Assembly: GCF_032883915.1 (NCBI RefSeq)
Contig: NZ_CP120717.1
Span: forward strand, 3,417,697 to 3,481,696
Direction: 5' to 3'
DNA length: 64,000 nucleotides
Origin: Endozoicomonas sp. 8E
GTDB taxonomy: Bacteria; Pseudomonadota; Gammaproteobacteria; Pseudomonadales; Endozoicomonadaceae
Shown: positions 1 through 64,000 of the stretch, piece by piece
Position numbering within the stretch: the first letter of the stretch is position 1
Layout: each line of letters opens with the position of its first letter
Notes under the pieces: generated by a model
The model's input: the letters and a program-made list of their open reading frames with translations, nothing else
The model's database searches: none
Told to the model about the DNA's origin: nothing
Position numbers and translations under genes: made by a program

Positions 1-720
1 GCCGTTGACTGAATGGCTGTCGTCTCCCATCAGATACAGATACACTGGCATAATATCTTCAGGGGTAGGTCGGCTCATCGGGTCTTCACCGGGGTAGGCA
101 GACGCTCTCATGGCTGTGCGGGTGCCACCAGGATTGATGGTGTTAACTCTTACCTGACTCAGGCCGTCTTCTTCGTCGGCCATAACTTGCATCAGGCCTT
201 CGGTAGCAAATTTCGAAATGCTATAGGCTCCCCAGTGAGCACGCCCTTTATGACCGACGCTGGATGAAGTGAAGGTAATGGAACCCGATTTAGCCTTGCG
301 GAGCAGGGGGAGCAGTTCTCTGGAGAGCAGAAAGGGTGCGGTCACATTAACGTGCATGACCTCATTCCATTTGTCCAGATCGAACTGTGCAATGGTCTTG
401 AGTTCGCCCAAGAGGCCTGCATTGTGCAGAAGCCCGTCCAGTCTGCCAAATTCCTTGTCCAGAGTTTCTGCCAGGTTGGCATAGTCCTGCTCGGAGGCTC
501 CGGCGAGGTTCATGGGGTAAATAGCCGCCTGGGGCCAGCCATTTTCTTCAATTTCGTCATAGACTTCTTCAAGCTTGCTGGTGGTTCTGCCCAACAAGAT
601 GACGGTTGCGCCGTGGCGTGCAAAGGTCAGGGCTGCCGTACGGCCAATACCACTGCCAGCACCAGTGACCAGGATAATTTTGTCCTGGAGGAGGTTGTCG
701 GGTGCGGTATATTCAAACAT
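1..720 (-). CDS. yciK: YciK-family short-chain oxidoreductase (partial)
   Basis: Short-chain dehydrogenase/reductase with a Rossmann fold; the physiological substrate of YciK is not established. The reading frame is open from an ATG at 720 to the window edge (240 codons). It shows the nucleotide-binding motif TGAGSGIG near residue 20, the NAG motif (HNAGLLG) near residue 90 and the catalytic YSISK (Tyr-x3-Lys) near residue 168. Family members are about 250 residues, so only the last few codons lie outside the window. The start overlaps the mupP stop by 8 bp, which fits translational coupling in a ubiG-mupP-yciK operon like that of pseudomonads. Confidence 0.9.
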   Translation of the reverse strand, partial: MFEYTAPDNLLQDKIILVTGAGSGIGRTAALTFARHGATVILLGRTTSKLEEVYDEIEENGWPQAAIYPMNLAGASEQDYANLAETLDKEFGRLDGLLHNAGLLGELKTIAQFDLDKWNEVMHVNVTAPFLLSRELLPLLRKAKSGSITFTSSSVGHKGRAHWGAYSISKFATEGLMQVMADEEDGLSQVRVNTINPGGTRTAMRASAYPGEDPMSRPTPEDIMPVYLYLMGDDSHSVNG

Positions 721-1444
721 GCGTTGCTCTCCGTGGCAGCTGCCACTTGTACTTTTCCAGCAGCGGAAGAATCTCTTCTGCGGACGAAACGTTGTAATCA
801 GCGTGCCACTGATCCGGTGTGTCTATGGGGCTGATAAAACCATAGAGTGCTGCGATAGTCACCATTCCTGCGTTTCTGCCAGCCTCGATGTCGCGCAAAT
901 GATCACCTATATAAATGCACTTTGCCGGGTTAGCATCTGTTTGCTGGCAGGCTACCAGCAGAGCTTCCGGGTTGGGCTTGGTCAGTTTGACATGGTCTGG
1001 ACAGATCAATGTTTTTGATCGCTGGCTCAAATCAGCCTGATCCAATAAGATTTTTGCATAAGCTGAAGGCTTATTGGTGACAACTCCCCAGGGAATGGCT
1101 TTGTCATCCAGAGTATCTAGCAGCATTGGCATTCCGTCGTACAGTTTTGCCGCCTTTTCTCTGCGATCATTATTGATGTATTCATTATATTCATCAAGAA
1201 GCCTGCTTCTCAGGCTTTCGAGTTTCGGGTCAGATGGCTCTAAACCATAGGCAAGTTGAACAAGCTTTCTTGAGCCTTCTGAAACATGGCTTCGAATCAG
1301 TTCACTATCAATTGCTGGCATATTGTCATCTGCCAGCATTTTGTTGACGGTGAAAATAAAGTCTTCCGAGGTGTCCAGCAGTGTGCCGTCCAGATCAAAA
1401 AAAATACCTTCAATGGCGTTCGGTTGGCTCATCGGGATTCTCAT
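713..1444 (-). CDS. mupP: HAD phosphatase, N-acetylmuramic acid 6-phosphate phosphatase (MupP)
   Basis: HAD-superfamily hydrolase of 243 residues with motif I DLDGT (Asp17 and Asp19), motif II Thr123-Asn124, a Lys in the KPNP region near 156 and motif IV GDHLRD near 180. MupP dephosphorylates MurNAc-6-P in the cell-wall recycling route that bypasses de novo UDP-MurNAc synthesis. The specific assignment rests on position: in Pseudomonas, mupP sits between ubiG and yciK exactly as here. On sequence alone phosphoglycolate phosphatase (Gph) is the alternative. The ATG overlaps the ubiG stop (ATGA); a second ATG four codons in is also possible. Confidence 0.8.
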
Positions 1445-2178
1445 TGGGACTCTGGCTTGCTGCCATAGATCAGGTAATTAACGTCAGTGTCCGACTTTTT
1501 AAGGGAGTAAACGCCAGTAAACGGGTTAAAAACCATGCCTGTCATGTCGTGTACTTCCAGATCAGTCTGGCGCATCCAGCTACAGAGTTCATGGGGTTTA
1601 ATGAATTTACTGTGCTCATGTGTCCCTTTGGGTAGCATTTTTAGAACATACTCGGCCCCGACAATGGCAAACAGCCAGGATTTGGCATTGCGGTTTATCG
1701 TAGCAAAGAAGATCTTTCCGCCGGGTTTGAGCAGCTTTTCACAGGCGCGAATAACGGATGCAGGCTCGGGAACGTGTTCGAGCATTTCAAGGCAGGTGAC
1801 AACATCAAAGGTGCCGGGCATTTCTTCTGCCAGCTCTTCCACCGGAATCTTGCGGTAATTGACCTCGACTTCGCTTTCCATACTGTGCAGGCGAGCGACG
1901 GAAAGTGGTGCGTCGCCCATGTCGATGCCAGTCACCTCTGCGCCGCGAAGTGCCATGGATTCGCTGAGAATGCCTCCACCACAGCCAACGTCCAGGACTT
2001 TTTTTCCTGCCAGACCTGCTCGCTCATCGATGTAGTTGAGGCGCAGCGGGTTGATTTCGTGCAGTGGCTTGAATTCACCGTTCATGTCCCACCAACGGCT
2101 GGCCAACTCTTCAAATTTAGCAATTTCGGCTGGATCGACGTTTTGCACTGGGCGTGGTTCGTCCTGGTTTGCAGTCAT
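1441..2178 (-). CDS. ubiG: Ubiquinone biosynthesis O-methyltransferase UbiG
   Basis: Class I SAM-dependent methyltransferase that performs the two O-methylations of ubiquinone biosynthesis. The SAM-binding motif [10 protein letters not shown] lies at residues 61-69, preceded by the typical UbiG N-terminal stretch ([10 protein letters not shown]) and followed by the acidic motif GIDMG. The length of 245 residues is normal for the family. It is the first gene of a minus-strand operon with mupP and yciK, joined by an ATGA overlap, and is divergent from gyrA. Confidence 0.95.
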
Positions 2179-2681
2179 AGTGTCCAGTTTCTCATGCGGT
2201 TGTGTTGAATGTGCGCCGGGAAGCGGGTCTCTCTGAAGATCGCTTTATGCGAAGAGTAACGCAAAAAACAAATATCGAGAGTTGGTTGATTTCCGAAAGT
2301 AACAGCGCAGTTTATATTCTTGTCTGCATTATACAGACAGAGTTATCAGAGTTAAGTATTCCTGTCATAGAGATACTAAACAGTTACTATGTCGTACTTC
2401 TGTGTCATTTTTTTATTCACAAATATTGTTGTCAACGCATAGACTGGCTCGCAGTAAGGCTGGCAGCTGTGGTATTATTCCCTACTTAATATGAAAAAAG
2501 TAGCCATGCCCTTTTTATCGTTAAATTCATTTCAACGCTCCTTTCTGTTCAGACGGGAACTGAATGATTGCTTCCACATGGCTGCGTGTTGATTGAATTG
2601 TTCGGGTTTCCGGCCTTCCGGGTTGAGAAAGGGTACTGACTGGTATCCGTTGGGCGCAAGCTAAAGGACGACTGGGTTTAC
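2179..2681. promoter_or_regulatory. Divergent intergenic region between ubiG and gyrA
   Basis: About 500 bp without a convincing gene. It must carry the ubiG operon promoter (minus strand) and the gyrA promoter (plus strand). The part around 2330-2500 is AT-rich and contains hexamers such as TATTAT at 2473-2478, but I cannot fix a promoter with confidence. A purine-rich AAAGGA lies 13-14 nt before the gyrA ATG. Confidence 0.4.
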
Positions 2682-5303
2682 ATGACTGATATCGCCAAAG
2701 AGATTCTTCCGGTAAACATCGAAGACGAACTCAAGCAGTCCTATCTGGACTATGCCATGAGTGTCATCGTCGGGCGGGCGCTGCCCGACGTACGTGACGG
2801 ACTCAAGCCGGTCCATCGGCGGGTTCTCTTCGCAATGAACGAGCTGGGCAATGACTGGAACAAGCCCTACAAAAAATCAGCTCGTGTGGTGGGTGATGTG
2901 ATTGGTAAATATCACCCCCACGGTGACTCTGCAGTATATGACACCATTGTTCGTATGGCGCAGCCATTCTCTCTGCGTTACATGCTGGTAGACGGGCAGG
3001 GTAACTTCGGCTCCGTGGATGGTGACTCTGCAGCGGCCATGCGTTACACCGAGATCCGGATGCAGAAGATCAGTCATGACATCATGGCTGACCTGGATAA
3101 GGAAACGGTTGATTACGTACCTAACTATGATGGCACGGAACAGATCCCAGCTGTTATGCCTACCCGTATACCCAATCTGCTGGTGAATGGCGCTGCGGGT
3201 ATTGCCGTTGGTATGGCAACCAATATACCTCCCCATAATCTGACTGAAGTGGTCAAAGGTTGTCTGGCGCTGATTGATGATGAGAGTCTCTCTGTTGATG
3301 ACCTGATGGAATACATTCCGGGTCCGGACTTTCCGACTGCTGGCATTATTAATGGTCGTGCGGGCATTTTGCAGGCCTATCGAACCGGACGTGGTCGTAT
3401 CTATATTCGTGCCCGTGCAAATATCGAGCACGATGAGAAGAAAAACAAAAGCACCATTATTGTTACCGAGCTGCCTTATCAGCTGAACAAGGCACGATTG
3501 ATTGAAAAGATCGCCGAGCTGGTCAAAGACAAGAAAATTGAAGGCATTTCCGAACTGCGCGACGAGTCTGACAAAGACGGTATGCGTGTCGTGATCGAGT
3601 TGCGTCGTGGTGAAGTTGCCGACGTAGTGCTCAATAACCTTTATTCACAAACCCAGCTTGAAAGCGTATTCGGTATCAATAATGTTGCGCTGGTGGATGG
3701 TCAGCCAAGACTCCTGAATCTTAAGGAGATGCTGGAAGCCTTTGTTCGCCATCGTCGCGAAGTGGTGACCCGCAGAACCGTTTATGAGCTGCGTAAAGCT
3801 CGTGAACGGGGTCATTTGCTGGAAGGTCTGGCTGTGGCGCTTTCCAACATTGATCCGGTGATTGCCTTGATCAAGGACTCTCCAACGCCTGCAGAAGCCA
3901 AAGAAAAACTGATGGCTCAAGGGTGGGAGCCGGGCCACGTGCTGGAAATGGCGGAGCGTGCCGGTGCCGATGCCTGTCGGCCTGAAGAATTACCTGCAGA
4001 GTTTGGCATGAGGGATGATGGTCTCTACTATTTGTCCCCTGCCCAGGCTCAGGCAATTATGGAAATGCGTCTGCACAGACTGACCGGTCTGGAGCACGAC
4101 AAACTGCTGGGTGAATATCGCGAGCTGCTGGAAAAAATTGCCGAGTTACTGCTCATTCTTTCCAGCTCCGAGCGTTTGATGGAAGTCATCCGTGAAGAGA
4201 TGGAAAAAGTGGTTGAAGAGTACGGCGATGAGCGTCGCACTGAAATCACCAGTTCACGCCGAGATCTGACCGTTGAAGATCTGATTTCTGAAGAAGACAT
4301 GGTAGTCACCCTGTCTCATGGTGGTTATGCAAAAACCACATCGCTCGACACCTATCAGGCACAGCGCCGTGGTGGTCGGGGCAAGTCTGCTGCTTCGGTA
4401 AAAGACGAAGATTATGTTGAACATATGCTGGTGGCCAATACCCATACCCAGATTCTTTGCTTCTCCAGCAGGGGTAAGGTCTATTGGTTGAAGGTCTATC
4501 AGATTCCGGAAGCAGGCCGTACTTCACGTGGCCGCCCAATTGTGAACATCCTGCCTCTGGAAGAGGGTGAGCGGATCACGGCGATGCTGCCTGTAGAAGA
4601 GTATACCGAAGGTTACTTTGTCTTTATGGCAACGGCTGCAGGAACGGTTAAGAAGACGCCTCTGGAGCAGTTTTCCCGCCCAAGAACCAGTGGCCTGATT
4701 GCCCTGGGGCTTGATGAAGGTGATACTCTTGTGGGTGCTGAAATTACCACCGGTGAGAAGCAGGTTATGCTGCTTTCCAATGCCGGAAAAGCGATCCGCT
4801 TCGAAGAGACTGATGTGCGCGCCATGGGCAGAACCGCCAGAGGTGTGCGTGGTGTCAAGTTACAGGATGCACAAAGAGTTATCTCTCTGATTATCCCCGA
4901 AGACGACACCCAGATTCTAACCGTCAGTCAGAATGGTTTCGGTAAACGCACGGCGGTAGAAGATTTCAGAATCACCGGGCGTGGTGGTCAGGGGGTCATC
5001 TCAATGCAGTGTACCGATCGAAACGGTGAGCTGATTGGTGCTATCCAGGTGCAGGATGGAGAGGAGATCATGTTGATCTCTGATCAGGGCACCCTGGTAA
5101 GAACCCGTGTTGATGAAATATCTGTCATGAGTCGTAATACTCAGGGTGTTACCCTGATCAAGGTTCAGGAAGGCGAGAAGCTAGTCGGTGTTGCCAGAGT
5201 TGAGGAGCCGGAAGAGCCTGAGCATTTAGCTGAGGGCGATGAAGCCGAAGAGGCTGGGGAAGAAACCTCTCAGGCCGGACCTGGTGAAGGGAAGGAAGGC
5301 TGA
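2682..5303 (+). CDS. gyrA: DNA gyrase subunit A
   Basis: Breakage-reunion subunit of gyrase, 873 residues. Residue numbering in the N-terminal part coincides with E. coli: the quinolone pocket has Ser83 and Asp87 (GDSAVYD), both wild-type sensitive residues, and the catalytic tyrosine is Tyr122 (AMRYTEIR). The GyrA box QRRGGRG near residue 560 opens the C-terminal beta-pinwheel that wraps DNA. The protein ends in an acidic, Glu-rich tail. It is followed by a strong intrinsic terminator, so it appears to be monocistronic. Confidence 0.98.
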
Positions 5304-5321
5304 TTCTGTATCCCATAACTT

Positions 5322-5349
5322 AACGCCAGCATCTTGCTGGCGTTTTATT
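5322..5349 (+). terminator. Intrinsic terminator of gyrA
   Basis: GC-rich hairpin AACGCCAGC / GCTGGCGTT with a 5-nt loop, followed by TTTATTT, about 20 bp after the gyrA stop codon. Confidence 0.85.
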
Positions 5350-5710
5350 TAGTGCGCTGAGTATGGCGCATAGCACCACTGGCGCTGTTTTAGTTTGCAT
5401 GGCGGCGGCTGGAACGAGGAATCGATCTGTTAACGGCGGTATCAGACCGAATAGCAGCATGGAAAAGTGCTACCAATGGACGAGTTGAATGATGCAATGC
5501 CGAACTTGGTGCATGAATCAGGCACTGTCGAAGAAGTTGTTTGATCGAATAGGTTTGATATCGAAGGTTGATTATAATCAGCAGCTTACGGGTTTGAATT
5601 TCGGAAATTTCCATGGAAAAAAGTGTATTGGCAGATTGATCTCAGATTCCAGAAGTTGATGAGTTGGCGTCATTTCTGAATTGGTGAGTCTGGCTGTATG
5701 GGAGGATGGT
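5350..5710. other. Intergenic region between gyrA and serC
   Basis: About 360 bp. No RNA gene or conserved coding frame is apparent. A short minus-strand open frame (74 codons) lacks a ribosome binding site and recognisable similarity. The region must contain the promoter of the serC-pheA-hisC-tyrA run. A GGAGG motif at 5701-5705 decides the serC start. Confidence 0.4.
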
Positions 5711-6829
5711 ATGAATAATCTATTGGCAGAAGCACTGGCTGAGCCGCAAGGGCAAACCTATAACTTTTCGGCGGGCCCGGCGCCTTTGCCAAAGTCGGTG
5801 CTTGAGCGTGCTCGTGATGAGCTGCTGGACTACAACCGTGAAGGGGCTTCCATTATGGAAGTCAGTCACAGAGGAAAATCCTTTCTCAAAGTCGCTGAGC
5901 AGGCGGAGCAGAATCTGCGTGATCTTTTGAAGATTCCTGAAAACTACAAGGTTCTGTTTTTACAGGGGGGTGCCCGTGGGCAGTTTGCTGCCGTCCCGTT
6001 GAACCTGAAAGGTGAGAAAAATAGTGCGGACTATGTCAACAGTGGGCACTGGGCTCAATCAGCTATCAAGGAAGCTCAGCGTTATTTGAATGTCAATGTT
6101 ATTGCTGATGGTAAGGGTGCTTCGTTCCATACCATGCCGGAAGAGAGTGACTGGCGCTTCAGTTCAGATGCGGCCTATGTCCATTACACACCGAACGAAA
6201 CGATTGGTGGTCTTGAATTTCCGTTTATACCGGATTCCGGTGATGTCCCGCTGGTAGCAGATATGTCATCCAACATCTTGTCCGGGCCTATTGATGTCAG
6301 CCGTTTTGGGGTTATCTATGCCGGTGCCCAGAAAAATATTGGTCCGGCAGGATTGACAGTAGTCATCGTGCGTGACGATCTGCTGGATCGAGGACATTCC
6401 AGCTGTCCCGCTGTTTTTGATTATCGAGTGCAGGCGGACAAGGATTCCATGTACAACACCCCGCCAACCTTTGCCTGGTACCTGGCCGGCCTGGTGTTTG
6501 AGTGGCTGAAGGAGCAGGGTGGTCTGGAGGTGATCGATCAGGTCAATGCCCGCAAGTCCGGCAAGTTTTACAAGGTGATTGATGAGTCCGGGTTTTATCA
6601 CAACAAGGTAGACCGCCGCTGGCGTTCAAGAATGAATGTACCCTTTACGCTGACTGACCCTGAGTTGGACAGAGTCTTCTTGGCAGAATCTGAAAAGAAT
6701 GGCTTTCTTTACCTTAAGGGCCACAAGGCAGTAGGCGGTATGCGGGCCAGTATTTATAATGCAGTACCGGAAGAGCATGTTGATGCGTTGATTGCCTTTA
6801 TGCGTGAATTCGAAAGAAAATTTGGATAA
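5711..6829 (+). CDS. serC: Phosphoserine aminotransferase
   Basis: PLP-dependent class V aminotransferase (372 residues) converting 3-phosphohydroxypyruvate to phosphoserine in serine synthesis, also used in pyridoxal phosphate synthesis. The N-terminal [10 protein letters not shown] motif and the PLP-lysine region [11 protein letters not shown] are clear. I chose the ATG at 5711 because a perfect GGAGG lies 5 nt upstream; the upstream in-frame ATG would add ten residues not seen in the family. It leads the serC-pheA-hisC-tyrA-cmk-rpsA gene order known from pseudomonads. Confidence 0.96.
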
Positions 6830-6928
6830 CAAATCCTTGATCCGTTGCAATCTTGATAACAAAGCTCGCAGGATTGCCAGCCGCTGATTGCACGGCTCTG
6901 GTCATTACAGTTAAACGCAGAGAACATT

Positions 6929-8014
6929 ATGACAGATGACAAGTTGAAGGGGTTGCGGACAAAAATTGACAAGCTTGATCAGGATATTCTGAAGCTGATC
7001 AGTGAGCGTGCGCGCTGCGCTCAGGAAGTGGCCAGGGTCAAGCAGACTGAAGGCGCTGCGGCAGTATTTTATCGCCCGGAGCGTGAGGCTCAGGTTTTGC
7101 GTCGGGTGATGGAACGGAACAATGGTCCACTTGACGATGAAGAAATGGCTCGATTGTTCAGGGAGATTATGTCAGCCTGTCTGGCCCTTGAGGAGCCCGT
7201 CCGAGTGGCATTTCTTGGTCCGGAAGGCACCTTTACCCAACAGGCGGCCATGAAGCACTTTGGCCATTCTGCGATTTCTGTCCCTATGGCGGCAATTGAT
7301 GAGGTGTTCAGGGAGGTGACGGCTGGGGCTGTAAGCTATGGTGTTGTGCCTGTTGAGAATTCAACGGAAGGTGTGGTCAGTCATACTCTGGACAGTTTCA
7401 TGGATTCATCTCTGAAAATCTGTGGTGAAGTTGTATTGAGAATTCATCAGCATCTGCTGGTTTCTGAAAACACCCGTCGTGACAATATTACCCGTATATA
7501 CTCCCACGCCCAGTCATTGGCGCAGTGTCGTAAATGGCTGGATGCTCACTGGCCAATGGCCGAAAGAGTAGCGGTCAGCTCCAATGCGGAGGCGGCCAAG
7601 CGTATCAGGGGTGAATGGAACTCTGCGGCCATTGCCGGTGACATGGCTGCTGATATTTATGGTCTGGAAAAAATCTCTGAGAAAATTGAGGATCAACCGG
7701 ACAATTCCACGCGCTTCCTGATTATTGGTCATCAGGATGTGCCTGTCAGCGGAGAAGACAAAACCTCAATTGTCGTCAGTATGAGAAACCAGTCTGGTGC
7801 TCTGCATTCGATTCTTGAAGCGTTTGATGTTCATGACGTGGATCTCACCCGGGTGGAAACCCGTCCATCCCGTACCGGCATCTGGAACTATGTCTTCTTC
7901 ATTGACTTTGAAGGTCATAAAGACGATCCGGTTATCCAGAAGGTGCTTGGAAAGTTGGCTGACAGAGTGAATGATCTCCGTGTTCTGGGCTCTTATCCCA
8001 AGGGTGTTCTCTAA
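6929..8014 (+). CDS. pheA: Bifunctional chorismate mutase / prephenate dehydratase
   Basis: P-protein of phenylalanine synthesis, 361 residues. Residues 1-90 form an AroQ-type chorismate mutase (LRTKIDKLDQDILKLISER). A prephenate dehydratase domain follows (FLGPEGTFTQQAA near 95; VPVENSTEG near 140) and the last ~80 residues are an ACT domain (GALHSILEAF, ESRP-like ETRPSRTG) for Phe feedback inhibition. It lies between serC and hisC in the aromatic amino acid run. Confidence 0.96.
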   Translation: MTDDKLKGLRTKIDKLDQDILKLISERARCAQEVARVKQTEGAAAVFYRPEREAQVLRRVMERNNGPLDDEEMARLFREIMSACLALEEPVRVAFLGPEGTFTQQAAMKHFGHSAISVPMAAIDEVFREVTAGAVSYGVVPVENSTEGVVSHTLDSFMDSSLKICGEVVLRIHQHLLVSENTRRDNITRIYSHAQSLAQCRKWLDAHWPMAERVAVSSNAEAAKRIRGEWNSAAIAGDMAADIYGLEKISEKIEDQPDNSTRFLIIGHQDVPVSGEDKTSIVVSMRNQSGALHSILEAFDVHDVDLTRVETRPSRTGIWNYVFFIDFEGHKDDPVIQKVLGKLADRVNDLRVLGSYPKGVL

Positions 8015-8134
8015 CGAATCAGCCATGAGCGATTGAAACAATTTTTCGTCTCCCATCCTCTGGAAGTTGTCGAGAAGCCTTGGTTCCCGTGCTCCAGTGC
8101 GGGATCGAGTAGATGGTAAAAAAACAGGTGAAAC

Positions 8135-9244
8135 ATGGGTTGTGATTTTACAAAGCTTGCCGTACCGGGAATACGTGGCCTGAATCCTTATCTTCCCGGC
8201 AAACCCGTGGAAGAGCTGGCGCGCGAACAAGGTCTGGATGCCAGTAGTATTGTTAAACTGGCCAGTAATGAGAATCCTCTTGGGGCGGCTCAGTCTTCCC
8301 GTGAAGCCATTGCCGCAATGATGGATGAGCTGGCTCGATACCCGGATAGCAGTCTTTACAACCTGCGAGATAGTCTCTGTAGAAAACTCGCGGTTGATCC
8401 TGATCAGATAACCTTTGGCAACGGTTCCAATGATGTTCTGGTTCTGTTGGCGCAATGCTACCTGAAAGAGGGGTGCTCAGCTGTGTTCTCTGAATATGCA
8501 TTTGCGGTTTATCCCATAGCTGTTCAGGCTACCGGTGCTGAAAGTATTGTGGTTCCTGCTAAAAACTGGGGGCATGATCTGGAAGCGATGGCTGAAGCGG
8601 TTCGTTCTGATACCCGTATCGTGTTCCTGGCTAATCCTAATAACCCGACCGGTACCCGTTTTTCTGAAACAGAGTTGCGTGTCTTTCTGGGTAATGTGTC
8701 TGAAGAGGTTATTGTTGTTCTGGATGAAGCATACTTTGAGTATGTGTTGGAGAGTGAGTACCCGGATGGTATTGCGCTGCTGAAAGAATACCCCAATCTT
8801 GTAGTGATCAGAACATTCTCAAAAGCCTATGGTCTCGCGGGTGGTCGAATCGGTTATTCTGCTTCAAGTGGTGAAATAGCCTCAATTGTCAACAGGTTGC
8901 GACAGCCTTTTAATGTTAATAATCTTGTTGGGGCAGCAGCGGTTGCGGTTCTTAATGACGAAGAATACCTGAACCGTTCCAGACAGGTTAACCAGGATGG
9001 AATGGCTCAGATTGAAGCGGGTCTGAAGTCCATGAATATTGATTACATTCCATCCAGTGGTAACTTCATTACTTTTGATGCTGGCATGGAAGGTGTGGAG
9101 TGTTATCAGCGCTTACTCAAACAGGGTGTCATTGTCAGACCTCTTACCAATTATGGAATGCCGGGGCACCTCCGGGTTTCCATTGGTCTGGAAGAAGAGA
9201 ACCGTCGTTTTCTGGAAGCGCTGGCCGCTGTTAAACCGTTTTGA
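8135..9244 (+). CDS. hisC: Histidinol-phosphate / aromatic aminotransferase HisC-type
   Basis: Fold-type I PLP aminotransferase (369 residues). The PLP-binding region reads TFSKAYGLAGGRIGY, and ANPNNPTGT is the phosphate/PLP-binding loop. In this gene order (pheA-hisC-tyrA) the enzyme is usually annotated HisC2 and may serve in aromatic amino acid transamination as well as, or rather than, histidine synthesis; no other his genes are in the window. The start ATG follows a purine-rich stretch (AACAGGTGAAAC). Confidence 0.92.
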   Translation: MGCDFTKLAVPGIRGLNPYLPGKPVEELAREQGLDASSIVKLASNENPLGAAQSSREAIAAMMDELARYPDSSLYNLRDSLCRKLAVDPDQITFGNGSNDVLVLLAQCYLKEGCSAVFSEYAFAVYPIAVQATGAESIVVPAKNWGHDLEAMAEAVRSDTRIVFLANPNNPTGTRFSETELRVFLGNVSEEVIVVLDEAYFEYVLESEYPDGIALLKEYPNLVVIRTFSKAYGLAGGRIGYSASSGEIASIVNRLRQPFNVNNLVGAAAVAVLNDEEYLNRSRQVNQDGMAQIEAGLKSMNIDYIPSSGNFITFDAGMEGVECYQRLLKQGVIVRPLTNYGMPGHLRVSIGLEEENRRFLEALAAVKPF

Positions 9245-9305
9245 GTGATATACAGCCCTGAGCCAAATACAGCCCTGAACGATAGCTAGTAGTCTGAAGA
9301 GGCTG

Positions 9306-10304
9306 TTGCCATTTTCAGTCGACAGACATTTGAAAGTGGTTTTTAAAAAGGTTGAACGTGTAGTGATAGAGCAAAACAAGACCGGTACCCCTCTGAATAT
9401 TCTGGTGGTGGGGCTGGGCCTTATTGGAGGATCATTTGCAGTTTCCCTGAGAGAGTGCAGTGAGAACTTTCATCTGATGGGTTTTGATCTCAGGAGCGAA
9501 AACATTGAAGAAGCCCTTTCCCTGGGAATCATGGCAGAAGGTTGCAGTGATTTTGAATCCGCCGTCAGCAAGGCTGATGTTATCCTGCTGTCGGTTCCCA
9601 TGCTGGCTATGCCAAAGTTACTCCGGCAGCTCAAGGGGCTCGATCTCACTGACAAAGTGATGACCGATGTGGGTAGCTGCAAAGGCTCACTGGTTCAGGC
9701 TGCCCGGGAAATATTTGGTTGTGTGCCTGAGAATCTGGTGCCGGGTCATCCCATCGCCGGTTCAGAAAAAAGCGGAGTCACTGCCGCCAGGGCCGGACTG
9801 TTCAAGAATCATAAGGTGATCCTGACACCGTTGGAGAATACCGATACTGCGGCTTTATCTCTCGTCAGGCATCTCTGGCAATGCTGTGGTGCTCAAGTCA
9901 ACACTATGGATTTTCGGCGTCACGATGAAGTGCTGGCAATGACGAGCCATTTGCCTCATCTCCTGGCATTTTCACTGGTGGATACGCTGGCGGGCAATCC
10001 TGAAAATCAGGATATCTTTCGTTACGCCGCCGGAGGGTTTAGAGACTTTACCCGCATTGCCGGCAGTGATCCAATTATGTGGCACGATATTGCCCTGGGT
10101 AACAGCGAGGCTATTATTTCCTCGTTGGATCAGTTTTCTGAGGGCTTGATGCATCTTCGCCAGGCCATAGTTGAGAAAGACAGCAAAGGGATATTAGCCA
10201 GTTTTGAGCGAGCCCAATCAGCACGGCAGCACTTTGCCAGTATTCTGGAAAAAAGAGCCCACATGAACACCCTTGATGAGAACCGGGGTGGTTCCGTAAT
10301 CTGA
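9306..10304 (+). CDS. tyrA: Prephenate dehydrogenase (stand-alone TyrA)
   Basis: NAD(P)-dependent dehydrogenase of tyrosine synthesis. The Rossmann motif VVGLGLIGGSFA starts near residue 34, GHPIAGSEKSG is the TyrA-specific motif, and the conserved His in MTSHLPHLLAF is present. The first ~28 residues are atypical, and GTG codons at 9357 or 9363 are alternative starts. In Pseudomonas and many relatives this position holds a TyrA-AroA fusion or a tyrA-aroA pair; here the frame ends after the TyrA domain and no EPSP synthase follows before cmk. Confidence 0.92.
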   Translation: MPFSVDRHLKVVFKKVERVVIEQNKTGTPLNILVVGLGLIGGSFAVSLRECSENFHLMGFDLRSENIEEALSLGIMAEGCSDFESAVSKADVILLSVPMLAMPKLLRQLKGLDLTDKVMTDVGSCKGSLVQAAREIFGCVPENLVPGHPIAGSEKSGVTAARAGLFKNHKVILTPLENTDTAALSLVRHLWQCCGAQVNTMDFRRHDEVLAMTSHLPHLLAFSLVDTLAGNPENQDIFRYAAGGFRDFTRIAGSDPIMWHDIALGNSEAIISSLDQFSEGLMHLRQAIVEKDSKGILASFERAQSARQHFASILEKRAHMNTLDENRGGSVI

Positions 10305-10477
10305 GATTCGTATTCTGGATTGTGGCACTGTGGCCATATCCTTACCTAACTTCGTCAACCTGGCTTTAGATGCGGGTCTGGCGCTCTCAACAGAAGGTAT
10401 TCAAGCGTGAGAGATATTGATATGCCCACAGGGGCAGAAGTAATTTTTCATTACTTTATGGATTAGAGAGTCAGTCA

Positions 10478-11176
10478 ATGAAAACTACTTCATATATAAG
10501 TGTGCCAGTCGTAACTATTGATGGCCCCAGCGGTTCCGGGAAAGGAACGGTTGCGGCTCTGCTGGCGAAAGAGTTTGACTGGCATCTGCTCGACAGTGGT
10601 GCCTTGTATCGACTGACGGCGTTGGCGGCCATGAATCACGGGGTGGATTTTTCTGATGAAAATTCACTGGAAGTTTTGGCAGGTCACCTGGATGTGCAAT
10701 TTGAGCCGGGTGCTGAAGGTGAAGGTCTGAAAATCGTTCTTGAGGGTGAGCGCGTTGGCGCCAATCTGAGGACTGAAGAAGTGGGAGCCAAAGCTTCTCA
10801 GGTAGCGGCTTTGCCGGGAGTCAGGAAGGCTCTGTTGAAGCGTCAGCAGGACTTTGCAGAGGCTCCGGGTCTGGTTGCCGATGGAAGGGATATGGGGACT
10901 GTGGTATTCCCCCGCGCTAACGTCAAAGTTTACCTTACAGCCAGTCCGCAAGAGCGAGCGAAACGCCGTCGAAATCAGTTGCAACAGAAAGGGATTGATG
11001 CTAGCTTTGACCAGCTTTTAGCTGACATTCTTGCCAGGGACGAACGTGACATGAATCGCGATGTCGCCCCACTGAAACCTGCCGATGATGCTATTGTTCT
11101 GGACAGCACCAGATTGAGTATTCAGGAAGTCTTCAGTCGTGTAGTGGATGTCATGCGACAGAATGGCCTGATCTGA
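10478..11176 (+). CDS. cmk: Cytidylate kinase
   Basis: (d)CMP kinase of 232 residues. P-loop [11 protein letters not shown] at residues 12-22, the DSGALYR nucleoside-binding motif and [11 protein letters not shown] are all typical. It precedes rpsA, the classical cmk-rpsA arrangement. The 170 bp between tyrA and cmk holds no remnant of aroA that I can see. Confidence 0.96.
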
Positions 11177-11424
11177 TTAACGTTAATCATTTCGGAACCT
11201 GTTGGTTGTTGAGGGAGACTCGACAGCCTGTTTGTATCGAGATGGTCTGACCGATTTCCGGAAAGACCGGCGTGAATAACCGTAGGGTGCAGATTGCCAG
11301 TTACAACCATACGGTGTTTTTTGAAAAACAACCCACACTGACTGGCGGTGTGGCCAGCATGCGATCGGTAGTCACTGCCTTTCTGAGGCGGTGTTGATTG
11401 GAGTGCTGATTGATAGGAATGACC
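11177..11424 (+). promoter_or_regulatory. Leader region of rpsA
   Basis: A 248-bp leader with several hairpins, among them CCACAC...GTGTGG (11333-11353) and GTTTTTTGAAAAAC. In gammaproteobacteria a structured rpsA leader replaces a strong Shine-Dalgarno and mediates autoregulation by S1. The sequence fits this only in general terms; I infer rather than prove the role. Confidence 0.4.
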
Positions 11425-13104
11425 ATGAGCGAAAGCTTTGCTGAACTGTTTGAAGAAAGCCTGAAAGATATCGAAATGAAGCCGGGCGCTATTGTTAGCG
11501 GCCAGGTTGTCGATATCGACAGCGACTGGGTTACTGTCCACGCAGGCCTGAAGTCTGAAGGTGTTATCCCAAAAGCTCAGTTCCTGAACGAACAGGGTGA
11601 ACTGACCATCGCTGTCGGCGACGAAGTTCAGGTTGCTCTTGATGCGGTTGAAGATGGTTTCGGTGAAACCCGTCTTTCCCGCGAAAAAGCCAAGCGTATG
11701 GAAGCTTGGGGCGAACTCGAAAAAGCCTTCGAAGCTGAAGAGATCGTTAAAGGTGTTATTTCCGGTAAAGTCAAGGGTGGCTTCACTGTTGATGTTAACA
11801 CTATCCGTGCCTTCCTGCCTGGCTCTCTGGTTGATGTGCGTCCGGTTCGTGACACAGCTCACCTGGAAGGCAAAGAGCTGGAATTCAAGGTTATCAAGCT
11901 GGACCAGAAACGTAACAACGTAGTCGTTTCCCGTCGCAGCGTTCTGGAAGCTGAAAACAGCGCTGAGCGCGAGCAGCTGCTGGAATCTCTGCAGGAAGGT
12001 CTGGAAGTTAAGGGTATCGTTAAGAACCTGACCGACTACGGTGCATTCGTAGATCTGGGCGGTGTTGACGGCCTGCTGCATATCACTGACATGGCCTGGA
12101 AGCGCATCAAGCATCCAAGCGAGATCGTCAACGTTGGTGACGAAATCAACGTTAAGGTCCTGAAGTTTGACCGCGACCGTAACCGTGTATCCCTGGGTCT
12201 GAAGCAGCTGGGTGAAGATCCGTGGGTGGCTATCACCAAACGCTTCCCTGAAGGTACCCGTGTATCAGGTCGCATCACCAACCTGACAGACTATGGCTGC
12301 TTTGTTGAGCTGGAAGAAGGTGTTGAAGGTCTGGTTCACGTTTCTGAAATGGACTGGACCAACAAGAACATCCACCCATCCAAGGTGGTTGCTCTGGGTG
12401 ACGAAGTTGAAGTTCAGGTTCTGGACATTGACGAAGAGCGTCGTCGTATTTCTCTGGGTATCAAGCAGTGCAAGCAGAATCCATGGGAAGAGTTCTCCGG
12501 TTCCTTCAATAAGGGCGACAAGCTGGCTGGTAAGATCAAGTCTATCACTGACTTCGGTATCTTCATCGGTCTGGATGGCGGCATCGACGGTCTGGTTCAC
12601 CTGTCTGACATCTCCTGGAACGAAACTGGCGAAGAAGCTGTTCGCAAGTACCGTAAGGGTGATGAAGTTGAAGCTGTTATCCTGGCGATCGACGCTGAGC
12701 GTGAGCGTATCTCTCTGGGTATCAAGCAGCTGTCCGAAGATCCATTCAACTCTTTCGCTGGCCTGAATGAGAAAGGTTCCATCGTCAAGGGTGTGATCAA
12801 GGAAGTGACTGCCAAGGCAGCTACCGTAGAACTGGCTGAAGACGTTCTGGCTACTCTGAAAGCTTCTGAAATCAGTGTTGACCGTGTTGAAGACGCAACT
12901 AACGTCCTGAAAGAAGGCGAAGAAGTCGAAGCCCGCATCATCAGTATCGATCGTAAGAACCGCAATATCTCCCTGTCCATCAAGGCGAAGGATCAGGCTG
13001 AAGAGAAAGCGGCTATGAAAGAACTGCGTGCGAAGCAGGAAGACGAGACTTCCGGTCCTACCACCATCGGTGACCTGATCAAGGCTCAGATGGAAAACAA
13101 GTAA
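11425..13104 (+). CDS. rpsA: 30S ribosomal protein S1
   Basis: Six S1/OB-fold repeats in 559 residues (E. coli 557), with the recurring pattern of [20 protein letters not shown] and its variants; the protein delivers and unfolds mRNA on the 30S subunit. I chose the ATG at 11425 ([13 protein letters not shown]) because AGGA lies 6 nt upstream and family members begin this way. Codon use is strongly biased, as expected for a highly expressed gene, and this leaves long spurious open frames on the other strand. It is followed by a bidirectional terminator. Confidence 0.98.
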
Positions 13105-13140
13105 TACTTGTTGGAGAAAGCTTCTGATGAAGCTTTCTTT

Positions 13141-13184
13141 TACCATAAAAAAACCGCAGCCTAAGCTGCGGTTTTTTTATGGTA
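13141..13184 (+). terminator. Perfect inverted-repeat terminator after rpsA
   Basis: Two 20-bp arms with complete complementarity around a CTAA loop (AAACCGCAGC / GCTGCGGTTT core), with A and T tracts on both sides, so it can act in both directions. Confidence 0.92.
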
Positions 13185-13414
13185 ATCAATAGGTTGCTTG
13201 ATTTATTGAATCGGGTTGGCTAGGGTAGGAATTATCTGTAATTCCTATCAGGTTCGGGGCTGCCAGAAGTGTCGGGCGTCCGGCTAATGAGATACTCAGC
13301 CGTTCTCGGCTACGACTGTTTAATGTCTTGTTTATCTCCTGATTTGGTTGCAGTGTCTGTAACGATACTGATACTTCAGTGTCACCCAAGGGTGCAGGGA
13401 TAGGAAGAACGACA

Positions 13415-13708
13415 ATGACCCGATCAGAATTGATAGAACGACTGACCGATCAGCAAGATCAGTTGTCGGTTAAGGATGTGGAGCTGGCCATCAAATCTAT
13501 TCTTGAGCAGATGTCACAATCTCTTTCCTGCGGAACGAGAGTAGAAATCAGAGGGTTTGGCAGCTTTTCACTGCACTACAGGGCTCCCAGGGTGGGGCGA
13601 AATCCCAAGACCGGTGACTCTGTCGTTCTGAATGGAAAATACGTTCCTCATTTCAAGCCGGGCAAAGATATGCGGGATCGTGTAAATAGTAGTCTTCAGA
13701 CTCTGTAA
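13415..13708 (+). CDS. ihfB: Integration host factor subunit beta
   Basis: HU/IHF-family DNA-bending protein of 97 residues ([10 protein letters not shown]...). The signature [11 protein letters not shown] and the beta-arm RNPKTG are present. The start at 13415 follows AGGAAG. IHF also bends leader DNA during spacer integration by type I-E and I-F CRISPR systems, so it is a likely host partner of the array in this window, though that is inference. Gene order rpsA-ihfB-lapA-lapB is the standard gammaproteobacterial one. Confidence 0.96.
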
Positions 13709-13796
13709 CCTTAATTTTTCCACTGTGTGTTAAGCCCTGTTCAACTATGACTCGGAATCTGATCGTAAATAAGTCATCACTGGAGTTTGATCGAAT

Positions 13797-14117
13797 ATGG
13801 TCTCTCATTTGAGTATCTGGCTGAAGCGGCTGGTAATACTGTTGGGCAGTCTCCTCCTGCTGATTATTCTCGTCAATTTTATTGTCGCTAACCCTCAATT
13901 GGTAAGATTCGACCTGGCCGGTTTCTTATTGCCGGAAGTGAAGGTGTCTTCTGTCGTCGTTATCTCTTTTATAATGGGAGGGCTGTTCGGGCTGCTGGTC
14001 TCGCTGCTGGCTATGACCCGGTTGAGGTTGGCCAATGCCAGCTTCAAGCGTAAGCTGGGCCGACGTGATGCAGAAATACAAAAACTCAGAGCGAATGCCT
14101 TGCAAGGATTAACCTGA
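13797..14117 (+). CDS. lapA: LPS assembly protein A (LapA, DUF1049)
   Basis: Small inner-membrane protein (106 residues) with two transmembrane helices (about residues 10-32 and 45-70) and a basic, coiled C-terminal tail. LapA works with LapB in FtsH-dependent control of LpxC and so of LPS synthesis. The stop overlaps the lapB start by one base (TGATG). Confidence 0.9.
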   Translation: MVSHLSIWLKRLVILLGSLLLLIILVNFIVANPQLVRFDLAGFLLPEVKVSSVVVISFIMGGLFGLLVSLLAMTRLRLANASFKRKLGRRDAEIQKLRANALQGLT

Positions 14118-15292
14118 TGCCCGATGTTGCACTGCTGGCACTGATTATCGTGGCAATGCTGGCAGGATATCTTCTGGGACGTACTGAAAAAAAGAAAAAA
14201 AAGGACCACTTCCCCGGGCGACCCCTTTCTAAAGAGTATTTTGTAGGGTTGAACTATCTGTTAAATGAGCAGACGGATGAGGCCATTGAGACCTTTATCA
14301 GGGCGCTGGATATCAATAATGATACTGTCGATACCTATCTTGCCCTGGGTAGCCTGTTTTGTCGTAAGGGAGAGGTGGATAAATCGATCCGGGTGCATCA
14401 GGATCTTTTGGCCCGACCCAGTCTGACCCCCCTTCAATCTATTCGTGTTCAGCTGGAGCTGGCCAAGGACTACATGACCGCGGGGTTATTTGATCGTGCG
14501 GAAGCCATGCTGGTCGATCTTTCCAGACAAAATCATAAATATCGGGTGGATGCCCTTGAACAGCTTCTGAAAATCTATGAGAGAGAGAAAGAGTGGCAGC
14601 AGGCTGTTGAGATTGCAGAATCCCTGCGTAAATTGTCGGGTGAGTACTATGCCTCCAGGCTGGCTCATTTGTACTGTGAGATAGCCGAAGAAAAACTGCT
14701 TCATAATGATCGATCGGGGGCCAGAAAGTTCATCAAAACAGCATTTTCCAGGGATAAGAACTGTGTCAGAGCCAGTTTGATACTGGGCCAGATAGAAATG
14801 GAGGAAGGCCGTGACAGAGAAGCCGTTAAGGTCCTCCAGAAGGTGTCCATTCAGGATAATCGTTATGTGCCCCTGACTCTGGAAATGCTGGAAACTGTCT
14901 GCCACCGCAGTCATCAGCAGCGTGCTCTGGGCAGCTATCTGGCACGGTGTCTTAATGAGAAGCCGGGTACAGCTATTATATTGGCCATGACGGCTCAGTT
15001 AATGAACAGTCGTGATGAAGTGTCTGCCATAGAATTTTTAACCAGTCAGTTGCGACGGCAACCCTCTCTCAAGGGTTTGAATGCCTTGATCAATATTCAG
15101 TTAAATCATTCCTCTGAACCCTCTCTGACCAGTATCAAACTGTTGAAAGAGGTCACAGACCAGATGTTGGTTTCAAAGCCTGTTTACCAGTGCTTCAGCT
15201 GTGGCTTTTCCGGTAAAGAGATGCATTGGCATTGTCCGGGTTGTGATGGCTGGGGAACACTGGCACCCGTTCAGGGCGTAGAAGGGGAATAA
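14117..15292 (+). CDS. lapB: LPS assembly protein B (LapB/YciM)
   Basis: N-terminal membrane anchor (residues 5-20), a cytoplasmic array of TPR repeats (e.g. GLNYLLNEQTDEAIETFIRA) and a C-terminal rubredoxin-like zinc domain with paired Cys motifs CFSCG and CPGC. LapB presents LpxC to FtsH for degradation. Length of 391 residues and coupling to lapA match the family. Confidence 0.95.
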   Translation: MPDVALLALIIVAMLAGYLLGRTEKKKKKDHFPGRPLSKEYFVGLNYLLNEQTDEAIETFIRALDINNDTVDTYLALGSLFCRKGEVDKSIRVHQDLLARPSLTPLQSIRVQLELAKDYMTAGLFDRAEAMLVDLSRQNHKYRVDALEQLLKIYEREKEWQQAVEIAESLRKLSGEYYASRLAHLYCEIAEEKLLHNDRSGARKFIKTAFSRDKNCVRASLILGQIEMEEGRDREAVKVLQKVSIQDNRYVPLTLEMLETVCHRSHQQRALGSYLARCLNEKPGTAIILAMTAQLMNSRDEVSAIEFLTSQLRRQPSLKGLNALINIQLNHSSEPSLTSIKLLKEVTDQMLVSKPVYQCFSCGFSGKEMHWHCPGCDGWGTLAPVQGVEGE

Positions 15293-15406
15293 TATCCCCG
15301 TTTGTTTGTTTTACTGAGTATCCTTGTCTAGACCTGTTTATAGAGCCTTCTTAATATATCTTCCAAATTTCAGGATGCAGTGTAGGAGGCAGACAGGAAG
15401 TTAAGG

Positions 15407-15619
15407 ATGTCTCCGATGAGAAAAAGAATAATCAGTTTTACCGCAATGACCCTGCTGGCTCTTTCTGCCCCTGTTTTTGCCGACAAAGTCCCATCCCGAT
15501 TGAAAGTTAAAATCAACATTGCCGCTCTTCAGGAAATGGATGAAGCCAGGGTTGAAGTGCGCCACACACTGACAAAGAGGATTGTCGGAGGCAGGGAAAA
15601 TAATAACACCTTGAGCTGA
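15407..15619 (+). CDS. Small exported protein of unknown function
   Basis: 70 residues with a clear signal peptide (KKRI-like basic start, hydrophobic core, cleavage after APVFA). The mature part is about 45 residues, rich in charged residues. AGGAAG lies 6 nt before the ATG. A ComEA-type helix-hairpin-helix gene is often found after lapB in related genomes; the segment KVKINIAALQEMDEA faintly recalls ComEA (INxAxxxEL), so this could be a shortened ComEA-like protein, but I cannot show that. Confidence 0.5.
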   Translation: MSPMRKRIISFTAMTLLALSAPVFADKVPSRLKVKINIAALQEMDEARVEVRHTLTKRIVGGRENNNTLS

Positions 15620-15770
15620 AAGTTAAAATTGATTTTCAAGATGCCGCAGTACGACCATCTAATATTCTCATACTCATTCAGCAGATATTTCTTTTTGATA
15701 TTTTGAAAAAATCCATATAAATAAAAAATTAATATTTCTGAAGTTACGATATTAATTAGTTAAATCGTGA

Positions 15771-15789
15771 ATTGAAATAATTCTCATTT
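15771..15789 (+). promoter_or_regulatory. Possible Fur box upstream of feoABC
   Basis: The AT-rich region 15650-15800 upstream of feoA contains GAAATAATTCTCATTT, whose right half resembles a Fur half-site. About ten of nineteen positions match the classical box, so this is suggestive only. Control of feoABC by Fur is usual. Confidence 0.35.
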
Positions 15790-15935
15790 AGGTCTAGTAT
15801 TCCGCTTGCTTTTCAATCTGTTGTTGTCTTTCCATAAACCGCCTCAGGTTACTCTTTTCACTACATCATCAGATGTATCAGGAAGCACTCTCTCCGGCGT
15901 GCTATGCGTTTCGGGAGGAGGCTTGGGAGATTGTG

Positions 15936-16169
15936 ATGACGGTCACTTTAGGGGATCTCCGGACAGGAGAGGAAGCTCGGGTCTTTGCTTTCAGGGAAGC
16001 AGGCTCAGCCTATCGTCGTAAGCTTCTGGCCATGGGCCTAACGCCCGGAACCTGTTTTAAAGTATGCCGGGTCGCGCCTCTGGGTGATCCTATTCAGCTC
16101 CAGGTTCGCGGATTTCAACTCAGTCTGCGTCGTCACGAAGCGGCAGCCGTTGAAGTGACTCGTCTATGA
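15936..16169 (+). CDS. feoA: Ferrous iron transport protein A
   Basis: SH3-like FeoA of 77 residues (MTVTLGDLRTGEEARV; RRKLLAMGLTPG). The ATG at 15936 follows GGGAGA; longer in-frame starts would add a tail foreign to the family. The stop overlaps the feoB start (ATGA). FeoA is a cytoplasmic partner of the FeoB transporter. Confidence 0.93.
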   Translation: MTVTLGDLRTGEEARVFAFREAGSAYRRKLLAMGLTPGTCFKVCRVAPLGDPIQLQVRGFQLSLRRHEAAAVEVTRL

Positions 16170-18520
16170 AGGAACATGTATTTGCGATTGTAGGTAACCC
16201 TAATTGCGGCAAAACTACTTTATTTAACAGTTTAACGGGCGCCAGTCAGCATGTAGGTAATTGGCCCGGTGTTACCGTAGAAAAGCGCAGTGGCCGCTAT
16301 GAGCATAAAAGTCAGCCCATTGAAGTGGTTGACCTGCCTGGTACCTATTGTCTGGATGTGGTCGATGATCAGGTATCGATGGATGAGCGCATTGCCCGTG
16401 ACTTTATCCTTGCCCGTGAAGCTCAGCTGATCGTCAACGTTGTCGATGCTTCAAATATTGAGCGTAACCTGTATCTGACCACACAGCTGTTGGATATGGG
16501 ACTCCCCGTGATTGTTGTCCTCAACATGATGGATGTTGCCAGGGACAAAGGTCTCAAGATCAATGCTGAAAAGCTTTCCAAACAGCTCGGTTGCCCTGTT
16601 CATGCCATGATAGCCTCCAGAAACAAAGGAACCCCGGGGCTCAAGGATCTTATCAATCAATGCTTTGTTAACGGAGTTGAACCAGCAAAGCCACAATCTC
16701 TGGGAAATGATCTGGAAGAGTCTGTTACTCGCCTGCAGGCACGTGTTGCCAGTGAGATCGAAGATCGCTCAATTGCACGCTGGGTGTCGCTTAAATTACT
16801 GGAAGGCGAGTCCGGTTTTGTTGATCAGGTTTCTCAGGGTCTGATGAAAGCAGCGGTTGTGGCACGATCCCGGCTTGAGGACGCCTATGATGCAGAGATG
16901 GATATCTTAGTGGCAAACGGTCGCTATGAAAGCATCAGCCTCATCATGCAGGATACTGTCAAAACCTCGGGGATTGTAAGTCAAGGTCTCACTGAGCGTG
17001 TCGACCGTATTGTCCTGAATCGACTGGTGGGGTTGCCGATTTTTTTTGGCGTTATGTATCTGATGTTTATGTTCTCTGTGAACATAGGCAGTGCTTTTAT
17101 CGACTTTTTTGACATTCTCTCAGGCACCCTCTTTGTCGATGGTGTGAGCCATCTGCTTGAAAGTATTGGTGCGCCGGACTGGATCATTGCGCTGCTGGCC
17201 AAAGGTGTCGGTGGCGGTATTCAGACTGTCTCTACCTTCATACCGGTCATTGCTTTTCTGTTCCTGTTCCTTTCGTTACTGGAGGATTCTGGTTATATGG
17301 CCAGAGCCGCTTTTGTCATGGACAGGGCAATGCGTTTTCTGGGTCTCCCCGGAAAGGCTTTTGTTCCTATGCTGGTAGGTTTCGGCTGTAACGTACCGGC
17401 CATTATGGCGACCCGGACGCTGGAAAATCAGCAGGACCGGATGCTGACCATTGCCATGGCGCCTTTTATGTCCTGTGGTGCGCGTCTTCCTGTTTATGCG
17501 TTATTTGCTGCGGCCTTCTTTCCCGGTTCCGGTCAGAATGTGGTTTTCACACTTTATCTGACGGGTATTTTGGCTGCGGTCATAACGGGTTTGATGCTCA
17601 AGAAGAGTTTGTTCAGTGGCGAGGTGACAACTTTTGTTATGGAGTTGCCTAACTATCACAGGCCGTCAGTCAAGCATGTACTGCTCAGAACCTGGAGTCG
17701 ACTGAAAGCGTTCCTTTTCAGGGCAGGTAAAGCCATAGTTCTTGTAGTAATGATACTCAATACCCTGAACTCTGTAGGAACCGACGGCAGTTTTGGCCAT
17801 GAAAACACCCGGTCATCTGTGCTCAATAAGATAGGTCAAACCATCACACCTGCTTTTGCTCCCATGGGTATGTCAGAAGATAACTGGCCAGCAGCTGTAG
17901 GTCTGTTCACAGGCATTCTGGCAAAAGAGGCGGTGGTTGGCACGCTGAATTCCATGTACACCTCCATCGCTGAGCAGGAGAATGGCACTGAAGCCCAAGC
18001 CCATAACTTTGACTTTATGTCTGGCTTTGAGGAGGCTGTGGCAACCATTCCTGCCAATCTTTCAGAGGTGGCATCTTCCCTGGCGGATCCCCTTGGACTC
18101 AGTGTTGGGGATTTGAGTAATCTGGAATCAGTAGCACAGGACCAGGCGGTGGAAGTCTCCACCTTCGGGATCATGCAAAGACTGTTCATCAGTGATGCGG
18201 CTGTCGTCGCTTATCTCTTGATGATCCTGCTCTACACACCCTGTGTTGCAGCCTTGGGGGCTATTTATCGCGAATCAGGCCCTCGCTGGACATTCTTTGT
18301 GGCGGGCTGGACTTTCTTCATGGGATATTCAGTGGCTACTCTTTACTACCAGCTGTCCCGAATCACTATTCAGCCTGTGACATCTCTGTCCTGGCTGTCC
18401 ATCATAGTACTGGCCATGGCTCTGATGTTTCTGCTACTCAGGAGGGCAGGGCAGAGAGTGCTATTTACTTCAGAAGATATACCCGCTGAAAGACTCAGAA
18501 GCTCCACAGGATGCCACTGA
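16166..18520 (+). CDS. feoB: Ferrous iron transporter FeoB
   Basis: 784 residues. N-terminal G domain with G1 GNPNCGKTT (10-18), G3 DLPG and G4 NMMD, then a GDI-like helical region and a C-terminal membrane domain with the two inverted Gate motifs (e.g. GFGCNVPAIMATR; LYTPCVAALGAI). It imports Fe2+ across the inner membrane. The gene is flanked by feoA and feoC with overlaps on both sides, so one operon. Confidence 0.97.
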   Translation: MKEHVFAIVGNPNCGKTTLFNSLTGASQHVGNWPGVTVEKRSGRYEHKSQPIEVVDLPGTYCLDVVDDQVSMDERIARDFILAREAQLIVNVVDASNIERNLYLTTQLLDMGLPVIVVLNMMDVARDKGLKINAEKLSKQLGCPVHAMIASRNKGTPGLKDLINQCFVNGVEPAKPQSLGNDLEESVTRLQARVASEIEDRSIARWVSLKLLEGESGFVDQVSQGLMKAAVVARSRLEDAYDAEMDILVANGRYESISLIMQDTVKTSGIVSQGLTERVDRIVLNRLVGLPIFFGVMYLMFMFSVNIGSAFIDFFDILSGTLFVDGVSHLLESIGAPDWIIALLAKGVGGGIQTVSTFIPVIAFLFLFLSLLEDSGYMARAAFVMDRAMRFLGLPGKAFVPMLVGFGCNVPAIMATRTLENQQDRMLTIAMAPFMSCGARLPVYALFAAAFFPGSGQNVVFTLYLTGILAAVITGLMLKKSLFSGEVTTFVMELPNYHRPSVKHVLLRTWSRLKAFLFRAGKAIVLVVMILNTLNSVGTDGSFGHENTRSSVLNKIGQTITPAFAPMGMSEDNWPAAVGLFTGILAKEAVVGTLNSMYTSIAEQENGTEAQAHNFDFMSGFEEAVATIPANLSEVASSLADPLGLSVGDLSNLESVAQDQAVEVSTFGIMQRLFISDAAVVAYLLMILLYTPCVAALGAIYRESGPRWTFFVAGWTFFMGYSVATLYYQLSRITIQPVTSLSWLSIIVLAMALMFLLLRRAGQRVLFTSEDIPAERLRSSTGCH

Positions 18521-18774
18521 TGCTGCTATTAATCAGAGATTTTCTGTCAGAAAAAGGTATCTGTACTCTGGCCGAACTGAGTCAGCATTTTGAAGTTGAC
18601 CCCGAAGCCATGAAGGCCATGCTAAGTCACTGGGTCAGGAAAGGAAAAGTAGTGGAGGAGTCATCTGGCTGCAAACAGGGGTGTGTCAGTTGTGGGTCTG
18701 AACAGTTGATTGTCTATCGCTGGTTAAACTCGAGTCAGTACGACCTGATTCCTGTCTTTATTCAGAGTGATTAA
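18511..18774 (+). CDS. feoC: FeoC-like winged-helix protein
   Basis: 87 residues. Winged-helix start (IRDFLSEKGICTLAELSQHF) followed by a Cys-rich segment (CKQGCVSCGS), the candidate Fe-S ligands of FeoC. It overlaps the feoB 3' end by 10 bp and converges with the next minus-strand gene, overlapping it by 17 bp. Confidence 0.85.
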   Translation: MPLMLLLIRDFLSEKGICTLAELSQHFEVDPEAMKAMLSHWVRKGKVVEESSGCKQGCVSCGSEQLIVYRWLNSSQYDLIPVFIQSD

Positions 18775-19306
18775 CCCGATACCGATAGACAGGGCTAAGG
18801 TATAAATCGTTAGCCTTGTTCATACACTCAGGCTGCCATCCCGGTAGCCTGAATGTGTGGCTGACGATATAGCAGCCATCCTTGAGTTTCTCCTTAAATG
18901 CCTCGGATAACTTTTCCATAGCGCCCGGATAGAGATAACATACGACCAATCCGGCTTCTTCCCATTGATGTTGAAAAATATCCTGCTGGATGATGATCAC
19001 ATTTTTCAGATGGCTGCTGCGTATTCGGCTGATCCAATAGGGGAGGGGAGAACGTTCAATTCCGAAGATGATGCGATCCGGATAAGCGTTTGCCAACACT
19101 GGAATCAGAGAACCGAAACCAGAGCCCAGTTCATAAATGTTGCCATCGACTCTTGAAGGCAGGGTTTCCAGCAGTTTTACTCTTACCTTGCCAGAAGTGG
19201 GTGTTGGACTGATGCCCAAACGCAGGCTCCAAAAGACAATAGTCGAAGTTATCAGGCTGCCCGCAAAAAAGATCAGAATCAGAATTGTGTGTTCAAAGTT
19301 CATCAT
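18758..19306 (-). CDS. Membrane-anchored class I methyltransferase of unknown target
   Basis: 182 residues with one N-terminal transmembrane helix (about residues 7-29) and a SAM-binding fold (YELGSGFGSLIPVLA; acidic loop GIERS). The order of motifs fits a class I methyltransferase, but no target is indicated. It ends inside feoC on the opposite strand and is divergent from the exported-protein gene at 19436. Confidence 0.7.
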   Translation of the reverse strand: MMNFEHTILILIFFAGSLITSTIVFWSLRLGISPTPTSGKVRVKLLETLPSRVDGNIYELGSGFGSLIPVLANAYPDRIIFGIERSPLPYWISRIRSSHLKNVIIIQQDIFQHQWEEAGLVVCYLYPGAMEKLSEAFKEKLKDGCYIVSHTFRLPGWQPECMNKANDLYLSPVYRYRVNHSE

Positions 19307-19435
19307 TCCCTTAAAGAACGTTATTATCCGCCAGGTTTTTATATTGCTCTTTATTTGACGCTTAGATCAAGTTCTGGCTGGACAGTTTTGTTGTATGAAC
19401 TAGCTTAAAATCAGAGCCTCAAGTCAAGTAGTGCG

Positions 19436-20206
19436 ATGAATAGTGCGATAAATAGTGCGATTAGAAAACTGGCGATGACTGGTGCATTCGCACTGGTCTC
19501 CATCATCATTTGCCCACTCCATGCAGCTGAACCTGTCCCGTCTTTTGAAAGTCTGGATGCTGGCTTCCAAAAACTGCAATCGGTACTTGGGCGTTATGAG
19601 CCGATGCATGCTAAACAGTTCCGTATCATTATTGACAAGGAGTATAAAAATAAACCTGTCGAAAATGAGCCGGAAACACTGACCATCTCAAAAGGTGAGG
19701 TGCTCATTGGTAATCCTTATCGAATGGCGGATGGCATTGCTTTTGATACGATCGAAGCCATCAGGAATACGTTTTATGAAATCGATAAACATGATCAGCG
19801 CAAGAAAAAGTTTCGCGAGCACCGCTATCTGGCGATTCGCTATGTATTGAGAATAGATGCCGAACATCAATGGCATTTTGAAAGCAGTGTACTGTCCCAC
19901 AGTGACCCTGCCGTGGTGGAGTCCCATGCCCTTACAGGCAGCGTCGACTGGCTGAAAAACGGCTTTGAGCTGACAGGTTTTACCTCGGGTGTTGCATACA
20001 CAGCGGGAGTTAAGCCTCTGCCCATTGCGGTCTATGCTCAATTAAAATTCATACGTGCCGGTGATGAATTGTACATTGATGATCGATGGCAGGATTATAA
20101 AATGACCAAAGGTCCCAATGGCAAGCTACTGCCATTCCCGGATTTCAGTCAGCCCGTCGGGCGTCCTCAGTCCTGGTACAGTCGGGAAGCTTCTTACTAT
20201 GAATAA
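19436..20206 (+). CDS. Exported protein of unknown function
   Basis: 256 residues with a signal peptide (hydrophobic stretch AMTGAFALVSIIICPLHA, cleavage likely after HAA). The mature part is a beta-rich domain without motifs I recognise. Its 3' end (residues SWYSREASYYE and the stop region) is duplicated on the far side of the CRISPR-Cas island at 37778-37812, so this gene marks the left junction of the island. Confidence 0.7.
   Translation: MNSAINSAIRKLAMTGAFALVSIIICPLHAAEPVPSFESLDAGFQKLQSVLGRYEPMHAKQFRIIIDKEYKNKPVENEPETLTISKGEVLIGNPYRMADGIAFDTIEAIRNTFYEIDKHDQRKKKFREHRYLAIRYVLRIDAEHQWHFESSVLSHSDPAVVESHALTGSVDWLKNGFELTGFTSGVAYTAGVKPLPIAVYAQLKFIRAGDELYIDDRWQDYKMTKGPNGKLLPFPDFSQPVGRPQSWYSREASYYE
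20171..20205 (+). repeat. Left direct repeat flanking the CRISPR-Cas island
   Basis: 35 bp beginning TCCTGGTACAGTCGGG, identical to 37778-37812. It covers the last codons of the exported-protein gene. Beyond the exact block a further ~23 bp (CTATCGT..., ATTGCG) match at 18 positions. The two copies are 17.6 kb apart and enclose the array and all cas genes. Confidence 0.9.
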
Positions 20207-20472
20207 AAGCCTATCGTCATCTATTGCGGTGCACTTTGGCTGCTAGATGGTTAGGGAGCATAGTAGGCTTAGATTTGCGCCACCGACTTTGCTGGTTTGA
20301 CTTTTTTTGGTTTTTACAACACAGTGACATTTTCCTGATTTTGACCAAAAATATTCGCTCTTTAAAAAGTTGTTTGAAATCATATAGTTATAAATTGCTC
20401 AAAAAATTGGGGTGAATTTGATATTTATTCCTAAGCCGCTGTTATATAAGTGGTTTGATGCTTTATACTCTG
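20207..20472 (+). promoter_or_regulatory. CRISPR leader and array promoter
   Basis: 266 bp, AT-rich, directly before the first repeat, with T- and A-tracts (TTTTTTTGGTTTTT, CAAAAAATTGG). A plausible promoter is TTGATA at 20418-20423 and TTATAT at 20442-20447 (18-bp spacing), which would start transcription just before the first repeat at 20473. Leader placement on this side is supported by repeat orientation (type I-F crRNA sense) and by all five damaged repeats lying in the far part of the array. Confidence 0.75.
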
Positions 20473-23400
20473 GTTCACTGCCGCACAGGCAGCTTAGAAA
20501 TAGACCCCATCCAAAAACATCAAATAGATTCTGTTCACTGCCGCACAGGCAGCTTAGAAAATTACAGTTTGATGATTTACCCTATGTTGGTAGTTCACTG
20601 CCGCACAGGCAGCTTAGAAAAATAATATTCTGAAGATTTAGCAAATGGACTCGTTCACTGCCGCACAGGCAGCTTAGAAAAACACAATCGTCCAGCGAAA
20701 AAACCGGCTCAAGTTCACTGCCGCACAGGCAGCTTAGAAAATATCCCCACTTAGCAACACCGGGCAAAATCTGTTCACTGCCGCACAGGCAGCTTAGAAA
20801 AGACATCCGGCGTATATCGGCTGCCCATAATCGTTCACTGCCGCACAGGCAGCTTAGAAAACTACTATTGTTGCCGCTATCACTGCACTGGCGTTCACTG
20901 CCGCACAGGCAGCTTAGAAATCTTCACGGAAAGGCTGTAACCATTCCGGCATGTTCACTGCCGCACAGGCAGCTTAGAAAATTCTGCTAGTTCCCCATTT
21001 ACCGGCAGCTAAGTTCACTGCCGCACAGGCAGCTTAGAAAAGTAGGAGAAATGTAATTCATACAAGCAGCTTGTTCACTGCCGCACAGGCAGCTTAGAAA
21101 CTTGAGGAAGTTTTTTAATTAGATCATCAGTCAGTTCACTGCCGCACAGGCAGCTTAGAAAAGTATCTATTATTGCAATGGTTTTCGGTATTAGTTCACT
21201 GCCGCACAGGCAGCTTAGAAAAGTCATTGCCGTTGTAGCCACTGAGAAGAAGCGTTCACTGCCGCACAGGCAGCTTAGAAAAAGAACGTGAGCTTAACCA
21301 AGTTAAGCATTCAGTTCACTGCCGCACAGGCAGCTTAGAAATCACGTATCAAGCAAGAATCTTTCTTCAGTATGTTCACTGCCGCACAGGCAGCTTAGAA
21401 AATTAATTTGATAATTCACATCGGCTGATACGCGTTCACTGCCGCACAGGCAGCTTAGAAATTTTATCGGTTAATTAAAAATTAGGAGTATTTGTTCACT
21501 GCCGCACAGGCAGCTTAGAAAATGAAGGATTTGCAGCCATCGGGCTCTAACGTGTTCACTGCCGCACAGGCAGCTTAGAAAATTCATAGCGTGCTTTCTT
21601 GTATGCTTTTAGTGTTCACTGCCGCACAGGCAGCTTAGAAATTGTAACCGTATGCTTGTTAAAACAAGCTACCGTTCACTGCCGCACAGGCAGCTTAGAA
21701 AGTTAAAGTTGCTGATGATCTGCGTGATATTGCGTTCACTGCCGCACAGGCAGCTTAGAAAAGTATCAAACGGTTTGTGTCTGATATTAATCAGTTCACT
21801 GCCGCACAGGCAGCTTAGAAAGACCTGAAGAAACGTTAAAACACATCGGAACCGTTCACTGCCGCACAGGCAGCTTAGAAATCTAAGTCACGAATACAAA
21901 GACTATCTAACATGTTCACTGCCGCACAGGCAGCTTAGAAAATAAAAAGAAGCCACTGGGTAGGATTGTTCTCGTTCACTGCCGCACAGGCAGCTTAGAA
22001 AAGTACATGGGTGAACTTGTCATTGAGGTTTTGGTTCACTGCCGCACAGGCAGCTTAGAAATGATGGTGCCTAAATTCATGTAGGTACCGAAAGTTCACT
22101 GCCGCACAGGCAGCTTAGAAATTCCTGCATAAGCCTGTCATACCTTCTCTTCCGTTCACTGCCGCACAGGCAGCTTAGAAAAGGGTAATATCGGTCGAAA
22201 GTGATGGACTAACCGTTCACTGCCGCACAGGCAGCTTAGAAACACTGTTCACGTGTTATCCACGCTGGCCCTCTGTTCACTGCCGCACAGGCAGCTTAGA
22301 AAAAGGTGAAAACGAGCCACGCTTACCAGACTTGGTTCACTGCCGCACAGGCAGCTTAGAAATGTCCAGAGCCGGAATCCGTAGCAACACAAACGTTCAC
22401 TGCCGCACAGGCAGCTTAGAAATCAGATTTACTACTCTCCTGGGCTCCGCAAATCGTTCACTGCCGCACAGGCAGCTTAGAAAATAAACCCAGCCCATAC
22501 GCCTGACATGTAACGGTTCACTGCCGCACAGGCAGCTTAGAAATAGAAGGCGCAGTTTTAAGAGAAGAAGATAGAGTTCACTGCCGCACAGGCAGCTTAG
22601 AAACTATGTTGACCGCTTCAAATCCCTAAATTTTGGTTCACTGCCGCACAGGCAGCTTAGAAATGCCTCCAGAGAATGTAAGTTGAGCGTAGTCCGTTCA
22701 CTGCCGCACAGGCAGCTTAGAAAAGCGGAACGGATTACCTTCCGTTCTCATCTGGGTTCACTGCCGCACAGGCAGCTTAGAAACATTTAGGATCAGTGCT
22801 GCAGGTTCGGTTGCCGTTCACTGCCGCACAGGCAGCTTAGAAATTTATCTTTCGCAGCCTTGTAGGTCTCTCTAAGTTCACTGCCGCACAGGCAGCTTAG
22901 AAATGAGCGGGTCTTAATTCATCCTGCAGGATGCAGTTCACTGCCGCACAGGCAGCTTAGAAAACTCATTAAAGGGCATGGATGCACCATCTTGGGTTCA
23001 CTGCCGCACAGGCAGCTTAGAAACGATGGATCGCCCTGGCACTTACCAAGTTTTGCGTTCACTGCCGCACAGGCAGCTTAGAAAATCAAGTGAACAAACG
23101 TCTTTCTGTTCACCATGTTCACTGCCGCACAGGCAGCTTAGAAATAAAGATCCCAATAAAACGACGGATGATCCAAGTTCACTGCCGCACAGGCAGCTTA
23201 GAAAAATAAGGCTCTGATACTGTCCATTGCTGATTTGTTCACTGCCGCACAGGCAGCTTAGAAAAACGGGACATTGTTAAGTACATCACAAGGTTCGTTC
23301 ACTGCCGCACAGGCAGCTTAGAAAAACGTCGTAGACTTTGTAGAGTCTGTAGAGTTGTTCACTGCCGCACAGGCAGCTTAGAAATTTAAATTTTTGTCGT

Positions 23401-23536
23401 GTAAATCCTAGCCGTTGTTCACTGCCGCACAGGCAGCTTAGAAAAGCAGTTAAACCCGATACAGAATAAGCATCACGTTCACTGCCGCACAGGCAGCTTA
23501 GAAATTGACAATAGAGTTTGTCCCTGATGGTGCCTA
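20473..23536 (+). CRISPR. Type I-F CRISPR array, leader-proximal part (51 repeats, 51 spacers)
   Basis: Repeats of 28 bp, starting GTTCACTGCC and ending CTTAGAAA, with the Cas6f hairpin CTGCC-GCACA-GGCAG inside. Spacers are 32 nt, with 33 nt at the spacers ending at 21133, 22214, 22455 and 23056. All 51 repeats in this part are identical. The last spacer (23505-23536) is abutted by the IS630 insertion. Processed crRNAs would carry the 5' handle CTTAGAAA. The long open frames that can be read across the array come from the repeat itself and are not genes. Confidence 0.99.
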
Positions 23537-23541
23537 GTACA

Positions 23542-24249
23542 TCACTCCGATTTGATCGTCGGGTAAAGCTTCTTGAGTTTTACCCGAGCATCCTCGGTCG
23601 TAAATCGCCATTCCATTTTGCTTTCTACACCATTACGCTGGGACTCCCACGCTTCAATCTCTGATTTCAGTGCGGCCTGATCGGGTATGCGTCTACTTAA
23701 ACACTGACGACTGAGAATACTCAATTCAATCTCTGCCATGTTGAGCCAGCTTCCATGCTTGGGTGTATAGATGATTTCCAACTTACTGGCCAACCGATGA
23801 GCCTCTCCTGGTTCAAAGGCTTTATAAAGAGATGCAGGTGTATGTGTGTTCAGGTTATCCATGACAAGACGGATGACATCAGCTTTTGGGAAGTGAACAT
23901 CAACCAGCTGTTTGATCTGGTGAGCCCAGTCGCAGGCAGTTCGGCTATCAGTCACCTCGATATGTCGCCAACCTTCCAGTGGCGCAAAAAACATGAAGAG
24001 AGAACTCACACCATTGCGCTCATACTCATTGTCATATTTTAGGGGTTGGCCAGGCTTCATAGGGAGTGGAGTCCTGACCTCCAAAGTATGCTGCTTACTG
24101 CTCTCATCCATACAGATCAGTGGTCGATTCGGATCATGTGGTTGTTGATAAACATCCAAAACACGTTCCATAGCGCAAACAAATTCTGCGTTTGCTTTTT
24201 TTGGAATACACCACTCCTTTTTCTGCCAAGGCTTCAACTCGTTTTTTTT
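23542..24249 (-). CDS. IS630-family transposase, catalytic DDE frame (OrfB)
   Basis: About 230 residues with an intact DDE triad: Asp in LICMDESS, Asp in RLVMDNLNTH and Glu in NMAEIELS. It is reached most naturally by frameshifting at the A8 run rather than from its own ATG at 24237. Ends and both frames look intact, so the element may still be active. Confidence 0.9.
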   Translation of the reverse strand, partial: KKNELKPWQKKEWCIPKKANAEFVCAMERVLDVYQQPHDPNRPLICMDESSKQHTLEVRTPLPMKPGQPLKYDNEYERNGVSSLFMFFAPLEGWRHIEVTDSRTACDWAHQIKQLVDVHFPKADVIRLVMDNLNTHTPASLYKAFEPGEAHRLASKLEIIYTPKHGSWLNMAEIELSILSRQCLSRRIPDQAALKSEIEAWESQRNGVESKMEWRFTTEDARVKLKKLYPTIKSE

Positions 24250-24674
24250 AACTCTCGGCCAATGGTTTGATGCGAGATGGAATTGACATGCTCCAACTCA
24301 ACCATACGGTCAGCGAGAAGCTGTAGCGTCCAGCGGCTATGACCTTCTGGTGGTGTTGAGCAAGCCAGAGCTGTCAATGCCGCCTGCTGCTCCCCCTGGA
24401 GTTTTCTTGGGCGGGCAATGCCATTGAACTTGCTATTAACAGCAATATCCAGCCCTTCAAGTACACAGCGTTTGCGTGTTCTCTGAACCGTTTTCGTTGA
24501 AACACCACAGGTTTGGCTGGTCTGGAGCTCCGTCAGTTTTGGCCCGTTTTCATCGAGACACAGGAGGATCTGGGCATGAATACGTTTATGCTTGGCCACC
24601 TTGGTCTGGTGAATGAGGTCTTTTAATTGCTGCTGTTCGTCTATGGACAGGCGGATACGGTATTGAGCTGGCAT
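24234..24674 (-). CDS. IS630-family transposase, N-terminal frame (OrfA)
   Basis: 146 residues, two helix-turn-helix modules (LTELQTSQTCGVSTKTVQRTRKR region and the C-terminal WTLQLLADRMVELEHV region) that bind the terminal repeats. The frame closes just after a run of eight A residues on the coding strand (24242-24249). Slipping by one base there continues the protein as ELKKNELKPW into the catalytic frame, the normal IS630 continuation, so a programmed frameshift is likely. Confidence 0.9.
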   Translation of the reverse strand: MPAQYRIRLSIDEQQQLKDLIHQTKVAKHKRIHAQILLCLDENGPKLTELQTSQTCGVSTKTVQRTRKRCVLEGLDIAVNSKFNGIARPRKLQGEQQAALTALACSTPPEGHSRWTLQLLADRMVELEHVNSISHQTIGRELKKTS

Positions 24675-24763
24675 AGGTCACCCTGATCTGAATCAGGGAG
24701 AAGAATGCCAGAATGGAAAATTCCGGCATTGCTGCAGGACAAAGAAACTGGAGTTATGTACTA

Positions 24764-27700
24764 GTTCACTGCCGCACAGGCAGCTTAGAAATTGCCCGGA
24801 ATGCTTGGACAGTCTCCGTTCAGGTTCACTGCCGCACAGGCAGCTTAGAAACATATCATCGTGTAGGTGACTGAGTGACTTCCGTTCACTGCCGCACAGG
24901 CAGCTTAGAAATACTCTCGACACGTACAAATGCTTTGTTGAAGGTTCACTGCGGCACAGGCAGCTTAGAAAGATCACTGAAAGGTCGAATGCTGGTCCTC
25001 GCCGTTCACTGCCGCACAGGCAGCTTAGAAAAATAAAAGGCAGTCGTCTGATAGTGAATCGAAGTTCACTGCCGCACAGGCAGCTTAGAAATAGAGCTGG
25101 CAAGACGTTCAACGTCGTACAAAGTTCACTGCCGCACAGGCAGCTTAGAAAATCCTGTCGAACCACTTCCTGAATTTCTCGACGTTCACTGCCGCACAGG
25201 CAGCTTAGAAAGTGTGTGTAGTAAGGCGGCAAAACTTGGTAAGGTTCACTGCCGCACAGGCAGCTTAGAAAATATTGACGGTCTCCCTCTGCCTCCTGAC
25301 TGCGGTTCACTGCCGCACAGGCAGCTTAGAAAAGAGTAAAAAACCGTGAAGTTATCCGCATGAAGTTCACTGCCGCACAGGCAGCTTAGAAATACCTAAA
25401 TGAAGATACCCCAGAGCACCATCAGTTCACTGCCGCACAGGCAGCTTAGAAAAATACCTACCCACCTTGAGCAAAAAAAGAATGGTTCACTGCCGCACAG
25501 GCAGCTTAGAAAATTTTTCGGTGTCTACACTGTAAGGGTTTACTGTTCACTGCCGCACAGGCAGCTTAGAAAATATTCAATGCTAAACCCTACAAGCCTT
25601 CTCAGTTCACTGCCGCACAGGCAGCTTAGAAAATCATCAGGAAGTCGGGAACGGGGTCGTCGTGGTTCACTGCCGCACAGGCAGCTTAGAAAATCTGTCT
25701 ATGACGACTCTATTTCATCTTGTGGTTCACTGCCGCACAGGCAGCTTAGAAAACTGGCACCGCTTCATTGTGTTGGGTGCTGGCGTTCACTGCCGCACAG
25801 GCAGCTTAGAAACAAAACACCACGCTCATGACGCCAGCCTAAACGTTCACTGCCGCACAGGCAGCTTAGAAATCATTTTCATATTGTCGTACCTTCTCGA
25901 CAACGTTCACTGCCGCACAGGCAGCTTAGAAACAACTAATGTTGTGATCGTGCTTTTTGTAATAGTTCACTGCCGCACAGGCAGCTTAGAAATGCAAGAG
26001 ATTCATCAACAAAAACCTTCCACTGTTCACTGCCGCACAGGCAGCTTAGAAAAACGACGACCGGAGGAACTGTCTACTGGGGTAGTTCACTGCCGCACAG
26101 GCAGCTTAGAAAGTTGAAAAAATCGTCATCATACTGTCGTTCATGTTCACTGCCGCACAGGCAGCTTAGAAAACAAAAGCTCGGCGATGCTCGGTCACGT
26201 AAGCGTTCACTGCCGCACAGGCAGCTTAGAAATTGCTCTTAGGCCCGTTTGGATACACTCGTTGGTTCACTGCCGCACAGGCAGCTTAGAAAAATCGCTA
26301 GGGTCGGCAGGATCAACGATCAATGTTCACTGCCGCACAGGCAGCTTAGAAAAGAAAAATTTGGCAGGCAGCTTAGCCGTTTGGGTTCACTGCCGCACAG
26401 GCAGCTTAGAAAAGATTGTTTCTGACATCATCACAAGACGTGTTGTTCACTGCCGCACAGGCAGCTTAGAAAAGTGAAACCGCTTGTTCTTGTTAAAAAT
26501 TGCTGTTCACTGCCGCACAGGCAGCTTAGAAAGGACACGCCGCCTGGACTTGAGCCATCAATTGGTTCACTGCCGCACAGGCAGCTTAGAAAAGTTGCTC
26601 ACGCCATGCGGCACTGGACACTCGGTTCACTGCCGCACAGGCAGCTTAGAAACAGTTAATTTCCAAACAGTAGAAAGCTGATTTGTTCACTGCCGCACAG
26701 GCAGCTTAGAAAAATTGCTTGTAACTCTCTGTGTAAAGACTCATGTTCACTGCCGCACAGGCAGCTTAGAAAATCAGGGCCGTCGGCACCAGGACGTGCC
26801 CGTCGGTTCACTGCCGCACAGGCAGCTTAGAAATCATTGAGAGCGTCTAACATCCTTCTCAGACTGTTCACTGCCGCACAGGCAGCTTAGAAAATGCAGG
26901 TAAGATATCAGTATCCCTTCCTAAAGTTCACTGCCGCACAGGCAGCTTAGAAATGTATTGGTTTACTGTCCTTATTGGAATAGTTGTTCACTGCCGCACA
27001 GGCAGCTTAGAAATCATAGCAGCTTTAGACAACTACTCAATTTCAGTTCACTGCCGCACAGGCAGCTTAGAAAAACGGCGAACCGTGGCCGGGGATCGAC
27101 CGCAAGTTCACTGCCGCACAGGCAGCTTAGAAACTTTTCAGGTGTTAACATCGACAAACGCTCATGTTCACTGCCGCACAGGCAGCTTAGAAAATTAGAG
27201 TAAACTTTTACCGACCGCCGATCTTGTTCACTGCCGCACAGGCAGCTTAGAAAATAACCTTCCATCACCATTTTTGTCACTATTTGTTCACTGCCACACA
27301 GGCAGCTTAGAAAATTCATAGCGTGCTTTCTTGTATGCTTTTAGTGTTCACTGCCGCACAGGCAGCTTAGAAATGAGACACCTTGGGATAAGAAGCTACA
27401 CTGCTGTTCACTGCCGCACAGGCAGCTTAGAAACACTGCTCACCGAGGCCAAGTTTGATGCCGCAGTTCACTGCCGCACAGGCAGCTTAGAAAATGGTGA
27501 AAGGCTCGAAAGTCGGCCAGCAAATGTTCACTGCCGCACAGGCAGCTTAGAAAGCTTGCAAATAATCGTCGGTTTTTTCGTCCTCGTTCACTGCCGCACA
27601 GGCAGCTTAGAAACATATATTCGGTATGACAGTAGACGAGAAGCAGTTCACTGCCGCACAGGCAGCTTAGAAAGACAAATTAAAAAGAGTACAAAACAAA

Positions 27701-29173
27701 CTGATGTTCACTGCCGCACAGGCAGCTTAGAAACATGTTACACATCAGCACCGTTCAGTATCGTGGTTCACTGCCGCACAGGCAGCTTAGAAAGGTCATC
27801 TAGCAGTCATGCGTCGAAAGCTGTCGTTCACTGCCGCACAGGCAGCTTAGAAATTGTGCTCGCAATAGCCACTGTTGTAATAATCGTTCACTGCCGCACA
27901 GGCAGCTTAGAAAAAACCCAATACCATCAACCACTGGTGGCAACAGTTCACTTCCGCACAGGCAGCTTAGAAAAATAAACTGTGTGCCCTGAGTAACAAA
28001 TATCTGTTCACTGCCGCACAGGCAGCTTAGAAACGGTTCGATTGTTGAATATTGCTTCGCATTCGGTTCACTGCCGCACAGGCAGCTTAGAAAAACACTC
28101 TTTTCCATTTAATAAAAATTTGCATGTTCACTGCCGCACAGGCAGCTTAGAAATTCGGAAAGTCCAACGGCCCCACCTGAGCAATGTTCACTGCCGCACA
28201 GGCAGCTTAGAAAGTTGATAAATCTGGAAGGGGGAACCTGCATTGGTTCACTGCCGCACAGGCAGCTTAGAAATAGGGTTATAAAACCTGCTGCAAATGC
28301 AGTAGGTTCACTGCCGCACAGGCAGCTTAGAAATTTAATGATCGACTGGCTAACAGTTGTAATTAATTCACTGCCGCACAGGCAGCTTAGAAAAAATACA
28401 ACAACCGGGAATTACGCAGAGAATAGTTCACTGCCGCACAGGCAGCTTAGAAATTTGCAATCGCGCTGTCACCGTTGCTGATTCTCGTTCACTGCCGCAC
28501 AGGCAGCTTAGAAAAACTACTACAGGCGGAACTGTCTATTGGGGTAGTTCACTGCCGCACAGGCAGCTTAGAAATTTATATGAGTAAACTCTCAGTCCAC
28601 TACCTGGTTCACTGCCGCACAGGCAGCTTAGAAAGTCTTGTTGGAGCTGAACGCAAGGAAGCTCGTGTTCACTGCCGCACAGGCAGCTTAGAAAATGATT
28701 TCAAAGGCGTCACCGGGGTAACGCTCGTTCACTGCCGCACAGGCAGCTTAGAAAGAAAAGACTGCAGCGGCTGAAAGCTTGATGACGTTCACTGCCGCAC
28801 AGGCAGCTTAGAAAAATACCCAGAACAGTACTCAGGCGTTGGAGGGGTTCACTGCCGCACAGGCAGCTTAGAAAACTATCGCCGTGCTGTTTTCTGTCTG
28901 GCCAAGGTTCACGCCGCACAGGCAGCTTAGAAAATCGAAATTAAACGCTACGCACACGCTAAACCGTTCACTGCCGCACAGGCAGCTTAGAAATGAAAGG
29001 AAGGTTTATTCGAAGCGATCAGTTTGTTCACTGCCGCACAGGCAGCTTAGAAAAGATAAATCAAGTACGTCAGCATGCCTCTTATGTTCACTGCCGCACA
29101 GGCAGCTTAGAAATTTAAACAGCTTGATAAGGAAGAAAGCCACAGGTTCACTGCCGCACAGGCAGCTTAGAAA
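24764..29173 (+). CRISPR. Type I-F CRISPR array, leader-distal part (74 repeats, 73 spacers)
   Basis: Continuation of the same array after the insertion. Three spacers are 33 nt (before 25305, 26806 and 28487), the rest 32 nt. Five repeats are damaged: 24944 (CTGCGGCAC), 27286 (CTGCCACAC), 27946 (CACTTCCGC), 28366 (first G to A) and 28907 (one base lost). One spacer (27314-27345) is identical to one in the proximal part (21582-21613). Two others (26053-26084 and 28515-28546) differ only at synonymous positions. Overall the array has 125 repeats and 124 spacers. Confidence 0.99.
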
Positions 29174-29403
29174 TGTATTACTAATTTCGGCCTAACGAAT
29201 AAGGATAGATTGCGCCCAGCCGCAATCTTATCCTGTTGTTGCACAAGCCCGGGTTGAATTCTGGTAAGAAAGGTCTATTGAAGTTTACTTTTCTGGCGGA
29301 CCTTGAATCAAAACGTTTTTTCTGAACGCTATTTATTCGGATGAGTGTCTCCAGACCACTGCATTACGGTAGTCTTGGATATGACGGATCTGTCTGGCTG
29401 AGC
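29174..29403. other. Array trailer region
   Basis: No gene. Just after the last repeat comes an imperfect inverted repeat, AGGATAGATTGCG / CGCAATCTTATCCT (about 29202-29234), which could end array transcription, though no T-tract follows. The rest to 29403 shows nothing recognisable; the catalytic end of the neighbouring IS3 transposase is missing here. Confidence 0.45.
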
Positions 29404-30120
29404 TTACATTTCCTCCTTGCTTGTGAATGGCGGTGTTTGTTGCTGAAGAGTACTCAGCATGGTCGCCCCCTTCATCGGACTGCCATTATCCGAATGCAGG
29501 ACCAGCGGTTGTTCCTTAAGGCTGATCTTATGCTGCATGAACGCTTTTCGGATCATCTGAGCAGCCAGATCAGAGGACTCCCTCTCATGGACTTCCCAGG
29601 TCACAATCATGCGGCTATAGACGTCCAGAACCAAATAGAGGTAATAATATTTACCCCTGATGGGTGACCCTAAAAAGGTTATATCTCACGACCAGAGCTG
29701 ATTTGGTCCCGTGGCCCGATGCGATGTTGGCTTCCGCTTTCCGGGCTTCCGACTGCGACCGCGGTGATGCTGTTGATTATTAGCCTTGAACACTCGATAA
29801 AAGCTTGACTCAGAAGCCATATAAACACCTTCGTCGGCCAGTGTCGGTACAATCTGGCTTGGCGACTTACTTTTGAATCGCTCGCTGTTACAGACTTTCA
29901 GAATCTCGTTTTGCTCGCTCTTGGTTAGTTGGTTGGCAGGCATTGGCCGGTCTGCGTATTGACGCTGATCTTCCCGCACCTGTTCTACATCGTTTTGCCA
30001 GCGCTGAACCGTGCGTATCGACAGGTTGAGCGCAGCACAGGCTTTCACTTTACGTGCACCCTGTGAAACAGCTTCCTGGATTAAAGCAACGGCTTCCTTG
30101 CGATCAGGGAGAGGAATCAA
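29404..30120 (-). pseudogene. IS3-family transposase OrfB, nonsense mutation and 3' truncation
   Basis: The frame starts at a TTG overlapping OrfA and runs through the helix-turn-helix and HTH_21-like part (SPSQIVPTLADEGVYMASES) to PNQLWS. There a TGA stop at 29686-29688 replaces the Trp codon of the usual WDIT motif. The same frame goes on without further stop through DITFLGSPIRGKYYYLYLVLD and HSDNGSPMKG, i.e. the first two Asp of the rve/DDE core. It then loses similarity near 29430, and the region with the third acidic residue is absent. Confidence 0.88.
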
Positions 30121-30614
30121 TCGTCCTCGCGCTCCCCCCAGATCGCGTTTGCCTTTTTTGTTAGAACCAACAGTGCTGCGGTTTCAGCAAGTGCTTTGTC
30201 TTTGCGTTTGAGTTCTTTTTCGAGTTTCTGGATGCGCTTCTTGTCATCTCGTCTGGCAGCGGCCTGTACCTGACGGGATTCAGCAGGCTTTGTGCTGCCT
30301 GCGATAAAATCAGCTTTCCACTGCTGCAAGTCTTCATAGTAGAGACCCTTCTTACGACAGTATTCGGATAGCTCTGTTGTGTTCATGTTGGCGGTTTCCA
30401 TCAGAACCGCGAACTTGTTTTCAGCACTCCACTGCTGAGGATTCTTACCATCACCGGGCAAGGCTACACCTTGCGCTTTTGCCTGTTTGCGCCAAGTATA
30501 CAGGGTTGCATCAGTAATGCCGGTTTCTCTTTTAAGCTGAGTCACAGAAACATTATTGGGCGGCATCATCTTCTGGATAATGGACTCTTTCATTTCTTTG
30601 GAATAGCGAGCCAT
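30117..30614 (-). CDS. IS3-family transposase OrfA (remnant element)
   Basis: 165 residues. N-terminal helix-turn-helix (VTQLKRETGITDATLYTWRK) and a C-terminal coiled coil/leucine-zipper (KKRIQKLEKELKRKDKALAE), as usual for IS3-family OrfA. The frame overlaps the OrfB start, consistent with frameshift production of OrfAB. Because OrfB is broken the element is not autonomous. It separates the array from the cas genes. Confidence 0.88.
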   Translation of the reverse strand: MARYSKEMKESIIQKMMPPNNVSVTQLKRETGITDATLYTWRKQAKAQGVALPGDGKNPQQWSAENKFAVLMETANMNTTELSEYCRKKGLYYEDLQQWKADFIAGSTKPAESRQVQAAARRDDKKRIQKLEKELKRKDKALAETAALLVLTKKANAIWGEREDD

Positions 30615-30938
30615 AACAGCCTCTTTCTGAATGCTCTCAGTTATTGAGAGTCATGAATCAAAAGAGGCGACATCTAGCCTGACACAGAGGGGTTTCGATA
30701 TAACCGGTGACTTTTTTGCATTGCAGTTAAGCTGCTTATGCCATTCTGGTTCAAAAGCCAGGCAGAAATCAACAACATCACAGAATACACTGGTCATAGA
30801 CAAGGGAGCCTCTGGTTAGACATCTAAGGGCTGCAACCGAGAGTTAGTTAAATCACAGGGGCTCCATTGTCTTTTTTTGCATCGAACTCACGTTAACTGT
30901 ATGATTCAATAGGCTTCTTTAAAGATCAGTTTTTTTGG
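30615..30938. other. Intergenic region between the IS3 remnant and cas6f, with an inverted repeat
   Basis: No gene. It contains an imperfect inverted repeat GGAGCCTCTG (30805-30814) / CAGGGGCTCC (30856-30865) around a 41-nt interior, followed on the plus strand by a T7 run at 30872-30878. It could be a terminator or a small structured RNA. It lies downstream of cas6f on the minus strand. Confidence 0.35.
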
Positions 30939-31490
30939 TCAAAACCAAGGGATTGTTGCTTTCTTGCTTAGTCCAAAAAAGTCAAACTCTCCTGATACCG
31001 GTTTAGTCAATATCTCTCCATGTTGTATGTACCGCCTGTATTTTTCACCTCTCGAGGTGCTAACCAGTTCAAAGTAAGGGTTATCCAAGCCTAGGGTGAA
31101 CATTTTGTCACGATATGCTTTAACTTCCTCTTGTTTTAGCGAACCTCGCTTTAACAATCTCCTCATCTTGGCAGGGCTCATTTTGGTTTGGAGACGTGAA
31201 ACGGTTCGGTGTTTTACGTCATCAGGTACGGGTTGAATAGCTGATAGCTGACAGTAACCTGCCATGCCTCCAAGCCAATTGTGTTGCTGAAAGTCTTCCA
31301 GTCTGGCAGCAGTAGCATGAAGCCGAATAACCCGCCCGAGTATCACTCTATACTCAGGAAAGCTTACCCCAATATCTCTTGCCTGAAGGTCAAACAAGGC
31401 CTTATGCAGCTTGGTATATACAGTGTTAAGCAACCTGTTCTGTCGCATTTCTGCATCGGGCTGGATGCGAATATCCATAAAACTATCCAT
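30939..31490 (-). CDS. cas6f: CRISPR endoribonuclease Cas6f (Csy4)
   Basis: 183 residues that align along their whole length with P. aeruginosa Csy4: start MDSFMDIRIQPD, catalytic His29 (KLHKAL), the arginine-rich helix (MSPAKMRRLLKR), the Ser/Tyr region LVSTSRGEKYRRYI and the C-terminal ending GLSKKATIPWF. It cuts the array transcript at the base of the CTGCC-GCACA-GGCAG hairpin, leaving the 8-nt 5' handle, and stays bound to the 3' hairpin in the effector. Last gene of the cas7fv-cas5fv-cas6f operon, 13 bp after cas5fv. Confidence 0.95.
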   Translation of the reverse strand: MDSFMDIRIQPDAEMRQNRLLNTVYTKLHKALFDLQARDIGVSFPEYRVILGRVIRLHATAARLEDFQQHNWLGGMAGYCQLSAIQPVPDDVKHRTVSRLQTKMSPAKMRRLLKRGSLKQEEVKAYRDKMFTLGLDNPYFELVSTSRGEKYRRYIQHGEILTKPVSGEFDFFGLSKKATIPWF

Positions 31491-31503
31491 TGATTACCAC
31501 CAT

Positions 31504-32535
31504 TCAAATCCGAATATTAGAAACATAGGCCAGTCCTTTTTTGCCAAGATAAAAAGCAGATACACCTGCTTTTTCAATAAGCCCTTTGAGTTCGTTTGCT
31601 TTTTCCGGGGAAATATCCAAATTAACTGTCAGGGTACCGCTGGCCTTGGTCAGCATAGATACAACTTCACCTTCACCCGCTCGTCGTTCTTTAAGAATAT
31701 AGGGGTTGCCCCAGACTATTTTTTTCCGACCAGTGGTATAGCGATCCATAAAGTCTTTTTTGGTAAAACCACGCTTGGATATACCGCCAATGCCTCCATT
31801 CCTGGTTTTTGCACTGCTCATATCATAACTCTTACTCAAACGGTCTAATTGTAGGTACAAAGCTGAGCAATAAAGTGATAGAGGAATGGCGAGTCCCTTG
31901 TTATTGAGGTAATTGATATCGCCCAAGTATGTCGTTAACGCGTTGATTGCAACTTCAGTATCACCTTCAACCACAATAGCATTCAGTTTTTGTAAAGCTT
32001 CCAGTTTCTCAATAACAACTAAAGGTTCATATTTTCTTGTTGTGGTCACTTTGAATTTAGGCTCGGCAATAAACTGGTATAGCTTGTCTAGTTCAAGATC
32101 AAGCACTCCCCAAAATTCTGCGGAATAATTTGAGCTGAATATTGGATCATTAGCCCTTATCATGCCCGTGAATGACTGCTGGTCAGTGCTGCCAGTTACG
32201 TTGCGAAGATAGACTATCTCTTGCGTTAAACCGTTTCGTTGAGCAGGCTTGTCCTGAAAATGAACAGTTGGCTCAATATCAGCAAAATAATAGCGTGCTG
32301 ATTGTCTAGCCTGATATAACTTGCGTTGATCACCAATCAGCCGGTTCAGAATCCCCATAACAGTGTTATGGGTAATATCATGTTTAATAAAGTTACCGAA
32401 CCGGCCTTCTTCTTTCTTTTTAAGAGCTGTCATTGAGCCAATAAAGACTCTGCCTTTTTTTGGAACCGCTTCATTATTAGAGCCAGTCAGGAATGAATTC
32501 CGCCAGCTCGATTCGTAAGTGATTTCTATCTGCAT
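31504..32535 (-). CDS. cas5fv: Cas5fv, type I-F2 effector subunit
   Basis: 343 residues. The sequence is divergent, and assignment rests on position (cas7fv-X-cas6f, no cas8f) and on features seen in the Shewanella type I-F variant: an RNA-binding RAMP-like fold with a glycine-rich segment (NGGIGGISKRGFTKKDFMDRY) and an extra domain. In that variant Cas5fv caps the 5' handle and takes over PAM recognition and DNA gripping from the missing Cas8f. The C-terminal GKKGLAYVSNIRI resembles the end of RAMP proteins. Gap to cas7fv is 11 bp. Confidence 0.82.
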   Translation of the reverse strand: MQIEITYESSWRNSFLTGSNNEAVPKKGRVFIGSMTALKKKEEGRFGNFIKHDITHNTVMGILNRLIGDQRKLYQARQSARYYFADIEPTVHFQDKPAQRNGLTQEIVYLRNVTGSTDQQSFTGMIRANDPIFSSNYSAEFWGVLDLELDKLYQFIAEPKFKVTTTRKYEPLVVIEKLEALQKLNAIVVEGDTEVAINALTTYLGDINYLNNKGLAIPLSLYCSALYLQLDRLSKSYDMSSAKTRNGGIGGISKRGFTKKDFMDRYTTGRKKIVWGNPYILKERRAGEGEVVSMLTKASGTLTVNLDISPEKANELKGLIEKAGVSAFYLGKKGLAYVSNIRI

Positions 32536-32546
32536 GTTAAACTCCG

Positions 32547-33521
32547 TTACTTGCCATAGAAGTAAACAGCATAATCATTTTCGCGTTCTTCCATGATACT
32601 GTCAGGAGTCTGTTTTATCCGCATCATCTTATGACTATTGTTATAGTCAACAGTGATTTCATCGACATACATATAGCCTTTAGCTTGGCGTATGCTGAGT
32701 TCACTAACCATCTGCAGGGTTCTGTTAATCAGAATATCGATGGCCGTATCGTCCAGTAGAATACCAACTTCACCCTCTTCAAAAATCGTCCCTTTGCGGA
32801 CGAAGTTAGGGTGAAATGCTGCTTTAGGATCACGCTCCGGTGCCAGACTTTTGATAAATTCCTGAATGGTGGTTGCAACATTTTCACCTTTGCCCTCTGT
32901 GATAATCATCGCTGGGCGATCAAATTTTTTGTCTAGAGATATAAACTGCAACTGTTCGATACTGATTGAGCCATAGGCTTCGTAAAAAGTCTCTCCAAAA
33001 GTGGTTTTGGAGAAGAAGGAATTACTGGCAACTTCCTTGCCATCTTTGTCTATATCTTTATCTTTACTGCCGGAACGCCCAAGTTGCTCAAAGTTACCGT
33101 TACCCAGCTTATCTTCAAAGTCTTCTATAAGTAGTGGACTGGTGCGTTTACACTGGCTCGAAGGAACAACATAGCCCCGAATCATACCGGTGATAGAGGC
33201 GATTAATGGCAACAGATTTTTATCTTTTGCATAGTGCAGGTCATAGGCCTGCTCTCGAAACAGGTGATGTCGGATACAGTTTTGACTGATATACAGCGGA
33301 TTTTTCTTGAAGTCGATATCAGCCGGGTCTTTTTTAAGCTTGTAGCCTTTATCGCTCTCCTTGCCAGTCAGATTGGTATAACCACGAAGTTTTGGTAATG
33401 AGTGGTTATCTACAATTCGCCCTTCACTCTGTAGAGTTGTTGGGCCATTCCAGTTAACAACACCATGCCCCCGGGCAGTGACTTTGAAGTCAACGCTCTT
33501 GATACCCGTAATTTGTTCCAT
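32547..33521 (-). CDS. cas7fv: Cas7fv, type I-F2 backbone subunit
   Basis: 324 residues, the helical backbone that coats the crRNA spacer in the minimal I-F effector. I set the start at 33521 ([14 protein letters not shown]) because AAAAGG lies 9 nt upstream; longer frames add a hydrophobic stretch ([10 protein letters not shown]) unlikely to be translated. The segment [17 protein letters not shown] resembles the N-terminus of Cas7fv of Shewanella. First gene of the effector operon. Its upstream region carries a site matched by the crRNA-like element at 33686-33758, suggesting guide-directed repression. Confidence 0.85.
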
Positions 33522-33625
33522 ATCGGTATACCTTTTTATAACTATGTAGAATAAAAAAACAATCATCATCACATTGCTCGATGATGACGAGGATGAGTTT
33601 AAGCTATAGACTCAATAATGTCATT

Positions 33626-33644
33626 CCAAGAGGGTTTATATCTT
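33626..33644 (+). promoter_or_regulatory. Self-target (PAM + protospacer) in the cas7fv promoter region
   Basis: CC PAM at 33626-33627 followed by protospacer AAGAGGGTTTATATCTT (33628-33644). It pairs with the 17-nt spacer at 33714-33730 at all positions except 6 and 12. On the minus strand the same bases include TATAAA (complement of 33635-33640), a candidate -10, and lie 107-123 bp before the cas7fv start codon. Binding of an effector here would block the cas7fv-cas5fv-cas6f transcript and perhaps the plus-strand promoter of the element itself. Confidence 0.75.
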
Positions 33645-33685
33645 ATAAGTTATGTGTCGAAATTAGTTGGGCACGGCTATCCTGC

Positions 33686-33758
33686 CCCCTTTGCTGAACA
33701 AGCAGCTTTGAAAAAGAGTGTTTAAATCTTATTGACTGCCGAAAAGGCAGCCAGCGGC
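33686..33758 (+). ncRNA. Degenerate mini-CRISPR encoding a crRNA-like regulatory guide
   Basis: Two repeat-like units flank a short spacer. Unit 1 (33686-33713) keeps the hairpin TTGCT-GAACA-AGCAG and the handle CTTTGAAA (canonical CTTAGAAA); 15 of its last 18 bases equal the array repeat. Unit 2 (33731-33758) keeps CTGCC-GAAAA-GGCAG, 17 of 20 bases matching from TTGACTGCC to GGCAGC, but has lost the handle. Spacer: AAGAGTGTTTAAATCTT, 17 nt instead of 32. Cas6f cutting after both hairpins would give a short guide with 5' handle and 3' hairpin. The spacer matches the cas7fv upstream region (33628-33644). This resembles the cas-regulating crRNA-like RNAs (CreR type) described for other subtypes; function here is inferred. 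Confidence 0.75.
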
Positions 33759-33791
33759 AGTAAGGACGACACGATCGTATTACTTGCCGCT
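33753..33791. terminator. Inverted repeat between the crRNA-like element and cas2-3
   Basis: AGCGGCAGTAA (33753-33763) pairs with TTACTTGCCGCT (33780-33791) apart from one bulged base. It lies just after the cas2-3 stop (minus strand) and just after repeat unit 2 (plus strand), so it could end either transcript. No immediate T-run follows on the plus strand. Confidence 0.45.
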
Positions 33792-33799
33792 CTCCATTA

Positions 33800-36733
33800 T
33801 TAGCTTTCCTTTTTTAACAGCTGCTTGAATGCAATAGCCCCAATGGGCTGTTTATCACATACAGCGTAATAGGTAGCTTCACTGTGCGGGGCTTCTCCTC
33901 CAAGCTTTAAGGAAAGTTCATCAGGTGTATAGCTAATATAAACAGGGTATTCAGGGTCTCTTGCATAGCTTTCCAGCAAGTTTTTTCGAATGGTCATTTT
34001 ATTGGCAGGAATCCCCTTGATAATACTGGCTTCATCCATGCGGCCATGTTTTTGAGCCAGATAATCTAACAGACCATCATTTCTGATTTTATCCAGTGAC
34101 TCCGTCAGGTTATCAATCACCTCACTCTCATTGACACCGATATCATAGGCATATTGATTGAGAATTACAGGCTGCCCTGGCTGATTGACGCAGCACACCG
34201 CCATTTGCACAAAACGACTATCACCACGTAATGAGGATTTTGCAATTTTGGCACGTCCCTGTTGTTTCTTTATGGAAAAAACCATCGGTTCAGTGACTTT
34301 TGAGTGAATAGTTGTAACGCTTTTCATCAGCGATGCAGTAAGGTCACTAGTCAATGCCTTTGTATAAGCACTGTCAGGCTGGTAAAACTTTTGGTAGAGC
34401 TCATAGATATCAGTAAGCACGAATGGCTTGCTTATAGTATTAGACTCATTCAATAAGAATTCGTACCATGCTTTTGTTGAGGCAAAATTGTTATTTCTGG
34501 CAAGAAAGCGAGCAACAGCACCAGTACCTTTCCCAGCAGCCAAGGAATCAGGTATTGCAAGAGTAAGTTTGTTTACATCGTGATCATTCACCCCAAACCG
34601 ATCTAACCGCCCAAGCCGTTGTAATGTATTTTCTGCTGTAGTTATTTCAGTCACCATATTGTCACAGCTAATATTAAGTGATGCCTGTACTATTGGGCCG
34701 CTTCGCAATACCTGATACATATGGCTACCTTCATTGCAGAATGAGTCATAGACTTCATCGAACAATCGCTGTTTATCACTCTTTTTAAATTTAGAGTGCA
34801 GTAAAATGGCATTTTCTTGATGCTGGTTGACAATAAAGCTTTTTTGTGCTGTGGTAGCTGTATTACTTATGACGAATGTATTGGAAATACAGGGTTGGTA
34901 AAGCGGATTACTGCTACCTTCCTGTGTCTCATCATAGTTCTTAAAGCAAAACTGATATAGGCTTGTGTTAAATGAAGGCATTACAACGACATCTTCCTGC
35001 CGGATACCCAAAATCTGGTCAAGATAAAAATAGTGGGGCGTTGCTGAAACTAGCAGGGTATTTGCATATTTTTGTTGGGAACGGCTTTTTAGCAGTTCTG
35101 CAAACAATAAGTTAAAGGCTGGCATATTTATGTATTCATGAAATTCATCAAATACCGTATGGGTGTTCAGATATTCAATAAATAAGTCTGCCTTAGTGTG
35201 GCTGATGATGCCTGCAAACAGCTGATCAATAGTAGTAATGACGATATCACCAGAAAGGTAAGCTCCTTCCGGTGTTGGGTGATCATAGGAGTTCAGGAAT
35301 TTGAATTCGCCGGTATAAATCTCGATAGAAGCATCAGGCAAATACTGATTGCTTGACAGCTCCAGAAACAGCCCCTGACAGACTTGCACTCTGGGGCAAA
35401 TCCAAAGGATCTTTTTGGTATTTCTCAGGTTGGCCCACTCCAGAGCAATTTTGGTTTTTCCGCATCCAGCCGCGCCTGAAAGAACCTGGACCTGACTTCC
35501 TTGTGCGAGTTGTGATGCTATTTTCGTCTGCTCTTGAGTACGACTACTGTTAGAAAAGCGGCTCAGGCAATCATCAATGTGCATACAGAGACCGTCATCT
35601 TTAAGCAAACGATCACCAACAAATTCAACAATGTCTTTATCATTAATCAGTTCATCCAACTCTTGTGCAGTCAGGGCAGAAACCCAGCGGTCAGCGGTAA
35701 TAACACAGGAACGAACAATATTATTTGTGGCGTTAAAATGGATCTTACCGGAGTATTCTGAAAGCAGTTCACAATCATCGTATTCTTTATACGAAGGTAC
35801 ATTAATATCTTCAATCTCATGTATTCTTTCTAGATTGAGATCTGCCAAATAACATCTACTGAACCAGTCATTGTTTGATTTCTCATAACGCTGATCGATT
35901 TTGCTGACTACGTTCAGCATTGGAATTGCCTTTTCAACAATATCAACCCATGCCTGCCCCTTTAAATTTCGGTTCAGTTTTTTATAAATACTGCCATAGG
36001 TTTCAAAACCAGCCTCTTTACGGAACGGCTTGGCATGGTGCCAGTAGATGCTATGTCTGACTGATTTTTTATTTTGAGTATTGATTCCTTTAAGGTCGCT
36101 ATGGTCTAAGAGCATGTAGAGCAAAGCTGATATTTCATTATGCCTTGGATGCTTTTCAAAACTGAAACGGGCTTCATCGATATGCTGTCCATCTTCAGCT
36201 ATATATTTTTGATTTTTAGGCTTCACAACCCAAGACTGAAAACAGGGGTCAAGTTTTCCCATGTCATGAAAAGCGCCCGCCACAAATACGGCTCTTGCAA
36301 GCGCAGTATTTTCAGGAAATAGCTTTTGGCAAAGCATTTGAGCGGTATATGCGACTGCAAATAGGTGCTGATCTAGCCGTTGCAGTTTAGTATTTGCATA
36401 AAGCACACCCTTTACAGGCTTACTGGTAGGTATATCCATCGGAACCTCTTTTTCTGTGATATTGACGGGAACCCGCCCGTTATAGCTGAAACGATTTTTA
36501 CTTCCAACCACCCAAACCAACTCACTACGCGACCGAGACCGAATCCAGTGGCAACTGACGGCAGTACTCTTAGTCGCTGTTTTCCGCAGCAGTTTTTTAA
36601 CGGCGTTTAATCCTTCCTGAGTAATAATGGTTTGCCAGGTGTTGTCGCCAATTCGGTCTGCAAAAGCATCCAGAACCCGTCGTGTTTTTTTCAGGGCATT
36701 TTTTTCGCACTGGGAAACAAAGGTAACCATCAT
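33800..36733 (-). CDS. cas2-3: Cas2-3 fusion (integration partner and helicase-nuclease)
   Basis: 977 residues with the type I-F domain order: Cas2 (about 1-95), HD nuclease (HD at 156-157 in AFHDMGK), superfamily 2 helicase with Walker A GAAGCGKT (420-427), DEFH box (529-532), SAT motif (563-565) and motif VI QRLGRLDR (705-712), then a C-terminal domain. It nicks and degrades target DNA when recruited by the effector and forms the Cas1-Cas2-3 integration complex. The start lies 6 bp after the cas1 stop, so the two are co-transcribed. Confidence 0.95.
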   Translation of the reverse strand: MMVTFVSQCEKNALKKTRRVLDAFADRIGDNTWQTIITQEGLNAVKKLLRKTATKSTAVSCHWIRSRSRSELVWVVGSKNRFSYNGRVPVNITEKEVPMDIPTSKPVKGVLYANTKLQRLDQHLFAVAYTAQMLCQKLFPENTALARAVFVAGAFHDMGKLDPCFQSWVVKPKNQKYIAEDGQHIDEARFSFEKHPRHNEISALLYMLLDHSDLKGINTQNKKSVRHSIYWHHAKPFRKEAGFETYGSIYKKLNRNLKGQAWVDIVEKAIPMLNVVSKIDQRYEKSNNDWFSRCYLADLNLERIHEIEDINVPSYKEYDDCELLSEYSGKIHFNATNNIVRSCVITADRWVSALTAQELDELINDKDIVEFVGDRLLKDDGLCMHIDDCLSRFSNSSRTQEQTKIASQLAQGSQVQVLSGAAGCGKTKIALEWANLRNTKKILWICPRVQVCQGLFLELSSNQYLPDASIEIYTGEFKFLNSYDHPTPEGAYLSGDIVITTIDQLFAGIISHTKADLFIEYLNTHTVFDEFHEYINMPAFNLLFAELLKSRSQQKYANTLLVSATPHYFYLDQILGIRQEDVVVMPSFNTSLYQFCFKNYDETQEGSSNPLYQPCISNTFVISNTATTAQKSFIVNQHQENAILLHSKFKKSDKQRLFDEVYDSFCNEGSHMYQVLRSGPIVQASLNISCDNMVTEITTAENTLQRLGRLDRFGVNDHDVNKLTLAIPDSLAAGKGTGAVARFLARNNNFASTKAWYEFLLNESNTISKPFVLTDIYELYQKFYQPDSAYTKALTSDLTASLMKSVTTIHSKVTEPMVFSIKKQQGRAKIAKSSLRGDSRFVQMAVCCVNQPGQPVILNQYAYDIGVNESEVIDNLTESLDKIRNDGLLDYLAQKHGRMDEASIIKGIPANKMTIRKNLLESYARDPEYPVYISYTPDELSLKLGGEAPHSEATYYAVCDKQPIGAIAFKQLLKKES

Positions 36734-36739
36734 GGCTGC

Positions 36740-37681
36740 TTACTCCCAGTCATCTTTAAGGGCTATGGCTTTTACTTGATCAAACATAAAATCCAGGGCC
36801 TTATGATCAGTAAATGCCTGCAAACACTGTTGTCGGAACTCTTGCTCTGTAGCGCCTTCCTTTGCACAGACAAACGACCAGGGAAGAACCAGCGTATCCT
36901 TGATGAGATCAGCTATATCAAATACCAGAGCTCCCCGACGGGTTTTGCCATGCATCACTGCAAAGCCATGAGGGATACCTAATACCCAAAGTGTGGTTGC
37001 TGCCAGTCCGTAAGCCAGATAATTACCATGATTCAAAAATGTATTAGCCTGATCTTCTGCGCTGCGTTCACGAGTAAATGAACCATAACCGGTTTGCCGT
37101 GCTGCAAACTTATAAAGCGTCTTGGTCAGCCGAGCCTCTGCCTGTAGTAAATCATTGACTGTTAATACCTTGTTGATTGTGCTTTCAGTAGTCTCAAGCT
37201 CAGGCTTTATGCTATCAATGAGAAAGCCTTCATTTTTAAGATCTCTGTCTTTGCCCCAGATGGTTTTCATAAACTGAATTCTGGCGAGCTGCATTTGTTT
37301 GGCTGCTTGTAATCTTTTCTGCTCATCAAACCAGAACTGCATCCAGCCCTGCATGTATTCAGTGGGGCGATATTCACTTTGTGGCGTTAACCATTCCACC
37401 TCATTGGCCATCAACAGGGGAGTTCCACCTCCACCACAAAAGCCAATTAACACACCGGCAGAAGCCAGCATTCGAACAGCGGCCTGAGTAATAGAGGTCC
37501 CGTTGCCCAATAGCAGGCAAGTAGTGTTGGCAATGGGAATATTCCAGTAGTGGTTGTTATTTTTTGCTTCGGTAAGATAGAGCACCCGGCCATCTTTCTG
37601 CATGATCCGGCATTTTTCCAGATAATAGATATTGGCTCTTTTTGAATGCAGAATGGCCTTGAGATCTGTCAATACATCCAT
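36740..37681 (-). CDS. cas1: CRISPR integrase Cas1 (type I-F)
   Basis: 313 residues from the ATG at 37681, chosen because AAAGGAG lies about 10 nt upstream and MDVLTDLKAILHSKRANIYYL matches the family N-terminus. Metal-binding residues are present: Glu182 (AEARL), His244 (MHGKTRRG) and Asp255/Asp258 (VFDIADLIKD). The glycine-rich GFCGGGGTPL and the WLTPQSEYRPTEY motif are typical of I-F Cas1. It integrates new spacers with Cas2-3. First gene of the cas1-cas2-3 operon at the right edge of the island. Confidence 0.96.
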   Translation of the reverse strand: MDVLTDLKAILHSKRANIYYLEKCRIMQKDGRVLYLTEAKNNNHYWNIPIANTTCLLLGNGTSITQAAVRMLASAGVLIGFCGGGGTPLLMANEVEWLTPQSEYRPTEYMQGWMQFWFDEQKRLQAAKQMQLARIQFMKTIWGKDRDLKNEGFLIDSIKPELETTESTINKVLTVNDLLQAEARLTKTLYKFAARQTGYGSFTRERSAEDQANTFLNHGNYLAYGLAATTLWVLGIPHGFAVMHGKTRRGALVFDIADLIKDTLVLPWSFVCAKEGATEQEFRQQCLQAFTDHKALDFMFDQVKAIALKDDWE

Positions 37682-37777
37682 TGCACAACACTCCTTTTCT
37701 GAACCATGGCTCTCATTTAAATGCATCAAATTCAGATTTAAAAAAATAAGCAGGATGGTATGGCTGTCTTATTTCGT

Positions 37778-37812
37778 TCCTGGTACAGTCGGGAAGCTTC
37801 TTACTATGAATA
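37778..37812 (+). repeat. Right direct repeat flanking the CRISPR-Cas island
   Basis: Identical over 35 bp to 20171-20205. It again encodes the final residues SWYSREASYYE and is followed by TAG, as if it were the original 3' end of the exported-protein gene left behind after the island came in. No gene precedes it on this side. Confidence 0.9.
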
Positions 37813-37882
37813 GGGGGCTATCGTTGTATATTGCGATACAGTATGAGAAGAGAGGGCTTTCAAGCCCTCCAGAATCGGTCGA

Positions 37883-39085
37883 TCAGATATCAATCACGTC
37901 AAAAGGCACCAGTGGATTAACATCCGCCTCATAATCAACACCTTCAACACCAAAACCAAAGAGTTTCAGGAACTCTTCCTTGTATTCAATGTAATCGGTC
38001 AGCTCGCTCAGGTTTTCGTTGGTCAGTGTCGGCCAGAGTGCCTGGCAGTGTGATTGGATGTCATCTCTCAGCTCCCAGTCATCCAGGCGCAGTCGGCTGG
38101 CGTCGTCCACTGCCGGAGCTTCGCCGTCTTTTCTGTAAAGGCGCTCACGGAACATTCGGCTGATCTGCTCAATACAACCTTCATGAACACCTTCTTCGCG
38201 CATCTTTTTGAAGACCATGGAGATATAGAGGGGCATTACAGGAATAGCGGAGCTGGCCTGGGTAACAACGCTCTTGAGTACTGCGATGTTGGCTGAACCG
38301 TTCAGGCTTTTCATTTGCTTATCAATGGCGTGGGCGGCACGATCCAGATCCTTTTTGGCCTGACCCAATGCGCCTTCCCAGTATATAGGCCAGGTAAGTT
38401 CGGTGCCAATGTAGCTATAGGCCACCGTTTTACAGCCTTCCGCCAGGACACCGGCTTCAGACAGGGCTTTCATCCAGAGTTCCCAGTCTTCACCACCCAT
38501 TACCGTCACCGTTGCTGCCACTTCTTCTTCAGTCGCAGGCTCAACAGAGGCTTCAAACAGTTGATCTTTGTTGGTGTCGACGGCAGTTGCCTTATAAGGC
38601 TGTCCCATAGGCTTGAGTACGGAACGGATCACTTCACCACTGTCAGGCAGTTTACGGACGGGAGAAGCCAGGGAATAAACGACCAGATCAATCTGGCCCA
38701 GATCTTCTTTGATCAGTTCGATTGTTTTTGTTTTGGCTTCGTGACTGAATGCATCTCCGTTCAGGCTTTTGGCATAGAGACCTTCTTCATGGGCCAGCTT
38801 TTCGAAAGCGGCGGAATTGTGCCAGCCCGCTGTACCGGGTTTTTTTTCGGTTGCAGGCTTCTCGAAGAAAACACCGATGGTGGCTGCACCTGAACCAAAT
38901 GCCGCAGTAATTCGAGAGGCAAGGCCATAACCACTGGAAGCACCAATGACCAGAACCCGCTTGGGACCTCCGGCGACTTCACCCTGAGCCTTGGTATAAG
39001 CGATCTGCTCTTTAACGTTCTGCTCACACCCGACAGGGTGGGTCGTTGTGCAGATAAATCCGCGAATCCTTGGCTTGATAATCAT
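37883..39085 (-). CDS. fabV: Trans-2-enoyl-ACP/CoA reductase FabV
   Basis: 400 residues, NADH-dependent enoyl reductase of the SDR-like FabV family, which is intrinsically triclosan-resistant. The nucleotide motif [12 protein letters not shown] is near residue 48, and the active-site pattern Tyr-x8-Lys is present ([10 protein letters not shown]). N-terminal [20 protein letters not shown] is characteristic. It catalyses the last step of fatty acid elongation. Neighbouring genes encode an AraC-type regulator and a FabY-like condensing enzyme. Confidence 0.95.
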
Positions 39086-39212
39086 CTTTGGCTCCGGTTA
39101 ACGATAAGAGACGGCGTTAAGAACACGGTTCGCTGTGTCATAACAGTCGAGTAAAGCTTATCCAAAACCGGCAGGGTGGAAAAGGCGCAGGCGGTATAGA
39201 TCGGTCGGTATA

Positions 39213-39231
39213 TTGATACGAAATGTATCAA
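39213..39231. promoter_or_regulatory. Perfect palindrome upstream of fabV
   Basis: TTGATAC-GAAAT-GTATCAA, 7-bp arms without mismatch, 128 bp before the fabV start codon and overlapping the stop codon of the AraC-type gene. It looks like a dimeric repressor site. Which regulator binds it is unknown; AraC-family proteins usually prefer direct repeats. Confidence 0.5.
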
Positions 39232-40238
39232 GAGCTCTCAAGATAGAAAAGTTTGCCCCGAACACTGCGCTTAAAGTCGCTTGGCGTGAGCTGGAAGTGT
39301 TTCTGAAACAGTCGGCTGAAATAGTCAGGGTCTGTGTATCCGGCCTGGTAGGCTGCTTCCCTGATTGAAAGGTCGGTACTTTTCAGGAGATCCGAGGCCA
39401 GTGTCAATCTCATTCGCTGAATATATGCAGTGGGTGAGAAGCCCGTTGCTTCCTTGAATCTTCTGTGCAACGTTCTTCGTGTCAGGCCTGAAGCTGCTAT
39501 CAGGTTTTCCATCTCGATATCTTCACAATAATGCTGCCTTATCCATTCCTGAAGCTGAATGATGACTTCATCGTTATGAGCAGTGGTGTGATCTTCGGCG
39601 AACAGTATCTGATCCATAGGACGACGAATTTCATGGGAGAACTGCTGCTCAACCTTGTGGGCAATTTGCTCTCCCATGCTCAGCTCAATAAGGTGAACCA
39701 TAAGGTCGGCAACCGAGTTGACACTTCCGGCACAGAATATTCTGCCTGAGCGGGTAATCAGGTGGTGGGGTTTAAAATCAACCTTGGGATAGTGTCTTTT
39801 CAGTCGTTCAAGAAAATACCAGTGAGTCGCTGCAGGCTGGTGATTCAATAAACCTGTTTCGGCCATAAATGTGACCCCGGTCGCTGCCACGCAGAAGGTA
39901 GCGCCTTGCTGATGCTGATACCTTAGCCATTTCACCATTGCCCTGGACTGTCTGACCACGGGTAGGGGGTTCCGCCAGAGGCCAGGCACAATGACAAGAT
40001 CTCCGGGACCTGTTTCAGAAAAGGTCACTTCCGGTGTCAGAGGTATGCCGCTCATACTGATGATCGGGTTAAGTTGCTCAGCACAGAAACAGACTTCGAC
40101 GCCTGGATGCTGATGTCTCAGTCGACTGTAGGTGACTCCTGCCTGGATCATTTCAAGGGGTAAACTGATGCTGGTAGACAGCATATGATCCACAAGGGGA
40201 ATCAGAACTCTGTTTAGTGAAAACGTTTTCTGTACCAA
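39228..40238 (-). CDS. GlxA/AraC-family transcriptional regulator with DJ-1/PfpI domain
   Basis: 336 residues. Residues 10-185 form a DJ-1/PfpI-like (GATase1-like) sensor domain (GPGDLVIVPGLW; FCVAATGVTFMAETGLL). The last ~100 residues are a double helix-turn-helix AraC domain (IAASGLTRRTLHRRFKEATG; IREAAYQAGYTDPDYFSRLFQKHF). The ligand is unknown. It lies divergently to the fabY-like gene and behind fabV, so control of fatty acid genes is possible but unproven. Confidence 0.88.
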   Translation of the reverse strand: MVQKTFSLNRVLIPLVDHMLSTSISLPLEMIQAGVTYSRLRHQHPGVEVCFCAEQLNPIISMSGIPLTPEVTFSETGPGDLVIVPGLWRNPLPVVRQSRAMVKWLRYQHQQGATFCVAATGVTFMAETGLLNHQPAATHWYFLERLKRHYPKVDFKPHHLITRSGRIFCAGSVNSVADLMVHLIELSMGEQIAHKVEQQFSHEIRRPMDQILFAEDHTTAHNDEVIIQLQEWIRQHYCEDIEMENLIAASGLTRRTLHRRFKEATGFSPTAYIQRMRLTLASDLLKSTDLSIREAAYQAGYTDPDYFSRLFQKHFQLTPSDFKRSVRGKLFYLESS

Positions 40239-40363
40239 TGCACCGGCCTGTGAATTCGATGGTGTGGCGTAATAATCAGGTATATTGGCGTAAATGTACA
40301 GATAAGTTGATGAATGTCCTATTAAACTACCGCTATATCTTTTATCTAAATGGAGTTGTTACC

Positions 40364-42205
40364 GTGAGCAGATTGCCGGTCATTGTCGCGCAGGGAGGCA
40401 TTAGCCCGGCGGGACGAAGTTCAGGGTTTCATGGGTATAATCGCTTGATATTTGATCAATTGGGTGCTCAGCAACAGCAGGAAACATTGACTGCTATCGC
40501 ACGACTCAGGGGCTTGGATAACGACACACCGGCAGACATCATTCTTTCAGGTACCTTAATCAGGCAGCTGGAAACCAACCTGTTTGATAATAACGCTCTC
40601 TATTATCACCAGCCCTTCAAAGCTGACAAGGGTTCAGAGTTGATTCTGCCCAAGAGCAGGCTGCCCAGGCCATTACCGGAAAACTGGCAGGTGGAAGAAC
40701 TGAATGATGGTCGAAATGTCAGAGTTTGTTTTTCTGGTCTGCAAACCCTGATGTTGCCTTCAACAAGGTCAGGTTCGGTCAATGCTGCTGGTCAGTTACC
40801 CAGCGGTTTTGATCCTGCTGCGCTCTATCAGTCCAGACATCATCCCCGCTCACTGGCTATGACGGTTTATGGTGCGTCAGACGCCTTGCAATCCTCCGGT
40901 TTGGAGTGGCAGCACTTAAAAGAGAATTTGTCTCCCGAACAGATTGCTGTCTATTCAGGCAGTGCCATGAGCCAGCTCGACTACAACGGCTATGGCGGTA
41001 TGCTGAAAGCCCGCTTGATGGGTAAGAGGGTCAGTTCCAAGCAATGTCCACTGGGTTTTGCTGAAATGTCTGCTGACTTTATCAATGCTTATATCCTGGG
41101 TTCACTGGGTAATACCGGCACCTCAATGGGAGCCTGTGCGACATTGCTTTATAACCTGCAGCTGGCAGTAAACGACATTCGTTCCGGCAAGCGCCGTTTG
41201 GTGATTGTTGGCAACAGTGAGGCACCGGTTGTTCCTGAAATCATGGATGGCTACAGCACCATGGGAGCGCTGGCTACGGACGATGCTTTGAGGAAGCTGG
41301 ATGGTCTTGACGATGATACCAACCCCGATTGGCGAAATGCCTGTCGTCCTTTTGCAGAGAGTGCCGGTTTTACTATTGCAGAATCTTCTCAATACTTTGT
41401 CTTGATGGATGATGAACTGGCGCTGGAGTCCGGTGCTGAAATTCTGGGAGCAGTCGCTGATGTTTTCGTGAACGCAGACGGCTATAAAAAGTCCATTTCA
41501 GCACCTGGCGCCGGCAACTATCTGACCCTTGCCAGGGCTGCCGCTCTGGGCAGGGCGATTCTGGGAGAGGACGCTCTGCGACAGAGGAGTTTTGTTCAGG
41601 CTCATGGTACCGGCACCCCACAGAATAGGGTGACTGAATCTCGCATCCTCAATGAAACGGCTCGTCATTTTGGTATGAATAACTGGCCTGTCACAGCGGT
41701 TAAGAGCTATCTGGGTCACTCTATTGGTGCGGCTGCTGGTGATCAGCTCATGTCGACACTGGGTTTCTGGCATCAGGGCATTATTCCCGGAATCAGAACA
41801 ATTCCCGGCATTGCTGAAGACGTTCATCATTCACACCTTGATATCAGTCTGAATCACAAAGAAATGGACCCATCAGAGATGGCCATGTCGCTGATCAATG
41901 CCAAGGGTTTTGGGGGCAACAACGCTACGGCAGTAATTCTGAGTCCTGATATAACCCGTGAGATGTTAAAAGCCAGGCACGGTGAGCAGGCACTATCATC
42001 CTGGCAGCAGTGTTATGAAACTACGGTCTGCCGTCAGGAAGAGTATGAGTCTGCACAACTGTCTGGTCAGGCGGAGCCTATTTATCTATTTGGTGAAGGG
42101 GTTCTTGGAGAAGACGATCTGGAGTTCACCGACCGATCCATTAAGGTACCCGGCTTCGGCCACCCGGTGAATCTCGAAGTAGACAATCCTTTCTGGTCTT
42201 TTTGA
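40364..42205 (+). CDS. fabY: Beta-ketoacyl-ACP synthase, FabY-type
   Basis: 613 residues with the thiolase-fold condensing-enzyme triad: Cys in TSMGACATLL, His in QAHGTGTP and His in YLGHSIGAA. The extended N-terminal region (MSRLPVIVAQGGISPAGRSS) and overall length match Pseudomonas FabY, which starts fatty acid synthesis from acetyl-CoA and malonyl-ACP, rather than the ~410-residue FabB/FabF. I chose the GTG start at 40364, with GGAG 8 nt upstream; the frame stays open further 5' into the divergent regulator but without support. Confidence 0.85.
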   Translation: MSRLPVIVAQGGISPAGRSSGFHGYNRLIFDQLGAQQQQETLTAIARLRGLDNDTPADIILSGTLIRQLETNLFDNNALYYHQPFKADKGSELILPKSRLPRPLPENWQVEELNDGRNVRVCFSGLQTLMLPSTRSGSVNAAGQLPSGFDPAALYQSRHHPRSLAMTVYGASDALQSSGLEWQHLKENLSPEQIAVYSGSAMSQLDYNGYGGMLKARLMGKRVSSKQCPLGFAEMSADFINAYILGSLGNTGTSMGACATLLYNLQLAVNDIRSGKRRLVIVGNSEAPVVPEIMDGYSTMGALATDDALRKLDGLDDDTNPDWRNACRPFAESAGFTIAESSQYFVLMDDELALESGAEILGAVADVFVNADGYKKSISAPGAGNYLTLARAAALGRAILGEDALRQRSFVQAHGTGTPQNRVTESRILNETARHFGMNNWPVTAVKSYLGHSIGAAAGDQLMSTLGFWHQGIIPGIRTIPGIAEDVHHSHLDISLNHKEMDPSEMAMSLINAKGFGGNNATAVILSPDITREMLKARHGEQALSSWQQCYETTVCRQEEYESAQLSGQAEPIYLFGEGVLGEDDLEFTDRSIKVPGFGHPVNLEVDNPFWSF

Positions 42206-42256
42206 TCTCAGAAGTCTGATGAAATGGCGGTACCACCTTTCCAGCTCGGGACATAA

Positions 42257-42415
42257 GTACCTAACCAGTTGGTTTCGCATATTCTGGACGGCGGCTTTTT
42301 CCATCCTTCTGCGTTCCAACTCTGGTTGCGTAGCTATGGCTACGCGCCCGTCGTTGCGCCTTGAAGGATGAAAAAATCCTCTCGCCAGAATATGCGAAAC
42401 CAACTGGCCAGGTAC
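42257..42415. repeat. 159-bp palindromic repeat element (MITE/REP-like)
   Basis: Arms of 31 bp (starting GTACCT, ending CATATTCTGG) are complementary at 29 of 31 positions. The interior carries nested palindromes (GCGTAGCTATGGCTACGC; CCTTCT...AAGG). No coding capacity. It lies between convergent or tandem genes and resembles the structured extragenic repeats that occur in many copies in marine gammaproteobacteria. A second, related element is at 48211-48380. Confidence 0.75.
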
Positions 42416-42620
42416 ATACGAAGAGTTAATGTACCCCAGTATTTGACTGCATTGGATGACATTATCGAGTCATAACCGAGCAAACGTTCGGTTGATTTAT
42501 GGTCTATTTTACGGGCATGTTCTTCAAAAGCTTTACATCATTATCCGGGCTGGTCATTGAGTTGTGTATAAAGGTAGACTCAATCAGTCCTCCGTGTCTC
42601 ATTAAAGGGAGAAAGTCATA

Positions 42621-44015
42621 ATGAGAGCCAGACTCAAACTGACCGGAATACTGATTAGCACTGTTGTCCTTACTGCCATGACTGCCAATAGGGTAACGGC
42701 AGATGAACAGGCAGGAAGAGTGGAAGTCAGTCACGCCAACAGTACCCATTTAACACTCTACCCGGACAAAACCCTGGTGCGTCAGCAGTTCAAAGTGCTT
42801 CCCGGACCGGATGGGAGTCTGGTCGTCGAAGGCATGGCCGATGACTGGGAAGATGACAGCCTTGAGCTGGAATACATCAAAGACAAACAAGGTCTGGTGC
42901 CCGCTAGCCTTACCTGGCACAGAGGTGGACTGGACCGGGATCATCTTTACAACAGGTTGGTCGGCAAGTCGGTTGAACTCGTAGGGGGAGGGCTGAACGT
43001 CCCGGTACAGGGTGTGTTGCTCTCCTATGACAGTGGGATGGGTCTGGTCCAGGGCAATAACGGTCGACAATACCTGGTGGACTGGAACGATCCGCAAGGT
43101 ATCAGGCTGGCTTCGCGGGAACAGGTTTTTCTGGAAAAAGACTATCAGACTCGTCTGATAGCACGCTTCCCGGAACTGGACGGCACCGACCAGTTACGTC
43201 TTTCTTACATTACGCCTTCCATTCGCTATTCAAGCCACTATCGAATGACTCTGGATGATGATGGAAAGGCCCGTATTGAGCTGACGGCACTTTTAAATAA
43301 CAACACAGAAACCGATTACAACAACGCAGATATCAAGCTGGTGGCCGGTGATATGGGGCGGCCCAATGTAGGTTATGCTCACAAAATGGTGAGGGCAAAT
43401 GCTGCCAGTCCCATGCCCGGTCAGGAAAGTCAGCGGGTAGGTGAAGTCATGGTCATACCGTTGCCGAAGGACCAAACGAAACTGACTCCCTTCTCCTGGC
43501 AGCAGATGACTCTCTATAAGGAAGATCAGATAGCACTCGATCATTACTATCAGCTGGATGTTAATGGTCGTTCATATTCAGGCAGAGGTTCTGATCTGCA
43601 AAGACCCAGGCTGAACTATCGCTTTAAGGCAGGGCGCGATCTTCCTGCGGGTGAGGTGAGAATTCTTGAGTCTACGGGCGACGGCACTGTGATTATCAGT
43701 GGTAATGCCATGATTCCCCAGACCACCAAAGGGGATTATGCCCATCTTGCTATGGGCGAAGCCCTGACTGTGAGGGTTGAGAGAAAGCGCGTTGATAGTC
43801 AGCAGCGTGAAAAGGAGCTGATCACTCGCTGGCAGGCTGTCGTATTTAATGACAGTGATGAAGAGGTGACCTTGATGATGACAGATCGCGATCACTCTCT
43901 GATTAAGTTGGAAGATGTGAAAGGCGGTACTCTGGAACAGACTGACACCATCAAGGTCAAAGTTCCCGTAAAAAGCAAGAAAACGCTTACATATACTTCG
44001 GCATACACTCGTTAA
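42621..44015 (+). CDS. Exported DUF4139-like protein
   Basis: 464 residues with an N-terminal signal peptide (LKLTGILISTVVLTAMTANRVTA). The mature protein is beta-rich. The region LRLSYITPSIRYSSHYRMTLD and later repeated beta segments resemble DUF4139-type proteins. No enzymatic motif is visible. It sits alone after the palindromic repeat; AAGGGAGAAAG lies before the ATG. Confidence 0.65.
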   Translation: MRARLKLTGILISTVVLTAMTANRVTADEQAGRVEVSHANSTHLTLYPDKTLVRQQFKVLPGPDGSLVVEGMADDWEDDSLELEYIKDKQGLVPASLTWHRGGLDRDHLYNRLVGKSVELVGGGLNVPVQGVLLSYDSGMGLVQGNNGRQYLVDWNDPQGIRLASREQVFLEKDYQTRLIARFPELDGTDQLRLSYITPSIRYSSHYRMTLDDDGKARIELTALLNNNTETDYNNADIKLVAGDMGRPNVGYAHKMVRANAASPMPGQESQRVGEVMVIPLPKDQTKLTPFSWQQMTLYKEDQIALDHYYQLDVNGRSYSGRGSDLQRPRLNYRFKAGRDLPAGEVRILESTGDGTVIISGNAMIPQTTKGDYAHLAMGEALTVRVERKRVDSQQREKELITRWQAVVFNDSDEEVTLMMTDRDHSLIKLEDVKGGTLEQTDTIKVKVPVKSKKTLTYTSAYTR

Positions 44016-44073
44016 TACCGTTCAGGGTCAGAAGTCTGAAGGCAGTGGTTGTTCAGGCTTCTGGCAAAATAAA

Positions 44074-44802
44074 ATGCAACTTACTGCAGATCAAAGCCTC
44101 ATGCTCAATTATCCATCTATTGTAGTTCTGACTGGTGCCGGTATTTCTGCCGAGTCGGGTATTCGTACCTTCAGGGGCAGTGGTGGCCTTTGGGAAAACC
44201 ATTCGATTGAAGATGTCGCCACGCTGGAAGGTTATTATCGCAATCCGGCCCTGGTGCAGGCTTTCTACAATGACAGGCGACAACGACTGAGTGAAGTGGT
44301 TTGTAATGCTGCTCATAAGGCGCTTTCAGACTTTGAAAAGTCTTTTGATGGTGAGTTTCTGCTGGTAACCCAAAACGTTGATGATCTGCATTCCCGGGCG
44401 GGCAGTCAGAATCTGATTCACATGCATGGTGAGCTTTATAAAGTGAGTTGTCAGGACACAGAGCAGGTTTTCGAGTGGTATGACGATCTAACTACCGAAA
44501 CACTCTGTCCATGTTGTCAAATGGCGGGCAACTTGCGGCCTCATATCGTCTGGTTTGGAGAAATGCCTCTGGAGATGGATCGTATCTACAAAGCTTTGTC
44601 GCAGTGTGATCTCTTCGTATCCATCGGAACTTCAGGTAATGTTTATCCAGCTGCCGGTTTTTTTGAAGAAGCCAAAGCTGCGGGCGCCGAAACTGTAGAG
44701 TTGAATCTTGAGCCCGGTACCAATGCCTCCCGGTTTGATCGGAGTCTTAGTGGGCCTGCTACTGAATTGGTTCCTGAATTCTTTAATGCTTTGTTGGGAT
44801 AG
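44074..44802 (+). CDS. cobB: NAD-dependent protein deacylase, sirtuin CobB
   Basis: 242 residues with sirtuin motifs GAGISAESGIRTFRG, TQNVDD and the catalytic His in HMHGELYKVSC; one zinc pair reads CPCC, with a single Cys in the first half of the site (SCQ). A Tyr and an Arg in EGYYRNPALVQAFYNDRR fit class III sirtuins that prefer succinyl/malonyl-lysine. The first residues (MQLTADQSL) are short and no strong ribosome binding site is visible. Only three clear zinc-site Cys are seen, so zinc binding may be altered. Confidence 0.88.
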   Translation: MQLTADQSLMLNYPSIVVLTGAGISAESGIRTFRGSGGLWENHSIEDVATLEGYYRNPALVQAFYNDRRQRLSEVVCNAAHKALSDFEKSFDGEFLLVTQNVDDLHSRAGSQNLIHMHGELYKVSCQDTEQVFEWYDDLTTETLCPCCQMAGNLRPHIVWFGEMPLEMDRIYKALSQCDLFVSIGTSGNVYPAAGFFEEAKAAGAETVELNLEPGTNASRFDRSLSGPATELVPEFFNALLG

Positions 44803-44861
44803 ATGTACGGCATTGTTTTTCTATCTCAAATTTTTCGATGCCCTGCGTGTTGTGCTTCTTC

Positions 44862-45668
44862 TTAATTGGAGGGAGCGGAGTGTGTGTTTTTTGTCGGTTC
44901 GTGCTTCTGTTCCGAAGAGGAGTTTTTTACTTTTTGGGCATTATCCAAAGGTGACAGTTTGTCTGGGTGGCGGGGCTTATAATCTGAGTGCATCAGGTCC
45001 CAGTCATCAGGAACGTGTTGAGATACAGTGGCTGCAGAACAGCCAGAGACTGCCTCTTCCCTCAAGTCACCGACGAATATGGCACCTCTTTTACCAGCGC
45101 GCCTTTCAACGCGCGTTTGCCCAGTAGCCGGAAAGGCAACAAAATTGAAGAGTTTAGGGTTGATACTGTCATACCTTGTAAACAGATGCTTCAAAACATC
45201 TTTAGTGAAGACGCTGCTGAGACAGCCTGAATATTCAAATTCAATCCTGGTTATAGGTTTGTCCGATGTACGCTCCGACACTGACCGTTTGACGAAGAGA
45301 GACTGCCCATCTGCAGACCAGCTAAACGAGGCTTTTTCCAGAGACTCAGGAGGAAACCATACCATTGGAACAGCATCAAATCGGTAAGTAACCGTGGTAC
45401 CCGGCAGGCCAACAGAGACAACAGAGGTAGTACCTTTGATTTCGGGTGGCTGAACAAGAATATTCAGCGATGATAAATAGAAATTTCCCTTAGCTTTACC
45501 TTTAAATGACTTCACGTAGCTGAGGTAACCTGCATTCCTGTAATTGGGAGTAGCGTAGTAATCATGGTCAACGATCCACAGATACTCAGGGAACAAATCT
45601 GCCGGTGCCTGCGCCATAACCGGTCGAACCGTTGTCATAATAGTCAGAAAAATCACATCTCGTCGCAC
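44862..45668 (-). CDS. Exported protein of unknown function
   Basis: 268 residues. Signal peptide likely (IFLTIMTTVRPVMAQA). The C-terminal ~40 residues are hydrophilic and low-complexity (SSSEQKHEPTKNTHSAP). No recognisable domain. It converges with cobB. Confidence 0.55.
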   Translation of the reverse strand: MRRDVIFLTIMTTVRPVMAQAPADLFPEYLWIVDHDYYATPNYRNAGYLSYVKSFKGKAKGNFYLSSLNILVQPPEIKGTTSVVSVGLPGTTVTYRFDAVPMVWFPPESLEKASFSWSADGQSLFVKRSVSERTSDKPITRIEFEYSGCLSSVFTKDVLKHLFTRYDSINPKLFNFVAFPATGQTRVERRAGKRGAIFVGDLREEAVSGCSAATVSQHVPDDWDLMHSDYKPRHPDKLSPLDNAQKVKNSSSEQKHEPTKNTHSAPSN

Positions 45669-45905
45669 CAGAAATACCTCCTGATTTATAACAAACAGTA
45701 ACTATAGACGCTCAAAATGGTTCTGCAGACAACCTTGATCTGAAAATAAAAAATAAAAGGCAATCACAAGCTAAAGGCATTAGAGGTCGGGTCACCGACC
45801 TTTGTCACCAATTCATCATGAAACTGACACCCTTGTAACATCACTATGTCTTATTTATTTCATACCCTGTGCTCGCAATATAACCCATAAGAAACGGGAG
45901 CCCGT

Positions 45906-46028
45906 GTGAGAGTTCTGAGTTTTATACCACTGATTGTTTTTTCACTATTGCTGAGTGGCTGTGACGATGAAACAGATACCACCAGTGGTGACAATAATAC
46001 CAGTGAATACCACTGCCCAGTTGAATAA
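45906..46028 (+). CDS. Small predicted lipoprotein upstream of phospholipase C
   Basis: 40 codons from a GTG start with GGGAG 5 nt upstream. The product begins MRVLSFIPLIVFSLLLSGC, a lipoprotein signal with a good lipobox (LSGC), then a short acidic, Thr/Ser/Asn-rich tail (DDETDTTSGDNN) ending YHCPVE. It ends 23 bp before the phospholipase C gene and is probably co-transcribed. Function unknown. Confidence 0.65.
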   Translation: MRVLSFIPLIVFSLLLSGCDDETDTTSGDNNTSEYHCPVE

Positions 46029-46051
46029 ATAGTAAAGGCAATCAGCTAATT

Positions 46052-48172
46052 ATGAAAAAAGCGTTGAGTCGTCGTAAATTTTTAAAAGCGTCAGGTGTTG
46101 GGTTGACTGGCGTGACAGCATCAGGGTTAATTCCACCTTCAATTGTGAAGGCTTTATCCATTCCGGCAAACAATGTCCATGGTAACATCAATGATGTGGA
46201 GCATGTTGTTATATTGATGCAGGAAAACCGGGCTTTTGACCACTATTTTGGAAAGTTGGCAGGGGTTCGTGGTTTTGCAGATCGCCATCCTGTTCCTACG
46301 GTGTATGGTGATGTCTGGAAGCAAAAATATGAGAAACGACAAAATGAGCGTTTTATTTATCCCTATCATCTGGATGCGGAACAGGGTAATGCTCAGCGTG
46401 TGAATGGTACGCCACATACTTTTCCGGATGCTCATGAAGCCTGGGATCATGGGCGCATGAGTGATTGGCCAACCTATAAAGAAGATCAGTCGATGGGGTA
46501 CTATACAGAGGCTGAATTACCTTTCCAGTTTGCCCTGGCAGATGCTTTTACTGTCTGTGATGAATACTACTGCTCATTCCATGGGGGAACTAATCCTAAC
46601 CGGCTCTTTCATTGGACGGGTATCAATCACCATGAACTGGACCCTAACCCACCTGCCATTTTTAATGATTATGATAGTCTTGGCTCGTCCAGTGAAGGGT
46701 ATACCTGGACAACCTATCCCGAGCGTCTGGAGCAGGCGGGTGTTAGTTGGAGGATTTATCAGAACTTACCTGATAATTTTACAGATAACCCTCTGGCCGG
46801 TTTTAGACAGTACCGGGAAGCCAATGAATTAAAAGGCAATCAAGCCAATGGTAAGCCCTATCCCGAATGGTCAGAAGACGATGACAACATCAGCCCTTTG
46901 CTGAAAGGCGTCGCCAATACCATGGCTGACGGTGGCTTTTTGGAAAGTCTTAAAAAAGATATTGAAAACAAAACGTTGCCACAAGTGTCATGGATTATTG
47001 CGCCAGCAACCTATTCCGAGCACCCGGGACCTTCGTCACCGGTACAGGGAGGCTGGTATACTCAGGAAGTTCTGGACGCATTAACCAGCGACCCGGATAT
47101 CTGGAGTAAAACAGTTCTGATTATCAATTTTGATGAAAATGATGGTTTCTTTGATCATATGCCTCCACCTTGCCCGCCTTCCTTGAGTGAGGGAGCTTTT
47201 CATGGTGAAAGTACTGTTGATACAACCGGAGAGTATCATACTGAAAATCAGGCTTATGGTCCGGGTCCAAGAGTTCCGGCATTGATTGTTTCTCCATGGA
47301 GCCGGGGAGGCTGGGTTAACTCACAGGTGTTCGATCATACGTCGGTGTTACAGTTTCTGGAAAAGCGGTTTGGAGTGATCGAAGAGAATATTACGCCTTT
47401 CCGTCGTGCGGTTTGCGGTGATTTATTATCGGCATTTAATTTTGAAAACCCTAATGACGAGCCATTGCCATCGCTACCGGAAATGACTAAATCAGAGGCT
47501 GATATCATAAGATTTTTCCAGCAACTATTGCCACAGATTAATCCTCCGGCTGAAGAAGATCAGCTACCGCCCGTCGCCAATGCCGGTATCCGGCCTTCAA
47601 GAGCTCTTCCTTATGAGCTGCACGTTAATTCCCTGGTCGATACAGACCAGTTCTCCGTCGTTCTGACTATGACCAACAGTGGTCAGCAGGGCGCCGTGAT
47701 CCATGTCTATGATCAACTGAATCTGGAAGAGATACCCCGAAGGTTTGTGATTGGAGCCGGAGATACCGTACGGGCTACATGGCCGGCATCTCTCGACAAC
47801 AAGTATGACTTGTGGGTGCTCTCTGCCAATGGTTTCCATCGTCAGTTTAAGGGAACCTGCGAGCGGGAGCATAACCAGGAAGTCTCCGTATGTTATGGAG
47901 TTAGCAAGGAAACGCCGTCGGTTTTGGTCAGACTGGAAAATCATGGAGATACAGAGAAACAGTTGACTGTAGATTTCTCAGCCTACGAGCCAGGTAATCA
48001 ACAGACCATCACTCTGGCAGCCGGTGAAAAAGCGTCTGTTGAGCAGTTTATCAAGTCTGCATCCAACTGGTATGAGCTGGAAGTCAGTGTTGAAGGAAGT
48101 GACACGTTCAGGCGTTATTGTGGCAGGGTTGAAAATGGTACTCATGGCGTTTCAGACCCTTTGATGGGGTGA
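46052..48172 (+). CDS. Tat-exported phospholipase C (phosphocholine-type)
   Basis: 706 residues. Twin-arginine signal SRRKFLK at the N-terminus. The phosphoesterase domain starts at VEHVVILMQENRAFDHYFG and includes WIIAPATYSEHPG and FDENDGFFDHMPPP, metal-site motifs of the bacterial phospholipase C/acid phosphatase family. Two C-terminal beta domains (about 510-610 and 620-700) are typical of Pseudomonas PlcN/PlcH. It should hydrolyse phosphatidylcholine or sphingomyelin outside the cytoplasm, which fits life with an animal host. Confidence 0.9.
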   Translation: MKKALSRRKFLKASGVGLTGVTASGLIPPSIVKALSIPANNVHGNINDVEHVVILMQENRAFDHYFGKLAGVRGFADRHPVPTVYGDVWKQKYEKRQNERFIYPYHLDAEQGNAQRVNGTPHTFPDAHEAWDHGRMSDWPTYKEDQSMGYYTEAELPFQFALADAFTVCDEYYCSFHGGTNPNRLFHWTGINHHELDPNPPAIFNDYDSLGSSSEGYTWTTYPERLEQAGVSWRIYQNLPDNFTDNPLAGFRQYREANELKGNQANGKPYPEWSEDDDNISPLLKGVANTMADGGFLESLKKDIENKTLPQVSWIIAPATYSEHPGPSSPVQGGWYTQEVLDALTSDPDIWSKTVLIINFDENDGFFDHMPPPCPPSLSEGAFHGESTVDTTGEYHTENQAYGPGPRVPALIVSPWSRGGWVNSQVFDHTSVLQFLEKRFGVIEENITPFRRAVCGDLLSAFNFENPNDEPLPSLPEMTKSEADIIRFFQQLLPQINPPAEEDQLPPVANAGIRPSRALPYELHVNSLVDTDQFSVVLTMTNSGQQGAVIHVYDQLNLEEIPRRFVIGAGDTVRATWPASLDNKYDLWVLSANGFHRQFKGTCEREHNQEVSVCYGVSKETPSVLVRLENHGDTEKQLTVDFSAYEPGNQQTITLAAGEKASVEQFIKSASNWYELEVSVEGSDTFRRYCGRVENGTHGVSDPLMG

Positions 48173-48210
48173 TAAAACTTCTGAAAATTCAGAGGGCGCC
48201 CAGGGTGATG

Positions 48211-48380
48211 GGTAATACCGATCGAACTTTCTAACTCCCTATTGCGCTGAAGATTTGAGCCTTAATCCTGTGTTGGCGATCGTCGCCATAGTTAAGGCTA
48301 TGACTCCTGACGCCGCCTTGTCTTAAGGCTCAAATCTCCATACTCATCATGGGAGTTAGCAAGCACGATTGGTATAACCT
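48211..48380. repeat. Second palindromic repeat element
   Basis: Imperfect inverted repeat of about 55-bp arms (GGTAATACC... / ...GGTATAACC; both contain CTAACTCCC and AGATTTGAGCCTTAA). Its interior (CCATAGTTAAGGCTATG; CGCCTTG) has the same plan as the element at 42257-42415, so the two belong to one loose family. It fills most of the 400-bp gap between phospholipase C and mntA. Confidence 0.7.
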
Positions 48381-48575
48381 TTGTTTTTAGAACAAGAAAC
48401 CTGCGACTTTGAGGAAAGAGTGTTCGGGTTATGACCCGCATTGGCTGTTGGTCTGGGCCGGAGGTTTGGCTAATGATGGATATTTTGAGGCAGGGTGACT
48501 ATGGAAAAATAACTGGCCAGATGAAATGATAACCCTTAGTAATAATTTTTTAGACAATTTCTGCAGGACATTCTA

Positions 48576-48953
48576 TTGAGCCCTTCAACATGTCAGCTTC
48601 CGGATGGTCTGGTCGATGCAATGCGACATTTCAGTGCAATTGATGCCATCTATCTATATGGCTCACGGGCAAAAGGGAACGCCAGGGACGACAGCGATTG
48701 GGATCTTGCTGTTATTTATACAGATTATGAAACCGATATTCTGGAACGTGCCGTCCGACCACAAATGATGGAAGCCGAGCTAGAGCGGCTGTATCCCGAG
48801 CTTGAACTCAGTGTTGTTGATCTTCGAGAGGTACCTGTGCCTCTGCAATGGAATATTATTCAGGGCATGAAACTATTTGACCGCTATGTTCCGGCCGTTC
48901 GCCGTCTTGAGCATGCCATTATTTCTGCCTGGGAAAAAGACTATGAGCGATAA
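48576..48953 (+). CDS. mntA: MntA-type nucleotidyltransferase antitoxin
   Basis: 125 residues with the minimal nucleotidyltransferase signature GSRAKG and DSDWDLAV. In MntA-HepT modules this enzyme adds AMP to the HepT toxin and silences it. The start is taken as TTG at 48576, with AGGA 7 nt upstream; the next in-frame ATG (48621) would leave the fold slightly short. The 3' end overlaps hepT by 11 bp. Confidence 0.9.
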   Translation: MSPSTCQLPDGLVDAMRHFSAIDAIYLYGSRAKGNARDDSDWDLAVIYTDYETDILERAVRPQMMEAELERLYPELELSVVDLREVPVPLQWNIIQGMKLFDRYVPAVRRLEHAIISAWEKDYER

Positions 48954-49350
48954 AGCGTACGAACAGGAAATTGAGAATGTTCAGCAGGAGATGATACTTA
49001 TTCTTGATGAGCTTCATGATGATCTTGGCAGCTGGAGAGCCAGGGACATGCTGGCTGCCCAGAGAGCATTACAAATTCTGATTGAGTCGCTGGTTGGCTT
49101 ATCCCGTTATGTTTATCAGGAAAAATTTGGAGTTAAAGTCAGTAAATCCCGGGCGGCACTGGATGGTTTAGAGAAGCGGAACGCTTTAACTCGACAGGAT
49201 TATGACAAAGCGATGAAGATGATCGGTTTTCGAAATGTGCTAGTGCATGACTATCTTGACGTCGATCGCAATATTCTTGAAGCCATTATAAAGAATAAGT
49301 TTTATCGTGATATTCAAAGGATTACTCTTCATATACAGGCTCTTTTGTAA
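48943..49350 (+). CDS. hepT: HepT-type HEPN ribonuclease toxin
   Basis: 135 residues, all-helical HEPN domain with the active-site motif RNVLVHDY (R-x4-6-H-x-Y, including the Tyr that MntA modifies). It overlaps mntA, as is normal for this type VII toxin-antitoxin system. It would cut RNA when not AMPylated. Confidence 0.92.
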   Translation: MSDKAYEQEIENVQQEMILILDELHDDLGSWRARDMLAAQRALQILIESLVGLSRYVYQEKFGVKVSKSRAALDGLEKRNALTRQDYDKAMKMIGFRNVLVHDYLDVDRNILEAIIKNKFYRDIQRITLHIQALL

Positions 49351-49366
49351 CACATTAGGGTAGCTA

Positions 49367-50416
49367 TCAGTTTTTACTCGATATTTTTCCAGCCAGAAAC
49401 GAACCTTCTGGACTGAGCCGATAACTTTGTCCGGGGCTGTTTGGGCTATCGGGGTTAGTCATGCTGATCAATTTCTGATCAAGAGCCGGTTTGAGATAGT
49501 TTTTACGAAATGTCGATCGATGCTTTAACCCCAGCTTTTCCATCATATCCTTAACTTTGAAAGGTTCTTCAGGGTCAGTCCGAAGAAGCTGAAGAAGACT
49601 TTTTACTTGGTCGCTTACTTGACGGTTTACTTGGTCGCTGAAATGGATGGGTTCACTGGCAAGTGCTTCGTTGAGAGCCTGCTCAATCGCTTTAAGTATG
49701 AAAGCGATAAATGGCGTTGAGTCGCTGGCATCGTCGGCCTGACGCAATGCTTCATAATAGGCATTTTGCTGGTCACGAATGATGGTTTCTACGGGCAAAA
49801 AAGCCATCGGCTCTCGCCACTTTGACAGGAGCAGGGTTTGCCAGAAGCGACCTATTCGGCCATTGCCGTCTGTAAAGGGGTGAATGAACTCCAACTCATA
49901 ATGAAAGATGCAACTGCCTATCAAAGGATGAACATCGGTGCCTTCGACCCATGCGAAGAGTTCATACATCAGTCTGGCTACCTGTGAAGGTGGTGGAGGC
50001 ATATGGACCAGCTGTTCATCCCGGTATATGCCAACGCCAGTATCCCGCCAACATCCAACCTGATCGGTCAACCCTTTCATTAGTAAGGCGTGAACGTGCA
50101 ATAAGTCTTCTGCATTAGCAGGATCAAGGGTGGGCATGAGGTCATAGGCTTCAAAAGCGTTCCGGACTTCAAGGATTTCCTTTGGCTGACCAAGCACTCG
50201 TTTCCCTTCCAGAATGGCCGTTACCTGTTCAACGCTGAGTGTATTATGCTCAATCGCCAAAGAGGCCTGAATAGTTCGAATGCGGTTGTTTCGACGTAAG
50301 CGAGGTGTTGATGAAGAACACTGGCTGGCACTGTAGCGACCCAGCAGCTCACTGATATTGGCAACAGAGTCAAGAATAGCCGGGGTGATCGTATAAGGAG
50401 GTTGGTATTTTGCCAT
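49367..50416 (-). CDS. Fic-domain AMP-transferase
   Basis: 349 residues. Fic motif HPFTDGNGRIGR near residue 190 is complete. An N-terminal inhibitory-helix-like motif (ASLAIEHN near 52) suggests an auto-inhibited class II enzyme. The C-terminal ~90 residues look like a winged-helix domain (VKDMMEKLGLKHRSTFRKNYLKPAL). It likely AMPylates a protein target; which one is unknown. It converges with the MntA-HepT module. Confidence 0.9.
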   Translation of the reverse strand: MAKYQPPYTITPAILDSVANISELLGRYSASQCSSSTPRLRRNNRIRTIQASLAIEHNTLSVEQVTAILEGKRVLGQPKEILEVRNAFEAYDLMPTLDPANAEDLLHVHALLMKGLTDQVGCWRDTGVGIYRDEQLVHMPPPPSQVARLMYELFAWVEGTDVHPLIGSCIFHYELEFIHPFTDGNGRIGRFWQTLLLSKWREPMAFLPVETIIRDQQNAYYEALRQADDASDSTPFIAFILKAIEQALNEALASEPIHFSDQVNRQVSDQVKSLLQLLRTDPEEPFKVKDMMEKLGLKHRSTFRKNYLKPALDQKLISMTNPDSPNSPGQSYRLSPEGSFLAGKISSKN

Positions 50417-50953
50417 AGCAATGAGCTGGTAGCCTTAAATCACTGTTAAACCAATAGTCACAAAGTATTGCATATTGTGAGGCAGATCGACAGGAAGGCT
50501 GTGCTCTTCGTCATAGCTGTCTGAGTTTAATTCTTTCCGTCGCTGCTCTACCTGTTGGGTCACCGACATTTTTTCTTTAGGCAGAACCAGTTCACCTAAA
50601 GGACCGGCAGCCACACTGCTATCAGCAAAGGCATCACGGATGGAAGGTCGCAACGGCGCAAAAAGCCCTTAATACACAGGAGCTTCAGGAAAAAAGAAAC
50701 CCGCGACTCTGGGGGAAGAGTACGCGGGCTAAGACCATTTTAGGAGTGAAACATAGGTACACAATGCAAGTATCAAGGTCACCTAAATCAGTAACCTAGA
50801 CTGATTGATCGTAGGGGGAAGTCGACCGGATCAGTAGAAGTAATTATGGTGCAGATTCTTCTCGCGTCCACTGAGCTATAAGATCAATTCTGAATAATCA
50901 GCTTTTTTATTACTCTTGAATGATTTGATGCCTGTTAGTTTATCCGCTACAAG
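50417..50953. other. Intergenic region, possible gene remnant and hairpin
   Basis: About 540 bp. A minus-strand open frame of 72 codons (50435-50653) starts with TTG and has no similarity I recognise; it may be a remnant. A hairpin with stem CCCGCG / CGCGGG lies at about 50700-50730, in a stretch similar to one at 48390-48440 (AAACCTGCGACTTTGAGG against AAACCCGCGACTCTGGGG). Otherwise nothing is evident. Confidence 0.35.
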
Positions 50954-51853
50954 TCAGTTCAAAGTGTTTTTATTGTCGAGATTCTCTGAGCCTGAGCCAC
51001 TATTTAATCCTATCTGCTGCAGTTCTTTCACCTCATCAGGGGTGATATAAAGATCACCTTCCTTACCTTCCAGAGCACCATGGCCATGCCAGGGAAGCAG
51101 TTTGTAATCCGAATGGTGGGTGTAATCGAGAAAGGGGTATTTAATGATCTGGAAGTAAGGCGAGTAGTCAAAGTCACTGGGGGTGCAGAGTTTGGGGTTG
51201 CGCTGAAACAGCTGAACACCACTTTCTCCATTCATCTTCACCAGAGGCAAAATCGGGAAGTGAATAAAACTGAATGCCTCGGCAATCATACTGGAGCAAA
51301 CAGTTTTGGTTTCATCTCCGGGTGAATGTTGAAACAAACTGGAACGCCAGCGCCTGGGCATTATGGAATAAGGGAAGAAAAAGCGGGCCAGGTCCAATAT
51401 ATGGCGCACGTTGTAATCAAGACCCAAACGGCTGACAGCATAGTGAATGACCTGCTGGCTGTCGGAATAGTTTAATCCATTGGGTCGACAAATTCTCAGA
51501 TGTTCACCTTCGTAACGGCTTAAAGGATGTACGACTGTTCCAAATCCGAGTTCACTCTCAATGATGAGTTGATCATCCGGAGAGCCGTCATAAGACTCTT
51601 TAACGGTCTGACGAATACGGTCATCTTCTATATCATGCAGACGTCCAATATAAAGCATGGCGTGGGACCAGGGGCTCTGGGTGATCTGTTTGATGACATT
51701 GCTGACTCGAGATTTACCTTCAACGAGCACTACATCGCAGGGCTTAAGCTCATGGCGGATTCTTTCGAAATCACAGAGAGGTCGGTTGGTGTCTTCAGGC
51801 TGCTGCATGAGCCATTTGGTGAGTAAGCCAGCGAGTGATTTGAAGAGCTGCAT
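50954..51853 (-). CDS. YiiX/YebB-like permuted papain-fold protein
   Basis: 299 residues from the ATG at 51853 (MQLFKSLAGLL, AGGG 9 nt upstream). The fold is that of permuted NlpC/P60-like enzymes: His in SPWSHAMLYIG comes before the Cys in TVCSSMIAEAF. Substrates of this group may be lipids or peptidoglycan amides. Stand-alone gene, divergent from the DUF1285 gene. Confidence 0.7.
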   Translation of the reverse strand: MQLFKSLAGLLTKWLMQQPEDTNRPLCDFERIRHELKPCDVVLVEGKSRVSNVIKQITQSPWSHAMLYIGRLHDIEDDRIRQTVKESYDGSPDDQLIIESELGFGTVVHPLSRYEGEHLRICRPNGLNYSDSQQVIHYAVSRLGLDYNVRHILDLARFFFPYSIMPRRWRSSLFQHSPGDETKTVCSSMIAEAFSFIHFPILPLVKMNGESGVQLFQRNPKLCTPSDFDYSPYFQIIKYPFLDYTHHSDYKLLPWHGHGALEGKEGDLYITPDEVKELQQIGLNSGSGSENLDNKNTLN

Positions 51854-52122
51854 TATTTTTCCCTGTCGTTTTTCGACTATGCACTTCTCCATAACTTCAG
51901 TGCTTCAATTTAAATAGTAGCATTTGTCAGATCCCTGATAGGGTCATGGTTGGCTTCTGGTCTCGATCTTGCGTACTATCCTTTTTGGGTCGATCGAGTG
52001 TCCGGCATAGATAAATCAGACGTCGTCCTCATTAAGACGATATAATGACCTTGTTGCATCCATGTTTCATTCGAGTACTGACGTTTCGCCAGAACAATGA
52101 CAACAGACAGAGGGGCCGAATT

Positions 52123-52695
52123 ATGAGTGATCAATCCATATCACCCGGACAGCTGGCTGAGAGCATGAAGCCTCTCCTAAAACAGCAGGGTTTACCTCCT
52201 GTTCATTCATGGAATCCCGATTTTTGTGGGGATATAGACATGAAAATTTGTCGGGATGGCAGTTGGCTCTATATGGGGTCACCCATCGCCAGAGAGTCCA
52301 TGGTTAAACTGTTTTCTACCATTCTCAGGCATGATGAGGATGACTGTTTCTATCTGGTGACCCCGGTAGAGAAGGTTAGAATCCAGGTAGAAGATGCTCC
52401 GTTTGTCGCCGTTTCCGTTGAAAATAAAGACGATGGCCTGACTTTCACTACTAACGTAGGTGATAAAGTGACTCTGGATCGTGAGCATCCTTTGTGGGTT
52501 AACATTGATTCGTCGACGGGAGAGCCTTCGCCGTATATCAGAGTCAGGGCCCAGCTGGATGCCCTTGTTCATCGGAATGTCTTCTATCAACTTATTGAGA
52601 TGGCAGAAGAAAAGTCTACGGAGCGTGATGTAGAGCTATGCCTCAATAGTCACGGTCAAACTTTCTCGATTGGCAGTATAAAACCTGAATACTGA
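52123..52695 (+). CDS. DUF1285 protein
   Basis: 190 residues from the ATG at 52123, with GAGGGG upstream; an upstream in-frame start would add 26 residues. The segments [21 protein letters not shown] and [19 protein letters not shown] are diagnostic for DUF1285, a conserved cytosolic protein of proteobacteria without a known function. Confidence 0.85.
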
Positions 52696-52734
52696 TCCGG
52701 GATGGGAAGCAATAAATCTGCCTGAGCATCCATA

Positions 52735-52770
52735 AAACAGAAAAGGAGCCTGATGGCTCCTTTTCTGTTT
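52735..52770. terminator. Bidirectional terminator between DUF1285 gene and etfQO gene
   Basis: Inverted repeat of 16 bp arms (AAACAGAAAAGGAGCC / GGCTCCTTTTCTGTTT) with TGAT loop, T-rich on both strands, placed between two convergent genes. Confidence 0.9.
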
Positions 52771-52778
52771 GTCCCGAG

Positions 52779-54437
52779 TTACATGTTCGGGTAGTTGGGG
52801 CCACCGGTACCTTCCGGAGCTACCCAGGTAATGTTCTGAGCAGGGTCCTTGATGTCACAGGTTTTACAGTGAACGCAGTTCTGACTGTTGATCTGAAAGC
52901 GTTGTTCGCCGGACGTTTCCTCTTCGACAATTTCATACACGCCAGCCGGGCAGTAACGCTGAGCAGGCTCGTCGTATTTTGGCAGATTGTCTTTCAGAGG
53001 AATCGATGCGTCCGCCAGCTTCAGGTGGCAGGGCTGATCTTCTTCGTGGTTGGTGTTGGACAGGAACACAGAACTCAGGCGATCAAAGCTTATGACTCCA
53101 TCCGGTTTTGGATAATCAATCTTCTTGCTATCAGCGGCTGGTTTAAGGGTTGCATAGTCGGGTGTTTTATCACGCAGGGTAAACGGCAGCTTGCCGCCAA
53201 AAATATTCTGGTCGACAAAAGCAAAGCCGGCACCTACGAAGTTGCCCCACTTATGCATGGCCGGTCCAAAGTTTCTCTGCGCATTAAGCTCTTCACCCAG
53301 CCATGAGTTTTCAAAAGCCCGGGCGTAAGAAGTGAGGTCTTCACCACCTTCGGAACCGCTGCTGATTGACTTGAAAACTTCTTCAGCCGCCAACATGCCG
53401 GACTTCATGGCCGTATGTGAGCCCTTGATTTTGGCGCCGTTCATGGTACCGGCATCACAACCGATCAGAAGGCCACCGGCAAAGGTCATTTTTGGCAGGG
53501 ACTGAGGTCCGCCTTTAGCAAGGGCGCGGGCACCGTAAGAAACCCGTTTGCCCCCCTCGAGGAATTTCTTGATGGTTGGACTCTGCTTGTAACGCTGGAA
53601 CTCTTCAAAAGGACTGATGTGGGGGTTGGAGTAACTCAGGTCGGTAATGAGCCCCAGAACGACCTGATTGTTTTCAATGTGGTAAAGGAAGCCACCACCG
53701 GTTGAGCCGCTTTCAGTCAGAGGCCAGCCAGCTGTATGCACTACCAGGCCCTGAGAGTGGTTTTCCGGAGCTATATCCCACAACTCCTTGATACCTATGC
53801 CGTAATGCTGAGGGTCTTTACCTTCGTCCAGATTGAAGCGGCTGATAAGTTCTTTGCCCAGCTGACCACGGCAGCCCTCTGAGAAAAGGGTATATTTGGC
53901 GTGCAGTTCCATGCCAGGCATGTAACTGTCTTTTTTCTCGCCATTGGCAGAGATGCCCATGTCGCCAGTAGCAATCCCTTTAACACTGCCATCTTCATTG
54001 AACAGAATCTCGTTGGCAGCAAAGCCAGGGAAAACTTCTACGCCCATGCTTTCTGCCTGTTCGGCCAGCCAGCGGCAAAGGTTGCCCAGACTGATGATGT
54101 AATTGCCTTCGTTGTGCATGGTCTTGGGTACAAAGGCCCCCGGCACTTTCAGGGCCTTTTCCTGAGAACTCAACCAGTAGATATCGTCGGATGCGACAGC
54201 GGTATTCAGTGGCGCACCTTTTTCTTTCCAGTCAGGAAACAGTTCATTCAGAGCAGTGGGTTCGAATACGGCGCCGGACAGGATGTGTGCTCCTACCTCT
54301 GATCCTTTCTCAACGACGCAGACAGAGAGTTCTTGACCCGCTTCCTGTGACAGTTGCATAAGACGACAGGCTGCAGACAAACCGGATGGACCAGCGCCCA
54401 CAATTACCACGTCGAATGGCATAGACTCGCGTTCCAA
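52779..54437 (-). CDS. Electron transfer flavoprotein-ubiquinone oxidoreductase
   Basis: 552 residues. FAD-binding VVIVGAGPSGLSAACRL at the N-terminus; C-terminal 4Fe-4S ligands in RYCPAGVYE and CVHCKTCDIKDP. It passes electrons from ETF (encoded next door) to ubiquinone at the inner membrane during fatty acid and amino acid oxidation. I take the TTG at 54437 as start: it has GGAGGGG 7 nt upstream and gives MERE-, common in homologues; the ATG five codons later is the alternative. Confidence 0.95.
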   Translation of the reverse strand: MERESMPFDVVIVGAGPSGLSAACRLMQLSQEAGQELSVCVVEKGSEVGAHILSGAVFEPTALNELFPDWKEKGAPLNTAVASDDIYWLSSQEKALKVPGAFVPKTMHNEGNYIISLGNLCRWLAEQAESMGVEVFPGFAANEILFNEDGSVKGIATGDMGISANGEKKDSYMPGMELHAKYTLFSEGCRGQLGKELISRFNLDEGKDPQHYGIGIKELWDIAPENHSQGLVVHTAGWPLTESGSTGGGFLYHIENNQVVLGLITDLSYSNPHISPFEEFQRYKQSPTIKKFLEGGKRVSYGARALAKGGPQSLPKMTFAGGLLIGCDAGTMNGAKIKGSHTAMKSGMLAAEEVFKSISSGSEGGEDLTSYARAFENSWLGEELNAQRNFGPAMHKWGNFVGAGFAFVDQNIFGGKLPFTLRDKTPDYATLKPAADSKKIDYPKPDGVISFDRLSSVFLSNTNHEEDQPCHLKLADASIPLKDNLPKYDEPAQRYCPAGVYEIVEEETSGEQRFQINSQNCVHCKTCDIKDPAQNITWVAPEGTGGPNYPNM

Positions 54438-54954
54438 AATGAATCCCCTCCCTCACCGAGTTATCATATGGTGATTTTCATACACTATTTTTTATCTGAT
54501 GACGCTTTAACTTTTCCGGTTAAATTTCCCGGCTGCCGTTGTCAGAAGAATCTGCCAGCGTGAAAATCAAACAGTTGTTTGAATTTTTTTCTGCATTATA
54601 CTGTCTCATACGCAAATAACCAGCATTCGCTGAGTCGAAGTCCCTTCGACGCAGTAGAGTGCCAGGTAGCTTTCTGCCGGTGATATGCCCCTGAGGCAGT
54701 TTGCAGATATGCGATAATGTTCGGGCGCTCTAATAAAAGGCACTGGTCAGACAAATAGTTCATAAAACTGCTTGATAATCATCAATCTTGAACATAGGTT
54801 TGAACCCTTATTGACGTGCTGTTAGACTGCCCACACAGCAGTGATGTGAAACAATGATAACAATTGATGCTCCGCGCGATGTTTTCGGAGATTTCATACC
54901 CTGCCTCACAACCAAGTATCCAGTCATAGTATAAATAAGGAAGGCTGCGAACCC
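54438..54954. promoter_or_regulatory. Divergent region between etfQO gene and etfB
   Basis: 517 bp with no recognisable gene. It should hold promoters for both electron-transfer transcription units. No operator is certain. Confidence 0.4.
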
Positions 54955-55704
54955 ATGAAAATTCTTGTAGCCGTTAAGAGAGTCATCGACTATAACGTCA
55001 AGGTTCGTGTAAAAGCGGACCATAGTGATGTCGATCTGACGAACGTAAAAATGGCCATCAACCCTTTCTGTGAAATTGCTGTTGAAGAAGCGGTGAGACT
55101 GAAGGAAAAGGGTGTTGCAAGTGAAATCGTTGTCGTATCTCTCGGTACCAAAGAGAGTCAGGAGCAAATTCGCACCGCTCTGGCTCTGGGTGCTGATCGC
55201 GGCATTCTGGTAGAAACCGAAGAAAATCCCGGTTCTCTGTCCGTTGCCAAACTGCTGAAAGCCATTGTTGATGAAGAAAAGCCGGATCTGGTGATTCTGG
55301 GTAAACAGTCCATCGACAGTGATAACAACCAAACCGGTCAGATGCTGGCGGCGCTGTCTGGTCTGCCCCAGGGTACTTTCGCCTCTGAGGTGACTATAGA
55401 AGACGGTAAGGCCTCTGTCACTCGTGAAGTCGACGGTGGTTTGCAGACAGTTTCCCTGTCACTGCCCGCTATCGTGACGACTGACCTGCGCTTGAATGAG
55501 CCTCGTTATGCTTCCCTCCCCAACATCATGAAGGCCAAGCGTAAACCTCTGGACGTCAAAACACCTGCAGATCTGGGTGTTGAGGTAACTTCCTCCCTGA
55601 ACACGCTGAAAGTTGAGCCGCCTGCCGAGCGCAGTGCCGGTATTCGTGTGGGCAGTGTTGATGAACTGATCGAAAAACTGAAAACAGAAGCGAAGGTAAT
55701 CTAA
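54955..55704 (+). CDS. etfB: Electron transfer flavoprotein subunit beta
   Basis: 249 residues ([19 protein letters not shown]). The ETF beta signature VKRVxD at the start and the AMP-binding region ([19 protein letters not shown]) are present. It pairs with EtfA, accepts electrons from acyl-CoA dehydrogenases and passes them to ETF-QO. The stop overlaps the etfA start by one base. Confidence 0.96.
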
Positions 55705-56633
55705 TGGCTATTCTCGTAGTTGCAGAACATGATAATGCAGCCTTGGGCGCAGCCACTCTGAATACTGTAGCGGCTGCCCGTCAAATAGGCGATGATGTTC
55801 ATGTATTAGTCGCCGGATCCGGCTGTGGTTCTGTTGCCGAAGCAGCGTCAGCCGTTGAAGGTGTCAGCAAGGTTATGGTTGTGGATAATGCCGCCTATGA
55901 GCATCAGCTGGCAGAAAATGTCAGTTTGCTGGTTGCTGAACTGGGCAAAGGCTATAGCCATATTCTGAGTGCTGCCAGCACCAGCGGTAAAAACTATATG
56001 CCTCGTGTTGCGGCTTTGCTGGATGTTGATCAGATTTCTGACATTATCCGTGTAGACAGTGCAGACACTTTTGCCCGTCCTATCTATGCCGGTAACGCCA
56101 TTGCAACCGTACAGAGTAGTGCCACTGTGAAGGTTATCACCGTTCGTGGTACCGGCTTTGATCCTGTAGCCGCTACAGGAGGTAGTGCAGCCGTCGAACA
56201 GTTGGATATTGCCCACGACGCAGGTATTTCCTCCTTTGTCAGTGAAGAAATGGCCAAGTCTGATCGCCCTGAACTGGGTGGTGCAAAAATCGTAGTATCC
56301 GGTGGTCGTGGTATGGGGAATGGAGAAAACTTCGAAATCCTGTACAAACTGGCTGACAAGCTGGGTGCTGCCGTGGGTGCTTCCCGTGCTGCCGTGGACG
56401 CAGGCTTTGTTCCTAATGACATGCAGGTCGGTCAGACCGGCAAGATTGTTGCCCCTAACCTCTACGTTGCTGTAGGTATTTCCGGTGCGATCCAGCACCT
56501 GGCAGGTATGAAAGACTCTAAAGTCATTGTTGCCATCAACAAGGACGAAGAAGCGCCTATCTTCCAGGTAGCCGACTATGGTCTGGTAGCGGATCTGTTT
56601 GAAGCTGTGCCAGAGCTGGAAGGCAAACTCTGA
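55704..56633 (+). CDS. etfA: Electron transfer flavoprotein subunit alpha
   Basis: 309 residues. C-terminal FAD-binding signature [21 protein letters not shown] and VSGGRGMG are typical. Forms the ETF heterodimer with EtfB; translationally coupled to it. Confidence 0.97.
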
Positions 56634-56796
56634 TTTCAGAGTCTGGTATCGCTGACAGGCTGGTAGCAGAATAAGCCTGTTGTACGATATTATTCGTGCG
56701 CAGGCTTTTTTGATGACATTGGAATGGTTTGCCATCAAGGAAGTGAGAGACGGATTAGGAAAATAACAACTATAAAGATGCAGGTTGGGGTGTTTC

Positions 56797-57453
56797 ATGA
56801 TTCGCGTACTGATTGCTGACGATCATGATCTGGTGAGAACGGGGCTGTCCCGTATGCTTTCTGATGTTCAGGAGCTGGTTATTGTCGGAGAGGCCGACAG
56901 TGGGGAAGAGGCTATCGAAAAATGTCGAAGCCTAAAGCCACAGGTCGTCCTGATGGATGTTCGTATGCCGGGCATTGGTGGTTTGGAAGCCACTCGCAGG
57001 ATCAATCAGTCATTCCCTGAGATTCAAGTCATCGCTGTCACCGTCTGTAATGATGAGCTTTATCCTGCCAAGCTGATGGAAGCCGGTGCAGCCGGATACG
57101 TAACCAAAGGCATCAGTATCGACGAGATGGTAACCACCATCAAGTCGGTGGTCGTTGGCAAGCGTTGCATTAGCCCTGATATTGCACAGCAAATGGCGCT
57201 GAAATCATTATGCCCTTCCTCCGGCTCCCCCTTTGAAAAACTCTCCAGCCGGGAGATGCAGATATGCCTGATGATCGTCAGCTGTGAAAAGGTGCAAACT
57301 ATTTCAGACAAGCTGTGTCTGAGCAGTAAAACGGTGAACAGTTATCGATATCGTATTTTTGAGAAGCTGCAAATAAACAGTGATGTGGAATTAACCCATC
57401 TGGCCATTCGATATGGCCTGATTGAAGTGGGGCAGGATATTGTTTCTGTTTAA
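56797..57453 (+). CDS. gacA: GacA/UvrY-type response regulator
   Basis: 218 residues from the ATG at 56797 ([21 protein letters not shown]). Receiver domain with acidic pocket DDH and phospho-acceptor Asp in VLMDVRMPG, followed by a LuxR-type helix-turn-helix ([37 protein letters not shown]). Upstream of uvrC, the standard gacA-uvrC location. It would activate small RNAs that titrate CsrA. Confidence 0.95.
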
Positions 57454-57544
57454 TCAGCTGCTTACTCTGAGTTGAAGTTTCAGTAGGTCTCTGGATTAGT
57501 TTATCAGTATACTGTTCGAAATTAATCGACAGTATTAGCACTCC

Positions 57545-59398
57545 ATGACAGGCTCAATGGCTCAGGGTGAAGAAAAAGAGCGCTTCGATCACAAGGCTTT
57601 TCTAAAACAGGCGCCCAAACAACCGGGTGTCTATGACATGCGGGACAATCTCGGGAATACTCTCTATATCGGTAAGGCGAAAAATCTCAAAAATCGTCTT
57701 TCCAGTTACTTTCGTCCTACTGGTTTGACCACCAAAACCATGGCACTGGTCAGCAAGATACACACTATAGAGGTTACCATTACCAACTCCGAGTTGGAGG
57801 CTCTGCTACTGGAGCAAAACCTCATCAAAGACCGGAAGCCGCCTTACAATATCCTTCTCAGAGACGATAAGTCCTATCCTTTTATTTATCTTTCTTTAGA
57901 AGATGAGTACCCTCGCATTGGCTATCAGAGAGGTCGGAGTAAAAGCAAGAAAGGCTTGTTTTTCGGTCCTTATCCCAGCGGCGGTGCCGTGCGGGAAAGT
58001 CTGAATCTACTGCAAAAGGTGTTTAAAGTCAGGCAGTGCGAGAACAGTTATTTTCGCAATAGAAGCCGCCCCTGTCTCCAGCATCAGATTCAACGCTGTA
58101 AGGCTCCGTGTGTGAATCTGGTCAGGCCGGAAGAATATCAGCAAGATGTGCAGGATACTCGTCAGTTTCTGGAAGGAAAGAGCCAACAACTCATCCGTAA
58201 ACTGATCAAGAGAATGGAGAACGAGTCCGAAGCGTTAAGGTTTGAAGAGGCGGCTGAAATTCGGGATCAGATCAGCCAGCTCAGACATGTCCAGGAGCAG
58301 CAGTCGGTGAATCGCAGCACCGGCGATGCTGACGTAGTCGGTTACAGTAATCAGATGGGTAAGGTCTGTTTTGCGGTGCTTTTTTTCCGCAATGGTCAGC
58401 TATTGGGTCACAAGAGCTATTTCCCGAACTTCAGACTGGATCATCAGCCGGAAGATCACCTGTCAGAATTTCTGGCCCAATTTTATATCAAGCTCGCTAA
58501 TAGTCGCAATTTTCCCTCTGAGATTATTCTGCCTATTGCCATGGAGGATCAGCAGGTGCTTGAGCAGGGAATCAGTCAGTTGTCGGGTAAAAGTGTCAAA
58601 ATCAAGCATCGGGTGAGGGGAGAGCGACAGGACTGGTTGAAGCTGGCAGAGAAAAATGCACAGATGAGCCTTCAGTCTGAGCTGGCCGGTAAAACTCACC
58701 AACGCAAGCGCACGGAACAACTGGGTAAGTTGCTGAAGCTGAAAGAACCTTTAACGCGGTTTGAATGTTTTGATATCAGTCATACCATGGGAGAAGCAAC
58801 TGTTGCCTCCTGTGTTGTTTTTAATCAGGATGGGCCTGATAAAAGCCAGTACCGGCGTTTCGACATAACAGGCATCGAGCCCGGTGATGATTATGCAGCT
58901 ATGAAGAAAGCCTTGCATAAGCGTTACAAAGGCTTGGCCGAGCATCCAGAGAATACGCCTGATCTGATATTGATTGATGGTGGTAAGGGGCAGCTGAGCA
59001 TGGCAGAGGAAGTTATGTACGATCTGTCTCTGCAACATATTCCCTTATTGGGAGTCGCTAAAGGGGTTTCCAGAAAACCAGGTCTTGAAACACTGATCTA
59101 TAAGGGCAGGGAGCTACCTGCGCTGGAAAAAGATGGCGCGCTGCTTCTGATTCAACATATACGGGACGAGTCGCACAGGTTTGCTATCACCGGCCACCGG
59201 CAGAAGCGCAGTGTTGCCAGAAAACGCTCAACGCTGGAAGATATTCCGGGTATTGGTGCCAAACGTCGTTCTGCATTGCTCAAGTTCTTCGGAGGGCGTC
59301 ATGGCGTAATGAACGCACCAGTCGATGAGTTGGCAAAAGTCGAGGGGATCAGTCAGAACCTGGCAGAGCAAATACATGCTCATTTGCATGGTTCCTAG
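57545..59398 (+). CDS. uvrC: Excinuclease ABC subunit C
   Basis: 617 residues. N-terminal GIY-YIG nuclease (PGVYDMRD...LYIGKAKNLKNRL), UVR motif (RFEEAAEIRDQISQL), RNase H-like C-terminal nuclease (FDISHTMGE; LILIDGGKGQL) and two terminal helix-hairpin-helix motifs (IPGIGAKRRSALLKFF). It makes both incisions in nucleotide excision repair. Start could be M1 or M5. Confidence 0.97.
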   Translation: MTGSMAQGEEKERFDHKAFLKQAPKQPGVYDMRDNLGNTLYIGKAKNLKNRLSSYFRPTGLTTKTMALVSKIHTIEVTITNSELEALLLEQNLIKDRKPPYNILLRDDKSYPFIYLSLEDEYPRIGYQRGRSKSKKGLFFGPYPSGGAVRESLNLLQKVFKVRQCENSYFRNRSRPCLQHQIQRCKAPCVNLVRPEEYQQDVQDTRQFLEGKSQQLIRKLIKRMENESEALRFEEAAEIRDQISQLRHVQEQQSVNRSTGDADVVGYSNQMGKVCFAVLFFRNGQLLGHKSYFPNFRLDHQPEDHLSEFLAQFYIKLANSRNFPSEIILPIAMEDQQVLEQGISQLSGKSVKIKHRVRGERQDWLKLAEKNAQMSLQSELAGKTHQRKRTEQLGKLLKLKEPLTRFECFDISHTMGEATVASCVVFNQDGPDKSQYRRFDITGIEPGDDYAAMKKALHKRYKGLAEHPENTPDLILIDGGKGQLSMAEEVMYDLSLQHIPLLGVAKGVSRKPGLETLIYKGRELPALEKDGALLLIQHIRDESHRFAITGHRQKRSVARKRSTLEDIPGIGAKRRSALLKFFGGRHGVMNAPVDELAKVEGISQNLAEQIHAHLHGS

Positions 59399-59587
59399 AA
59401 TTCAGGCCGAAATTGACAGGATTCGGGTTTGTACTCTGTCTCATGACTGTGTAACTTATGCGGTTGTAAATACTTTCAACGACAGTCTGTGGAGTCTCCA
59501 TTTGTACCAGAACTTCGAGGTTGAATGGGGGGCTCTCATAAAAAAATCGCAGCACTGTTTTCAGATCATGGTTAGTTATCTGTTGCT

Positions 59588-60154
59588 ATGAATATTCCAA
59601 ATACTCTGACAATGCTACGCGTTGTTCTGGTTCCTTTTCTGGTCTTGATTTTCTACCTGCCCATTGAGATGCGTTACACCCTTTGTGCCGGCATCTTTGC
59701 AGTAGCTGCTGTCACTGACTGGTTTGACGGATATCTTGCCAGGCGCTGGAATCAGACCACCTCCTTCGGGGCTTTTTTTGATCCGGTAGCAGACAAAATC
59801 ATGGTTGCAACAGCGTTGTGTCTGTTGGTCGACGAATTCAGGGCAGCCTGGATAACCATACCCGCTATTATCATTATCGGTCGGGAAATCGTTATTTCTG
59901 CTCTGCGTGAATGGATGGCCGAAATAGGAAAGCGTACCAGTGTGGCGGTGAATATGATCGGAAAATTTAAAACGGCCGGGCAAATGATGGCCATTACCTT
60001 GTTACTGCTTGCCCCTGCTCCCCTGGAATCCATGATTGGTTATATTGGTTTGGCACTGCTTTACATTTCTGCGATCCTGACACTCTGGTCCATGTACGTA
60101 TACCTTCATGCGGCATGGCCTGATCTGACACCATTCTCTAAGGCTGAAAGCTAA
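59588..60154 (+). CDS. pgsA: CDP-diacylglycerol-glycerol-3-phosphate 3-phosphatidyltransferase
   Basis: 188 residues, membrane enzyme of phosphatidylglycerol synthesis. The CDP-alcohol phosphotransferase motif DWFDGYLARRWNQTTSFGAFFDPVAD-type (D-x2-D-G-x2-A-R-x8-G-x3-D-x3-D) is complete, within several transmembrane helices. Upstream of tRNA Gly, Cys and Leu genes, as in E. coli. Confidence 0.96.
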   Translation: MNIPNTLTMLRVVLVPFLVLIFYLPIEMRYTLCAGIFAVAAVTDWFDGYLARRWNQTTSFGAFFDPVADKIMVATALCLLVDEFRAAWITIPAIIIIGREIVISALREWMAEIGKRTSVAVNMIGKFKTAGQMMAITLLLLAPAPLESMIGYIGLALLYISAILTLWSMYVYLHAAWPDLTPFSKAES

Positions 60155-60257
60155 TTCGTTGCTCCAATCTATTGACAGCAGACGAAATATTCTTAAACTA
60201 CGCAGCATCTTCGACGGACACGAAGCTCAAGCGCTTCAGGTACTGACGAATATAAAT

Positions 60258-60343
60258 GCGGGAATAGCTCAGTGGGTAGAGCACAACCTTTCCCAAGGTT
60301 GGGGTCGCCTCAGAGTTAAAGAGTGAGTCTCGTTTCCTGCTCC
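60258..60343 (+). pseudogene. tRNA-Gly-like copy 1 (damaged)
   Basis: Begins like tRNA-Gly (GCGGGAATAGCTCAG). The anticodon loop is one base longer (TTTCCCAA instead of TTGCCAA) and the T-arm is replaced by TCAGAGTTAAAGAGT, with no TTCGA loop. A small hairpin (GGACTTTGAAGAAGTCC) follows. Confidence 0.8.
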
Positions 60344-60375
60344 GGACTTTGAAGAAGTCCTAAAACATCTTTATT

Positions 60376-60459
60376 GCGGGAATAGCTCAGTTGGTAGAGC
60401 ACAACCTTGCCAAGGTTGGGGTCGCCCAGAGTTAAAGAGTGAGTCTCGTTTTCCGCTCC
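60376..60459 (+). pseudogene. tRNA-Gly-like copy 2 (T-arm disrupted)
   Basis: Normal acceptor 5' strand, D-arm and GCC anticodon arm, but six T-arm bases are replaced by CCAGAGTTAAAGAGT, removing the TTCGA T-loop. The 3' acceptor has one change (TTTCCGC), which leaves a G-U pair. First of three identical 116-bp units. Confidence 0.82.
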
Positions 60460-60491
60460 GGACTTTGAAGAAGTCCTAAAACATCTTTATT

Positions 60492-60575
60492 GCGGGAATA
60501 GCTCAGTTGGTAGAGCACAACCTTGCCAAGGTTGGGGTCGCCCAGAGTTAAAGAGTGAGTCTCGTTTTCCGCTCC
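60492..60575 (+). pseudogene. tRNA-Gly-like copy 3 (T-arm disrupted)
   Basis: Same sequence as copy 2, exactly 116 bp downstream, including the spacer hairpin. Confidence 0.82.
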
Positions 60576-60607
60576 GGACTTTGAAGAAGTCCTAAAACAT
60601 CTTTATT

Positions 60608-60691
60608 GCGGGAATAGCTCAGTTGGTAGAGCACAACCTTGCCAAGGTTGGGGTCGCCCAGAGTTAAAGAGTGAGTCTCGTTTTCCGCTCC
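60608..60691 (+). pseudogene. tRNA-Gly-like copy 4 (T-arm disrupted)
   Basis: Same sequence as copies 2 and 3, a further 116 bp downstream; the next unit is the intact tRNA-Gly. Confidence 0.82.
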
Positions 60692-60723
60692 GGACTTTGA
60701 AGAAGTCCTAAAACATCTTTATT

Positions 60724-60799
<76 letters not shown>

Positions 60800-60817
60800 A
60801 TCTCCCAAGAGATAAAA

Positions 60818-60891
60818 GGCGAGTTAGCAAAGCGGTTATGCAGTGGACTGCAACTCCATTTAGACCGGTTCGACTCCGGTACTCGCCTCCA
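60818..60891 (+). tRNA. tRNA-Cys (anticodon GCA)
   Basis: 74 nt with encoded CCA; anticodon loop CTGCAAC, T-loop TTCGACT, acceptor GGCGAGT/ACTCGCC. Same order (Gly-Cys-Leu) as E. coli glyW-cysT-leuZ. Confidence 0.97.
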
Positions 60892-60902
60892 CATTCGAAA
60901 AA

Positions 60903-60928
60903 ACAGGTTAGCTAGCCTGTTTTTTTTC
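60903..60928 (+). terminator. Terminator between tRNA-Cys and tRNA-Leu
   Basis: Hairpin ACAGGTTAGCTAGCCTGT followed by a T-run. Confidence 0.8.
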
Positions 60929-60955
60929 GGCTGGAATAGATAAGCTATTCCTGTC

Positions 60956-61043
60956 GCCCGGGTGGTGAAATTGGTAGACACAGCAGACTTAAAATCTGCC
61001 GATCGTTAAGATCGTGCCGGTTCGATTCCGGCTCCGGGCACCA
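60956..61043 (+). tRNA. tRNA-Leu (anticodon TAA)
   Basis: 88 nt with encoded CCA, long variable arm (CGATCGTTAAGATCG), anticodon loop CTTAAAA, T-loop TTCGATT. Its far side borders decayed conjugation genes, so it may have served as an integration site. Confidence 0.97.
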
Positions 61044-61046
61044 ATC

Positions 61047-61082
61047 ACAAAGGTCATTGTTTATTCAATGGCCTTTTTTTGT
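61047..61082 (+). terminator. Terminator after tRNA-Leu
   Basis: Hairpin AAAGGTCATTG / CAATGGCCTTT with T7 run. Confidence 0.85.
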
Positions 61083-61202
61083 GCCTGTTTTAAAGCGTTA
61101 GCCCTTGCGAATCCTGTCTTTCGAGCAAAATTTACAACCTTCAAAATTTTTATTTCTCACTATTTTTTACCTCGTTTCACTGTGTTTTTCGTTCAAAAAT
61201 TA

Positions 61203-61319
61203 TCACTCTTCGATCACTCGATTTACCACTAAATTGATCAGAATCATAGGGATCAGCCTGTCCATACCAAGCCGCTGACGCCACTCTTTCAAACAACGCA
61301 GATAGTCTTGAATGTTCAT
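61203..61319 (-). pseudogene. traE remnant (F-type conjugation), 5' part only
   Basis: From the ATG at 61319 (MNIQDYLRCLKEWRQ...), the start of a TraE-like protein that should be ~190 residues; it stops after 38 codons. Its ATG overlaps the traL stop, the F-plasmid traL-traE arrangement. TraE is a periplasmic VirB5/VirB8-like part of the mating-pair apparatus. Non-functional here. Confidence 0.6.
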
Positions 61320-61596
61320 TTTCGGGACGGGTAAAAAACCCGAACATAAGGGTTGGGCAAGGTTCTGGCTTTCACAAAATAAAAGCCCAGCCAGCAAAGC
61401 CGTTGGCTCAGGTGTCCGTCAGGGTGACGATCCCGAAACCGGCGATAAACACGAATCGCCATCCAGCCCAGAAATATGCCAGAAGCAGCTGGTCAAACCA
61501 GACACCCCAGATCAGACCTACCGCTACGGGGTAGATTTCATCCAGAGACCAGAACAGGAACTGGATGGGGTCGTTGATGGTGCGGGGGATTTCCAT
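61316..61596 (-). pseudogene. traL with a frameshift (F-type conjugation)
   Basis: The first ~52 residues (MEIPRTINDPIQFLFWSLDE...) match TraL, a small membrane protein of F-type secretion systems. Near 61440 the frame must shift by one base to continue as RFRDRHPDGHLSQRLCWLGF and end at RTLPNPYVRVFYPSRK, giving the normal ~94 residues. In the original frame it stops after TLTDT. Confidence 0.7.
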
Positions 61597-61626
61597 GATG
61601 CTTTCGACTCATTTACCGCCTATACT

Positions 61627-61647
61627 CTGTAAGACATATTCTTACAG
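61627..61647. promoter_or_regulatory. Operator palindrome of the ParDE-type module
   Basis: CTGTAAGA-N5-TCTTACAG, perfect 8-bp arms, immediately before the AGGAGGTG ribosome binding site of the antitoxin gene; likely bound by the antitoxin or the complex. Confidence 0.75.
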
Positions 61648-61657
61648 GAGGTGCAAT

Positions 61658-61900
61658 ATGGCTCGAACATTAACCATCAGCCTTGGAGAAGAACTTCAGG
61701 GCTATGCTCAACAGTTGGTCGATTCCGGTGCGTACTCATCCGTCAGTGAAGTGGTGCGCGAGGCGTTAAGAAACCTGAGAGAACAGAAAGCTTCGTCAAA
61801 CCTGGAGCAATTGAGGGCAATGATTGACGAAGGTGACAACAGTGGTGAACCGGTTGATCTTGAAGTTGAAAAGTTCCTTTCCCAAATGAAAAAACGGTAA
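61658..61900 (+). CDS. parD: ParD-family antitoxin
   Basis: 80 residues from an ATG with AGGAGGTG upstream. N-terminal ribbon-helix-helix (ARTLTISLGEELQGYAQQLVDSG) followed by an acidic C-terminal tail that would wrap the toxin. SSVSEVVREALR is characteristic of ParD. It precedes parE by 5 bp. Complete and apparently functional amid decayed transfer genes. Confidence 0.92.
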   Translation: MARTLTISLGEELQGYAQQLVDSGAYSSVSEVVREALRNLREQKASSNLEQLRAMIDEGDNSGEPVDLEVEKFLSQMKKR

Positions 61901-61905
61901 CCCTT

Positions 61906-62208
61906 ATGCCCCCATACAAGCAGTACTTGTTCAAGCCCCGTGCACGACAGGATTTGGAAGGCATATATGACTATACCGTTAGTGAGTTTGGAGAAGAACA
62001 AGCTGATCTGTATATCCGAAATCTTTTTGATACCTTTCAACGACTGGCCGAAACACGGGGCTTTGCTCGATGCCGGGATGACCTCAGAAAAGGGCTCAAA
62101 TCATACCCTGTGAAGGCCCATATCGTTTTCTTCAGAGAAACGGTGAATGGCGCATTAATTGTCAGAGTGCTTCACCAATCGATGGATTTTCAATCACAAA
62201 AATACTGA
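61906..62208 (+). CDS. parE: ParE/RelE-superfamily toxin
   Basis: 100 residues. ParE-like: LFKPRARQDLEGIYDYT at the start, YPVKAHIVFFRE and RVLHQSMD at the end. ParE toxins inhibit DNA gyrase; other members of the fold cut mRNA, so the target is inferred from the ParD partner. Confidence 0.9.
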   Translation: MPPYKQYLFKPRARQDLEGIYDYTVSEFGEEQADLYIRNLFDTFQRLAETRGFARCRDDLRKGLKSYPVKAHIVFFRETVNGALIVRVLHQSMDFQSQKY

Positions 62209-62225
62209 TCGATTCTTGGAAATGC

Positions 62226-62939
62226 TCACTGCTGTCGAAGATTTATAGATTTGGTGTTTTGATAGTGATTGAGTTCTGATGGAGTAATGCTGTCGTATCG
62301 GGTTTCCAATTGTTTTCGACTGTCTTCCCGGTGCTGGTCGAAATCCAGCCTTGACCCTTTGCCCGTCAGAGTTTCCAGATTCAACTGTTTCAATGTGTCA
62401 GCATTCAACTCTGGCAGTTTGTTTTGCAATTTTAATAATGCCAGCCACTCGCTAAGGTCAATCTGGTTCCAGTTCACAGCTTGCAGAGTTTCAGGCGTTA
62501 TACCCTGGCAATCGGGATGTTCGGCAGAGCCCCATCCAGTGTTCAGCTGCTTCCTGATCTGCACTTGCAAGATGCGGGAAAGCGTTGAACTGAAACAGCA
62601 ATAGCTTTTGTACTCCATGCTGCTCAATCCCAAAAACTTGCTTTCTCTGTAACTGCCGACTTTATGGCAGGTTTTTCAAATTCTTCGGTTTCACATTTGT
62701 TGGTGATCTGAATAATCAGTTTGGTCATGGTGTATGCTGTGTAGATCATGGTGACTGCACTGATCGCTGAGGGTGATGGCCGGGTTCATAATCAGGGTTT
62801 GATGGCTCAGCTGACCGCCCTGGGAAGCCAGGTTGTCACCCACCGTTTGGAACAGCAGATTGGTGGCATCCTCGCCCAGAATTTTATGGACGACTTCCGC
62901 CATCTTTCGCATTAGCTGTTGCTGCATATTTCCGAGCAT
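62226..62939 (-). pseudogene. traN remnant (F-type mating-pair stabilisation), multiply frameshifted
   Basis: Three pieces in different frames together spell a TraN C-terminal region: MQQQLMRKMAEVVHKILGED...MNPAIT (62771-62939), AISAVTMIYTAYTMTKLIIQ...CETEEFE (about 62660-62775) and, after a deletion, CHKVGSYRESKFLGLSS leading into YKSYCCFSSTLSRI, GWGSAEHPDCQG and WNQIDLSEWLALL (to 62226). The Cys-rich end is typical of TraN. At least two frame breaks make it non-functional. It shares the minus strand with traL/traE. Confidence 0.75.
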
Positions 62940-62965
62940 TGCGTCTTGAGTGCACTGTGAAAACC

Positions 62966-62982
62966 CACGTCCTATGGACGTG
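62966..62982. other. Short perfect hairpin
   Basis: CACGTCC-TAT-GGACGTG. It resembles the subterminal hairpins of IS200/IS605-type elements, but no transposase is present, so this is only a hint of an element end. Confidence 0.3.
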
Positions 62983-62989
62983 CTTATGA

Positions 62990-63622
62990 ATGGTTGGCTT
63001 CGCCTGTCATGAACTACCCGTACGACAAAGATCGCCTATACAACCAAGGTTCAGTGATGAACAGAAAGCCTGTTGTGAACTGGTCCGGATGATTGCAGCA
63101 TCAGGTATTAATGTTCGGGACTATCTGGGGCAGGAGCATACTATCACTACAGCGACTGACAACAGAGATCTGGTAGGTCAGCTTCAGCAGTTCGTGGGTG
63201 CCGATGGTCGGCTTACGCCCATTGTAAAAAGCACCGAGCTGAAACTGAATGTTGAAGGACTTAAGGCTATTGAAGTGGTTGACACACCGGGAATGAATGA
63301 CCCGATTATCTCCCGTGGTCGCCGCACTCAGGAATTTATCGGCCAAGTTGAAAATGATGATATCGCCCGACTCCGACAGGTGCAAGGGCGTATTGTTGGT
63401 GTGCTAGTCAATGAGATGGCTGCGGAAGTGGATGCCAGTGTGACTGAAATCCTGGGCCGTTTATCTGCCGAGAAAGATCAGTTTATTCCGGAATTAACCC
63501 AGGATCTGAACGCTCAGGTCGAGCAGCTGAGTCAGGATCTTCAGAACAGCGAGCAGAAAATGGGCGAGTATAACCAAGTGCTGGAGTTAGTTTCTGAGGA
63601 TCTTGAAAAGCTGGCAGTATGA
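62990..63622 (+). pseudogene. Dynamin-like GTPase fragment
   Basis: The open frame gives 210 residues. From about residue 22 it resembles a bacterial dynamin-family GTPase: switch/G3 motif VVDTPGMNDPIISRGRRTQEF, and a C-terminal helical coiled-coil region (VEQLSQDLQNSEQKMGEYNQ). The P-loop GxxxxGKS is missing, the first residues do not belong to the family, and EFIGQ joins directly to helical sequence without the G4 region, so both an N-terminal truncation and an internal deletion are likely. Confidence 0.6.
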
Positions 63623-63956
63623 AGAGCGTTTTTTTCCATTTGCCTTTTGTCCCGTAGCTATATTTTTGAACAAGCAGACTCAAGGTAGGAGAATATGAGC
63701 GCTCAGTGTGGAGAAGCGTACCGGTTTGGCTCCGAACAAAAGAACCATTAAATGTGGGTATTCAATTTCAGCAGTCAAACCCGTAGACGTTTTCGATATA
63801 TGGCACAGTGATTGGCATTAATCGAACCCAAGGCCAGAACAAAAGCCATCCCAGCTTCGGCTCCGAGCTCCATGCTGAGGAGTTGCGCTGTTTTTAAGGG
63901 GGCGCTTTGATAGATGCTGCTCTGACTTCGGGAGATTCCTTTTGAAATCACTTAGG
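63623..63956. other. No clear gene
   Basis: No supported coding region. A short minus-strand stretch near 63770-63870 (reading GMAFVLALGSIN) looks like the tail of a transposase, too short to assign. Confidence 0.3.
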
Positions 63957-63972
63957 CTGTATTTATATACAG
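63957..63972 (+). promoter_or_regulatory. Putative LexA (SOS) box
   Basis: CTGTATTTATATACAG fits the CTG-N10-CAG LexA consensus with an AT-rich centre. The gene it would control lies beyond the window edge. Confidence 0.55.
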
Positions 63973-64000
63973 TACCTTTTGTATCGCCTATTTTAATAAA

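Follow-up and report, generated by a model that had tools for sequence, protein, structure and literature searches.

The window, that is, the whole stretch of 64,000 nucleotides analysed here, belongs to a genome assembled as a single contig of 7.38 Mb and carries a complete type I-F2 (I-Fv) operon, recognised by cas7fv, cas5fv and cas6f following cas2-3 without cas8. The effector of this subtype has been described as made of three Cas proteins, with no large subunit (PMC7266957). A gap of 278 bases separates the cas2-3 stop (33800) from the cas7fv ATG (33521), and within it lies a small CRISPR-like element on the plus strand, antisense to cas1, cas2-3, cas7fv, cas5fv and cas6f, which are all on the minus strand. 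The features are the following:

20473-29173, plus strand: CRISPR array of 125 repeats, interrupted by a transposase region
30939-31490, minus strand: cas6f (TIGR02563), the expected processing enzyme
31504-32535, minus strand: cas5fv (PDLC02041)
32547-33521, minus strand: cas7fv (NF040577, PDLC02049)
33553-33590, minus strand: terminator-like hairpin with a T-run, between target and cas7fv
33596-33624, minus strand: predicted cas7fv promoter, -35 ATGACA (33624-33619) and -10 TAAACT (33601-33596)
33626-33644, plus strand: target, non-target strand, CC PAM followed by the protospacer AAGAGGGTTTATATCTT
33678-33683, plus strand: candidate creR promoter hexamer TATCCT, -10-like, ending 2 nt before psiR1
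33686-33713, plus strand: psiR1, degenerate I-F repeat CCCCTTTGCTGAACAAGCAGCTTTGAAA, stem TTGCT/AGCAG, handle CTTTGAAA
33714-33730, plus strand: psiS, 17-nt guide AAGAGTGTTTAAATCTT
33731-33758, plus strand: psiR2, degenerate repeat ATTGACTGCCGAAAAGGCAGCCAGCGGC, canonical stem CTGCC/GGCAG, handle lost
33800-36733, minus strand: cas2-3 (cas3fv; PDLC02033), upstream of the element
36740-37729, minus strand: cas1 (TIGR03637)

Two repeat-like units around a guide at a cas locus are the arrangement of CreR, the cas-regulating RNAs known in types I-B, I-E and V-A (PMC13131331). The short guide of a CreR is in part complementary to the promoter of the cas operon to which it belongs, and autorepression proceeds via the system's own effector (PMC12737573). 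The first-pass annotation had given coordinates for the repeats, the spacer and the target, which a re-reading of the sequence found right to the base, and it had stated that both hairpins keep their stem and that psiR1 keeps an 8-nt handle. Both statements agree with the present reading: the stem of psiR1 is paired at 5/5 positions (one G.U), with two pairs differing from the array repeat, its handle is identical to that of the array repeat at 7 of 8 positions, and the psiR2 stem-loop shares 13/15 bases with the array repeat, its stem being paired at 5/5. The best predicted RNA fold has both hairpins (psiR1 with 4 pairs); it is not unusually stable, being equalled by 17 of 200 shuffles, and the centroid structure is without the psiR1 hairpin. 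Rfam returned zero family matches for the element up to E=1.

The guide and its target in the window

Guide and target agree at all of the 17 positions except 6 and 12, and the match extends to position 19 when the first two bases of psiR2 are included. On the target strand, I-Fv requires GG as its PAM, which is CC here (PMC4605320). The earlier claim of a 15/17 match beside a type I-F CC PAM holds in the window. Limited guide complementarity to a nearby site with a correct PAM is a trait of CreR; a crRNA-like unit with a PAM-flanked target is likewise a trait of CreTA, discussed below.

With positions 1-5 and 7-11 scored, the observed value at the CC site is 10/10, which was equalled by 7 of 20,000 shuffles of the window guide over the 164 nt from cas7fv to psiR1; across the nine loci tested, shuffled guides score 10 in 4-18 of 20,000 cases. 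CC plus the guide, with N at positions 6 and 12, has a single occurrence in the 7.38-Mb genome, namely the target itself. A chance match was dropped as an explanation, the shuffles, the genome-wide pattern search and the swapped guides and array spacers reported below all being against it. A coding origin of the similarity was dropped as well, since target and element are both within the intergenic gap and the furthest upstream start of the cas7fv frame, at 33572, is short of the target. The gap holds no other ORF of at least 90 aa. The cas7fv frame itself is open for 17 codons upstream of its ATG (33522-33572), with hydrophobic residues and in overlap with the terminator-like hairpin; this open stretch is probably due to chance.

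Occurrence and constraint of the element among I-F2 loci

Cas7fv was searched in genomes through 1,907 look-ups, a figure that includes overlaps and under which several groups were sampled rather than exhausted, and further scans covered GTDB contigs, viral contigs and plasmids; no Cas7fv relatives were found in the viral contigs and no DNA relatives of the window gap among the plasmids. The cas2-3/cas7fv junction was read in 81 I-F2 locus records, which still contain near copies (L012/L009, L113/L138, L130/L145 from one genome) and the close kin L053/L054. Dropped from them were L001, L003 and L004, which are on the same contigs as L043, L084 and L049, and the short versions of loci later obtained longer, while L129 (half of a split gene) and L109 (a weak partial hit) were left out. 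The element search required a handle of at least 6/8 and five paired stem bases and scored positions 1-5 and 7-11, demands under which elements with one repeat, or in more advanced decay, would escape it.

The element was found in 13 of the 81 records, most I-F2 loci being without it. It occurs in 0 of 57 records with a gap of at most 147 nt, most such gaps being too short to hold it, and in 13 of the 24 in which the gap exceeds 200 nt (23 records) or cas2-3 is off the contig (L059). In addition to the window (family f1), the bearers are L053, L054, L055, L056, L057 and L059 in f170, L078 in f223, and L075, L133, L134, L135 and L136 in f2, and the element is antisense in 13/13. The remaining parts of the operon that were examined (cas1-cas3, cas7-cas5 and the 700 nt before cas1) gave no candidate with a seed score of at least 9, this search covering the regions that are on the contig and exceed 60 nt with margins. 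Within the genus of the window, cas7fv is present in 0 of 9 other genomes, and within its family in 1 of 36, where the genes abut and the element is absent.

The other 11 long-gap records contain different inserts or nothing recognised. Small type II toxin-antitoxin-like genes are repeatedly inserted at this gap of I-F2 operons: by eye they were seen in L001/L043, L002, L055, L057, L103, L104, L105 and L108, and probably also in L053 and L054, with a PIN domain found by Pfam in both gap loci tested (L057 and L104). In L055 and L057 a single gap contains both genes of this kind and the crRNA-like element.

The first-pass annotation had proposed an alignment of related I-F2 gaps to see whether spacer and target co-vary, and the comparison made here came out in favour of co-variation. 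In 13/13 element loci the guide matches a CC-flanked site in its own gap at positions 1-5 and 7-11 (10/10 of the seed), the absence of mismatches at these positions being partly built into the search. There are at least seven distinct 11-nt guide starts among the 13 loci, the lineage guides being AAGAGTGTTTA, ACTATGTTCTA, ACTACATTCTA, TTAGTACTCTT, TTGATAGTGGT, ATAAGAGTTTT and GTAGTACTCAT, each with its own target. Among 217 array spacers from eight element loci (up to 80 per locus) none scores above 8/10 against its own gap, and among 112 guides swapped between lineage groups one scores 9 and zero score 10. Other units passing the repeat filters (psiR2 copies, AT-rich candidates in L058, L086 and L116, and a remnant in L137) score 3-6 against 10 for the elements, with nothing in between. 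The match is longer in L078 (17/18), L133 (17/17) and L134 (16/17, with the sole mismatch at 12). Guide length, measured in nine loci that do not include L133-L136, is 12, 13, 13, 13, 13, 14, 14, 17 and 20 nt, as compared with 32 in the arrays.

The base at position 6 is flipped out by each Cas7. Mismatches confined to positions 6 and 12, as stated in the first-pass annotation, are indeed found in the window, but do not extend to a rule across the 13 loci, and this rule was dropped: position 6 is mismatched in seven (the window, L053, L054, L055, L059, L075 and L078) and matched in L056, L057, L133, L134, L135 and L136, whereas position 12 is mismatched in ten and matched in L075, L078 and L133. 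The position 6 mismatches were not produced by the search, as this position was left out of the score.

Constraint was assessed in four comparisons of related loci, L053 being used twice, the element being defined as repeat stem-loops, handle, seed and target. The element differs at 0/62, 2/62, 0/62 and 1/62 positions, and the gap outside it at 10/134, 26/134, 51/149 and 41/200 (Fisher p from 0.03 to 1e-9). Both element differences between L053 and L055 are at position 11, one in the guide and one in the target, with A changed to T in each. The psiR1 stem, tabulated for three array repeats and nine psiR1, is paired in 60/60 cells, and each of its 5 pairs shows two-sided changes, part of this variation lying between arrays.

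These results bear on two explanations in which the element does not target DNA at present. According to the first, it would be a decayed mini-array or insertion scar devoid of present function, with a guide/target match due to ancestry or chance. The repeats are degenerate, most I-F2 loci do without the element, and decay does happen, as suggested by L137 (G1268), in whose gap a repeat-like remnant has a guide scoring 5/10; nevertheless, the element is less variable than its surroundings within the gap in all four comparisons, matched guides are found in several lineages while shuffles, swapped guides and array spacers fail, and one change is common to guide and target, so that this origin is considered very unlikely. 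The L137 gap, in which TTTTAGTTG is also repeated in a long tandem run, is possibly an end stage of element loss; cas7fv of this locus is divided between contigs. According to the second explanation, an antisense transcript, or decoy repeats occupying Cas6f, would limit effector supply. The element is antisense to the operon, and solitary repeats of phages (RacrIF1) are reported to be bound and processed by Cas6f and to inhibit I-F immunity (PMC10651486); a decoy, though, needs neither the guide/target match nor the PAM nor the co-change that are present here, and this is the least probable of the readings considered.

A quick Cas7fv tree with 55 rows, which predates L133-L136, requires 8 changes to account for where the element is present, and 237 of 500 shuffles are as low in a group comparison. 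Presence is thus scattered, without clustering, which would mean either loss and regain of the element or its movement. A shared descent is indicated for the guide version ACTAYNTTCT, which is common to f170 and f223.

Promoter and terminator signals around the target

The target had been proposed earlier to be the promoter of cas7fv. In the window the promoter match is not beyond chance (1 found as compared with 1.2 expected, 17% of shuffles scoring as well), which qualifies that part of the proposal; its geometry is like that of the relatives. On the cas strand the best hexamer 18-26 nt past the GG was taken, and for this reason some -10-like hexamer is found in every locus. At 19-25 nt downstream of the GG, this hexamer is within the best 8% of its gap in 9/13 loci and is an exact TATAAT in six of 13, while it is unremarkable in four, where 15% (window), 11% (L075), 26% (L133) and 24% (L136) of hexamers are as good. 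The Fisher combination over the 13 loci, which are related to one another, is 8e-7. Hexamers resembling a -35 start 1-2 nt past the GG in L075 (TTGAAA), L136 (TTGAAA), L133 (TTGATT) and the window (ATGACA). When the whole promoter was scored in nine loci, L075 (0/200 shuffles as good) and L056 (4%) stood out, and the remaining loci, including the window (17%), did not.

On the creR side, a -10-like hexamer ends 1-3 nt before psiR1 in 9/9 loci and is among the three best hexamers of the stretch, a position that would start the RNA at the first hairpin. For the TATCCT hexamer of the window no convincing -35 was found.

At 33553-33590 two overlapping terminator-like sequences are found, against 0.5 expected, and such a hairpin between target and cas7fv is present in one of the 13 element loci, the window. 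A simple autorepression model does not explain it. If transcription started near 33589, the cas7fv mRNA would begin with this hairpin, and several relatives also have a predicted hairpin there. In L134 and L135 (G1276, G1382) the target is on the cas2-3 side of the element, so that transcription towards cas7fv would have to cross the antisense element first; in both, an AUG lies within a possible hairpin just after the -10, as judged by eye.

The same stretch is where the main rival explanation would have to be sought, namely a CreTA module in which a crRNA-like antitoxin (CreA) would repress CreT, a toxic small RNA read from the target site towards cas7fv, and the cell would thereby become dependent on its Cascade. 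CreTA is known for I-F1 (PMC10097628), and it is a serious rival because an Acinetobacter I-F1 system (WCHA45) has one between cas3 and csy1, a comparable location; its psiS is 20 nt long with mismatches at 6, 11 and 18, its PAM is CC, and downstream of the target there is a divergent 33-bp ORF, the toxic-RNA gene (PMC10097628). The element described here resembles it in its position after cas3, its two degenerate repeats, its short guide, its CC PAM and its tolerated mismatch at position 6. Moreover, the hairpin of the window could end a short transcript before cas7fv, and type II toxin-antitoxin-like genes occupy the same gap in other loci. However, the terminator-like sequence is not shared by the other twelve element loci, and unlike in Acinetobacter no conserved small gene was seen past the target, the first conserved gene downstream being cas7fv in 13/13. 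Under a narrow filter, mini-ORFs of 5-40 codons preceded by a Shine-Dalgarno sequence (SD) occur in two of the 13 loci (L133 and L134) and not in the window, and these two start with GTG and TTG and have no similarity to each other. A CreTA is regarded as unlikely.

Proposed autorepression and its relation to known systems

The reading preferred here, to which a probability of about 0.78 is given, is that the element is a CreR-type mini-CRISPR and lets the minimal Cascade repress cas7fv, cas5fv and cas6f, the genes that encode it. A creR RNA would be transcribed rightwards from just before psiR1, and Cas6f would cut after both hairpins, leaving an RNA of about 45 nt that starts with CUUUGAAA and comprises the 8-nt handle, the 17-nt guide and a 3' hairpin. 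On this RNA, Cas5fv and a shortened row of Cas7fv would assemble. The target is predicted to coincide with the -35 position of a promoter that drives cas7fv, or to lie immediately before it, and there the short complex would bind and block RNA polymerase, its R-loop being presumably too short to trigger Cas2-3. Since cas1 and cas2-3 precede the site, only the amount of effector complex would be controlled by the loop. Gleditzsch is said to have found in 2016 that I-Fv tolerates changed crRNA length.

Work on I-F1 Cascade provides a frame for such short guides: the complex assembles on a 14-nt spacer and has been purified with spacers down to 14 nt, a spacer length of 6N-4 corresponds to N Cas7, shortened Cascades with truncated R-loops fail to trigger Cas2/3, and 14-nt guides, which are assembled, yet give no reduction of phage infection in vivo (PMC7296934). 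In an I-B system, a 24-bp spacer is reported to repress without interference (PMC10989794). The first-pass annotation had left open whether occupancy by the short guide falls or rises when array crRNAs are scarce or the effector is sequestered. A direction can now be taken from the published CreR model, in which repression is relieved by abundant crRNAs and anti-CRISPRs (PMC12737573): abundant array crRNAs competing for the effector, or anti-CRISPRs removing it, would lift repression. Counted against the CreR reading are the missing effect of 14-nt I-F1 guides on phage infection, together with the length of 12-14 nt of seven of the nine measured guides, the weak promoter match and the terminator-like hairpin of the window, the -10-like hexamers that are unremarkable in 4/13 loci, the scattered presence on the Cas7fv tree, the majority of I-F2 loci that lack the element, and the side on which the target lies in L134 and L135.

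Like published CreR, the element is mini-CRISPR-like and has a short guide partly matching a site in its own cas operon, which may be a promoter, and it would likewise act through the effector of its own system. Unlike them, it belongs to subtype I-F2, without Cas8, it is antisense inside the operon, its guides are 12-20 nt in the nine loci measured, and the promoter that it would control is a predicted internal one for cas7fv-5fv-6f, with cas1 and cas2-3 outside the loop. The I-F2 subtype, the internal promoter and the very short guides are rated, from these comparisons, as what would be new relative to published CreR. A survey of crRNA-like mini-arrays by Shmakov et al. in 2023 reportedly found that targets are often cas8 promoters and tested one I-F1 case; the present element is likewise a putative regulatory mini-array near a predicted cas promoter, in a subtype that is, unlike those, without cas8. 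In the open literature searched, outside the primary CreR paper and the mini-array survey, neither CreR nor CreTA was found for I-F2.

A further, tentative idea, judged rather more likely to be wrong than right, is that of a movable self-regulated promoter cassette, in which promoter, operator and their own RNA guide travel or persist together at a single junction of the I-F2 operon and split the effector genes from those for adaptation and the nuclease. If this were true, the 12-nt guides, each with a row of perhaps two or three Cas7fv, would rank with the shortest type I guides found in nature, and operators would diversify together with their guides from lineage to lineage. As for the CreR reading, a natural loop in I-Fv would give this minimal complex a regulatory role beside its defensive one. 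It would also mean that 12-20 nt is a sufficient guide length in vivo and that the supply of effector can be adjusted independently of Cas1/Cas2-3; the thirteen pairs of guide and operator would then be natural test pieces for the type I guide minimum and for compact repressors.

Some features of the array and of the rest of the window may be added. The array spacers are of 32 nt in 115/123 cases, and one spacer is duplicated, at 21582 and 27314, identical over 32 nt and 5.7 kb apart. A leader-like AT-rich stretch precedes 20473, and the repeats are more degenerate towards the cas end. A DDE_3 transposase region (23542-24674) interrupts the array, and ORFs with an HTH_Tnp_1 transposase domain (29686-30614) are located between the array and cas6f. 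The array strand is opposite to that of the cas genes in the window, and in relatives with repeats seen after cas6f the repeats are on the cas strand. Finally, 60257-60799 contains 4.4 tandem copies with a 116-bp period and 98% matches, the unit having a tRNA-Gly-like part, and ARAGORN identifies within these copies one tRNA-Gly at 60724-60799.
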